DNA of 39,685 nucleotides from an uncultured bacterium (GTDB lineage: Bacteria; Patescibacteriota; Saccharimonadia; Saccharimonadales; Saccharimonadaceae). A model generated the notes under the pieces. The model had not been told where the DNA came from and did no database searches. It worked only from the letters and a program-made list of their open reading frames with translations. The position numbers were made by a program, and so were the translations under genes. Numbering within the stretch: position 1 is the stretch's first letter; every line of letters begins with the position of its first letter. The stretch lies in NCBI GenBank assembly GCA_903900345.1, contig CAIUMO010000011.1, positions 1 through 39,685 on the forward strand, written 5' to 3'. Below, one piece after another: positions 1 through 39,685 of the stretch.

Positions 1-1
1 T

Positions 2-349
2 ATGATTAGGCAATATCTAAAGCAGAAAGTTGCTCGCGCTTTTGCTGGCAAACACGTTGATTTGGATGTTATCAAAAAAGAATTGCGTGATGAGATTACG
101 CACATTTTGTATGACCAAACTCGCCGCACGCCAATCGTTATCCCTGTGATTAACGAAATCGGTGGCAATAGCAATGGTTCTAGTAATCCAGCTGGTAACA
201 GAAATCGTCAGTGGTCTAACAACCAAAAGCCAGGTGTTAAGTCGCCAGAACCTTTCGAGCAACCTGCCCCTAAGACCTTTCAATTGCCACAAGTACCAGA
301 CTCCGAAGCAACTGAACCTCGTGCTCACGTCGACTACCGCAGTTATTAG
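2..349 (+). CDS. rnj: Ribonuclease J, C-terminal fragment (5' end outside window)
   Basis: This is the last 115 or so codons of a gene that begins before the window, so the first ATG is probably internal. RNase J is a metallo-beta-lactamase/beta-CASP enzyme with 5'-3' exo- and endoribonuclease activity in mRNA decay and rRNA processing. The visible part carries the family's C-terminal domain, with the characteristic KKELRDEITHILYDQTRRTP stretch followed by IVIPVINEIGG. After that comes a tail of about 60 residues rich in Asn, Ser, Pro and Gln, which is probably disordered. The catalytic domain is not in the window, so activity cannot be judged. It lies upstream of ftsK; an RNase J/FtsK-SpoIIIE neighbourhood is also known in Firmicutes. 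Family assignment is fairly sure because of the C-terminal signature. Confidence 0.8.
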   Translation: MIRQYLKQKVARAFAGKHVDLDVIKKELRDEITHILYDQTRRTPIVIPVINEIGGNSNGSSNPAGNRNRQWSNNQKPGVKSPEPFEQPAPKTFQLPQVPDSEATEPRAHVDYRSY

Positions 350-363
350 TAAGCATTAGCTAC

Positions 364-392
364 TTGTAAAATGTAGTAAATTTTGCTATAAT
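364..392 (+). promoter_or_regulatory. ftsK promoter with extended -10
   Basis: TTGTAA at 364-369, a 17-nt spacer, and TATAAT at 387-392 preceded by TGC (extended -10). The predicted start is near 399, giving a leader of about 33 nt. A second TATAAT at 418-423 lies 9 nt before the ATG at 433 and could give a nearly leaderless transcript. Confidence 0.65.
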
Positions 393-432
393 ATGCGTAT
401 TAAATACTTAAAGCGCTTATAATAGAGTGAAT

Positions 433-2682
433 ATGGCAAAAAGAAAAAAATCCCACAAAAAGAAACTGACCAATTCGGCGCCGCAGCATAGCTTGCCAAC
501 TGGATTTTGGTCCCAAGTTGGCGCCTTAATATTGATAGCCATCTCTATCTTGTTTGTTGTTGCTTGGTTTAACACTGGCGGTCCAGTGTTAAAATCAATA
601 CATAGTATGGCTTTGGCTGTTATTGGTTATGCAGTTTACGTTGTACCAGCTTTGTTCTTTTATGTCGCTGTCGAGATATTCAGAGCCGAAGACAATCGTC
701 TGCCGTTTGTGATGAAATTTGCAACCGCATCGGCAATAATCTGGTTTGCAGCCTTATTTGGAATTCCAGAAAACGCCGACGGTACTCATACTGGCGGCTA
801 TATCGGTGATTCTATAAATAACCTGGTGTTGCATCAACTAGACCCGACTGTCGCGGCTTTCGTCTACATATTACTAATAACTATCACACTGTTATTTATC
901 TTACGTGTTTCACCATTTACGATTATTAAAAAGATTTGGGAGTTGAGCCGTCGTGATCTAACCGAACACGATGCCAATGTTAAGGTTATGCGTAATGCGG
1001 CGGCAATTGATGTACCTGCCACTGGTGCAATTAGTAACTTTAAATTAAACGCTGGCGTACCGATGTTTGATCACAACGAATCTGATCCAGACAAAAAACA
1101 ACCAAAACGCTCCAATCTAACCGGTAGTGTAGTGCGCGATAAGTCTGCCGAAGACCAGGCCGCCCTGGTGACGGTTAGCGACCCAAATTGGGAGGCGCCA
1201 AGTCTTGATTTACTCGAGACCAAGCAATCACCAGCTGACCCAGGTGATATCAAGCAAAACGCCATGATTATTCAAAATACCCTGAGTGAATTTGATATCG
1301 ATGTCGAGATGGAGGGTGCAAATCTTGGTCCGCGGGTTACTCAATATACCCTTAAGCCACCAAGTGGTGTCAAGTTAACGCGAATTACAGCGCTAGAAAC
1401 CAACATAGCGCTCAACCTTGCTGCTCAAAGTTTGCGTATGGAAGCGCCTATTCCTGGTCAAAGACTGGTTGGTATCGAAGTTCCGAATCGTCGGGCAGCT
1501 GATGTTCGACTGCATGCTATATTAACGTCTCACCAATGGAAGAACAGCTTTGAGCCATTAACTTTTGCTATCGGTAAAGATATTGCTGGTGACGCTGTGA
1601 TTGGTGAATTGAATAAAATGCCACACTTACTGATTGCTGGTCAAACCGGAGCAGGTAAGTCGGTCATGATCAACGCGATTCTTTCTAGTTTGCTTTATCA
1701 CAACAGCCCAAGTGAAATGAAGCTTATCTTGGTTGACCCAAAACAAGTTGAAATGGCGATGTATGAAGATATTCCACATCTGTTAACGCCAGTTATTACC
1801 GAGCCTGACAAAACCATTAGTGCGCTTAAATGGGCCGTTAATGAAATGCAACGACGCTATACCTTGTTTGCTGATAATAAAGTCAAAGATATTAAATCAT
1901 ACAACCAAAAGATTCGGTCCACTGGCACTAAAATTACCGTGGCTGATGAGTATGGCGTTCCTCAAGAGCACGAGAATGGCGCTATGCCATATATCGTGAT
2001 TGTGATTGATGAGTTGGCCGATATGATGATGGTGGCCGCTCGTGATGCCGAGGTTTTGATTGTGCGTTTGGCTCAAAAAGCGCGTGCTGTTGGTATCCAC
2101 TTAGTTTTGGCTACTCAGCGACCATCAGTTAACGTCATTACTGGTCTAATTAAAGCCAATATACCGGCTCGTATCGCATTTACGGTTGCTTCACAGATTG
2201 AAAGTCGTATTATCCTAGACCAAGCTGGTGCCGAAAAGCTTCTTGGTCAAGGTGATATGTTATTCTTGACTGCTAGCATGAGTAAGCCAAAACGCGTTCA
2301 GGGTGCCTGGGTAACAGATGAAGAATTAGTCAAAGTCACTGACCACCTCAAGATGCAATCGCCACCACAATATAACGACGAGGTTGTTAGTCAGCCAGTT
2401 CATTTGAATGGCAAGGGTGGCGTTGTTATGGACTTTGAGAGTAGTAACGATGATGATTTATACAAAGACGCCGTTCGAGTTGTTATTGAAAGCAACAAAG
2501 CTAGCGCTAGTTTGTTGCAGCGCCGTTTGCGAGTTGGCTATGCTAGGGCAGCGCGTTTAATTGAAAACATGGAAGACCAAGGCCTTATCGGTCCAGCTGA
2601 TGGCGCTAGGTCACGCGAAGTGATGATATCAAGCATTGATGAGCTTGATCTTGGTAGCACTGAACCAACTGAAGACCTCTAG
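433..2682 (+). CDS. ftsK: DNA translocase FtsK/SpoIIIE
   Basis: Membrane-anchored, ATP-driven DNA pump that clears chromosome ends from the closing septum and works with the dif recombinase. The 749-residue protein has a Lys-rich N-terminus, about four membrane segments within residues 25-160, a short variable linker, and the motor domain from about residue 280. Walker A GQTGAGKS is near residue 403 and the Walker B region IVIVIDELAD near 520-529. The C-terminal winged-helix gamma domain (about 665-730, with LLQRRLRVGYARAARLIE) recognises polarity sequences. The linker is much shorter than in E. coli FtsK, closer to SpoIIIE length. I chose ATG 433 over GTG 427 because the basic N-terminus follows it and GAGTG lies just upstream, but both lack a good Shine-Dalgarno. 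An XerC/D-type partner is encoded at 21043-21954. Confidence 0.95.
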   Translation: MAKRKKSHKKKLTNSAPQHSLPTGFWSQVGALILIAISILFVVAWFNTGGPVLKSIHSMALAVIGYAVYVVPALFFYVAVEIFRAEDNRLPFVMKFATASAIIWFAALFGIPENADGTHTGGYIGDSINNLVLHQLDPTVAAFVYILLITITLLFILRVSPFTIIKKIWELSRRDLTEHDANVKVMRNAAAIDVPATGAISNFKLNAGVPMFDHNESDPDKKQPKRSNLTGSVVRDKSAEDQAALVTVSDPNWEAPSLDLLETKQSPADPGDIKQNAMIIQNTLSEFDIDVEMEGANLGPRVTQYTLKPPSGVKLTRITALETNIALNLAAQSLRMEAPIPGQRLVGIEVPNRRAADVRLHAILTSHQWKNSFEPLTFAIGKDIAGDAVIGELNKMPHLLIAGQTGAGKSVMINAILSSLLYHNSPSEMKLILVDPKQVEMAMYEDIPHLLTPVITEPDKTISALKWAVNEMQRRYTLFADNKVKDIKSYNQKIRSTGTKITVADEYGVPQEHENGAMPYIVIVIDELADMMMVAARDAEVLIVRLAQKARAVGIHLVLATQRPSVNVITGLIKANIPARIAFTVASQIESRIILDQAGAEKLLGQGDMLFLTASMSKPKRVQGAWVTDEELVKVTDHLKMQSPPQYNDEVVSQPVHLNGKGGVVMDFESSNDDDLYKDAVRVVIESNKASASLLQRRLRVGYARAARLIENMEDQGLIGPADGARSREVMISSIDELDLGSTEPTEDL

Positions 2683-2684
2683 AT

Positions 2685-2708
2685 TTATCCACAGTTTACT
2701 GGTATAAT
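2685..2708 (+). promoter_or_regulatory. rpsF operon promoter overlapping a DnaA box
   Basis: TATAAT at 2703-2708 is preceded by TGG, making an extended -10; no convincing -35 is seen. A perfect DnaA-box sequence TTATCCACA sits at 2685-2693, in the -35 to -24 region. The promoter is well supported. DnaA control is only suggested by position. Confidence 0.6.
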
Positions 2709-2726
2709 ACAAGGGTTATTAACTCG

Positions 2727-2745
2727 GCTTATACACGATATAAGC
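2727..2745 (+). promoter_or_regulatory. rpsF 5' leader hairpin
   Basis: A perfect 7-bp inverted repeat, GCTTATA and TATAAGC around a CACGA loop, sits in the predicted leader (about 2715-2776). An outer TATTA/TAATA pairing can extend it across an internal loop. Its place in the leader fits a ribosomal-protein autoregulatory element such as the S6:S18-binding rpsF leader, but I could not match that motif's conserved bulge with confidence. Confidence 0.4.
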
Positions 2746-2776
2746 ATCCATAATAGGATTCCAGAGGAGGAAATCT

Positions 2777-3127
2777 ATGAAAGAATACGAACTAACAGTT
2801 CTAATTCACCCCGACCTAGAGGTCGATATCGAGACACCACTTAAAAAAGTTCGTGATCTTGTGACGACTAACGGTGGCAATATTATCAGTGAAGATAATT
2901 GGGGCAAAAAACGATTGGCCTATACTATCAAAAAAGAAGACTTTGCAGTCTATGTCTATTTTGATATATCGTTGCCATCTGATGCACCACTTAAGATTAG
3001 CAATACACTTAACATTACCGATGAAGTACTACGCTACTTGTTAGTAACTGTTGATGAAAAGGGTCGCCAGGCGCTTGCAGAAGCTAAATTGAGTGAGTCA
3101 ACTAGAGACGTAAACGAAAGGGAGTAA
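2777..3127 (+). CDS. rpsF: 30S ribosomal protein bS6
   Basis: Small-subunit protein of the central domain that pairs with bS18 on 16S rRNA. The 116-residue product begins MKEYELTVLIHPDLE and contains the typical GGNIISEDNWGKKRLAY strand-loop, with the usual ferredoxin-like length. The last 15 or so residues are a charged tail. AGAGGAGG ends a few bases before the ATG, a strong Shine-Dalgarno. It heads the rpsF-ssb-rpsR-efp-tlyA operon, the standard order except for missing rplI. Its promoter and leader hairpin lie at 2685-2745. Confidence 0.95.
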   Translation: MKEYELTVLIHPDLEVDIETPLKKVRDLVTTNGGNIISEDNWGKKRLAYTIKKEDFAVYVYFDISLPSDAPLKISNTLNITDEVLRYLLVTVDEKGRQALAEAKLSESTRDVNERE

Positions 3128-3132
3128 ATTCC

Positions 3133-3570
3133 ATGGCAAAAAGTATCAATCAAGTAATCTTAATGGGACGCCTAACCCGCGATCCTGAATCACGGAATAC
3201 AACCACTGGCAAATTAATCGTCAGTTTTGGTATAGCCGTTGATCGATTAGGACAAGATGATGGCGCTGACTTTTTCAACGTAACCGCCTGGGAAAAATTA
3301 GGCGAATTGGTTGTTAAATATCTAGGCAAGGGTAGTCGCGTTTTAGTCCAAGGTCGTCTTCGCCAAGACACTTGGGATGATAAAGAAACCGGCAAAAAGC
3401 AGAGCCGTATTGATGTGACAGCTAGTGACGTAACCTTCTTGGACAGCCCAAGAGACGGTGCTGGTGCAGGCCAATCAGCTAGCCCAAAAAGTTCAGCTAA
3501 AAAAACTGAAGATATCGTTATCGAAGATATCGACGACAAACCTATTGATTTAAGTGAGATTCCTTTTTAG
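3133..3570 (+). CDS. ssb: Single-stranded DNA-binding protein
   Basis: Coats single-stranded DNA in replication, repair and recombination. The 145-residue protein has an N-terminal OB-fold of about 105 residues (INQVILMGRLTRDPESR at the start, FFNVTAWEKLGELV in the middle), a short Gly/Ala/Ser/Lys linker, and an acidic tail that ends DLSEIPF. That tip corresponds to the conserved partner-binding DDIPF-type terminus. The start follows the rpsF stop by 5 nt, and its Shine-Dalgarno GGGAG lies in the end of rpsF, suggesting coupled translation. Placement between rpsF and rpsR is conserved across bacteria. Confidence 0.95.
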   Translation: MAKSINQVILMGRLTRDPESRNTTTGKLIVSFGIAVDRLGQDDGADFFNVTAWEKLGELVVKYLGKGSRVLVQGRLRQDTWDDKETGKKQSRIDVTASDVTFLDSPRDGAGAGQSASPKSSAKKTEDIVIEDIDDKPIDLSEIPF

Positions 3571-3588
3571 GAAATTTGGAGAAAAATT

Positions 3589-3792
3589 ATGATAGTTAAA
3601 CGATTTAAAAAAGATATGCCCGTGTATTTTGACTACAAAGATGTCAAAGTTCTACAGCGCTTTATCGACATTTATGGTCAAATCAAATCAGTCAGCAAGA
3701 CTGGCTTGAGTGCTAAACAACAACGTCAGTTGTCAGTCGCTATTAAACGCGCTCGCCACTTAGCATTATTACCATTCATTATTCAAGGTTAA
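3589..3792 (+). CDS. rpsR: 30S ribosomal protein bS18
   Basis: Small-subunit protein that binds 16S rRNA with bS6. The 67-residue product has the family pattern: [20 protein letters not shown] followed by the basic helix [20 protein letters not shown]. The length is normal for a compact bS18. GGAG lies 7 nt before the ATG. In most bacteria rplI (bL9) follows rpsR; here efp starts 6 nt after the stop, in keeping with reports that several CPR lineages have lost bL9. Confidence 0.95.
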
Positions 3793-3798
3793 TATATT

Positions 3799-4365
3799 AT
3801 GGCATATCAGCCAACTGAGTTAAGAAAAGGTGTTGTCATCCAAATTGATGGCAAGCCTTTTAAAGTTATCGAATATAATCAAAAAGTCGTCGGTCGTGGC
3901 GGCAGTATTGTTAACGTCAAAATTAAAAACTTGATTGATGGCAGCGTTATCCCTAAGACTTTTAAAGGTCAGGAGCGAATTGATTCAGCCGAGGTTTTTA
4001 ATCAGACTGTTCAATATTTGTATACTGATGGTACTAACTTCCACTTTATGGATCCTGAAACTTACGAACAATTTGAGCTATCAGCTTATGTTGTTGAAGG
4101 TTCGATTGGTTATCTGAAAGAGGGCGAGAATTTAGTCTTGCAGTCATTCAATGGCAACGTTACTAATATCGAGTTACCCAAGAATATTTATCTTGAAGTA
4201 ACTAATTGTGAAAACGTTGTTAAGGGTGATACAAGTAGCAGCGTCTTAAAAGATGCCACACTTGAGACCGGTCTAGTTGTTAAGGTCCCATCATTTATAA
4301 AAACTGGTGATATTATATCGGTTGATACTACGACCGGTGAATACCGCGAACGTAAAAAGAACTAA
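3799..4365 (+). CDS. efp: Translation elongation factor P
   Basis: Binds ribosomes stalled at polyproline and promotes peptide-bond formation. The 188-residue protein has the three beta-barrel domains of EF-P: KOW-like N-domain (about 1-65), OB domain (66-128), and C-terminal domain ending GDIISVDTTTGEYRERKK. The loop that reaches the peptidyl-transferase centre reads VVGRGGS, so residue 33 is Arg where E. coli has the modified Lys34. Thermus EF-P also has a GRGG loop. No EarP- or EpmA-type modifying enzyme is seen in this window. There is no good Shine-Dalgarno; the ATG lies 6 nt after the rpsR stop, so translation is probably coupled. Confidence 0.94.
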   Translation: MAYQPTELRKGVVIQIDGKPFKVIEYNQKVVGRGGSIVNVKIKNLIDGSVIPKTFKGQERIDSAEVFNQTVQYLYTDGTNFHFMDPETYEQFELSAYVVEGSIGYLKEGENLVLQSFNGNVTNIELPKNIYLEVTNCENVVKGDTSSSVLKDATLETGLVVKVPSFIKTGDIISVDTTTGEYRERKKN

Positions 4366-4372
4366 TCTTGTC

Positions 4373-5098
4373 ATGATAAAGCAACGACTTGATATATCGC
4401 TTGTCGAGCGCAAAATAACATCAAGTCGTTCTCAGGCCGAGAACTGGATTAAACTAGGTAAAGTAACTGTTGATGGTCGGGTTGTTATGAAACCCGGCCA
4501 TTTTGTCGGTGAAAATGCGGTTATAAAGTTATTAGCTGAGGTTCAATATGTCAGTCGTGCTGGACTGAAATTGGCATCGGTGGCTGATATTTTTAAATTG
4601 GATTTTCGTGGCAAAATTGTGCTGGATGTCGGCAGTAGCACTGGTGGCTTTACGGATTATGCATTACGTCATGGGGCTAAAAAAGTTTATGCGGTTGACG
4701 TTGGCACTGACCAATTACATCCAAGCTTGCGGGGCAATTATCAGATTGAATTGCATGAAAAGACTGATATTCGTGACTTTTATCTAAAGACGATGCCAGA
4801 TATTATTGTCATGGACGTGTCGTTTATTAGTTTGCGTGAGATCCTGCCACATTTGGTTAATCATTTATCAAGCCCACAGACTCAGTTGGTGGCGATGGTC
4901 AAACCTCAGTTTGAGGCTGGCAAAGACCAAACCAACAAAGGTGTCATTAAAAATGATGCGATGCGTCGTCAGATTTTAAAAGATTTTGAAGATTGGTCTC
5001 GCCAATATTTTGTGATTCAAAATAAACGCGACAGCGATGTCGCTGGTGCTAAAGGCAACCAAGAGCGATTCTATTTATTGCAAACGCTTAAACGTTAA
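4373..5098 (+). CDS. tlyA: TlyA-family rRNA 2'-O-methyltransferase (hemolysin A family)
   Basis: Predicted S-adenosylmethionine-dependent ribose methyltransferase acting on 16S and/or 23S rRNA; the hemolysin name is historical. The 241-residue protein has an N-terminal S4 RNA-binding domain (IKQRLDISLVERKITSSRSQ to about residue 62), then a FtsJ-like domain with motif I VLDVGSSTGGFTDYAL and the acidic YAVDVG after it. VMDVSFIS and MVKPQFEAG are further family motifs. The open frame extends upstream into efp, but ATG 4373 begins the S4 homology and lies 7 nt after the efp stop, so I use it. No Shine-Dalgarno is visible. The 3' end overlaps the convergent ychF by 11 nt. Confidence 0.9.
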   Translation: MIKQRLDISLVERKITSSRSQAENWIKLGKVTVDGRVVMKPGHFVGENAVIKLLAEVQYVSRAGLKLASVADIFKLDFRGKIVLDVGSSTGGFTDYALRHGAKKVYAVDVGTDQLHPSLRGNYQIELHEKTDIRDFYLKTMPDIIVMDVSFISLREILPHLVNHLSSPQTQLVAMVKPQFEAGKDQTNKGVIKNDAMRRQILKDFEDWSRQYFVIQNKRDSDVAGAKGNQERFYLLQTLKR

Positions 5099-6164
5099 AG
5101 CGGAATTCGACGACGTCGTCAGGCTGCATTACATACTGCTTGCCTTCGGTACGCATCTTGCCGGCACTACGGGCGGCTGATTCGCTACCAGCGGCGATTA
5201 GGTCGTGGTAATTGACGATTTGAGCGGCAATAAAGCCTCGTTCGAAATCAGTGTGTATAACACCGGCGGCTTGTGGCGCAGTGTCGCCTTTGTGAATGGT
5301 CCAGGCGCGAATTTCTTTGGGGCCAGCGGTCAGGTAGCTTTGCAGACCTAAAATATCATAGGCGGCATGGATTAATTGCATCAGGCCAGTTTCTTTGACG
5401 CCATAACTTTCCAGTAATTCAGCTGCGTCATTGGGTGTTAGGCCTTTTAGCTCATCTTCTAATTTAGCGCATACAAAGATTGTTCGAGCTGGTGTGACCA
5501 AGGTAGTCAGCGCGGCTTTTTTGTTGTCATCAGTTAACGTTTTTTCATCAACATTAAAAGCGTAGATAACTGGTTTGGCAGTCAATAAGTTCATATCGAC
5601 GATCAGTTCCAGGTTTAGGTCAGCAACGGCTGATAGGGTAATGCCTGATTTTAATTTATTCAACAATTCTTCAAGATAATCGGCAACGGCTTTTTGTTTT
5701 GGATTAGCCTTGGCGTCTCTAATCACTTTAGGTAGGCGAGTCTCGATTGTCTGAATGTCGGCCAAAATTAACTCGGTGTTAATAATCTCAATATCTGCTT
5801 GCGGATCAACCTTGTCAGAGACGTGAATAACGTTGCTATCATTAAAAGCGCGGACAATATGAACAATAGCTTCGCATTCACGGATATTAGCCAAGAATTT
5901 ATTACCAAGGCCTTCACCTTTGCTAGCGCCAGCCACTAAACCAGCTATATCTACAAAAGTCACTGTGGCGGGTAGCAATTTGGTTGAACCATAAAGTGTA
6001 GCTAGCTCGTTAAGACGTTCGTCTGGAACAGGCACAATACCAGTATTTGGCTCGATGGTAGCAAACGGATAATTAGCCACCAAGATGTCATTGTTGGTCA
6101 GGGCGTTGAATAGGGTTGATTTGCCGACATTTGGTAGGCCGACGATTCCGATAGATAAACTCAT
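5088..6164 (-). CDS. ychF: Ribosome-binding ATPase YchF (Obg family)
   Basis: P-loop NTPase of the TRAFAC/Obg group that prefers ATP and binds ribosomes, linked to stress responses. Of 358 residues, G1 is GLPNVGKS at 9-16, the switch region shows [13 protein letters not shown]3 is [17 protein letters not shown], and the base-recognition motif is NVDE, the YchF variant of NKxD. The C-terminal TGS-like domain contains [20 protein letters not shown] and ends [14 protein letters not shown]. No Shine-Dalgarno precedes the ATG. An extended -10 (TGTTAGAAT) ends 6 nt upstream, so the mRNA may be leaderless. The 3' end overlaps the convergent tlyA. Confidence 0.95.
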
Positions 6165-6170
6165 CAGTTT

Positions 6171-6179
6171 ATTCTAACA
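6171..6179 (-). promoter_or_regulatory. ychF extended -10, predicted leaderless start
   Basis: On the minus strand TGT then TAGAAT, followed by 6 nt and the ychF ATG at 6164. Transcription from this element would begin at or next to the A of the start codon. There is no Shine-Dalgarno and no clear -35. Confidence 0.5.
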
Positions 6180-6232
6180 GAGGTAATAGAAAAAGACGAG
6201 CCTCATCGTGCTAAGGAGATTTTTATTAAATA

Positions 6233-6241
6233 TGGTATCAT
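6233..6241 (+). promoter_or_regulatory. Extended -10 upstream of the TPR protein gene
   Basis: TGG followed by TATCAT. The predicted start is near 6248, giving a leader of about 25 nt containing the AAGGA Shine-Dalgarno at 6260. No convincing -35 was found. Confidence 0.4.
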
Positions 6242-6273
6242 TATGAGTAAGTTAACCATAAGGAATATTAGCT

Positions 6274-6849
6274 GTGAATGATAGCTCAAAAATAACCATA
6301 CCGCAACCAAAGAGACATTCAAAGTACAAAAGAATGTTGATGATCGTGGTGACGGTGGTTGTTATTGCCTTAGGTGGTGGCGTGGTGGCGTGGTATTTTA
6401 TATATGGTCAGAAATCAAAGATTTCAAATACTAAGATTGACAATTTAACAGCGTCCAATCAAGTAGTGGTGAATGCGGTTGATAACGCCCAAGTATTAAT
6501 TAGTAAGGGTGATATTACTGGCGCTAAGGTGGTTTATGATAATGCCATCAAGGGTACGACGGATTCTTATCAAAAGACTGCATTGCTTTCAAGTGAAGCA
6601 ACGGCTTATATTAATTCTGGTGATTATAGCCAAGCTTTGACGGCCGCAAAAGAGTTGGAGGCTGTCAATCAGAATAGTGGCGTGGCTAGTACGATAGCTG
6701 AAATCTATGAGAGGCAGGGTGATGCTCAGAATGCAATAAAATATTATAAAAAGACTATTGAACTTATTGATACAAAACAGCCTCGATCAGATGCCTATAT
6801 CCAATATATACAGAGTAAAATTGACGTACTAAGCGGAACGAATGGCTAG
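6274..6849 (+). CDS. Membrane-anchored TPR-like protein of unknown function
   Basis: The 191-residue product has a basic N-terminal stretch, one membrane segment at about residues 22-43, and an outside domain made of tetratricopeptide-like helices. DITGAKVVYDNAIKGTTD, DYSQALTAAKELEAVNQN and DAQNAIKYYKKTIELIDT look like successive repeat units. The start is GTG with AAGGA 9 nt upstream. It lies 12 nt before the large secreted-protein gene and upstream of the type IV pilus operon, so a scaffold role in pilus or surface-protein assembly is possible, by inference from position only. I do not recognise a specific family. Confidence 0.75.
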   Translation: MNDSSKITIPQPKRHSKYKRMLMIVVTVVVIALGGGVVAWYFIYGQKSKISNTKIDNLTASNQVVVNAVDNAQVLISKGDITGAKVVYDNAIKGTTDSYQKTALLSSEATAYINSGDYSQALTAAKELEAVNQNSGVASTIAEIYERQGDAQNAIKYYKKTIELIDTKQPRSDAYIQYIQSKIDVLSGTNG

Positions 6850-6861
6850 GGTCTTAAAGCT

Positions 6862-9324
6862 ATGAATAAAAGATTAATATTTAATATAATAGCCGGCTTT
6901 GTATTTGTGTTATTTCTATCGGTAGGATCTTATACTGGCGTGCAGGCTGCAACTTGTAGTAACCCTATATTTTACAAAGGACGAGGGCAGTATTGTGGTT
7001 ATTTTACTAATACGCGTTATGGCGGTAGCTATAGCGATTCTAGTAACGTTTTACCTAACCTAAAAGGTTATTTTCTCTCAACCACTAGAGCTATATGTAA
7101 TAACGAACCGATTAATGCCCACTATCAAGTCAATGGAGAATTCTCAATAGACGCCATACCGAGCTGCGTTAATAGCGTAAGTAGGTTGATGAGCGTTCTA
7201 AAGATGTATAACGGCGTCAATGGTCACGCGACGGCCCAAACTATTACTGGATCAGCTTTTATCGTTTATACGATGCTTGGGCGTAACGGAAGCAATTACA
7301 ACCGAACAATTAGCGATAGTGATTGGACGGCACTTGAAAATCGTATGAATGGCTCATCCATAAACTGGAATGCTTGGGGTGACAATCGTACCTGGGGCGG
7401 TGATGGTGATCGCGTAGATAGCTTCTACTCTGGACCTGAGAATACTATTGCCGGAAATTGGAAAGATGATGATGAATTTTATAAAGGCGGACCTGTATAT
7501 GACGCTTATGGCGGTTATCAGTCTGGACCTGCTATTATATTCTATAATTCTGGCCGTATATCTTATACATTATTCCGTTGGTGCGCTAACCCAGGTGGAT
7601 CGCTGGCAGGTTTGCCGCCACAATGGAACTTATCAGCAACTAGCTCTGCTAATAAAATCACTGCTTTACCTGGTGATACTATTACGTGGACCCATCATCT
7701 AATTAATAATGGGACCGATGCTACTACTACGACGATTCATAGCAACTTGCTAATATCGGGTTTTAGCAATGGCTGGGAGCGATCAGGTGATTTGAGTGGC
7801 GGAGATGTTGGTGCTGGTGCCGGTGTAGGTGTAATACGCAATCTAACCAACTATGCCACTTACACGGTTACTCAAAATGACGTCGGTAAGACTTTGTGTC
7901 AACTGGTAAGATTCGATCCGTTTAATAACAACGGCGGTCGTAATGGGCAGGGCAATAACTCTTGCGTTAACATATTGTATAGTTACTCTCTGACGCCAAG
8001 TGTCTCTACTAATACTGGTGGTGTCGTAGAAATTGGCACTGCAATTAACGTGTCGCCAGTAGTAAGTAAGACTGGAACGACTAAAAGCGCTGCTACTCAG
8101 TGGCAGTTAACCAAGACTATAGTTCTACCAAACAATACGATTCCTAATCCAAGTGGCGGTATTTCTGCGAGTTTGCCATGTGTATATTTTGGCAGCGCTA
8201 GCGCTAGTTGTTCAGTCGTTAATAGTAGTTCAAATGTTAACTTTAACCTTGGTAATAATTCATTGGCCATTTATCCAGATGTTGCTGGTGACTATGCTGC
8301 CGGCACCAAAATATGTTTTGCTTTGTCAGTTCAGCCACACGCTAACTCTATACCATCAAATGGCAATGACAGTCAGTGGGCTCATTCAGTGCCTGTTTGT
8401 ATGGTTATAGGCAAAAAGCCAAAAGTACAACTATGGGGCGGAAATCTTTTTGCTGGTGGTTCGGTTGGTACGGGTACCTCGACTAAAAATATAAGTGGCG
8501 CAGATCGGACTTTTGGTAGTTGGGTTGAATATGGAATATTTGCAACTGGTTTAATCTCTGGAACAGCTTCTGGGTCAGCCTTTGCTGGCCCAGGCTTAGT
8601 TAGTAGTTCGGTTTGTGATTACAGCACCCTTAGTTTTACAAGTGCTGGCGATTCGATATGTACGCCAACTACAACCAAGGGAAGCTATACAACAACTGGG
8701 TCATTGCCTAATATTGCAGCTAGTTTTCCTGGCGGTGCAACGATTCCTGCCAGTACAGTCGTAGCAAATGATCTGATTAGTAGCAGCGGTGTCTATGTCG
8801 GCAATTTGAATGGTGATTTAACTTTAAATCAGAGTCAACTTGATCCGGGCAAATCAATTATTTTGAAAGTTAGCGGTACGGTAACAATTGCTGGTAACCA
8901 AACTTACAACCCAGATAACAATGGTGCTAAATACAAATTTATTTCAGAATTACCACAACTAGTAATCGTTGCTAACAAAATTATTATCAATGATACGGTC
9001 ACAAATATTGACGGCTGGCTGGTTGCTAATGGAACGGATGGAATAGTAGAGACTTGTAACACTGGTTCATCGACCTATGCTTTATCTGGCGGTCGTGAGC
9101 TTACGACTAATAAATGTAGCTCACTTTTGACTGTTAATGGTCCTGTTATCGCTAAGCAACTATGGTTGCGCCGTACAGCTGGTTCTGGTCCTGGAATTGC
9201 TAGCGGTGATCCAGCCGAAATCTTCAATTTGCGGGCTGATACTTATCTTTGGACGACTGCTAGGGCTATCAGCAGCAGTCGAATTCAGACGGTTTACGCA
9301 ACTGAGTTACCGCCAAGATTCTAA
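6862..9324 (+). CDS. Large secreted or surface protein beside the type IV pilus genes
   Basis: The 820-residue product has a classical signal peptide with likely cleavage after VQA near residue 29. The mature part is rich in Asn, Gly, Ser and Thr and holds scattered Cys, consistent with disulfide-stabilised outside domains. Residues about 255-370 (starting WNLSATSSANKITALPGD) resemble the beta-sandwich repeats of surface proteins (DUF11/CARDB-like, judged by eye). The last 250 residues include a predicted beta-solenoid-like stretch around GDLTLNQSQLDPGKSIILKV and end TVYATELPPRF. No sortase motif or C-terminal anchor is seen. It sits 54 nt before pilM. A pilus-associated adhesin is a reasonable guess, but no homologue is identified. 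Confidence 0.75.
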   Translation: MNKRLIFNIIAGFVFVLFLSVGSYTGVQAATCSNPIFYKGRGQYCGYFTNTRYGGSYSDSSNVLPNLKGYFLSTTRAICNNEPINAHYQVNGEFSIDAIPSCVNSVSRLMSVLKMYNGVNGHATAQTITGSAFIVYTMLGRNGSNYNRTISDSDWTALENRMNGSSINWNAWGDNRTWGGDGDRVDSFYSGPENTIAGNWKDDDEFYKGGPVYDAYGGYQSGPAIIFYNSGRISYTLFRWCANPGGSLAGLPPQWNLSATSSANKITALPGDTITWTHHLINNGTDATTTTIHSNLLISGFSNGWERSGDLSGGDVGAGAGVGVIRNLTNYATYTVTQNDVGKTLCQLVRFDPFNNNGGRNGQGNNSCVNILYSYSLTPSVSTNTGGVVEIGTAINVSPVVSKTGTTKSAATQWQLTKTIVLPNNTIPNPSGGISASLPCVYFGSASASCSVVNSSSNVNFNLGNNSLAIYPDVAGDYAAGTKICFALSVQPHANSIPSNGNDSQWAHSVPVCMVIGKKPKVQLWGGNLFAGGSVGTGTSTKNISGADRTFGSWVEYGIFATGLISGTASGSAFAGPGLVSSSVCDYSTLSFTSAGDSICTPTTTKGSYTTTGSLPNIAASFPGGATIPASTVVANDLISSSGVYVGNLNGDLTLNQSQLDPGKSIILKVSGTVTIAGNQTYNPDNNGAKYKFISELPQLVIVANKIIINDTVTNIDGWLVANGTDGIVETCNTGSSTYALSGGRELTTNKCSSLLTVNGPVIAKQLWLRRTAGSGPGIASGDPAEIFNLRADTYLWTTARAISSSRIQTVYATELPPRF

Positions 9325-9338
9325 TATTCAGTTGTATC

Positions 9339-9368
9339 TTGCTTTTAGTGCTAATGCTTATGTATAAT
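9339..9368 (+). promoter_or_regulatory. Type IV pilus operon promoter
   Basis: TATAAT at 9363-9368 with TG directly before it; a weak -35 TTGCTT at 9339-9344 is 18 nt upstream. The -10 covers the ATG at 9367, so that codon cannot be the start for this promoter. The predicted start near 9375 leaves only a few bases before ATG 9379. Confidence 0.5.
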
Positions 9369-9378
9369 GAAAGGCAAT

Positions 9379-10428
9379 ATGGCATTGATTAAAGGATTGG
9401 GCGACTTTTTTGCATTAGATATCGGTACTAACGCCGTGCGTGTAGTCCAGCTATCTTCGTCTGGTTCTGGTAATTGGACCTTACAACACTATGGTTATGC
9501 CCCTGTTGATGAAAGGGTTACAAGTAGTAATTCAGCTGAAGCCATGCGCCGTCTTGGCGAAGTTATTATGACTGCAGTTGGCCAGAGTGGCATCAAAGAG
9601 AAGAACGTAGTTATTGGTTTACCTTCAAGTAAAACATTTACAACCGTTGTTGATGTTCCAGTGATGGGTGAGGCTGAGTTGAAAAGTACGATCAAATATC
9701 AAATTGACCAATATATACCAATGGCAATTAATGAGACCAAAGTTGACTGGGCGCTGCTTGGTCAGTCGCTGCATGATCCCAAGCAACAAGAGGTGTTATT
9801 AGCTAGCACATCTAATTCATATGCCGAAGAGCGTCTAGAATTTATCGAAGGTCTTGGATTTAACGTTATTGCGGCTGAGCCAGATCCAATCGCTATGGTG
9901 CGATCATTGTTACCGACTGATATCCATGATGCTCGATTAATCATTGACGTTGGTGAAAGAGCGACTGATTTAGCCATTACTTTTGGAGATAGTCCACGAT
10001 TAGTCCGTAATATTCCAACTGGCCTGGGATCGCTTATAAAGGCTGCCGTTCAAAACTTGAATGTCCAAGAAGACCAAGCTCGACAATTTATTCTGAAATT
10101 TGGATTGGCTCCAGATAGGCTAGAGGGTCAAGTTTACCGCTCGATCGAGAGTACGCTTGATAATTTTGCAGCTGAATTAGTTAAATCTATTAAATTTTTC
10201 CAAACGCGTTATCCAAATACACCTGTTGGTGGCATTTTACTGTCTGGTTTTGCGGCGATTGTGCCACAGTTTGGTGAGTATATTACAGCCAAGACTGGTG
10301 TGCCTTCGACTATTGCTAATCCTTGGCAAAAGGTTCGAGTGGCTCAAGCCGATCAACAACAGCTTGGTTCTATTGCCAGTGAATTTGCGACTGTCATCGG
10401 TTTAGCCGAAAGGAAGAGTCTGAAATGA
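9379..10428 (+). CDS. pilM: Type IV pilus assembly protein PilM
   Basis: Cytoplasmic actin-like ATPase that recruits PilN and links the inner-membrane pilus platform. The 349-residue protein has the phosphate-1 loop ALDIGTNAVRVVQL near the N-terminus, a second loop LIIDVGERATDLAITFGD near residue 190, and the adenosine-side VGGILLSGFAAIV near residue 290. An upstream in-frame ATG at 9367 is embedded in the -10 element, so ATG 9379 is preferred; AAAGG lies 4 nt before it. The stop codon overlaps the pilN start (ATGA), indicating coupled translation. It is the first gene of the pilus operon. Confidence 0.92.
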   Translation: MALIKGLGDFFALDIGTNAVRVVQLSSSGSGNWTLQHYGYAPVDERVTSSNSAEAMRRLGEVIMTAVGQSGIKEKNVVIGLPSSKTFTTVVDVPVMGEAELKSTIKYQIDQYIPMAINETKVDWALLGQSLHDPKQQEVLLASTSNSYAEERLEFIEGLGFNVIAAEPDPIAMVRSLLPTDIHDARLIIDVGERATDLAITFGDSPRLVRNIPTGLGSLIKAAVQNLNVQEDQARQFILKFGLAPDRLEGQVYRSIESTLDNFAAELVKSIKFFQTRYPNTPVGGILLSGFAAIVPQFGEYITAKTGVPSTIANPWQKVRVAQADQQQLGSIASEFATVIGLAERKSLK

Positions 10429-11153
10429 TTGAAATCAATCTAATTCCTGACGTCAAGCAAGAACTGCTTAGAGCCCAGAGTGTTCGCACTAGAGTGATTG
10501 CTGGCTCAGTCTTTATTGGTGTCGCCTCAATCGCTGTAGTGACAATTTTAGCGGTATATGTCTTTACAGTTCAAGCTGTACGTAGTGGTCTAGCTGACAC
10601 CTCAATCAAACAGGGAAGTAACAAATTAGCTGCTGTTACGGATTTATCAAAAACTTTGACTATCCAAAATCAGTTGACGAAAATATCAGCGTTAAACAGT
10701 AGTAAAAATATTGATTCACGCATTTTTGATGTCTTGGGTGCTATTATTCCACCAGCCCCAAATAGTATTCAGATATCTGATCTGACAGTCGACTCTAGCA
10801 CTGGTAAAGTTACGATTGACGGTCAAGCGACTAACAGTTACGCAGCAGTCGAAGTCTTTAAAAAGACTATCGAAGGCGCGACTTTAAAATATACTGACAC
10901 TAATAATACCGCTCAACAAATCGCTTTGGCATCGGATATTAGCACGAGTAACACTAGCTACGGTGAGGATACCTCGGGCGCAAAAGTTCTTCGGTTCACA
11001 TTAAGTTTCATCTACGGTCCTGAATTATTGTCACCAGCATCCAAAAATATTTCGATAGTGATTACGATTGACGGTAACGTGACTGACTCATACCTAGGTC
11101 TACCAAAGAGTATCTTTGCTGATCGAGCAACTGATTTAACGGGGGTACAGTAA
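10425..11153 (+). CDS. pilN: Type IV pilus assembly protein PilN
   Basis: Bitopic inner-membrane protein whose short cytoplasmic N-terminus docks into PilM. The 242-residue product begins MIEINLIPDVK, the INLLP-type PilM-binding motif, followed by one membrane segment at about residues 24-50 and a periplasm-side (or extracytoplasmic) domain. It overlaps pilM by 4 nt. The region from about 65 on is longer and more diverged than in proteobacterial PilN. The call rests on the N-terminal motif and gene order. Confidence 0.85.
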   Translation: MIEINLIPDVKQELLRAQSVRTRVIAGSVFIGVASIAVVTILAVYVFTVQAVRSGLADTSIKQGSNKLAAVTDLSKTLTIQNQLTKISALNSSKNIDSRIFDVLGAIIPPAPNSIQISDLTVDSSTGKVTIDGQATNSYAAVEVFKKTIEGATLKYTDTNNTAQQIALASDISTSNTSYGEDTSGAKVLRFTLSFIYGPELLSPASKNISIVITIDGNVTDSYLGLPKSIFADRATDLTGVQ

Positions 11154-11154
11154 T

Positions 11155-11847
11155 ATGCAACCGACTAATGTAGCTCTTCGTAAGCGTACACAGATCGCCA
11201 AGGCTAATCGGGTTATGTTCTTGTGGGTTGCTGGCGTATCAGTGTTATTTGGTGTAGCTTTGGTAGCTGCGATCTTCTTGACGCAAATGTTACTTTATAA
11301 CGAGAGGGTAATTGCCGAGAAGAACCGAACTGTCACGACATTATCATCAGACAATAATAATATTAAAGCTCTAGAATCTCAGATTCGAGTCTTGGACACT
11401 AATCAAGCCTTGATTGATTCAAAAGCCAAGCCAGATGATCAGGCGATTCAAGTAATCTTGGATGCTTTACCGTCAGAGGCTAACTCGTTAGCACTTGGTG
11501 CGTCATTACAGAACAAATTACTGGCTGGTATCTCTGGATTGACATTGAATTCACTTCAGGTTGATCCTGTTGTTGGCGTAGAATCATTAAGCAGTAATAA
11601 TCTAGTCGTAAATGTTTCGCCGATCTTGTCAGCTTCACAGAATAATATCACTTTCCGTTTTTCGGTTAGCGGTACTGATAGCGCCTTGAAACAAGTGCTA
11701 CAAAACCTTGAGAATTCAATCCGAACCATTAATGTGACCTCATTAAAGATAGAGAGCCAAGGCGCAAGTCGTATATTGAGCGTCGAAGCTCAGGCCTTTT
11801 ATGAGCCGGCACGAGTCGTACAACTAAGGGATATAACGGTAAAATAA
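11155..11847 (+). CDS. pilO: PilO-like type IV pilus assembly protein
   Basis: The 230-residue product has one membrane segment near residues 22-45, a short helical stretch rich in Asn and Lys (about 50-85), and a C-terminal domain with FRFSVSGTDSALKQVLQNLE and RILSVEAQAFYEP, which resembles the ferredoxin-like fold of PilO/GspM proteins. Position immediately after pilN (1 nt gap) and before pilB supports a role as PilN's partner in the alignment complex. Sequence identity to known PilO is too low to judge by eye, so the symbol rests mainly on order and topology. Confidence 0.65.
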   Translation: MQPTNVALRKRTQIAKANRVMFLWVAGVSVLFGVALVAAIFLTQMLLYNERVIAEKNRTVTTLSSDNNNIKALESQIRVLDTNQALIDSKAKPDDQAIQVILDALPSEANSLALGASLQNKLLAGISGLTLNSLQVDPVVGVESLSSNNLVVNVSPILSASQNNITFRFSVSGTDSALKQVLQNLENSIRTINVTSLKIESQGASRILSVEAQAFYEPARVVQLRDITVK

Positions 11848-12096
11848 ATGAAAAAAACAGATATAGCAATGATAATCCTTATCGCATCAGTCAGCGTGCT
11901 GATAGCTTTCTTTGTAGCCAAGGCAGTATTTGGAGATACTTATAACGGTAACGCCAAAGTCAAAACAATCGACAGAATTGATTCGTCAATTGTTGAGCCA
12001 AGTCCAGATATTTTCAATAAGAATGCTATTAATCCAGCCGTTCAAGTTAATATTAGTGGAGTTAGCGGTACTTCGACAACTTCCGGAACTCATTAG
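11848..12096 (+). CDS. Small membrane protein in the pilus operon
   Basis: The 82-residue protein has an N-terminal membrane segment (about residues 6-28) and a short outside tail rich in Ser, Thr and Asn. It starts directly after the stop of the pilO-like gene and is followed 11 nt later by pilB. Its place is where pilP would lie in proteobacteria, but it has no visible PilP homology, no lipobox and no Cys. I do not recognise it; a pilus-platform accessory role is inferred only from the operon. Confidence 0.7.
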   Translation: MKKTDIAMIILIASVSVLIAFFVAKAVFGDTYNGNAKVKTIDRIDSSIVEPSPDIFNKNAINPAVQVNISGVSGTSTTSGTH

Positions 12097-12107
12097 GGGG
12101 TTTAACT

Positions 12108-13877
12108 ATGGCGCTTCTTACCGGTGACATACAAGGCAAGCTTGTTAACCTTTTAGTCAGCGAAGGTCTGGTAAGTGATAATGTCATAAAGGAAGCTAAG
12201 GCAACCTCGGCTAAAACCAACAAACCATTAATTGAACTCTTAACTGAACAAAATATAGTTGATGATGAACTTTTAACGCACGCTACGGCTCAAGTTTCGG
12301 GCGTACCATATGTTAATTTAACAAATAGTGTGATTGATCAAAGTATTTTGGGATTACTGCCTGAAGATATTGCCGAAAGATTTATGGCAGTACCACTGGC
12401 AGAAGTCCAAAATCGTTTAGCAGTCGCTATGATTGACGCTAATAACGTTCAGGCGGTTGATTATTTAGCTAATCGTATCGAGCGTCCACTTAAGGTCTTT
12501 ATGGCGTCAGAAGCTGGCGTACGCCATGTACTTGATCAATATAAGACCGATTTGACGAGTGTCGGAGTAGCAGCTGAAGCCAGTCAGGCTGAAGCTAGCC
12601 AAGATTCTAACCGTGAAGTTAAAACTATCGTTGAAGATTCACCAATTAGCAAGGCTCTGAGTACCATATTAGAATACGCGCTGAAATCACGAGCCAGTGA
12701 TGTTCATATCGAGCCGCTCGAAAGTGCACTCAAGATTCGTTGTCGGGTTGACGGTATGTTACATGAAATCATGCAATTACCAAAGAGTATCGAACCAGCT
12801 TTGGTTAGTCGTATAAAAATTTTATCCAATCTTAAAATTGACGAACATCGTATGCCACAGGATGGTCAATTTACGGTTAATATATCTGGCAAAGAAGTCG
12901 ATTTACGTATTGCGATTAGTCCAGTTATATGGGGTGAACAAGTAGTGATCCGTATTCTTGATAAATCAGGTAATACGTTTGATATTGAGGCAATGGGTTA
13001 TGCTGGTCGAGCCTTACGAGCAATTCGCAAGGGCATTAAACGACCGAACGGAATGGTGCTAACATCAGGCCCAACTGGTAGTGGTAAGACCACCAGTCTC
13101 TATGCGCTGATCAAAGAAATCAAAAATGACACTGTTAACATTGTGACGCTAGAGGATCCAGTCGAGTACAAGATGAGTGGCATCAATCAAATCCAAGTCA
13201 ATGCTGATGTTGGACTAACGTTTGCCAGTGGCCTTCGCTCGATCCTTCGTCAAGACCCTGATGTTATCATGGTCGGTGAGATTCGAGATAGTGAAACAGC
13301 TAATTTGGCGGTGCAAGCGGCACTAACTGGTCACTTAGTTTTTAGCACATTGCACACCAATAGCGCAGCTGGTGTGCTACCGCGATTATTAGATATGGGC
13401 ATTGAACCATTTTTGATTGCTAGTACCGTCAATACAATTATTGGTCAGCGTTTAGTTCGTCGTGTTGCTGCAAAACGTGAGGTTTATCAATCAAATCCGA
13501 TTGAGACTCAGAACATTTTGTCGACAATTGGTCATCTGTTACCAAAGACTCAAGCTGATGTTGCTAGAATTTCTGCAGATTTAGGCTATAAAAGCTTGCC
13601 TCTAGCTGGTCAAAGCGCTTATACTTTAGTTAAGGGCGTTGATAGTCCTCAGGCTCCAGCATCAAAAGGCTATAGTGGCCGCGCTGGACTTTATGAGGTA
13701 ATGGATGTTACCCCCGAAATTCAGGACTTGATAGTCAGACGGGCAACAAGTGCTGAAATCCAGCGTAAAGCTCAAGAGCAGGGTATGGTGACTATGCGCC
13801 AAGACGGTTATCTAAAAGTTTTACAGGGCATTACAACTATTGAAGAAGTAAATCGTGTGACGTCGGATACGGCATAA
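12108..13877 (+). CDS. pilB: Type IV pilus extension ATPase PilB (GspE family)
   Basis: Hexameric secretion ATPase that drives pilus polymerisation. The 589-residue protein has an N-terminal MshEN/GspE-N region (about 1-160), then the catalytic core with Walker A GPTGSGKTTS near residue 320, the Asp box near 344-350 (VTLEDPVEYKM), Walker B region DPDVIMVGEIRD near 385, and His box TGHLVFSTLHTNSA. The C-terminal zinc-binding tetracysteine segment usual in PilB/GspE is missing: the stretch from RRVAAKREVYQ to KGYSGRAGLYE has no Cys. AGGGGG upstream of the ATG is the Shine-Dalgarno. pilT follows after 14 nt. Confidence 0.93.
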   Translation: MALLTGDIQGKLVNLLVSEGLVSDNVIKEAKATSAKTNKPLIELLTEQNIVDDELLTHATAQVSGVPYVNLTNSVIDQSILGLLPEDIAERFMAVPLAEVQNRLAVAMIDANNVQAVDYLANRIERPLKVFMASEAGVRHVLDQYKTDLTSVGVAAEASQAEASQDSNREVKTIVEDSPISKALSTILEYALKSRASDVHIEPLESALKIRCRVDGMLHEIMQLPKSIEPALVSRIKILSNLKIDEHRMPQDGQFTVNISGKEVDLRIAISPVIWGEQVVIRILDKSGNTFDIEAMGYAGRALRAIRKGIKRPNGMVLTSGPTGSGKTTSLYALIKEIKNDTVNIVTLEDPVEYKMSGINQIQVNADVGLTFASGLRSILRQDPDVIMVGEIRDSETANLAVQAALTGHLVFSTLHTNSAAGVLPRLLDMGIEPFLIASTVNTIIGQRLVRRVAAKREVYQSNPIETQNILSTIGHLLPKTQADVARISADLGYKSLPLAGQSAYTLVKGVDSPQAPASKGYSGRAGLYEVMDVTPEIQDLIVRRATSAEIQRKAQEQGMVTMRQDGYLKVLQGITTIEEVNRVTSDTA

Positions 13878-13891
13878 GAAGGGTGAGATAA

Positions 13892-14962
13892 ATGAATAAC
13901 CAGGAATTAAGAATCGAAATACTACTAGAAGAAGTGATTCGCAAGCGAGCTTCGGACTTGCATCTTCAGGTCGGTCTACCGCCAATGCTGCGTATTGACG
14001 GCTCTTTGATGCCTATTATCGGTTTTAATCAACTTGATGAACAAACGGTTGAGTCACTGGTTTTTGCGATTCTTGACCAAGATCAGCGCCAGATTCTATT
14101 GAAAGACAAGGAATTTGACTTTAGCTTTGCCTTTGGCACACTTGGACGCTTCCGTGTGAACGCTTATCACGAACGTGGTAATTTGGCGGCAGCCCTAAGG
14201 TTAATTCCTAATGAGATTAAAACAGTCACCGAGCTTGGTTTACCTAATGTTGTTATGGGCTTTGCTGATTATCCACGCGGTTTAATTTTGGTTACTGGTC
14301 CAACCGGTAGTGGTAAATCGACGACATTGGCAGCGTTAGTCGACAAAATAAACAGCGAACGATCACAGCATATTATTACGATCGAGGACCCAATCGAATT
14401 TACGCATAAGTCTAAAAAGTCGGCTGTAGTTCAGCGTGAAGTTCACTATGACACCTATAGTTTTAGCGCGGCCTTGCGTTCAAGTTTGCGCCAAGACCCA
14501 GACGTAGTTTTAATTGGTGAGATGCGTGACCTCGAGACGATCAGTGCGGCTATTACGATCGCCGAGACTGGACACTTGGTGTTTGCGACCCTACACACCA
14601 ACAGTGCGTCGCAGTCCATCGATCGTATGATTGACGTATTTCCACCTCATCAGCAACCACAAATTCGGGCTCAGTTGTCCAATATTTTGATGGCGATTTG
14701 TTCGCAACGTCTAATCCCAGCTATTGGTGGTGGGCGAGTTGCAGCGGCTGAGGTTTTGATTGCCAATCCGGCTGTCCGTAACATTATTCGCGAAGGTAAA
14801 GCTCATCAGCTTGATGCTGTTATTCAAACTGGTGCTGATCAAGGCATGCAGACAATGGACCGTACTTTGGTTAACCTAGTTCAAAGCGGTACGGTCACTT
14901 ATGATAATGCTCGTGAAGTAGCCGTCGATTTGGCTGAGTTTGAAAGGTTAATGCGAGGCTAA
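13892..14962 (+). CDS. pilT: Type IV pilus retraction ATPase PilT
   Basis: Hexameric ATPase that depolymerises the pilus and powers retraction. The 356-residue protein shows the PilT N-domain (RASDLHLQVGLPPMLRIDG), Walker A GPTGSGKST near residue 136, Asp box TIEDPIEF, Walker B region QDPDVVLIGEMRD, and the His box ETGHLVFATLHTN. The C-terminal NPAVRNIIREGK is the PilT-type AIRNLIRE retraction motif, which separates it from PilB. It follows pilB by 14 nt and precedes pilC by 3 nt. A dedicated retraction motor implies dynamic pili. Confidence 0.94.
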   Translation: MNNQELRIEILLEEVIRKRASDLHLQVGLPPMLRIDGSLMPIIGFNQLDEQTVESLVFAILDQDQRQILLKDKEFDFSFAFGTLGRFRVNAYHERGNLAAALRLIPNEIKTVTELGLPNVVMGFADYPRGLILVTGPTGSGKSTTLAALVDKINSERSQHIITIEDPIEFTHKSKKSAVVQREVHYDTYSFSAALRSSLRQDPDVVLIGEMRDLETISAAITIAETGHLVFATLHTNSASQSIDRMIDVFPPHQQPQIRAQLSNILMAICSQRLIPAIGGGRVAAAEVLIANPAVRNIIREGKAHQLDAVIQTGADQGMQTMDRTLVNLVQSGTVTYDNAREVAVDLAEFERLMRG

Positions 14963-14965
14963 TCA

Positions 14966-16177
14966 ATGAAAAAATTCAACTATGAGGCTCGCGATCAAGC
15001 TACAAATAAGATCTCTAAGGCGACTGTACAGGCTGATTCTGAGAGCGCCGCTGCTAAATTGTTGATTAACCAAGGCTTTACACCATTAAGTATCAAAGAG
15101 CAAAACGATACCGAAAACCTTTTCGCTCGTTTAGCTGGCAAAATCATGACCAAAGACAAAATTGTCTTTACTCGTCAATTAGCGACTTTGATCGGTGCTG
15201 GTTTACCGCTTGCCCAAAGTTTGAATACAGTACTTGAACAGACCGAGAACAAAAAGTTGCAATCTATCATTCAAGAAATAACAGCATCAGTTGAGGGTGG
15301 CAAGACTCTATCTGAATCGTTCTCTAAACATCCGACCGTATTCGATCCAGTCTTTCTGGCTTTGATTGGTGCTGGTGAATTGTCGGGTACGCTTGATGAT
15401 GCCTTACAACGGGTGGCTAATCAGCAAGAAAAAGACGCGGCGATTGCTAGCAAAATCAAAGGCGCGCTGACTTATCCAGTTATTGTTTTAGTTGTTATCT
15501 TTGGAGTTATGGCCTTCATGCTATTTACTGTTGTGCCTCAAGTCGAAAAGTTATATCACGATCTCAAGATGCAACTACCGTTTTTGACTCAAATCATGGT
15601 TAGCGCTGCTAAATTTCTGTCGAGTTTTTGGTGGTTGGTCATCATCATCGTTGCAGTTGCTGTTTATTTCTTTATACAATACCTTAAAACCGACACCGGT
15701 CGTAAGATGAGCGATAAATTTAAACTGACAGTGCCAATCTTTGGTCAAATGTTTAGAAAATTATATATGGCCCGCTTTGCTCGGACTGGCCAAACTTTGC
15801 TTAGTACAGGTGTTAGTATGCTAGATATGCTCAAGATTACATCTCAGGCAGTGAACAATGAAATTATTAAAAAGAGTATTATCAGAGCTGCCGATAAGGT
15901 AAAGGGCGGCAAGGCATTATCAGCTTCGCTCCAGTCAGAGGATTACATTTTGTCATTAGTACCGCAAATGATCAAAATTGGTGAACAGTCAGGACGTATC
16001 GACGAGATGATGGGCAAGACAGCTCAAGTCTATGAAGATGAGCTTGACGAACAGATTAGGACGATCTCAACTTCGATTGAACCTATCTTGATGGTGGTCT
16101 TAGCAGTCGTAGCTGGTGGTATGGTGGCGGCCATATTACTGCCGATCTATAGTCTGGTTAATGGCATCAACGTCTAG
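14966..16177 (+). CDS. pilC: Type IV pilus inner-membrane platform protein PilC (GspF family)
   Basis: Polytopic platform protein that couples the ATPases to pilin insertion. The 403-residue protein has the duplicated GspF cytoplasmic domain (first copy around residues 60-170 with FTRQLATLIGAGLPLAQSL, second around 265-370 with FARTGQTLLSTGVSMLDML). Membrane segments lie near 170-195, 215-240 and 375-395. Length matches the family. It starts 3 nt after the pilT stop and ends the motor part of the operon; an 86-nt gap with a hairpin separates it from the prepilin. Confidence 0.94.
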   Translation: MKKFNYEARDQATNKISKATVQADSESAAAKLLINQGFTPLSIKEQNDTENLFARLAGKIMTKDKIVFTRQLATLIGAGLPLAQSLNTVLEQTENKKLQSIIQEITASVEGGKTLSESFSKHPTVFDPVFLALIGAGELSGTLDDALQRVANQQEKDAAIASKIKGALTYPVIVLVVIFGVMAFMLFTVVPQVEKLYHDLKMQLPFLTQIMVSAAKFLSSFWWLVIIIVAVAVYFFIQYLKTDTGRKMSDKFKLTVPIFGQMFRKLYMARFARTGQTLLSTGVSMLDMLKITSQAVNNEIIKKSIIRAADKVKGGKALSASLQSEDYILSLVPQMIKIGEQSGRIDEMMGKTAQVYEDELDEQIRTISTSIEPILMVVLAVVAGGMVAAILLPIYSLVNGINV

Positions 16178-16179
16178 AC

Positions 16180-16216
16180 AACGCCTAAGCCATAGAGTAA
16201 TATAAACTTAAGCGTT
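16180..16216 (+). other. Hairpin between pilC and the major prepilin gene
   Basis: AACGC-C-TAAG (16180-16189) pairs with CTTA-A-GCGTT (16207-16216), nine pairs with one mismatch around a 17-nt AT-rich loop. There is no downstream T run, so it is not a typical terminator. It may mark an mRNA processing or stabilising site that lets pilin mRNA accumulate separately. Confidence 0.35.
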
Positions 16217-16263
16217 AAACCGCAATTAACTAGTAAATTGATACGAAAGGTGGAAAAACTCTT

Positions 16264-16779
16264 GTGAACATTCATCGAAAAGATAAAGGCTTTACAATCA
16301 TTGAGGTTGTTTTGGTACTGGCAATCGCTGGACTTATATTCTTGATGGTATTTATTGCACTACCAGCTTTACAGCGTGCTCAGCGTGATCAACAGCGCAA
16401 GAGCGACCTAACTCGTGTTGGAGCAGCATTGGTCACCTATAAAACTAATAACAGAAATAGTTTGCCGGCTAATACAAATGCAGCTTGGGCGTCATTTGTT
16501 AGCCAATACCTAACGCCAACCGCTTCAGACACCTTCGTCGATCCATTAGGTGCAGCAGCTGGTTCGAATGCTACAACTTATACTATGACGACTAATAACA
16601 GCGTAGATTCGCCAGTAACAGGTGATTCAAATAATTTTAATAACTCGACTCAGAATATAATTTATTTCTCTGAGGGCTACACTTGTGGAACTGGCGGCGC
16701 GATCGTAGCAGCTGGTAGCAGAACAGTCGCTTTACGTATGTATCTTGAAGGCGGTGGCATCGCTTGTGCTAATAACTAG
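16264..16779 (+). CDS. Type IV prepilin, likely major pilin
   Basis: The 171-residue product has the class III signal: a short basic leader ending KDKG, cleavage before FTIIEVVLVLAIAG, and Glu at mature position +5, followed by the hydrophobic helix of type IV pilins. A spaced Cys pair in the C-terminal half (YTCGTGGA and IACANN) may form the D-region disulfide loop. The start is GTG with AAAGGTGG about 10 nt upstream, the strongest Shine-Dalgarno in the cluster, suiting an abundant product. A strong terminator follows at 16798. Major pilin is inferred from position after pilC and before the terminator. Confidence 0.88.
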   Translation: MNIHRKDKGFTIIEVVLVLAIAGLIFLMVFIALPALQRAQRDQQRKSDLTRVGAALVTYKTNNRNSLPANTNAAWASFVSQYLTPTASDTFVDPLGAAAGSNATTYTMTTNNSVDSPVTGDSNNFNNSTQNIIYFSEGYTCGTGGAIVAAGSRTVALRMYLEGGGIACANN

Positions 16780-16797
16780 TCTTTGACACGACTTTCT

Positions 16798-16828
16798 AAA
16801 CCCACCTTATCACTAAGGTGGGTTTTAT
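16798..16828 (+). terminator. Terminator after the prepilin gene
   Basis: AAACCCACCTTA and TAAGGTGGGTTT form a perfect 12-bp stem with a TCAC loop, followed by a T-rich stretch. It ends the pilM-to-prepilin operon and isolates pilD. Confidence 0.9.
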
Positions 16829-16842
16829 TTTGCATAGCTAAC

Positions 16843-16851
16843 TGATATGAT
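16843..16851 (+). promoter_or_regulatory. pilD extended -10, predicted leaderless start
   Basis: TGA followed by TATGAT, then 7 nt and ATG 16859. The element overlaps the earlier ATG at 16847, so transcripts from it begin about at the second ATG. No Shine-Dalgarno is present. Confidence 0.5.
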
Positions 16852-16858
16852 AAAGCGT

Positions 16859-17743
16859 ATGCATATTGATAGTTTTGTTATATATCTAGGATTGATTTTG
16901 GTTGGACTTTGTATGGGCAGCTTTGCGGGCGCGTCAGTTTGGCGTTTGCGGGCGCGTCAATTAGTTCAAGACAAATTAAGAGGTGAGACTATTGATAAAA
17001 AAGAGTATGATAGCCTAAAAAAACTTACCAAGAAGTCGATTATTAATGATCATTCTGAATGTTTACATTGTTCTTATCAATTACAATGGTATGATCTGAT
17101 ACCGTTAATTAGCTGGCTATCGTTAAAAGGCAGATGTCGAAAATGTCACAAGCCAATTGGTTGGTTTGAGCCAACAATTGAGCTTAGCGTTGCCGCGTTG
17201 TTTGTTATATCTTATACTTTTTGGCCTTACTTGCTTGGTAGTGGAATAGGACTGGCTCGTTTGATTATTTGGCTTGTAGCTATCGTCGGTCTAGCTATTT
17301 TATTCGCCTATGACAAAAAATGGTTCTTATTGCCCGACCCAATCAGCTATTTCATTATCGGTATTGGAGCCTTAAACTCTTTATTAATAGTCCTGGCGGC
17401 TCAAGATAAACTGGCGTCTCTTGTTAGTGTTATTGGTTCAGCGCTGATTTTGAGCGGCTTATACCTATCTTTGTATATATTTTCGCACGGTAAGTGGATT
17501 GGCTTTGGTGATATCAAGCTGGGTCTAGGCCTGGCGCTTTTATTGGCCGATTGGCAGTTAGCATTTATCGCACTATTTGCTGCCAATTTAATCGGCTGCA
17601 TTATTGTACTGCCAGCCATGATAATGGGCAAACTAAAAGGTGATTCGCATGTTCCGTTTGGGCCACTATTGATAGCCGGTACGGCGGTTGCGCTTTTGGC
17701 GGGTGGTCATCTGATCCGCCTGTATATTTCTTACCTAGTTTAG
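16859..17743 (+). CDS. pilD: Prepilin peptidase / N-methyltransferase PilD
   Basis: Integral membrane aspartic protease that cuts prepilin leaders and N-methylates the new N-terminus. The 294-residue protein has the N-terminal zinc-ribbon insert with two CxxC pairs (CLHC and CRKC) around residues 65-100, characteristic of bifunctional PilD. About seven membrane segments follow. The catalytic aspartates are in FAYDKKWFLLPDP and in the GxGD motif GFGDIKLGLG. An upstream in-frame ATG at 16847 falls inside the likely -10 element, so ATG 16859 is chosen. It lies between the major prepilin and the minor pilin operon, whose products it should process. Confidence 0.92.
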   Translation: MHIDSFVIYLGLILVGLCMGSFAGASVWRLRARQLVQDKLRGETIDKKEYDSLKKLTKKSIINDHSECLHCSYQLQWYDLIPLISWLSLKGRCRKCHKPIGWFEPTIELSVAALFVISYTFWPYLLGSGIGLARLIIWLVAIVGLAILFAYDKKWFLLPDPISYFIIGIGALNSLLIVLAAQDKLASLVSVIGSALILSGLYLSLYIFSHGKWIGFGDIKLGLGLALLLADWQLAFIALFAANLIGCIIVLPAMIMGKLKGDSHVPFGPLLIAGTAVALLAGGHLIRLYISYLV

Positions 17744-17765
17744 CGCTGTGTGACTGATCTGCTTA

Positions 17766-17774
17766 TGCTATAAT
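17766..17774 (+). promoter_or_regulatory. Minor pilin operon extended -10, predicted leaderless start
   Basis: TGC followed by TATAAT, then 8 nt and ATG 17783. A TTG at 17777 would lie upstream of the predicted transcription start, so ATG is the better start. No Shine-Dalgarno is present. Confidence 0.6.
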
Positions 17775-17782
17775 CATTGGTA

Positions 17783-18499
17783 ATGAAGCCTGATAGCAAA
17801 GCCGGTTTTACAATCATTGAAACGATGCTTTTTCTTGGTATCACCGGTCTATTAATCATGGGGGTTTTAGCTGGTACTGGTACGTCGATCAATATTCAAC
17901 GTTATCGAGATAGTATCACGTCACTGCAAGCCTTTTTTCAACAACAGTATTCGGATGTTAGTAATGTTAGTAACGATAGTCTAAGTAATGCTTGTTATGG
18001 TGACGGCAGTACGGATAATCCACGTGGTCAATCGGACTGTGTGATCTTGGGCCGCTATATAACCACTACAAATGACAACCATATATTATCTGTAAAAAGT
18101 GTAATTGGGTCTATACCAGCAGATTCCAGTGGTGCGACTAATGATCTTATGTCATTGCAACAGTATCGTCTTCAGGTATCGCCTATAGCAGCTAATAATT
18201 ATGAGATAGAGTGGGGATCGTCAGCTGTGATGCCTGGTTCCGATACGCCCGCATCATTCTCGGTGTTGATAGTTCGGTCGCCACTTAGTGGTATATTGCG
18301 TACATTTATCGATCCGACCAAAACCGTAATTGATAGTAATGTTGCCACGCTTGTCAGTCAAACAGCTTTGGAACAATCTGCTAAGGTTTGTGTCAACTCT
18401 AATGGGCTATTCGCCGGTAACAAGATGGCAGTTCTGATAAATGCCGCCACAACTAGTGCTAGTGGTATTGAAACATTAGGAGGTGATAGCGGATGCTAA
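17783..18499 (+). CDS. Type IV prepilin-like minor pilin
   Basis: The 238-residue product has a short leader ending SKAG, then FTIIETMLFLGITG with Glu at +5, the PilD signal and pilin helix. The rest is a variable extracytoplasmic domain with several Cys. The start is ATG 17783 at the predicted 5' end of the transcript. It overlaps the next gene by 7 nt, whose Shine-Dalgarno TTAGGAGGTG lies in its last codons. It is first of a four-gene set resembling the minor pilin clusters (GspH/I/J/K or FimU/PilV/W/X) that prime pilus assembly. Confidence 0.85.
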   Translation: MKPDSKAGFTIIETMLFLGITGLLIMGVLAGTGTSINIQRYRDSITSLQAFFQQQYSDVSNVSNDSLSNACYGDGSTDNPRGQSDCVILGRYITTTNDNHILSVKSVIGSIPADSSGATNDLMSLQQYRLQVSPIAANNYEIEWGSSAVMPGSDTPASFSVLIVRSPLSGILRTFIDPTKTVIDSNVATLVSQTALEQSAKVCVNSNGLFAGNKMAVLINAATTSASGIETLGGDSGC

Positions 18500-19143
18500 A
18501 CCTCGTGCGCCAAAAATCACGTGGCGACACTCTGATTGAGGTGCTATTTGCTACAGCGACTTTTAGCCTTGTTGCAGTTGGTGGCTTGGCGGTTATGAAC
18601 CAGGGGACAGCCGCTTCACAGCGGGCTATCGAAATTACCTTGGTTCGCAATGAAATAGACGCTCAGGCTGAGACATTGCGTTTCTTGAATGCCTCATATA
18701 TCGCCGCCTATCAAGCTGGTATTAGTGATTACGGAACCAATACACCGGCCGGGCAGTGGCAATTGATGCACGATAGCATTATCGCGACTGGAGCGGTGTC
18801 AGCATCGCCGTTTGGTGCGGTCGGTTTATCTTGTCCAACGCCGACTCAGGGCAGTTTTATTCTAAATGCCAAGAATGCGACTTTTGTAGCGCCAACTGAT
18901 GATAAATTAGCACCATCTCAAACATTTGCTCAAGTTAACTACGCCGAAATTAGCGGCCAGCCGGTCGTTTCGTCGGCTAATGGTATTTGGATTGAGGCTG
19001 TCAGATCGGCAACAGTTGCAGCTAATAATCAGGTTAATACTGGCTACATTGATTTTAATATTCGGGCTTGTTGGGAAAGTTCTGGTCAAGCGACGCCAGC
19101 AACTATCGGCACGATCGTGAGGTTGTATGAACCGCGTGGATAA
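18493..19143 (+). CDS. Minor pilin, PilV/GspI-like, with Asp at mature +1
   Basis: The 216-residue product begins with a basic leader ending KSRG, then DTLIEVLFATATFSLVAVGG. Glu is at +5 and the hydrophobic helix is normal, but the residue after the cleavage Gly is Asp instead of the usual Phe/Met. The TLIEVLFA pattern recalls PilV/GspI. A strong Shine-Dalgarno (AGGAGGTG) precedes the ATG. It overlaps its neighbours at both ends (7 nt and 17 nt), so the set is tightly co-translated. Two Cys occur in the outside domain. Confidence 0.82.
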   Translation: MLNLVRQKSRGDTLIEVLFATATFSLVAVGGLAVMNQGTAASQRAIEITLVRNEIDAQAETLRFLNASYIAAYQAGISDYGTNTPAGQWQLMHDSIIATGAVSASPFGAVGLSCPTPTQGSFILNAKNATFVAPTDDKLAPSQTFAQVNYAEISGQPVVSSANGIWIEAVRSATVAANNQVNTGYIDFNIRACWESSGQATPATIGTIVRLYEPRG

Positions 19144-19834
19144 GAGTCGAGGCTTTACTCTAATTGAATTAATGTTAGCCATGAGTTTTGTTTCTATGCT
19201 CTTAGTGGCTATTGCGTTAACTGTTATTCAGATCGGCAATATCTACAACCAGGGTTTGACATTAAAAGACGTTAATCAAGCTGGGCGATCGCTGACTAGT
19301 GAATTACAAAGGAGCATTGCTCAAATTGCTCCGTTTAATATTAACCCAGGCATTGGTAGTCGCTATATTGTCCAAGATTGGGGTGGACGATTGTGTATAG
19401 GTCAGTACAGCTATATTTGGAATTATGGCGATGCTCTTAAAAATAATGATAGCGCAAGGTTAAATATCTATTCAAATTCTAATAATCAAATTCGTTTTGT
19501 CAAAGCGGTTGATCCAAACGCTAGTTACTGTATTGAATCATCGAAAAAGATTGATTCAACGACGGCAACCGAACTGCTTAATGTTGGTGAACACGATTTG
19601 GCAATTCATAACTTCACAGTCAGCACCAACAATTCAGCGAGTGATAGTAAAACTGGTCAGCAAATGTATAGCATTGAATTCTTTATTGGCACTAATGACC
19701 AAAATGCATTAACAACTAGTGCCAGTACAAACAATGTGATGTGCAAGCCGCCAGATCAACCTGGGGCTGATCCGGCATATTGTTCGATTAATCAGTTTGA
19801 TATAGTAGCGCGAGCCGGTAACTCATTTCAATAA
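19127..19834 (+). CDS. Minor pilin, PilW/GspJ-like
   Basis: The 235-residue product has a leader ending KSRG, then FTLIELMLAMSFVSMLLVAI with Glu at +5, the canonical prepilin signal. The C-terminal domain includes several Cys (YCIESSKK, NVMCKPPD, AYCSINQF). It overlaps the preceding gene by 17 nt; GAGG lies a few bases before the ATG. The third place in the minor pilin set, and the FTLIELM signal, fit PilW/GspJ. Assignment to that type is by order and is tentative. Confidence 0.82.
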   Translation: MNRVDKSRGFTLIELMLAMSFVSMLLVAIALTVIQIGNIYNQGLTLKDVNQAGRSLTSELQRSIAQIAPFNINPGIGSRYIVQDWGGRLCIGQYSYIWNYGDALKNNDSARLNIYSNSNNQIRFVKAVDPNASYCIESSKKIDSTTATELLNVGEHDLAIHNFTVSTNNSASDSKTGQQMYSIEFFIGTNDQNALTTSASTNNVMCKPPDQPGADPAYCSINQFDIVARAGNSFQ

Positions 19835-19847
19835 AGGAGTATGAAAG

Positions 19848-21029
19848 ATGATAAAAAATAGATTACAACAACGTGGCGCCGTATCATTATTTATCGTTGT
19901 CTTTTCGGCGTTACTCATCACAGTGGTGGCAATTAGCTTCGTCGGCATTATGATCCAGGACCAACAACAGGCCAGTACGACTGATTTGTCACAAAGTGCC
20001 TATGACTCAGCTCAGGCTGGTGTCGAAGATGCTAAGCGCGCCTTGATTCGTTATCAAAATATGTGCAGTAGTGATAGTAATTGCGTGGTTAATTCAAAGA
20101 TTAATTCATCTACCTGTAATACTGCAGTTGAAGAATTAAGTGACGTCAAAGATGTCGCCGCGTCATCATCGAACGGGGAAGTGGCGGTTCAAACTGGCGG
20201 CTCTAACTCGCTTGACCAGGCTTATACTTGCGTAAAGGTTGATCTGAATACGGTTGACTATCTTGGTTCATTATCAGCCAATAAGCTAAATGTTATTCCA
20301 TTAAATAGCGTCAGCCAATTTGATACAGTTCAGATACAATGGTTTAGTTCTAGTGACTTAAGCTCCAGCACTAATTTTGACGTTGATTTGCAGGATCCAA
20401 CTCAAGGCGTGCCACTTTTGGCGCAAAATTCTTGGAAGCAGAATCGACCAGCAATTATGCAGGCACAATTAGTACAATTTGGCAGTAATGGTTTTACATT
20501 AAGTGACTTTGACAGCAAAAACGGATCAGGCCAAAGCAATGCCAATACGTTGTTTCTATACCCATCAGGTAAGACTGGCATAGTTAGTTCTAATATCGAT
20601 ACGTTTGTTCTTGGAGATAGGGATATTCGACGGACTCCGACGGGCGCGCCATTACAAGTTACTTGCTCAGGTAATTTAGCGACTGGTGGCTATGCTTGTA
20701 ACGTTAAATTAACTTTGCCAGAGCCAATTGGTGGAGGTGATCGAACCGCCTTTTTACAACTTAATGCTTTATATAATAATTCTAGTTATCGAATAACACT
20801 TTTGAATGGCGCAGCACCAACTCCAGTTAAATTTAACGCTGTTCAACCAGAGGTCGATTCGACCGGTCGAGCAAATGATTTGTTCAGACGAATTAAGGCA
20901 AGAGTAACCTTATCTGACCTGAATTTCCCTTATCCGCAAGCGGCTGTTAACGTTGTCGGTAGCCTTTGTAAAGATTTTATCGTGACTGATAATGTAGCTG
21001 ACTACAAAGCTGGCAGCTGTACTCCATAG
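19848..21029 (+). CDS. PilX/GspK-like minor pilus protein
   Basis: The 393-residue protein begins with a basic stretch ending QQRG, then AVSLFIVVFSALLITVVAIS and a short amphipathic segment rich in Gln. This is the N-terminus of PilX-type proteins, which lack the canonical Glu+5 pilin motif; GspK likewise lacks Glu+5. The outside domain has many paired Cys. AAAGGAG precedes the ATG. It is the last gene of the minor pilin set and converges with xerC/D after a 13-nt gap, with no visible terminator. A tip-complex role is inferred from position and size. Confidence 0.8.
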   Translation: MIKNRLQQRGAVSLFIVVFSALLITVVAISFVGIMIQDQQQASTTDLSQSAYDSAQAGVEDAKRALIRYQNMCSSDSNCVVNSKINSSTCNTAVEELSDVKDVAASSSNGEVAVQTGGSNSLDQAYTCVKVDLNTVDYLGSLSANKLNVIPLNSVSQFDTVQIQWFSSSDLSSSTNFDVDLQDPTQGVPLLAQNSWKQNRPAIMQAQLVQFGSNGFTLSDFDSKNGSGQSNANTLFLYPSGKTGIVSSNIDTFVLGDRDIRRTPTGAPLQVTCSGNLATGGYACNVKLTLPEPIGGGDRTAFLQLNALYNNSSYRITLLNGAAPTPVKFNAVQPEVDSTGRANDLFRRIKARVTLSDLNFPYPQAAVNVVGSLCKDFIVTDNVADYKAGSCTP

Positions 21030-21042
21030 TAACCAGTTAGTG

Positions 21043-21954
21043 CTATTTAGTTGTATCGCTATGAAATTTTTCGTGTACTTCACGAAGGTGTTTGTCTGTC
21101 ACATGCGTATAAACTTGAGTAGTGATTATGCTGCTGTGGCCTAACATTACCTGAACACTACGTATATCGGCACCATTCATTAATAGGTCAGTCGCAAAGC
21201 TATGACGCATTGTATGTGGGCTGACGTGTTTTGTTATGCCGGCTAATCTAGCATATTTACTAATGATACGTTGAATACTGCGTGCGCCTAATCGACGGTA
21301 ATCTCCGCTGTTGGTGGCCTCGTTGTTGTGGCTGTAACTAACAAACAGCGGCGGTAGGTTGTCGATTCTGGATTGTAAGTAAGCTTGAACGTTTGAGCTG
21401 GCGCTCTCACTAATAAATACTGGTCGATCTTTTTGGCCTTTACCACGAACTGTGAATTCGCGTCGAGTTGTATTGATATGATCGCGATCCAGATTAACTA
21501 ATTCAGATACGCGTAGCCCACTTGAAAAAAGTAGTTCAACGATAGCACGATCACGCAGACCGGTCTCATCATTGGTATCAATTTGATCAATCAGACGTTC
21601 AACCTCATCATAATGTAAAAAGGTTACTTGTTTGCGTGATACCTTTGGCAGTTCAATTTTTTCTGGTGACAAACTAGCTATATTGCGCTTGGAAAGGTAG
21701 GTCAAGAATCCGCGCAGGGCAATAAGGTGGTAGCTTTGGGTTATCGTCGATAATTCGTCGCCGTTGTTATTTTTGTAACGGCTGAGCCATAGTCTGTACT
21801 TACGCATTATCTCGGGTGTAATTTTATCAACAATAATATCATCAGTGAATTCGATAAATCGCTCTAGATACAATGTGTAATTCTCGGCGGTATGAGCTGA
21901 ACGACCACCTTCGACTTCAAGATGCTCGATGTAGTCAAGTATTAATTCCGACAT
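21043..21954 (-). CDS. xerD: Tyrosine recombinase XerC/XerD-like
   Basis: Site-specific recombinase expected to resolve chromosome dimers at dif with FtsK. The 303-residue protein has the N-terminal SAM-like core-binding domain (about 1-90, GGRSAHTAENYTLYLERF) and the catalytic domain with Arg in SSGLRVSELVNL, the HxxR box SPHTMRHSFATDLL, and the nucleophile Tyr in ITTQVYTHV. Length is that of Xer proteins rather than phage integrases, and no attachment sites or mobile genes adjoin it. I start at the second ATG (MSELILD), because the first ATG at 21960 is only 3 nt past the -10. A single Xer may serve for both XerC and XerD; the window cannot tell. Confidence 0.9.
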   Translation of the reverse strand: MSELILDYIEHLEVEGGRSAHTAENYTLYLERFIEFTDDIIVDKITPEIMRKYRLWLSRYKNNNGDELSTITQSYHLIALRGFLTYLSKRNIASLSPEKIELPKVSRKQVTFLHYDEVERLIDQIDTNDETGLRDRAIVELLFSSGLRVSELVNLDRDHINTTRREFTVRGKGQKDRPVFISESASSNVQAYLQSRIDNLPPLFVSYSHNNEATNSGDYRRLGARSIQRIISKYARLAGITKHVSPHTMRHSFATDLLMNGADIRSVQVMLGHSSIITTQVYTHVTDKHLREVHEKFHSDTTK

Positions 21955-21963
21955 ATACATATG

Positions 21964-21972
21964 TTATTAGCA
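21964..21972 (-). promoter_or_regulatory. xer extended -10, predicted near-leaderless start
   Basis: On the minus strand TGC then TAATAA, then 9 nt to the ATG at 21954. No Shine-Dalgarno is visible before either candidate ATG. Confidence 0.45.
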
Positions 21973-22034
21973 TAGCCTAAAATGCCCGTATAGCGTAATT
22001 ATTATAATGACAAGCGTTCTTGCATCATATCGGT

Positions 22035-22040
22035 TATAAT
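22035..22040 (+). promoter_or_regulatory. ndk -10 element
   Basis: TATAAT at 22035-22040; predicted start near 22047, leaving a leader of about 20 nt that contains AAGGAG. No clear -35 was found. Another TATAAT lies at 22003-22008. Confidence 0.4.
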
Positions 22041-22067
22041 ATAAATAATAAAAATAAGGAGAATATA

Positions 22068-22601
22068 ATGGCAGGTTTTGAAAGAACATTAATCATATTA
22101 AAACCCGACACATTGCAGCGCGGTCTAGTAGGCGAGATTGTAACTAGATTTGAACGTGCAGGCTTAAAAATTATTGCCATGAAGATGGTTGCTCCGGACG
22201 AAGAACATTTCCATAAACACTACGAGAATATTAGTAAATTAATCAGTCGATGGGGTAAAGAAATCTACAATGTGACACTATCCCAGATGACAGAAGCCCC
22301 AGTTATTGCTTTTGTACTTGAGGGTATTGAAGCTGTGTCTTACGTTCGTAAACTAGTTGGTTCGACTGATCCTAAAGAATCAGCTCCCGGCACGATAAGG
22401 GGTGACTATACTCACGTAACGCGCGGATATACTAACCCGATCGGTGCAACATTGCCTAACATTTTACATGCCTCTGGCAACGTAGAAGAAGCTACCCAAG
22501 AGATTGCATTATGGTTCAAGGATGACGAGATTTACGATAATTACGATACGGCGCAAGGTCCAATTGTTCGCGGCCGTATACCAGTTTCCAAGAAAAAATA
22601 A
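22068..22601 (+). CDS. ndk: Nucleoside diphosphate kinase
   Basis: Transfers the gamma phosphate between nucleoside di- and triphosphates through a phosphohistidine. The 177-residue protein begins FERTLIILKPDTLQRGLVGE and has the active-site His in NILHASGNVEEA, a variant of the usual HGSDS motif. It also has GTIRGDYTHVT and VAFVLEG-type segments. It is about 30 residues longer than standard Ndk, with an insert around ISRWGKEIYNVT and an extended C-terminus; such longer forms occur in archaea and some CPR. ATG 22068 follows AAGGAG by 6 nt, so the upstream in-frame extension is rejected. Confidence 0.92.
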   Translation: MAGFERTLIILKPDTLQRGLVGEIVTRFERAGLKIIAMKMVAPDEEHFHKHYENISKLISRWGKEIYNVTLSQMTEAPVIAFVLEGIEAVSYVRKLVGSTDPKESAPGTIRGDYTHVTRGYTNPIGATLPNILHASGNVEEATQEIALWFKDDEIYDNYDTAQGPIVRGRIPVSKKK

Positions 22602-22622
22602 CCAAAACCACGCCACAGACGT

Positions 22623-22690
22623 TATAATAGGGGTTGCGCCTCGGTAGCTGTACCATGTCGAATGACGTGGCAACTGGTGAGGTATATAAT
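22623..22690 (+). promoter_or_regulatory. tRNA-Arg upstream region with two -10 elements and a partial tRNA copy
   Basis: TATAAT occurs at 22623-22628 and again at 22685-22690. Between them, GCCTCGGTAGCT at 22638-22649 repeats the first 12 bases of the tRNA-Arg at 22700. The stretch can fold: GTTGC pairs with GCAAC, enclosing GGTA/TACC and ATGTC/GACGT hairpins. The nearer -10 is the likely tRNA promoter; the rest may be a decayed duplication or a structured leader. Confidence 0.45.
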
Positions 22691-22699
22691 ACAATTCAC

Positions 22700-22776
22700 G
22701 CCTCGGTAGCTCAACTGGATAGAGCAGATCCGTCCTAAGGATAAGGTTGTAGGTTCAACTCCTGCCCGGGGCACCA
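22700..22776 (+). tRNA. tRNA-Arg (anticodon CCT)
   Basis: Full cloverleaf with acceptor GCCTCGG/CCGGGGC, anticodon loop GTCCTAA (CCT, reads AGG), T-loop TTCAACT, discriminator A and encoded CCA. Position 32 is G, and the first anticodon-stem pair is mismatched. The PH-domain gene starts 25 nt downstream and may be co-transcribed. Confidence 0.95.
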
Positions 22777-22801
22777 AATCCGTCAATCTAAAGAGGTAAA
22801 T

Positions 22802-23344
22802 ATGGCTAAAAATGAAGTCAAAGACAAACCGCCACTAGATTTTGTTGGCCAACGCGAGGGTGAAAAACTACTATTTGTCTTTCGCCGCCATATAGTTGCA
22901 ATGCGCAAAGGTTTTTATTTATTGTTAATTCCTCTTGTTATAACTTCTTTGCCAACACTGATTTGGGGCTATAATCCTGAACTATCATTATTGCCAGTCG
23001 CTGGGCTTTCTGTTGGATTAATTCTTTTTTCTTATCACTTTATTTTATGGTATTTTACGATCTATATTGTGACCGATCAAAGGATCAGACAGGTGACTCA
23101 GAGTGGTCTATTTGGCAAAGATGTGATTGAGCTGCGTCTGTCCAAGATCCAAAACATAAGCTATAATATACCAGGATTAAATGGAGAAATATTTAAGTTT
23201 GGTACCATTGTTATTCAGACATTCGTAGGTGATCTGGTGATCCATAACGTCGAACATCCCGATGAAATTTATAATAAATTGCAAGACGCTGTCAATAATG
23301 TTATCGAAACTCAAACGGAACGCAATGAAAAAGCTATTGAATAA
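22802..23344 (+). CDS. Membrane protein with bacterial PH domain (YdbT/bPH2-like)
   Basis: The 180-residue protein has two membrane segments (about residues 38-58 and 63-90) followed by a bacterial pleckstrin-homology-like domain with YIVTDQRIRQVTQSGLFG, VIELRLSKIQNISY and FGTIVIQTF. Such proteins are common in CPR and Gram-positive genomes; their function is mostly unknown. AGAGGT precedes the ATG. The 3' end overlaps the next gene by 20 nt, so the two are probably translated together, and both may be read from the tRNA-Arg promoter. Confidence 0.82.
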   Translation: MAKNEVKDKPPLDFVGQREGEKLLFVFRRHIVAMRKGFYLLLIPLVITSLPTLIWGYNPELSLLPVAGLSVGLILFSYHFILWYFTIYIVTDQRIRQVTQSGLFGKDVIELRLSKIQNISYNIPGLNGEIFKFGTIVIQTFVGDLVIHNVEHPDEIYNKLQDAVNNVIETQTERNEKAIE

Positions 23345-24356
23345 ATTAATTAAACGCAATCAAGCGCCGCTGCCGAATCGTATTACAAGTGATACGGTGG
23401 CTCAACATCGTGAGCAAATTCTGGCCGGTGGCCGAAAATTTAAGTATCCTATTCAGTATGCACGTCATAAATTAGTAATTAACGCGATTATAATTAGTGC
23501 CGTATCTTTGACAGTTGCTGTCTTTATAAGTTGGTGGCAGTTATATCCAGCCCAAAATACCAGTGAATTTATGTATCGAATTACTAAATTTATACCTGTT
23601 CCAGTTGCCACGGTTGATGGTCAACCAGTTTTATATAGTGACTATTTAATGAAGTACCTTAGCTCGGTTCATTATCTTGAGCAAAAGGAGCAATTGAGCT
23701 TGAAAACTGATGATGGCAAAAGACAAATCGAATACGTCAAGCAGCAATCGATGCAAGATGCCATCGCTGACGCCTATGCTGTGAAACTTGCTAAAAATAT
23801 AGGCATAACAATTAGCCCAAGCGAACTCCAGGGCTTTTTAAAGTCTCAGCGCCAATCAAGTAGTGGTGAAATTTCGGAACAAACCTACAACGCTGTTATA
23901 TTGGACTATTATGGTTGGACTCCAGAAGAGTATAGCCATGCAACTGAAAAAAAACTACTTCGTCAGAAGGTTGCTTTTGCTATCGACAAAGGCGCCCAGA
24001 GTGTCGTTAACAGTCTAACTGATAACCTAAAGGCTAATTCAGGTGCAGATTTCAAGTCATTGGCGACTTCGACTGCAGAACAGTCCGGCGTAAAAGCTGT
24101 CTACGGTGTATCAGGCTGGGTTCCAAAAGACAACCAAGACGGCGGCTTGGCGGCCGAAGCGATTAAATTAGCTAAACTCCAGGTTTCACCAGTTATTAAA
24201 TCAACGATCGGTGATGGTTATTATTTCATTAGACTATTAGATATCAATGACAGCCAAGTGAGCTATGAATATATAAAGATACCGCTAACGGCATTTACGA
24301 ATTCTTTGAATAGCATAGTTAACACTAATAAAGTTGATAAATATATAAAAGTTTAG
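23325..24356 (+). CDS. Membrane-anchored SurA/PrsA-like peptidyl-prolyl isomerase
   Basis: Predicted extracytoplasmic foldase for secreted or surface proteins. The 343-residue protein has a basic cytoplasmic N-terminus, one membrane segment at about residues 47-68, a SurA-N type helical chaperone part (PVATVDGQPVLYSDYLMKYL through about residue 200), and a C-terminal region from about 225 with GVSGWVPKDNQDGG and IGDGYYFIRLLDI that resembles a parvulin domain. The conserved parvulin core is weak, so isomerase activity is uncertain. ATG 23325 overlaps the PH-domain gene; the open frame upstream lies inside that gene and is rejected. It could help fold the pilins and the large secreted protein. 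Confidence 0.8.
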   Translation: MKKLLNKLIKRNQAPLPNRITSDTVAQHREQILAGGRKFKYPIQYARHKLVINAIIISAVSLTVAVFISWWQLYPAQNTSEFMYRITKFIPVPVATVDGQPVLYSDYLMKYLSSVHYLEQKEQLSLKTDDGKRQIEYVKQQSMQDAIADAYAVKLAKNIGITISPSELQGFLKSQRQSSSGEISEQTYNAVILDYYGWTPEEYSHATEKKLLRQKVAFAIDKGAQSVVNSLTDNLKANSGADFKSLATSTAEQSGVKAVYGVSGWVPKDNQDGGLAAEAIKLAKLQVSPVIKSTIGDGYYFIRLLDINDSQVSYEYIKIPLTAFTNSLNSIVNTNKVDKYIKV

Positions 24357-24380
24357 TTCTTAATTGTATAGGGGGTAAAA

Positions 24381-24977
24381 ATGTTCGAGCTACCAAGTTT
24401 AAATTATGATTATGAGGCACTGAGTAGATCAATAAGTGGTGATGTCATGAGATTTCATCACGATAAGCATCATCAGACATATGTCGATAAGTTAAATGCC
24501 GTGATCGAGGCTAATCCTGAAATCAAAGGCAAAACTGTCGAGTATCTTATTACTAATGTTGGTTCTTTTTTACCATCGATCCAAACGGCAATTCGAAATC
24601 ACGGTGGTGGTCATTATAACCACAGTTTTTTCTGGCTATGTATGTCGCCGAATGGCGGCGGCGAGCCCAAGGGCGAGGTTGCTCAGCTAATTCAAGCCAA
24701 ATATGGTGATTTTCAGAGTTTTGTTGATGAATTTACAGCACGAGCATTAGGGGTTTTTGGCAGTGGTTGGGTTTGGTTGCAGCCTAATGGAGATATTATA
24801 ACAACAGCTAATCAAGATACGCCGATCGCACAGGGGCTTGATTCACCTTTGCTTTGTCTTGATGTTTGGGAACATGCTTATTATTTGGATTACAAGAATC
24901 GACGCGATGATTATATCAAGTCGTGGTGGAATGTAGTGGACTGGGATTCTGTCGCCAAACGTTACTCTGAGCGCTAG
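24381..24977 (+). CDS. sodB: Superoxide dismutase, Fe/Mn family
   Basis: Converts superoxide to oxygen and hydrogen peroxide. The 198-residue protein has all four metal ligands in the expected motifs: His in MRFHHDKHHQTYVDKLN, His in GGGHYNHSFFWLCM, and Asp plus His in LDVWEHAYYLDYKNRRDDY. It ends in the usual WWNVVDWDSVAKRY segment. GGGGG lies 7 nt before the ATG. Metal preference cannot be settled by eye, so the symbol is tentative. It follows the foldase gene by 24 nt and probably shares its transcript. It suits an organism exposed to oxygen on a host surface. Confidence 0.93.
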   Translation: MFELPSLNYDYEALSRSISGDVMRFHHDKHHQTYVDKLNAVIEANPEIKGKTVEYLITNVGSFLPSIQTAIRNHGGGHYNHSFFWLCMSPNGGGEPKGEVAQLIQAKYGDFQSFVDEFTARALGVFGSGWVWLQPNGDIITTANQDTPIAQGLDSPLLCLDVWEHAYYLDYKNRRDDYIKSWWNVVDWDSVAKRYSER

Positions 24978-24980
24978 TCG

Positions 24981-24988
24981 TGTATACT
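24981..24988 (+). promoter_or_regulatory. queA -10, predicted near-leaderless start
   Basis: TG directly followed by TATACT at 24983-24988, then 9 nt and the queA ATG. No Shine-Dalgarno is present. Confidence 0.45.
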
Positions 24989-24997
24989 AGATAGCGC

Positions 24998-27273
<2,276 letters not shown>

Positions 27274-27275
27274 AA

Positions 27276-27304
27276 ATGACCCATCCTATGGATGAGTCGT
27301 TTTT
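27276..27304 (+). terminator. Terminator after tgt
   Basis: ATGACCCATCC and GGATGAGTCGT pair around a TAT loop with one mismatch and one G-U pair, followed by TTTT. Confidence 0.75.
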
Positions 27305-27306
27305 AT

Positions 27307-27382
27307 TGGCGGGCCCGGCCGGATTTGAACCGGTGATCTCCTCCGTGACAGGGAGGCGTGATAACCACTACACTACGAGCCC
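27307..27382 (-). tRNA. tRNA-Asp (anticodon GTC)
   Basis: Complete cloverleaf on the minus strand: acceptor GGGCTCG/CGGGCCC, anticodon loop CTGTCAC (GTC), T-loop TTCAAAT, discriminator G and encoded CCA. As a GUN-anticodon tRNA it is a target for the Tgt/QueA pair encoded beside it. Confidence 0.96.
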
Positions 27383-27403
27383 GTATTGCGGTGAACTTTA
27401 GGT

Positions 27404-27412
27404 ATGATAGCA
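27404..27412 (-). promoter_or_regulatory. tRNA-Asp extended -10
   Basis: On the minus strand TGC then TATCAT, about 21 nt before the mature 5' end of tRNA-Asp. Confidence 0.5.
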
Positions 27413-27465
27413 GTTTTTATCTCTTGGCGCAACTACGAGCAGGCGTTTATTTTGTTGTTCTTGAG

Positions 27466-27474
27466 TGTTATAAT
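27466..27474 (+). promoter_or_regulatory. tRNA-Thr extended -10
   Basis: TGT followed by TATAAT; predicted start near 27481, about 13 nt before the tRNA-Thr 5' end. Confidence 0.6.
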
Positions 27475-27493
27475 AATTCATGTTCAACTGAGT

Positions 27494-27569
27494 GCCGCTG
27501 TAGCTCAGCTGGTAGAGCGGCGCTTTCGTAAAGCGTAGGTCTCCGGTTCAAATCCGGACAGCGGCTCCA
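27494..27569 (+). tRNA. tRNA-Thr (anticodon CGT)
   Basis: Complete cloverleaf: acceptor GCCGCTG/CAGCGGC, anticodon loop TTCGTAA (CGT), T-loop TTCAAAT, encoded CCA. The discriminator is U, so the 3' end reads UCCA, complementary to the UGGA of the thrS leader at 30265. A membrane-protein gene begins 31 nt downstream with no terminator between. Confidence 0.96.
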
Positions 27570-27600
27570 CAAATTGATTCGGCGCAGCATTTTACTATAT

Positions 27601-27963
27601 ATGAAAGAAATTATTTTAAATTCACTGAAAGAATTTGTCGCCAATAGGTATCTTTTGGTTTTAGTCTCAATCTTAATTCTAGAATCTTTAATATTTGCCA
27701 TCGGTATCAGTTTTTCTATTCACCCAGGCTTATTCAATCCAACGTCTCACTATTCGGCCTTTGGGTACCAAAACATTTATACCGATCAGTGGTACTATCT
27801 GTTCGTATTCGTAGCTTTTGGACCGATTGTCGCGCTATTGCATTCCATTATTGCCATCAAGGTACTTGTCGTCAAAGGACGGCCGCTAGCTGTTATGTTT
27901 GTCTGGCTGGGAATCAGTATCGTATTTTTAGGTTGGATTACGGCATTAGCCGTGATAGGCTAG
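27601..27963 (+). CDS. Small membrane protein of unknown function
   Basis: The 120-residue protein has three predicted membrane segments (about residues 17-38, 63-90 and 96-117) and a short basic N-terminus. An aromatic loop (HYSAFGYQNIYTDQWYYL) joins the first two. It is not recognised. ATG 27601 has no Shine-Dalgarno; a TTG upstream at 27574 abuts the tRNA and is less likely. It lies between tRNA-Thr and the glycosyltransferase, 4 nt from the latter, so it may be an accessory subunit of that enzyme or simply co-expressed. Confidence 0.7.
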   Translation: MKEIILNSLKEFVANRYLLVLVSILILESLIFAIGISFSIHPGLFNPTSHYSAFGYQNIYTDQWYYLFVFVAFGPIVALLHSIIAIKVLVVKGRPLAVMFVWLGISIVFLGWITALAVIG

Positions 27964-27967
27964 GCTC

Positions 27968-29635
27968 ATGATTGATCTTGAGATACCGGTTGGAAAGCGA
28001 ACCCTCAAATATCGTTTACTCGAGATGTTGCCTGCAACTCTCAGCTATGGTGCGTTTGTACTACTAATAGTTTTGTCATTAATAAGTCCAACTTTAGCGG
28101 CTATCTATCTACTGTTAGTTGTTGTAACTCTATTGGTCAAAGCCGTCGGCATATCTACGCACATGATATTAGGCCAAAATAAATTAGCGGCAGCGCAAAA
28201 AGTTGATTGGCAAGCTAGATTAGCCGATCTTGAGACACCGCTATCTTCTTATAACAGATTGCGCCGTCACCATTCAGAGGTGTTTGAAGCGATGATTCAT
28301 ACCGATAATTTACGTTTAATAAAGGCCGATCCTGAATCCTTCCCAAAGCCATCGCAGATTTACAATGCGGTTATAATTGCTACCTACAATGAATCCTATG
28401 AGGTTCTAGCTACAACTATTGAGTCGCTGATTAGAACTACTTATGACAAAAAAAGAATTATCCTGGTAGTCGCCTATGAGCAACGAGGTGGCGCAGCTAT
28501 TAAACACACAGCAGAAAGATTAAAGACTGAATTTGGTGACAAATTCCACGCTTTTCATCTTGTCGAACATCCTCAAGATCTACCCAATGAAGTAATTGGT
28601 AAAGGCGCTAATATAACCAACGCCGGCCGTTTTTTAAAGGTGTGGCTCAAAGATAAAAAGATTGCATACAAGGATGTCATAGTGACGACACTCGATAGCG
28701 ACAACCGGCCTCATCCGACTTATTTTGATTATGTAACCTATGAATATATTGTTCACGAAGATCGTAAGCATTTGGCATATCAACCAGTTTCATTATTTTT
28801 AAATAATATTTGGGATGTTCCAGCGCCAATGAGGGTAGTTGCAACTGGCAACTCCTTTTGGAATATCATTAGTTCGATGCGTCCACACACCTTACGTAAT
28901 TTTGCCTCGCATTCTCAATCAATGGATGCCCTGGAAGAGATGGACTTTTGGAGTACGCGCACGATTGTCGAGGACGGCCATCAATATTGGCGAAGTTATT
29001 TTTATTTCAACGGCAATTATTCGGTCATACCTTTATATGTGCCGATTTACCAGGATGCCGTGTTGTCTGATACTTACGCCAAGACCTTAAAGGCTCAATT
29101 TATTCAATTACGACGATGGGCCTATGGTGCGACCGATATAGCTTATGTTGCCTCCCATGTGTTCTCTCGTGAACGAAATGTACCGCTTTCAGGAGGCATT
29201 GCAAGGCTTCTGAGGCTAATTGATGGTCACGTAACACTTGCTAGTGTATCTGTCTTAGTTGCGATTGGTGGCTGGGTGCCGCTATTAATCAACAGCGAGG
29301 CGGCTCGTAGTATCACAGCCCATCAATTACCAGATGTAATTAGCGTACTTCAAAATGTAGCGTTGATCGGAATCGTCTTAACGGTTTTCTTGGCTTTCAA
29401 AATGCTACCACCGCGGCCTGCGCATTACAAAAGGCATCGTACATTCGGAATGGTTGCACAGTGGGTACTGATGCCGTTTACGGCCATCGCTTATAGCTCG
29501 GTGTCGGCCTTATATTCCCAGGGCCGTTTATTCTTGGGACGTTACCTTGATAAATTTGATGTTACAGATAAAGCTACACGTCAATCAATCACTGATGCCA
29601 AACTCGCCAAAGAGCAGCGACCGGCTACTAAATAA
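27968..29635 (+). CDS. Membrane family 2 glycosyltransferase
   Basis: Predicted processive or lipid-linked glycosyltransferase of the GT-A fold. The 555-residue protein has two N-terminal membrane segments (about 20-60), then the catalytic domain with AVIIATYNESYEVLATTIES near residue 137, the DxD motif in TTLDSDNRPHPTYFDYV, an acidic acceptor-side motif TIVEDGHQYWRSY, and the QLRRWAYGATD motif (QxxRW class), followed by three or so C-terminal membrane segments. That layout resembles cellulose/hyaluronan synthase-like enzymes, though substrate cannot be predicted. ATG 27968 lies 4 nt after the preceding stop without a Shine-Dalgarno, suggesting coupling. A strong terminator follows. Confidence 0.88.
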   Translation: MIDLEIPVGKRTLKYRLLEMLPATLSYGAFVLLIVLSLISPTLAAIYLLLVVVTLLVKAVGISTHMILGQNKLAAAQKVDWQARLADLETPLSSYNRLRRHHSEVFEAMIHTDNLRLIKADPESFPKPSQIYNAVIIATYNESYEVLATTIESLIRTTYDKKRIILVVAYEQRGGAAIKHTAERLKTEFGDKFHAFHLVEHPQDLPNEVIGKGANITNAGRFLKVWLKDKKIAYKDVIVTTLDSDNRPHPTYFDYVTYEYIVHEDRKHLAYQPVSLFLNNIWDVPAPMRVVATGNSFWNIISSMRPHTLRNFASHSQSMDALEEMDFWSTRTIVEDGHQYWRSYFYFNGNYSVIPLYVPIYQDAVLSDTYAKTLKAQFIQLRRWAYGATDIAYVASHVFSRERNVPLSGGIARLLRLIDGHVTLASVSVLVAIGGWVPLLINSEAARSITAHQLPDVISVLQNVALIGIVLTVFLAFKMLPPRPAHYKRHRTFGMVAQWVLMPFTAIAYSSVSALYSQGRLFLGRYLDKFDVTDKATRQSITDAKLAKEQRPATK

Positions 29636-29664
29636 GATCACCGTAATTTACGCTGTAGGTAATT

Positions 29665-29708
29665 AATATAAATAGCACTCCGCTTGGTTGCGGAGTGCTA
29701 TTTATATT
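29665..29708. terminator. Long perfect inverted repeat, bidirectional terminator
   Basis: A perfect 19-bp stem (AATATAAATAGCACTCCGC and its complement) around TTGGTT. The outer arms are A/T-rich, giving T-rich tails in both directions. It separates the glycosyltransferase gene (plus) from the 41-aa gene (minus). Confidence 0.85.
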
Positions 29709-29719
29709 GAATTAGGTCT

Positions 29720-29845
29720 TTATAGAGTACGGATACGTACTTCGCGTTTTACTTCTTGTAGGGTTTTATTATACTCAAAACCAAGACTGAATCGTTCGAG
29801 TTGGGAGATGCCGTTAATGGTTTGTATCTGTTGCTTATGAGCCAT
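29720..29845 (-). CDS. 41-residue basic protein, leaderless small gene
   Basis: An ATG-to-TAA frame of 41 codons encoding a basic protein beginning MAHKQQIQTINGISQLERFS and ending EVKREVRIRTL, with no Cys, no membrane segment and no recognised family. The support is contextual. A near-consensus promoter (TTGACA, 17 nt, TAATAT with TGC before it) ends 6 nt before the ATG, so the mRNA would start at the start codon. A bidirectional terminator lies just downstream. The upstream region carries related motifs that look like operator sites. It could be a small DNA-binding or regulatory protein, or the promoter might drive a small RNA; the coding call is moderately sure. Confidence 0.6.
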   Translation of the reverse strand: MAHKQQIQTINGISQLERFSLGFEYNKTLQEVKREVRIRTL

Positions 29846-29851
29846 GTCTTA

Positions 29852-29880
29852 ATATTAGCATAAGTGTTAACATATGTCAA
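29852..29880 (-). promoter_or_regulatory. Strong promoter of the 41-aa gene
   Basis: TTGACA, a 17-nt spacer, TAATAT with TGC directly before it, then 6 nt to ATG. This is the best promoter match in the window. Confidence 0.8.
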
Positions 29881-29905
29881 TGGAACAGAAGTGTTAGCAT
29901 TATGT
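29862..29905. repeat. Direct repeats over the 41-aa gene promoter, possible operators
   Basis: AAGTGTTAACATATGT (29862-29877) and AAGTGTTAGCATTATGT (29889-29905) recur with a 27-nt offset, and TTAGCATAAGTGT at 29855 is a related third copy. They cover the -35 and spacer, as repressor or activator sites would. Confidence 0.5.
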
Positions 29906-29988
29906 GTGTCATGATATATAGATAGTGAAGTTAGCTATTATGTTTGGGTGGAAAACTTTTGGACAATGTGGGTAACTAGATAATATAA

Positions 29989-30015
29989 AAACTCACCACT
30001 GTTAATGGTGAGTTT
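29989..30015 (-). terminator. Terminator of tRNA-Val
   Basis: AAACTCACCA and TGGTGAGTTT form a 10-bp stem with a 7-nt loop; on the minus strand it is followed by a T-rich tail. It lies just past the tRNA-Val 3' end. Confidence 0.85.
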
Positions 30016-30026
30016 AATGGTCTAAA

Positions 30027-30103
30027 TGGTGGGTCCTAAAGGATTCGAACCTTTCACCTCCACAACGTCAATGTGGCGCTCTAGCCAAATGAGCTAAGGA
30101 CCC
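30027..30103 (-). tRNA. tRNA-Val (anticodon GAC)
   Basis: Complete cloverleaf on the minus strand: acceptor GGGTCCT/AGGACCC, anticodon loop TTGACGT (GAC), T-loop TTCGAAT, discriminator A and encoded CCA. Confidence 0.96.
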
Positions 30104-30115
30104 TTGTACTTATTT

Positions 30116-30144
30116 AGAATACCAAAATAGAGGTGTTAGCGCAA
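30116..30144 (-). promoter_or_regulatory. tRNA-Val promoter
   Basis: On the minus strand TTGCGC, a 17-nt spacer, and TATTCT with TGG before it; the tRNA begins 12 nt after the -10. It is divergent from the thrS leader promoter. Confidence 0.6.
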
Positions 30145-30149
30145 TAATA

Positions 30150-30158
30150 TGATATTAT
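30150..30158 (+). promoter_or_regulatory. thrS leader extended -10
   Basis: TGA followed by TATTAT. The predicted start at 30165 is exactly the first base of the leader's 5' stem (GAACT). Confidence 0.55.
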
Positions 30159-30164
30159 ATAAAT

Positions 30165-30350
30165 GAACTATGACGTGATCCAACTAATCATCGAGTTCCG
30201 CGGGGAGTGGTAATGTGCGATAACGTTACTTCATAAGCGTCCTGTGATTAGCAGGAAAGTCCGGTGGAACCACCCGATTACAAGGGTCCGAGACATGCGA
30301 TATATAGATTTAAATAAAACTTTAAATTTAGCCATCGCATGTTTTTGTTT
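30165..30350 (+). promoter_or_regulatory. T-box riboswitch in the thrS leader
   Basis: Features in order: an ultrashort stem I, GAACT (30165-30169) with AGTTC (30194-30198), whose inner TGAT/ATCA stem closes the loop CCAACTA holding ACU, a Thr codon, at 30183-30185. Next a GTAATGT/ACGTTAC hairpin (30210-30229), then a TCCTG/CAGGA stem III (30240-30256). The antiterminator has helix A1 CGG/CCG (30262-30264 with 30288-30290), the 7-nt bulge UGGAACC (30265-30271), and helix A2 ACCC/GGGT. The bulge's UGGA complements the UCCA end of tRNA-Thr in this window; the other three tRNAs end ACCA or GCCA. A terminator follows. The mutual exclusion of antiterminator and terminator is only partly visible (bases 30290-30293). 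Confidence 0.75.
30290..30350 (+). terminator. Intrinsic terminator / attenuator before thrS
   Basis: CATGCGAT (30294-30301) pairs with ATCGCATG (30334-30341), extended by GAGA with TTTT. An inner ATTTAAA/TTTAAAT hairpin fills the loop. TTTTTGTTT follows. It lies between the T-box core and thrS, with AAGGAG of thrS left free. Confidence 0.8.
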
Positions 30351-30376
30351 TATCAAATTAAATAAGGAGCAGTGCA

Positions 30377-32188
30377 ATGAACGAAGACCAACTACATATA
30401 ATGCGACATAGTTTGGCACACATTACGGCTGCTGCGGTCCAGCGTCTATGGCCGAATGCAAAATTTGGCGTTGGTCCAACAGTTGATAATGGTTTTTACT
30501 ATGATATCGACTTGGGCGACACTAAAATATCCGAAGCCAACTTTCCAAAGATCGAGAAGGCAATTCGCGGAATTGTCGAATATGGTGATAATTTTGAAAA
30601 GATTGATATGCCGATTGATCAGGCTATCCAGTGGGCTAAAGATAACAATCAGCCTTACAAAGAAGAGTTATTAAACGACTTAAAACGCGCCGGTACAACA
30701 GTTGCCAAAGATTTAGACATGGATGAGATTGGTGTGGCGACAGACGGGCAATCGGTGGTCGAGACTGTAACTTTTTACAAAAATGGTAATTTCATGGATT
30801 TGTGTCGTGGTCCACATATAGCTAATACTAAAGACGTTGGTGCTTTTAAATTAATGCGCGTCGCCGGTGCTTATTGGCGCGGCAAAGAAACTAATCCACA
30901 AATGCAACGACTTTATGGCGTAGCTTTTGCCTCGCAAGTTGAACTAGATGAATATTTAGAACGACTCGAACAAGCTAAATTACGCGATCATCGCAAATTA
31001 GGCAAAGAATTAGATCTGTACACCTTGTCGCCGCTAGTTGGTGCTGGTTTGCCGCTATTTACGCCACGCGGAACAGTGCTGCGGGAAGTTGTTAGCCAAT
31101 ATTCGAATCAGTTACGTCAAGCACATGGTTTTCAAAAAGTTTGGACACCACATATTACTAAAAAAGAGCTATATGAGACTTCAGGTCACTGGGAAAAATT
31201 TGGTGAGGAGTTGTTTTTAGTCACCAGCCAAGAGACTAGTGATAGCTTTGTCCTAAAGCCGATGAATTGCCCTCATCATGGTCAGATTTTTGCTTCACGC
31301 TCACGTAGCTATAAGGAGATGCCGGTTAGGTACTTGGAAACAACAACTGACTATCGTGACGAAAAAACAGGTGAGTTAGGTGGTTTGAATCGCGTTCGGG
31401 CTCTAACACAAGATGATAGCCACGTATTTTGTACAACCGAACAGATACAGTCCGAGATTAATAATTTACTGGCTAGTGCCCGTGAATTATATGGATCATT
31501 TAATATGCCACTTCGCGTCAGGCTATCTTATCGTGATGAAGGTAATGGATATTTAGGTGATTTATCATTATGGGAATCGGCACAAGCACAGTTGAAGTCT
31601 GCGGTTATTGCCAACGGTTTGGAATATTTTGAAAAGACTGGCGAAGCGGCCTTTTATGGTCCAAAAATCGACTTTATGGCAACTGATGCGATTGGTCGTG
31701 AACACCAAGTCGCTACGGTTCAATTAGACTTTGTCCAGCCGGGTAGGTTTGGTCTGGAGTATATTGATCATGAAGGTAATGCGCAGACGCCAGTCATGAT
31801 TCATTGCGCGTTGCTTGGTTCAATTGAGCGTTTCTTGAGTGTATTTATCGAGCATACCAGTGGCTGGTTCCCGTTTTGGGCAGCTCCAGAGCAAATACGA
31901 ATTTTGACTATTAATGACACAGTGTCTGATTATGTATCTGAGATTACGTCCGTTTTAAATGGCGTGTTGCTTGATAAACCAATTAAATACAACGAAATTC
32001 GTTATACAGTTGATGATCGTAATGAATCATTAGGTAAAAAGATTCGTGAAGCAACAAATTGGAAGATTCCTGTCCAGTTGATTATTGGACAAAAGGATAA
32101 AGACGCTCGTGAAGTCAGTGTTCGCACTCAAACTGGTGAAGAAAAGATCAAACTAGACGACCTGTCGGGCTACTTACAGAAATTGTAA
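30377..32188 (+). CDS. thrS: Threonyl-tRNA synthetase lacking the TGS domain
   Basis: Class II synthetase that charges tRNA-Thr. The 603-residue protein starts within a few residues of the editing (N2) domain, whose motifs are HSLAH at about 11-15 and DLCRGPH near 138-144. The N-terminal TGS domain (about 60 residues in E. coli) is missing. The catalytic core shows KPMNCPHH, motif 2 YRDEKTGELGGLNRVRALTQ, and motif 3 region HCALLGSIERF. The C-terminal anticodon-binding domain begins near residue 500. AAGGAG is 7-8 nt before ATG 30377. Expression is probably controlled by the T-box leader. miaA follows after 6 nt. Confidence 0.95.
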   Translation: MNEDQLHIMRHSLAHITAAAVQRLWPNAKFGVGPTVDNGFYYDIDLGDTKISEANFPKIEKAIRGIVEYGDNFEKIDMPIDQAIQWAKDNNQPYKEELLNDLKRAGTTVAKDLDMDEIGVATDGQSVVETVTFYKNGNFMDLCRGPHIANTKDVGAFKLMRVAGAYWRGKETNPQMQRLYGVAFASQVELDEYLERLEQAKLRDHRKLGKELDLYTLSPLVGAGLPLFTPRGTVLREVVSQYSNQLRQAHGFQKVWTPHITKKELYETSGHWEKFGEELFLVTSQETSDSFVLKPMNCPHHGQIFASRSRSYKEMPVRYLETTTDYRDEKTGELGGLNRVRALTQDDSHVFCTTEQIQSEINNLLASARELYGSFNMPLRVRLSYRDEGNGYLGDLSLWESAQAQLKSAVIANGLEYFEKTGEAAFYGPKIDFMATDAIGREHQVATVQLDFVQPGRFGLEYIDHEGNAQTPVMIHCALLGSIERFLSVFIEHTSGWFPFWAAPEQIRILTINDTVSDYVSEITSVLNGVLLDKPIKYNEIRYTVDDRNESLGKKIREATNWKIPVQLIIGQKDKDAREVSVRTQTGEEKIKLDDLSGYLQKL

Positions 32189-32194
32189 TATGTC

Positions 32195-33091
32195 ATGGCA
32201 ATCTTAAAGCCAAAACCCCACCATCTGCCCCTTGTAGTGATAACTGGTCCAACTGCAAGTGGTAAAACATCACTAGCGATTGAAATTGCCCAGTGTTTTG
32301 GTGGCGAGATTATTTGCGCTGATTCACGCAGTGTTTATAAAACTATGGATATTGGTACTGCCAAACCAAGCAAGGCTGAACAGGCTAAAGTACCACATTG
32401 GGGTTTGGATCTAGTAGATCCAGATGATTATTTTTCGGCGGCTGATTTTAAAGTTTACGCCCTAAATAAAATAAACGAAATACGCCTGCGGGGTAATATT
32501 CCGTTTCTGGTTGGTGGCACTGGATTATATATTGACGCAGTCTTGTTCGATTACCAATTCGGTGGCAAGGTCGACGAAGAAACTAGGTCTAAATTGAATA
32601 ATATGAGCCTTTTGGAGCTGCAAGAATATTGCAATAAACACAACATAACAATGCCTGAGAATAAACTTAATAAACGCTATATAATTCGCAATATCGAACG
32701 AAATAACATAAGCTTATTGAGGCGGGATGATCCTATTGATGACGCCATTATTGTTGGAATAACAACAGATAAAGCAATTTTGCGCTCCAGAATTGAACAA
32801 AGAATTGAACAATTATTTGACGATGGTGTTGTAGATGAAGCAATAATGTTGGGCAAAAAGTATAGCTGGGATTTAGAGGCGATGAAGGGTAATATTTATC
32901 AATTAGCGCGACTATATCTAGCCGGTGAGCTAACTATGGAAAATATGAAGTCCAAACTTGTGACGTTGGATTGGCGACTTGCAAAAAGGCAAATGGCGTA
33001 TCTGAAGCGTAATAAATTTATAGAGTGGGCTGATATTGATAATGCCAAGATTTATCTACATGAACGGCTCGTCAAGTCTAATCAGACATGA
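32195..33091 (+). CDS. miaA: tRNA dimethylallyltransferase MiaA
   Basis: Transfers a dimethylallyl group to adenine 37 of tRNAs that read codons starting with U. The 298-residue protein has the P-loop GPTASGKTSLAIEIA near residue 19, the motif ICADSRSVYKTMDIGTAKPS (Ser where most have Gln), PHWGLDLVDPDDYFSAADF, and VGGTGLYIDAVLFDY. The C-terminal part contains TLDWRLAKRQMAYLKR, matching the usual RRYAKRQ-type segment. The start follows the thrS stop by 6 nt without a Shine-Dalgarno, so it is probably coupled to thrS and shares its T-box control. Confidence 0.93.
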   Translation: MAILKPKPHHLPLVVITGPTASGKTSLAIEIAQCFGGEIICADSRSVYKTMDIGTAKPSKAEQAKVPHWGLDLVDPDDYFSAADFKVYALNKINEIRLRGNIPFLVGGTGLYIDAVLFDYQFGGKVDEETRSKLNNMSLLELQEYCNKHNITMPENKLNKRYIIRNIERNNISLLRRDDPIDDAIIVGITTDKAILRSRIEQRIEQLFDDGVVDEAIMLGKKYSWDLEAMKGNIYQLARLYLAGELTMENMKSKLVTLDWRLAKRQMAYLKRNKFIEWADIDNAKIYLHERLVKSNQT

Positions 33092-33127
33092 TATCATTAG
33101 AACACGAAAGTTATCCGGAGGGACAAT

Positions 33128-33733
33128 ATGATTGACGCACTATTTGGTTCAAAGACAAGAGTAAAACTCCTGCACCTTTTCCTGAATAGTCCAGGCCAGT
33201 CCTTTTATGTCCGTGAAATTACTCGTAAAATTGAAGAACAGATTAATTCAGTTCGTCGAGAATTATCTAACATGCTTGCAGTCGGTATAATCACAAGCGA
33301 TAGTGCAGACAACAAATTGTACTATCAAGTTAATCAACGATATGACTACTATGTACCATTAAAAGCGATATTTAGTGATACTAGGCTTGAAGCTAAAAAT
33401 GTTACGATCACATCTGACGATAATTCTAATAGGGAATATGGTTCTTTGGTTCGAGCAATAACTGGTGTGAGTTTGGCGATATTTGCTGGCGTCCTGGTCC
33501 GAGATTCAACTTCAACCGTTGATATCGTATTAGTAGGTGACATGGTGCCCGCAAAAATTAAGGTCTTAATTAAACATATCGAAAAAAATGAGGGTCGAGA
33601 TATTAACTATACCGTGTTATCATATGATGAGTTTTATTATCGCCTTAGTGTTCGCGATAAATTTATAACTGAGATTCTAAATAGCGAACATAGTGTGATT
33701 GTTGATAAGAATAAAATACTGATTAAAGAATAG
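33128..33733 (+). CDS. Winged-helix regulator with degenerate nucleotidyltransferase-like domain
   Basis: The 201-residue protein has an N-terminal winged helix (about 5-85; SKTRVKLLHLFLNSPGQSFYVREITRKI and a wing around NKLYYQVNQRYDYY). The C-terminal half (about 110-195) resembles the minimal nucleotidyltransferase fold, with VDIVLVGDM as the beta strand that usually carries the catalytic aspartates; the preceding GS-type motif is lost, so it is likely non-catalytic. Similar HTH-nucleotidyltransferase fusions are frequent in CPR and archaea as transcription regulators. GGAGGG precedes the ATG. The MBL-fold gene follows 12 nt later, so the two form an operon. Confidence 0.72.
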   Translation: MIDALFGSKTRVKLLHLFLNSPGQSFYVREITRKIEEQINSVRRELSNMLAVGIITSDSADNKLYYQVNQRYDYYVPLKAIFSDTRLEAKNVTITSDDNSNREYGSLVRAITGVSLAIFAGVLVRDSTSTVDIVLVGDMVPAKIKVLIKHIEKNEGRDINYTVLSYDEFYYRLSVRDKFITEILNSEHSVIVDKNKILIKE

Positions 33734-33745
33734 GAGAGAACAAAT

Positions 33746-34381
33746 ATGTTTGAAATCGAATATAAGGGCGCTAATTCAATAATTATCAGTACCAAAAAAT
33801 CAAAGCTGGTTTTTGATCCAAAGCTGTCACTAGTTGGACTTAATGATATTAACGTCAAGGATGCAGTCGAACTTGCGACCGAGGAAAGATTTGCTTTAAA
33901 TGACGGCGACGCCAAGTTGGTCATCAGTAGTCCCGGTGAGTACGGTGTGGCTGGTTTTGATATTTTGGGCATTGCTGCCAGGCGTCATCTAGATAGCGAG
34001 ACAGAGGGCAAGATCTCTACGATGTATAGAGTCGAGATAGATGGTACTAGAGTTGGTATTATTGGTAATATTTATGAAAAGCTATCTGACGAGCAGCTAG
34101 AGCAACTAGGTGTATTGGACATTCTCGTTATTCCAGTTGGCGGTAACGGCTACACACTTGATGCAACTGGAGCTATTAGCCTTATTCGAATGATTGATCC
34201 CAAAATAGTCATTCCGGTTCACTATGCTGACAATTCGTTGAAATACGAAGTGCCACAAGATGAATTAAAAACATTTATTTCTGAACTTGGTGCTCCTGTA
34301 GAGACAGTATCTAAGTATAAGTTTAAACAGTTGCCTATAGCTTCAAACGTCGTATCGGTTATCGAGATTACACGTAGTTGA
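33746..34381 (+). CDS. Metallo-beta-lactamase-fold protein without the first His motif
   Basis: The 211-residue protein resembles the UlaG-like branch of MBL-fold hydrolases: N-terminal FEIEYKGANSIIIST strands, FDPKLSLVGL, DAKLVISSPGEYGVAGFDILG, and a C-terminal IDPKIVIPVHYADN. The metal motif HxHxDH that normally follows the second strands is absent; only the C-terminal His (IPVHY) remains. It is therefore probably not a standard metal hydrolase. AGGAGAG lies about 8 nt before the ATG. It follows the HTH regulator by 12 nt and ends at a strong terminator. Confidence 0.75.
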   Translation: MFEIEYKGANSIIISTKKSKLVFDPKLSLVGLNDINVKDAVELATEERFALNDGDAKLVISSPGEYGVAGFDILGIAARRHLDSETEGKISTMYRVEIDGTRVGIIGNIYEKLSDEQLEQLGVLDILVIPVGGNGYTLDATGAISLIRMIDPKIVIPVHYADNSLKYEVPQDELKTFISELGAPVETVSKYKFKQLPIASNVVSVIEITRS

Positions 34382-34401
34382 TAGCGTAAGTAATTGATAT
34401 T

Positions 34402-34428
34402 AAAAACTCCTCGTTTAGAGGAGTTTTT
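34402..34428. terminator. Bidirectional terminator between MBL-fold gene and rpmB
   Basis: AAAAACTCCTC and GAGGAGTTTTT form a perfect 11-bp stem with a GTTTA loop; both sides give T tails. Confidence 0.9.
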
Positions 34429-34449
34429 AGATTGAAGATATAACGATGT

Positions 34450-34644
34450 TTAAGCTATTATCTTTTTCTTTTTTAGAGTTCGGATAGCTTGAGTACAAAG
34501 AACCATAGTTACTTTTTGTCCATCAACTTCAAAAGTCTTTTTTTGTAGGTTAGGTTTGAAAACACGATTTGTGCGACGCAAAGAGAAGCTCACATTGTGG
34601 CCAAATTGTTTACCTTTTCCAGTTAATTCACAGCGTGCTGCCAT
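34450..34644 (-). CDS. rpmB: 50S ribosomal protein bL28
   Basis: Large-subunit protein near the E site. The 64-residue product begins [20 protein letters not shown], the conserved bL28 start, then [16 protein letters not shown] and IRTLKKK near the end. Length is typical. Only one Cys of the zinc-binding set is at the N-terminus (AARCEL) and another in LCTQAIRTL, so it is probably the Zn-free type. It is a monocistronic gene on the minus strand with a good promoter at 34686-34714 and a shared terminator downstream. GTGGAAA upstream is a weak Shine-Dalgarno. Confidence 0.93.
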
Positions 34645-34685
34645 ATTATATTTCCACTTTCACTTAATATTTAACAATCTGTATC

Positions 34686-34714
34686 AGTATAGTGCTTTTT
34701 GCTTCGCACGTCAA
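34686..34714 (-). promoter_or_regulatory. rpmB promoter
   Basis: On the minus strand TTGACG, a 17-nt spacer, then TATACT; predicted leader of about 35 nt. Confidence 0.7.
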
Positions 34715-34751
34715 GGATATAACAGCGTAAATAGACCAGAACTTGGCTAGC

Positions 34752-34760
34752 TGCTATAAT
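34752..34760 (+). promoter_or_regulatory. M50 peptidase extended -10, predicted leaderless start
   Basis: TGC followed by TATAAT, then 7 nt and ATG 34768. There is no Shine-Dalgarno. An ATG at 34764 is out of frame. Confidence 0.6.
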
Positions 34761-34767
34761 TATATGA

Positions 34768-35403
34768 ATGAATATCGACGTCATTTATTTAGTAACTGTG
34801 ATTATAGTCATTCTTATATCAATGACTCTGCACGAGGCGATGCATGCCTATGCTAGTTATTGGCTGGGTGATAACACCGCCAAGCTGCAGGGCAGACTGA
34901 CTCTTAACCCGATTAAACATATTGATCCATTTTTAACATTATTATTACCAATTATGTTGGCTGCTGTAGGCGCACCAATCTTTGGTGGCGCAAAACCTGT
35001 GCCGATTAATACCAACGCTTTAAGGTTCGGTGAGTGGGGAATGGCGATTGTCGCTTTAGCTGGACCGCTGACTAATTTTGTAATTGCCTTTATCGCTTTT
35101 GGGATTTGGGCATTAATTGGTGCTCCAGAGCATGGTGTATGGATGCAATCATTAGGCATCATAGTATCTGTAAATCTGGGATTCTTTATCTTTAATATGA
35201 TCCCTATACCGCCACTTGATGGCTCTAGGGTCCTATATGCGTTAGCTCCTGATTTTTTCAGGCGCGGTATGGAAGCTGTCGAAAATTACGGCATTATGAT
35301 TGTTTTTGGCATTATATTAATTACGGGTGACTCTTTTGGAATTTTTATTACATCAGCGGTAGGCTTCTTCACGACGGTCTTTGCTGGCGTTTTCTTTCAT
35401 TAA
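34768..35403 (+). CDS. Site-2 protease family (M50) membrane metalloprotease
   Basis: Intramembrane zinc protease, probably cutting membrane-bound regulators or signal-peptide remnants. The 211-residue protein has the HExxH motif (His22, Glu23, His26) in its first membrane segment, then four or so further membrane segments. The third metal ligand lies in FNMIPIPPLDGSRVLYAL, the family's NPDG-type motif. No PDZ domain is present, so it belongs to the short SREBP-M50-like group common in bacteria. The start is at the predicted 5' end of a leaderless transcript. It is followed directly by the promoter of the candidate RNA at 35422. Confidence 0.9.
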   Translation: MNIDVIYLVTVIIVILISMTLHEAMHAYASYWLGDNTAKLQGRLTLNPIKHIDPFLTLLLPIMLAAVGAPIFGGAKPVPINTNALRFGEWGMAIVALAGPLTNFVIAFIAFGIWALIGAPEHGVWMQSLGIIVSVNLGFFIFNMIPIPPLDGSRVLYALAPDFFRRGMEAVENYGIMIVFGIILITGDSFGIFITSAVGFFTTVFAGVFFH

Positions 35404-35406
35404 AAA

Positions 35407-35415
35407 TGTTATAAT
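35407..35415 (+). promoter_or_regulatory. Extended -10 of the candidate RNA upstream of rnpB
   Basis: TGT followed by TATAAT just after the M50 gene. Transcription would start at about 35422, the first base of the TCCCTG/CAGGGA-closed structure. Confidence 0.55.
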
Positions 35416-35421
35416 AGATAT

Positions 35422-35540
35422 GTCCCTGGGTAAGCCTAGGCGTAAATGATTTTCCTGATATCATATTGATAGGGAACTCAAATGATTCATTTCTTTGGAA
35501 GTGATTTGCGAGTACCCACCTTGTTTATACGACAGGGAAT
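35422..35540 (+). ncRNA. Candidate structured small RNA upstream of rnpB
   Basis: About 115 nt without a supportable protein, with its own extended -10. The predicted 5' end TCCCTG pairs with CAGGGA near 35533. Inside, GGGTA can pair with TACCC, TTCC-TGA-TATCA pairs with TGATA-G-GGAA (35453-35477 region), and CAAAT pairs with ATTTG further on. An alternative hairpin CCTGGG/CCTAGG exists at the 5' end, so two folds compete. No terminator is seen before the rnpB promoter. I do not recognise it as 6S RNA, SRP RNA or a known riboswitch. It may be an independent RNA or a long leader read into rnpB. Confidence 0.45.
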
Positions 35541-35567
35541 ATCATGCGTCGACAGTAAGCCTCGGGA

Positions 35568-35576
35568 TGTTATAAT
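35568..35576 (+). promoter_or_regulatory. rnpB extended -10
   Basis: TGT followed by TATAAT; seven bases later lies 35584, the exact start of helix P1 of RNase P RNA. Confidence 0.75.
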
Positions 35577-35583
35577 TATTAAT

Positions 35584-35976
35584 GGCAGTTCATTAGGTGA
35601 TCGCCCCGCACTTTTTTTGTTTGATGTCGCAACGCGACATAACGAAGTATCGAACAAAAAAAGTGCGGGGAGGAAAGTCCGGGCAGCACAGAGCGTGACA
35701 GTCGCTAACGGCGACCGGGGGCGACCCTAGGGAAAGTGTCACAGAAACGAAACTACCATTCTTGACGCAAGTTAAGGACGGAAAAGATGAAACGAGTGGG
35801 GTAAGAGCCCACAGCATGCCATGGTGACATGGCGCGAAGGTAAACCCTGTCAGCTGCAAGGAGATCTGCATAAAGGGCGACTCGTCCGCAGGTCGCTATC
35901 CGCTTGATTTAGTAGGCAACTACTAGACTAGATAGATGATCATCCACGACAGAACCCGGCTTATCGATGGACTGCC
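35584..35976 (+). ncRNA. rnpB: RNase P RNA
   Basis: Catalytic RNA that matures tRNA 5' ends. Helix P1 pairs GGCAGTTCAT with ATGGACTGCC at the two ends. The P4 strands are AGGAAAGTCCGGG (35671) and ACAGAACCCGGCTTAT (35950). GGTAAGAGCCCACAGC and the following ATGCCATGGTGACATGGC are the P10-P12 region. P3 is unusually long: a 22-bp stem from CCCCGCACTTTTTTTG to its complement, capped by a GTCGC/GCGAC hairpin. Layout is of the ancestral A-type kind as far as can be judged by eye. It has its own promoter and a shared terminator. Confidence 0.96.
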
Positions 35977-35981
35977 AAATA

Positions 35982-36012
35982 AAATAACCACTTCAATGAA
36001 GTGGTTATTTTT
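35982..36012. terminator. Bidirectional terminator between rnpB and rplT
   Basis: AAATAACCACTTC and GAAGTGGTTATTT form a perfect 13-bp stem with an AAT loop, with T tails on both strands. It serves rnpB (plus) and infC-rpmI-rplT (minus). Confidence 0.9.
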
Positions 36013-36028
36013 GATAATAAGGGTATTA

Positions 36029-36370
36029 TTACTTAGCTTCTTTGACGATTTCGGCAAAAGCTTTTGGCTCGCTAACCGCTAGTTCAGACAGAACTTTACG
36101 GTCAAGTTGAATGTTGGCTACTTTTAGACCAGCAATTAACTTACCATAAGTTGTGCCGAGTTCACGTGCAGCAGCGTTGATGCGTGTAATCCAAAGACCA
36201 CGCAAGTCGCGCTTTTTGTTGCGGCGATCACGATAAGAATATTGCAATGCCTTGATAACGGCTTGTTTAGCAAGTCGGAATGAACTAGTGCGGTAGTGTT
36301 GCATACCTTTGGCTAGTTTGATGATTTTCTTGTGTTTGGCAGTCGCCGGGACACCTCGTTTTACTCGCAT
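36029..36370 (-). CDS. rplT: 50S ribosomal protein bL20
   Basis: Large-subunit assembly protein. The 113-residue product starts [20 protein letters not shown] and has the typical [20 protein letters not shown] and [14 protein letters not shown] segments. Length is normal. AAAGGAG lies before the ATG. It is the last gene of the infC-rpmI-rplT operon, 11 nt after rpmI, and ends at a strong terminator. In other bacteria bL20 represses this operon, but no leader structure for that was identified here. Confidence 0.95.
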
Positions 36371-36381
36371 ATATTACTCCT

Positions 36382-36576
36382 TTAGATTCCTAATGCTCTT
36401 TTTACGTTTTGGATCATGGCTCCACGAACGACAGCTACTCTGTTGATAGCGCGCTTGCGGCTTTTGCTCTTTTTGGACAGCATGTGGTTGCTGTAGGCTC
36501 GGCTACGTGTTAATTTACCAGTACTGGTAATCTTAATACGTTTTGAAGTTCCTTTGTGGGTTTTTAACTTTGGCAT
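36382..36576 (-). CDS. rpmI: 50S ribosomal protein bL35
   Basis: Small basic large-subunit protein. The 64-residue product begins MPKLKTHKGTSKRIKITSTG and has LSKKSKSRKRAI, as expected for bL35. Its ATG follows the infC stop TAA with no gap, and the Shine-Dalgarno AAGGAG lies within the last codons of infC, so the two are translationally linked. Confidence 0.95.
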   Translation of the reverse strand: MPKLKTHKGTSKRIKITSTGKLTRSRAYSNHMLSKKSKSRKRAINRVAVVRGAMIQNVKRALGI

Positions 36577-37083
36577 TTATTTACTCCTTACTACTATACT
36601 CAGATTGCGTCCTGCCATCTGTGGTTTTTGCTCTAATATTGCGTCTTGTTCCAGAAGGGCAACGATTCGATCGATCATTACGTAGCCTAATTCTTGATGA
36701 GCCATTTCTCGTCCTCTAAAGAAGATGAATATCTTTACTTTATGACCAACTTTGAGAAAATCTCGGATCTTACGAAGCTTGATTTCTAGATCGTTAGCCC
36801 CGATCTTTAGACTCATCCGCATCTGCTTTAGCTCAACTGTTTTAGCGTGCTTCTGATTCTTGTGTTGTTCTTTCATCTTCTGGTATTGATATTTTCCCCA
36901 GTCGACAACCTTCACAACAGGAGGATCAGCGTTTGGCGATATCTCTATGAGGTCAACTCCTGCTTCTTCGGCAATTTTTAATGCCTCAGTTAGGCTCATG
37001 ATACCTAGTTGATCGCCGTTCGGCCCAATGACACGCAACTTCTCAGCTCGAATTTCTTGGTTGATACGAATTGAATTACTGAT
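36577..37083 (-). CDS. infC: Translation initiation factor IF-3, probable AUC start
   Basis: Binds the 30S subunit, prevents premature joining and checks start codons. The family N-terminus (SIRINQEIRAEKLRVIGPNG) extends upstream of every ATG, GTG or TTG except an internal TTG at 37038. In this frame a TAA at about 37095-37097 closes the reading frame, and AAGGAG sits 8 nt before an ATC at 37081-37083. Starting there gives 168 residues, the normal length: N-domain (to about 75), linker helix with KMKEQHKNQKHAKTVELKQM, and C-domain with VKIFIFFRGREMAHQELG. Rare start codons in infC (AUU in E. coli, AUC in Myxococcus) support IF-3-sensitive autoregulation. rpmI follows directly. Confidence 0.9.
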   Translation of the reverse strand: MSNSIRINQEIRAEKLRVIGPNGDQLGIMSLTEALKIAEEAGVDLIEISPNADPPVVKVVDWGKYQYQKMKEQHKNQKHAKTVELKQMRMSLKIGANDLEIKLRKIRDFLKVGHKVKIFIFFRGREMAHQELGYVMIDRIVALLEQDAILEQKPQMAGRNLSIVVRSK

Positions 37084-37131
37084 TGTTGGGTCTCCTTAAA
37101 TATCTTAACAGTTGAGTCTTACTCGATAGCT

Positions 37132-37160
37132 ATTCTACCAGATATAGAAAAGCATTTCAA
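37132..37160 (-). promoter_or_regulatory. infC operon promoter
   Basis: On the minus strand TTGAAA, a 17-nt spacer, and TAGAAT with TGG before it. The predicted leader to the AUC codon is about 42 nt. It lies right after the yifB stop. Confidence 0.75.
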
Positions 37161-37162
37161 GC

Positions 37163-38674
37163 CTATTGCTTGCGATACTGAAGCGCTTCGCTAATATGCT
37201 CTGGCAATATGTGAGTTTCATTCGCCAAATCGGCTATTGTGCGGGCAACTTTTATAATTTTAAAATAACTTCTAGCGCTCAATGAAAGTCGATTAGTAGC
37301 TGCCAATAATAGCTTTTTAGCTTCAGGTGATAGTGGAGCATGCTTTTTTATATTGCTATTACTTAATGAAGCGTTGTAAGTAATACTATTATTATAACGT
37401 TCGTTTTGAGCGTGTATTGCCGAAATAATTGATTCCGAAGCTGATGTGTGTTGATTGCTACACAACGGTTCTGAGTCTAATAGAATCTCATTTGGCACTC
37501 TTGATACATTAACGACTAAATCAATTCTATCTAGCATTGGTCCGGATAGTCGCTTTTGATAATTAATAATTTGAGTACTCGTACAAGTGCATTCTTTCAT
37601 ACTGTCGCCAAGATAGCCGCACGGACAGGGATTCATGGTGGCAACTAACATAAAATCGGCTGGGTATGTAACGTGAGAATTTGCTCGACTGACATCTATC
37701 TTTTTATCTTCGAGAGGCTGCCTTAATGATTCCAATATAAACCTAGGGTATTCTGGCAGTTCATCTAGAAATAAAACACCAGTGTGGGCAAGGCTTATCT
37801 CGCCTGGTTTGGGTTTATTGCCACCACCGACAATAGAGATTAAGCTGGCAGTATGGTGAGGCGATCGAAAGGGGCGGCTGGTTACTATCTCGCCATCGAC
37901 TTTGCCGGCTAAGCTGTGAATTTTTGTGACCGCAAGTTGTTCTTCGACTGTTAGGTCCGGCAATAGGTTAGTTAATGCCTTTGCAAGCATCGTCTTGCCC
38001 GCTCCAGGCGTTCCTGATAGCAAAATGTTGTGATGACCAGCTGCGGCTATAATCAAGGCTCTCTTGGCCTGTTCTTGGCCTTTAATATCGTCAAGAATGG
38101 GTGATATTAGTGTTTTTGCTACCGTATTGGTCAGATTTGTTGGTTTGTATGGCTCCAGTATGACTTCTTTTTTAAGATGTAGAAATAATTGTTTAATTGA
38201 AGATATACCGAATACCTCGATGTCGCTGATCAGGCTGGCCTGTTCAGCATTCAGTAGAGGCAAGTAGACGCTTTTATAACCAGCTAGTTTGGCTTTTTGG
38301 GCAATATTTATCGCCGCCTTGATTGGCCGCAGGCTGCCGTCCAGGGCTAATTCGCCTGCGAATACGGCGCCGTCTAGTTCCTTTTGCTGTAATTGACCAC
38401 TGACACATAGGATAGCCAGAGCAATCGGTAGGTCATAATGGGCGCCATCCTTTGGTAGCTCCGCCGGAGCTAAGTTGATTGTGATCTTCTTTTTGGGAAA
38501 TTCTAGCATTGAATTAGTGATGGCGCTACGCACACGTTCTTTGGCCTCGTCGATAGCTTTGTTGCCTAGGCCGACAATCTGTAAAGAGGGTAGCGATTTA
38601 GAGGCGTCGCTTTCGACCTCAATAATTGCTCCCTCAAACCCGATTGGTGCAACTGTTATAATTCTGGCAACCAT
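37163..38674 (-). CDS. comM: YifB/ComM family Mg-chelatase-like AAA+ ATPase
   Basis: AAA+ helicase-like protein; ComM drives branch migration during integration of transformed DNA. The 503-residue protein has an N-terminal Lon-protease-like (ChlI) domain with LPSLQIVGLGNKAIDEAKER and INLAPAELPKDGAHYDLPIA, the AAA+ core with Walker A SGTPGAGKTMLAKAL and Walker B VLFLDELPEY, the conserved MNPCPCGYLGD segment with zinc-like Cys, and a C-terminal Mg-chelatase domain (RLSLSARSYFKIIKVARTIADL). Length is typical. No Shine-Dalgarno precedes the ATG; TTGCAT, 17 nt and TTAAAT end 7 nt upstream. With type IV pili present, DNA uptake is possible, though no comEC or dprA lies in the window. Confidence 0.93.
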   Translation of the reverse strand: MVARIITVAPIGFEGAIIEVESDASKSLPSLQIVGLGNKAIDEAKERVRSAITNSMLEFPKKKITINLAPAELPKDGAHYDLPIALAILCVSGQLQQKELDGAVFAGELALDGSLRPIKAAINIAQKAKLAGYKSVYLPLLNAEQASLISDIEVFGISSIKQLFLHLKKEVILEPYKPTNLTNTVAKTLISPILDDIKGQEQAKRALIIAAAGHHNILLSGTPGAGKTMLAKALTNLLPDLTVEEQLAVTKIHSLAGKVDGEIVTSRPFRSPHHTASLISIVGGGNKPKPGEISLAHTGVLFLDELPEYPRFILESLRQPLEDKKIDVSRANSHVTYPADFMLVATMNPCPCGYLGDSMKECTCTSTQIINYQKRLSGPMLDRIDLVVNVSRVPNEILLDSEPLCSNQHTSASESIISAIHAQNERYNNSITYNASLSNSNIKKHAPLSPEAKKLLLAATNRLSLSARSYFKIIKVARTIADLANETHILPEHISEALQYRKQ

Positions 38675-38681
38675 AAGCTTG

Positions 38682-38710
38682 ATTTAAGCATAGCTGGTTT
38701 TTATATGCAA
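38682..38710 (-). promoter_or_regulatory. comM promoter, predicted leaderless start
   Basis: On the minus strand TTGCAT, a 17-nt spacer, TTAAAT with TGC before it, then 7 nt to ATG 38674. The -10 lacks the consensus A at position 2, so this one is weak. Confidence 0.35.
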
Positions 38711-38737
38711 ATTATGATAAGATAACAAGGCTAAGTT

Positions 38738-39138
38738 GGGGCTGATTTTAGGTTTCGACGGAAGGACTTTAACAGATTATCTTGCAAGTCGAATGTACAC
38801 GTTACGTACAAACTTTAACTGCAAACTTTATTGCAAAAGCAAAAAACTTTGTCGGTGAGATTGCATCTGCTTTCCAACCACAAGTTTTAGCAACAGCTCG
38901 AATCTAATTTGAGCCATCCTATTGCCCAGGCGACATAGAGGTAGTGGGGTGTTATAAGTATGTCACTTACTGTATTAGTGTGCAGCAACGCTGATCCAGG
39001 AAATAATATTGCGCGACCACCAGAGCGTTTTAGCTAAATCTTTAGCTCTGAGGTCGTTAAAATTTAAGTTTAGCTAAACTTGTAGACAGATAATAGGTTA
39101 CCTTTCGGACCGGGGTGCGATTCCCCGCAGCTCCACCA
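38738..39138 (+). ncRNA. ssrA: tmRNA with a 28-residue tag
   Basis: Rescues stalled ribosomes. The 5' GGGGCTG pairs with 3' CAGCTCC, followed by discriminator A and CCA; GGTTTCGACGG near the 5' end and the GGGG-TGCGATT-CCCC T-arm are canonical. The resume codon is GCA at 38821, preceded by TTTAACT. The reading frame encodes ANFIAKAKNFVGEIASAF then QPQVLATARI and stops at TAA 38905-38907. That TAA sits in the loop of a GCTCGAA/TTTGAGC hairpin, the usual H5 position, which supports the frame. The tag is longer than the common 8-15 residues and ends in ARI rather than LAA. Confidence 0.93.
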
Positions 39139-39154
39139 AATTAGCAAATTATGC

Positions 39155-39184
39155 ATATGCTCACCTAGAAAGTGAGCATATTTT
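39155..39184 (+). terminator. tmRNA terminator
   Basis: ATATGCTCAC and GTGAGCATAT form a 10-bp stem with a 7-nt loop, followed by TTT. Confidence 0.85.
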
Positions 39185-39191
39185 AATATAT

Positions 39192-39226
39192 AAAAACAAC
39201 CGCCTGCGAGGAACGGTTGTTTTTTG
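39192..39226. terminator. Second terminator after tmRNA
   Basis: AAAAACAACCG and CGGTTGTTTTT form an 11-bp stem with an 11-nt loop. It may act in both directions, backing up the first and closing any leftward transcript. Confidence 0.8.
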
Positions 39227-39229
39227 TGG

Positions 39230-39685
39230 AGTTTTTTAATATCTGTTTGTTTTGGGCTTCTGTATAAGTTTTTTATTCAGGAGCTACCCCTATAATAAGT
39301 CTCTAAAGCGCTTGTGTCAATAATAATTATTAAAATCATCTAGTAAAAAATACTACGTGTGGATAAGTCATTTTATAACCCCGTATCAGCCTGTGCGACT
39401 TAGAATATTAACATTGCCGTAAGTTAATCGATAATTAGTAGTTGATCGCTAAAGACTATAAATAGGAGACAGTAAATTCAGCAGCTTAGCCGTAAAATTA
39501 ATATTCACGATGAGTTTTAGATAATTAATCATTAAACAAAAAAGCTATTATGTTCAACATTATTAAAAATTGAAATTATTTATCGGGCATTGTAGTTTTA
39601 GGTAGGAGTTAGTTTTGGCAATTAATAGTTCAAAGAATCAATCGCCGCTAATATACTAATCGTAAATTTAGGCATAATACTATAA
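39230..39685. other. AT-rich stretch with no gene seen
   Basis: No reading frame of useful length with a start signal is seen on either strand. It contains a perfect DnaA-box sequence TGTGGATAA at 39358-39366 (minus orientation TTATCCACA), a palindromic AATAATTATT near 39325, and a TATAAT at about 39294. A lone DnaA box is not enough for an origin. The window ends inside this region. Confidence 0.5.

What the first reader, a model, noticed from the sequence alone, without database searches (positions are those of the whole stretch)
30165..30350. T-box riboswitch controlling thrS in a CPR-type genome
The leader reproduces the T-box antiterminator geometry: helix A1 CGG/CCG, the 7-nt bulge UGGAACC, and helix A2 ACCC/GGGT. 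The UGGA pairs with UCCA, which is the 3' end of the tRNA-Thr at 27494 but not of the three other tRNAs in the window. Stem I is very short, with ACU (Thr) in its terminal loop, a plan recalling the ultrashort stem I T-boxes described in Actinobacteria. An intrinsic terminator lies between it and thrS. Overlap between antiterminator and terminator is limited to a few bases, so the switching mechanism may differ from the classical one.
Basis: partly seen in the sequence, partly recalled or inferred. Interest (0 to 1): 0.85.

Follow-up and report, generated by a model that had tools for sequence, protein, structure and literature searches.

The report
Ultrashort threonine T-box before thrS
A tiny parasitic bacterium (Saccharibacteria) carries, in front of its threonyl-tRNA synthetase gene, an RNA switch that very probably reads the threonine tRNA directly; it is a stripped-down form of a known switch that standard RNA searches miss, and the same form occurs across its phylum.

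Summary
Confirmed, and extended well beyond the window. The leader at 30163-30350 is a T-box: kink-turn Stem I with ACU in its terminal loop, an H-type pseudoknot in the IIA/B position, Stem III, a UGGAACC antiterminator and an intrinsic terminator before thrS. Rfam RF00230 aligns end to end (28.3 bits, genome E 6.6e-5) but far below its cut-off of 93, so annotation misses it. Collecting thrS upstream regions by gene gave 53 homologous leaders with 21 of 27 pairs showing compensatory change. A covariance model made from them hits 102 of 245 genomes of the class, and more across Patescibacteria, almost always directly before thrS. The loop codon is always Thr (ACC, ACU or ACG; 136/136). In distant members before glyS it is always Gly (9/9 elements, 8 genomes), and before aspS the loop holds Asp GAC with the bulge changed to UGGC: natural specifier swaps. 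Terminators follow 51/53 leaders (7% in shuffles) and share 1-5 nt with helix A1, with three-way covariation. Best reading: a transcriptional T-box with an ultrashort Stem I, a size so far described for translational actinobacterial ileS T-boxes. All evidence is comparative; tRNA binding and readthrough are untested.

The parts
30153..30158 (+). -10-like promoter element TATTAT, ending 4 nt before the leader
   Evidence: sequence; a -10-like hexamer ends 4-6 nt before Stem I in 35 of 53 homologous leaders
30165..30198 (+). Ultrashort Stem I: C-stem GAAC/GUUC (30165-30168, 30195-30198), 3-nt bulge 30169-30171, tandem GA/GA kink-turn (30172-30173, 30193-30194), helix 30175-30179/30187-30191
   Evidence: 8 of 8 pairs counted have compensatory changes; GA/GA invariant in 53 leaders
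30183..30185 (+). Specifier ACU (Thr) in the terminal loop CCAACUA, followed by a purine
   Evidence: ACN + purine in 136/136 thrS leaders with an anchored hairpin, GGN in 9/9 glyS elements
30199..30229 (+). H-type pseudoknot in the position of Stem IIA/B: CGC 30199-30201 with GCG 30217-30219, helix 30210-30216/30223-30229
   Evidence: pseudoknot pairs kept in 93% of cells, third pair UA:29 CG:12
30235..30258 (+). RRRxG (AAGCG 30235-30239), Stem III 30240-30256, then AA
   Evidence: sequence and alignment; motif as described in PMC7583486; Stem III hairpin missing in many relatives
30259..30294 (+). Antiterminator: A1 30259-30264/30288-30294, T-box bulge UGGAACC 30265-30271, A2 30272-30275/30284-30287
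   Evidence: UGGAAC invariant in 53; A1 and A2 covary
30293..30350 (+). Intrinsic terminator: ACAUGCGAU 30293-30301, AUCGCAUGU 30334-30342, U-rich tract to 30350; overlaps the 3' end of A1
   Evidence: terminator in 51/53 leaders, 7.4% in shuffles; three-way covariation at the overlap
30377..32188 (+). thrS, threonyl-tRNA synthetase, the controlled gene (miaA follows at 32195)
   Evidence: TIGR00418 592 bits

Best explanation
The leader is a T-box riboswitch that controls thrS by transcription attenuation. RNA polymerase starts a few nucleotides before Stem I. The kink-turn Stem I presents ACU in its terminal loop to the anticodon of tRNA-Thr (GGU), and the pseudoknot places the tRNA over the downstream antiterminator. 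If the tRNA is uncharged, its UCCA end pairs with UGGA of the bulge and fixes helices A1/A2; A1 then holds the bases needed for the foot of the terminator next to the U-tract, and thrS is transcribed. If the tRNA is charged, the antiterminator is not fixed, the terminator completes its foot and transcription stops. Shown by comparison: the parts, pairings, codon and bulge specificity, and terminator overlap. Inferred: tRNA binding, charge sensing and the direction of regulation.
For: End-to-end RF00230 match, sole hit in the genome. 53 thrS leaders collected by gene: 185 cells with compensatory change against 62 in shuffles, covariation score 0.409 against at most 0.126 for slid partners. Model R1, which holds no gene information, finds one element per genome in 102/245 genomes of the class and 49/333 of the phylum; in the distant loci fetched nearly all lie directly before thrS. 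Specifier: 136/136 thrS loops hold ACN + purine with ACC/ACU/ACG all used; glyS elements 9/9 GGN and 0/9 ACN; aspS loop GAC with bulge UGGC. tRNA-Gly has discriminator U in two glyS-T-box genomes checked, fitting UGGA. Terminator in 51/53, with A1 pair U-A + terminator partner U in one group and C-G + C (or U) in the other.
Against: No experiment. RF00230 score 28.3 against cut-off 93. The RNA folded alone prefers an alternative structure that hides the T-box bulge, although that pairing is not kept in relatives with GCUU in place of GUUC (read). No tRNA-elbow-binding module (IDTM), which transcriptional T-boxes are said to need generally (PMC7583486). My terminator scan passes only 38/55 and 24/37 of the distant elements. 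Several congeners and many family members lack the element.
Confidence: 0.88

Rival explanations
1. The element is a T-box sensing tRNA-Thr, but it acts mainly on translation, as the actinobacterial ultrashort ileS T-boxes do, and the hairpin with U-tract is secondary.
For: Stem I size and terminal-loop specifier match the translational class described in PMC7583486; about a third of distant elements failed my terminator scan.
Against: In the window and 51/53 family leaders a strong hairpin with U-tract directly follows A1' and shares bases with it; the ribosome-binding site AAGGAG (30364-30369) lies outside the hairpin and no sequestrator pairing was found for it.
Confidence: 0.07
2. The leader is an ordinary attenuator of another kind (for example a leader peptide or a protein-binding hairpin) that resembles a T-box.
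For: Some relatives without the T-box have a short Thr-rich leader ORF before thrS, so other attenuators of thrS exist in the family.
Against: Invariant UGGAAC between covarying A1/A2, kink-turn, pseudoknot, and codon swaps that follow the downstream synthetase are not explained by any other known leader type.
Confidence: 0.03
3. A degenerate, non-functional remnant of a longer T-box.
For: Low RF00230 score; no distal Stem I; many relatives have lost the element.
Against: Strong compensatory change, invariant functional nucleotides and one copy per genome across the class.
Confidence: 0.02

Closest known systems
Class I (transcriptional) T-box riboswitches, Rfam RF00230, for example thrS leaders of Bacillota
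   Same: Specifier, kink-turn, IIA/B-type pseudoknot, Stem III with RRRxG, UGGNACC bulge between A1 and A2, intrinsic terminator competing with the antiterminator, aminoacyl-tRNA synthetase downstream.
   Different: Stem I stops at the specifier, which becomes the hairpin loop; no IDTM; no recognised S-turn-bearing Stem II; terminator overlaps the antiterminator by only 1-5 nt; total about 130 nt; below the Rfam cut-off.
Class II (translational) ultrashort Stem I T-boxes before ileS of Actinobacteria (Sherwood et al. 2015, cited in PMC7583486)
   Different: Here a terminator, not a sequestrator; thrS, glyS or aspS, not ileS; Patescibacteria. TBDB searched its class II model only in Actinobacteria and in truncated class I hits (PMC7778990).
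Thr leader-peptide attenuators
   Same: Same regulated gene and outcome; seen before thrS in some relatives that lack the T-box.
   Different: Ribosome-mediated, with Thr codons in a translated ORF; no such ORF was recognised in the window leader.

Membership tests
T-box riboswitch (RF00230) | UGGN-ACC bulge between helices A1 and A2 of an antiterminator | tested here: met
   Invariant UGGAAC; A1 and A2 compensatory changes
T-box riboswitch (RF00230) | Specifier codon in Stem I that matches the downstream amino-acid gene | tested here: met
   ACN before thrS 136/136, GGN before glyS 9/9, GAC present before aspS
T-box riboswitch (RF00230) | Fourth bulge base complementary to the discriminator base of the cognate tRNA | tested here: met
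   All three tRNA-Thr of the genome end UCCA; tRNA-Gly U in two glyS genomes
T-box riboswitch (RF00230) | Kink-turn at the base of Stem I | tested here: met
   3-nt bulge and tandem GA/GA invariant, flanking helices covary
T-box riboswitch (RF00230) | Score above the curated Rfam gathering cut-off (93 bits); a detection limit, not a mechanistic feature | tested here: not met
   28.3 bits, though end to end with E 9.7e-5; 0 of 151 family genomes pass it
T-box riboswitch (RF00230) | tRNA binding and response to tRNA charging | not testable with these tools
   needs in vitro or in vivo assay
Class I transcriptional T-box | Terminator mutually exclusive with the antiterminator | tested here: met
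   51/53 leaders, overlap and three-way covariation
Class I transcriptional T-box | Long Stem I with IDTM for the tRNA elbow | tested here: not met
   Stem I is about 34 nt and ends at the specifier loop; promoter lies 4-6 nt upstream in most leaders
Class I transcriptional T-box | Stem II with S-turn (loop E) | tested here: inconclusive
   No AGUA/GAA motif seen by eye in the window between Stem I and the pseudoknot; no structural test made
Class II ultrashort translational T-box | Specifier in the terminal loop of an ultrashort Stem I | tested here: met
Class II ultrashort translational T-box | Expression platform sequesters the ribosome-binding site | tested here: not met
   Intrinsic terminator instead; AAGGAG lies 3' of the terminator and its U-tract

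The most novel reading that the evidence does not exclude
Patescibacteria hold a distinct, widespread class of minimal T-boxes: ultrashort Stem I with the specifier as hairpin loop, a IIA/B-type pseudoknot joined directly to it without an S-turn-bearing Stem II, often no Stem III hairpin, and transcription termination as output. It would show that neither tRNA-elbow contact nor the S-turn is needed for tRNA selection fast enough for transcriptional control.
Probability: 0.5. Interest if true: 0.72.

Novelty: new variant of a known kind. Interest (0 to 1): 0.62.

Why it matters
A review states that transcriptional T-boxes generally need the long, elbow-binding Stem I and that ultrashort Stem I goes with translational control (PMC7583486). 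These elements combine ultrashort Stem I with terminators, in thrS and glyS leaders across a phylum, so the rule becomes testable with a natural minimal construct. They also point to tRNA-charge sensing in host-dependent CPR bacteria, where the papers I could search describe no T-box, and explain why annotation misses it (0 of 151 family genomes pass the Rfam cut-off). The covariance models made here could be used to annotate them.

Tried and rejected
(1) GACG at 30172-30175 as an ACG specifier matching the CGU tRNA of the window: rejected, because GA is the kink-turn and the next position varies (C, U, A). (2) The alternative fold GUUCC/GGAAC, which hides the bulge, as a conserved off-state: not kept in leaders with GCUU. 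(3) Other reading frames of the loop (Asn AAY, Pro CCN and so on): none is present in all loops; only ACN is. (4) A hairpin finder without the kink-turn anchor recovered ACN in 100/131 and chose competing hairpins in the rest; replaced by the anchored version, which found a hairpin in 136 of 169 and left 33 unscored. (6) Literature for T-box in Saccharibacteria/CPR: nothing found in the open library; subscription papers, including Sherwood 2015, could not be read, and Rfam or TBDB entries could hold some of these sequences.

Full report
What is there. The region 30163-30350 lies between a divergent tRNA-Val gene (30027-30103, minus strand) and thrS (30377-32188; TIGR00418, 592 bits). Over the whole 788-kb genome it is the only RF00230 match, E 6.6e-5. 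The host is a Saccharibacterium: close thrS relatives come from records named Candidatus Saccharibacteria, Saccharimonas and TM7.

Homologous leaders. I collected thrS genes from 121 genomes of the family by protein search and took upstream DNA of about 90 of them, so selection was by gene and not by RNA. More than half carry the same leader. Selection of rows for the alignment then used UGGAAC and a loop pattern; the few leaders that the script dropped had AACG or AACC loops as well, or were cut off. The alignment A2 of 53 leaders, scored against a structure I wrote by hand, has 87.3% of cells paired against 24-42% for partners slid by 1-3 columns, 185 cells changed on both sides against 62 in shuffles, and 21 of 27 pairs with compensatory change. 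Both Stem I helices (4/4 and 4/4 pairs), the pseudoknot (third pair UA:29, CG:12), A1 and A2 all contribute. The kink-turn GA/GA, loop A-C, and UGGAAC are invariant. The middle of helix A1 is not uniform: one group of leaders (GCCAAGG...CCGAGGC) has an internal loop where the window has a C-G pair.

The specifier. In the window the 7-nt loop CCAACUA holds ACU. A finder that anchors on the kink-turn and places no condition on loop letters found a hairpin in 136 of 169 thrS leaders, and every loop holds ACN followed by a purine (ACC 105, ACU 21, ACG 10); no other amino acid is present in all of them. The third base thus varies only among synonymous codons. The strongest test came from distant members found with models R1 and R2. 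Where the downstream gene is glyS, all nine elements (eight genomes, one a tandem pair) carry GGC or GGA and none carries ACN. Before an aspartate-tRNA ligase gene (L288) the loop contains GAC and the bulge reads UGGC, fitting the G discriminator usual for tRNA-Asp (G in the genomes read here); this single loop also contains ACU, so it counts as support only together with the bulge. These natural swaps follow the gene, as a specifier must.

The tRNA side. The genome has three tRNA-Thr (GGU, UGU, CGU), all ending UCCA; the only other UCCA tRNA found is tRNA-Cys (tRNA-Ala and tRNA-Ile genes were not found, so the list is incomplete). In two genomes with glyS T-boxes the tRNA-Gly discriminator is U, again fitting UGGA, whereas tRNA-Gly in the window's genome has A.

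The output. A terminator-like hairpin with U-tract follows A1' in 51 of 53 family leaders, against 7.4% of shuffled sequences. In the window the hairpin foot takes A30293 and C30294 from A1', and up to five bases if pairing with the U-tract is counted (-21.3 kcal/mol with them, -14.4 without). In one group of leaders A1 has U-A and the terminator partner is U; in the other A1 has C-G and the partner is mostly C. This three-way covariation supports competition of the two structures for the same bases. Losing two or three pairs at the foot, next to the U-tract, should weaken termination strongly (established knowledge of intrinsic terminators; not tested here). A -10-like hexamer ends 4-6 nt before Stem I in 35 of 53 leaders, so there is little room in the transcript for a longer Stem I.

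Range. R1 finds one element per genome in 102 of 245 genomes of the class and R2 finds elements in 93 of 380 genomes of the phylum (this includes some longer T-boxes matched in part). In the distant loci fetched, almost all lie directly before thrS by tblastn. Named carriers include TM7i (L146), TM7 oral taxon 350 (L177) and oral taxon 348 (L193). RF00230 itself finds T-boxes of all sizes in 115 of 333 genomes of the phylum, 12 above the cut-off, so T-boxes as such are common in Patescibacteria.

Comparison with what is known. The review PMC7583486 describes two archetypes: transcriptional T-boxes with long Stem I and elbow-binding IDTM, and translational ones, most with intermediate or ultrashort Stem I, chiefly actinobacterial ileS. 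TBDB applied its class II model only to Actinobacteria and truncated class I hits (PMC7778990). The elements here join the Stem I of the second archetype to the output of the first. They work like, and by the mechanistic features tested are members of, the T-box family; the Rfam cut-off fails, most likely because that model is dominated by long Stem I. [quoted passage not shown]

Verdict. It is a new variant of a known kind. What is shown is comparative; tRNA binding, charge sensing and termination remain to be measured.

Noticed in passing
L101, L110, L111, L118, L120 (thrS upstream regions of G097, G059, G063, G006, G028): Family members without the T-box have a short Thr-rich leader ORF before thrS ending T-T-(P/L)-R-G-stop, with an ACCC-UC-GGGGU type hairpin over the last codons: looks like a leader-peptide attenuator that replaces the T-box.
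   Followed up: partly
L002 1501-1653 and similar RF00230 matches in the family: A second T-box type with longer Stem I and AUC specifier; in L002 it precedes ileS. In L005 an apparently similar one precedes tag (DNA-3-methyladenine glycosylase).
   Followed up: partly
L037, L063, L078, L097: The bulge reads UGGAACA instead of UGGAACC, together with a changed A1 (UUUCGG): a group with an altered seventh bulge base.
   Followed up: no
L394 1243-1507 (G478): Two ultrashort Gly T-boxes in tandem before glyS.
   Followed up: no
alignment A2 columns 12 and 31: The kink-turn 3b/3n position is often C with C or U with U in the thrS leaders, as if the mismatch were kept.
   Followed up: no
L046, L052, L054, L056, L058, L059, L061: In several relatives thrS follows the divergent tRNA-Val gene with a short gap and no leader at all: apparent loss of the T-box.
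   Followed up: no
alignment A2 columns 87-116: Many leaders lack the Stem III hairpin and read AAGU-AAAA-GUCC, although Stem III is described as indispensable for the discriminator (PMC7583486).
   Followed up: no
window 35585-35979 and 38738-39138, + strand: RNase P RNA class A and tmRNA genes lie downstream in the same window.
   Followed up: no
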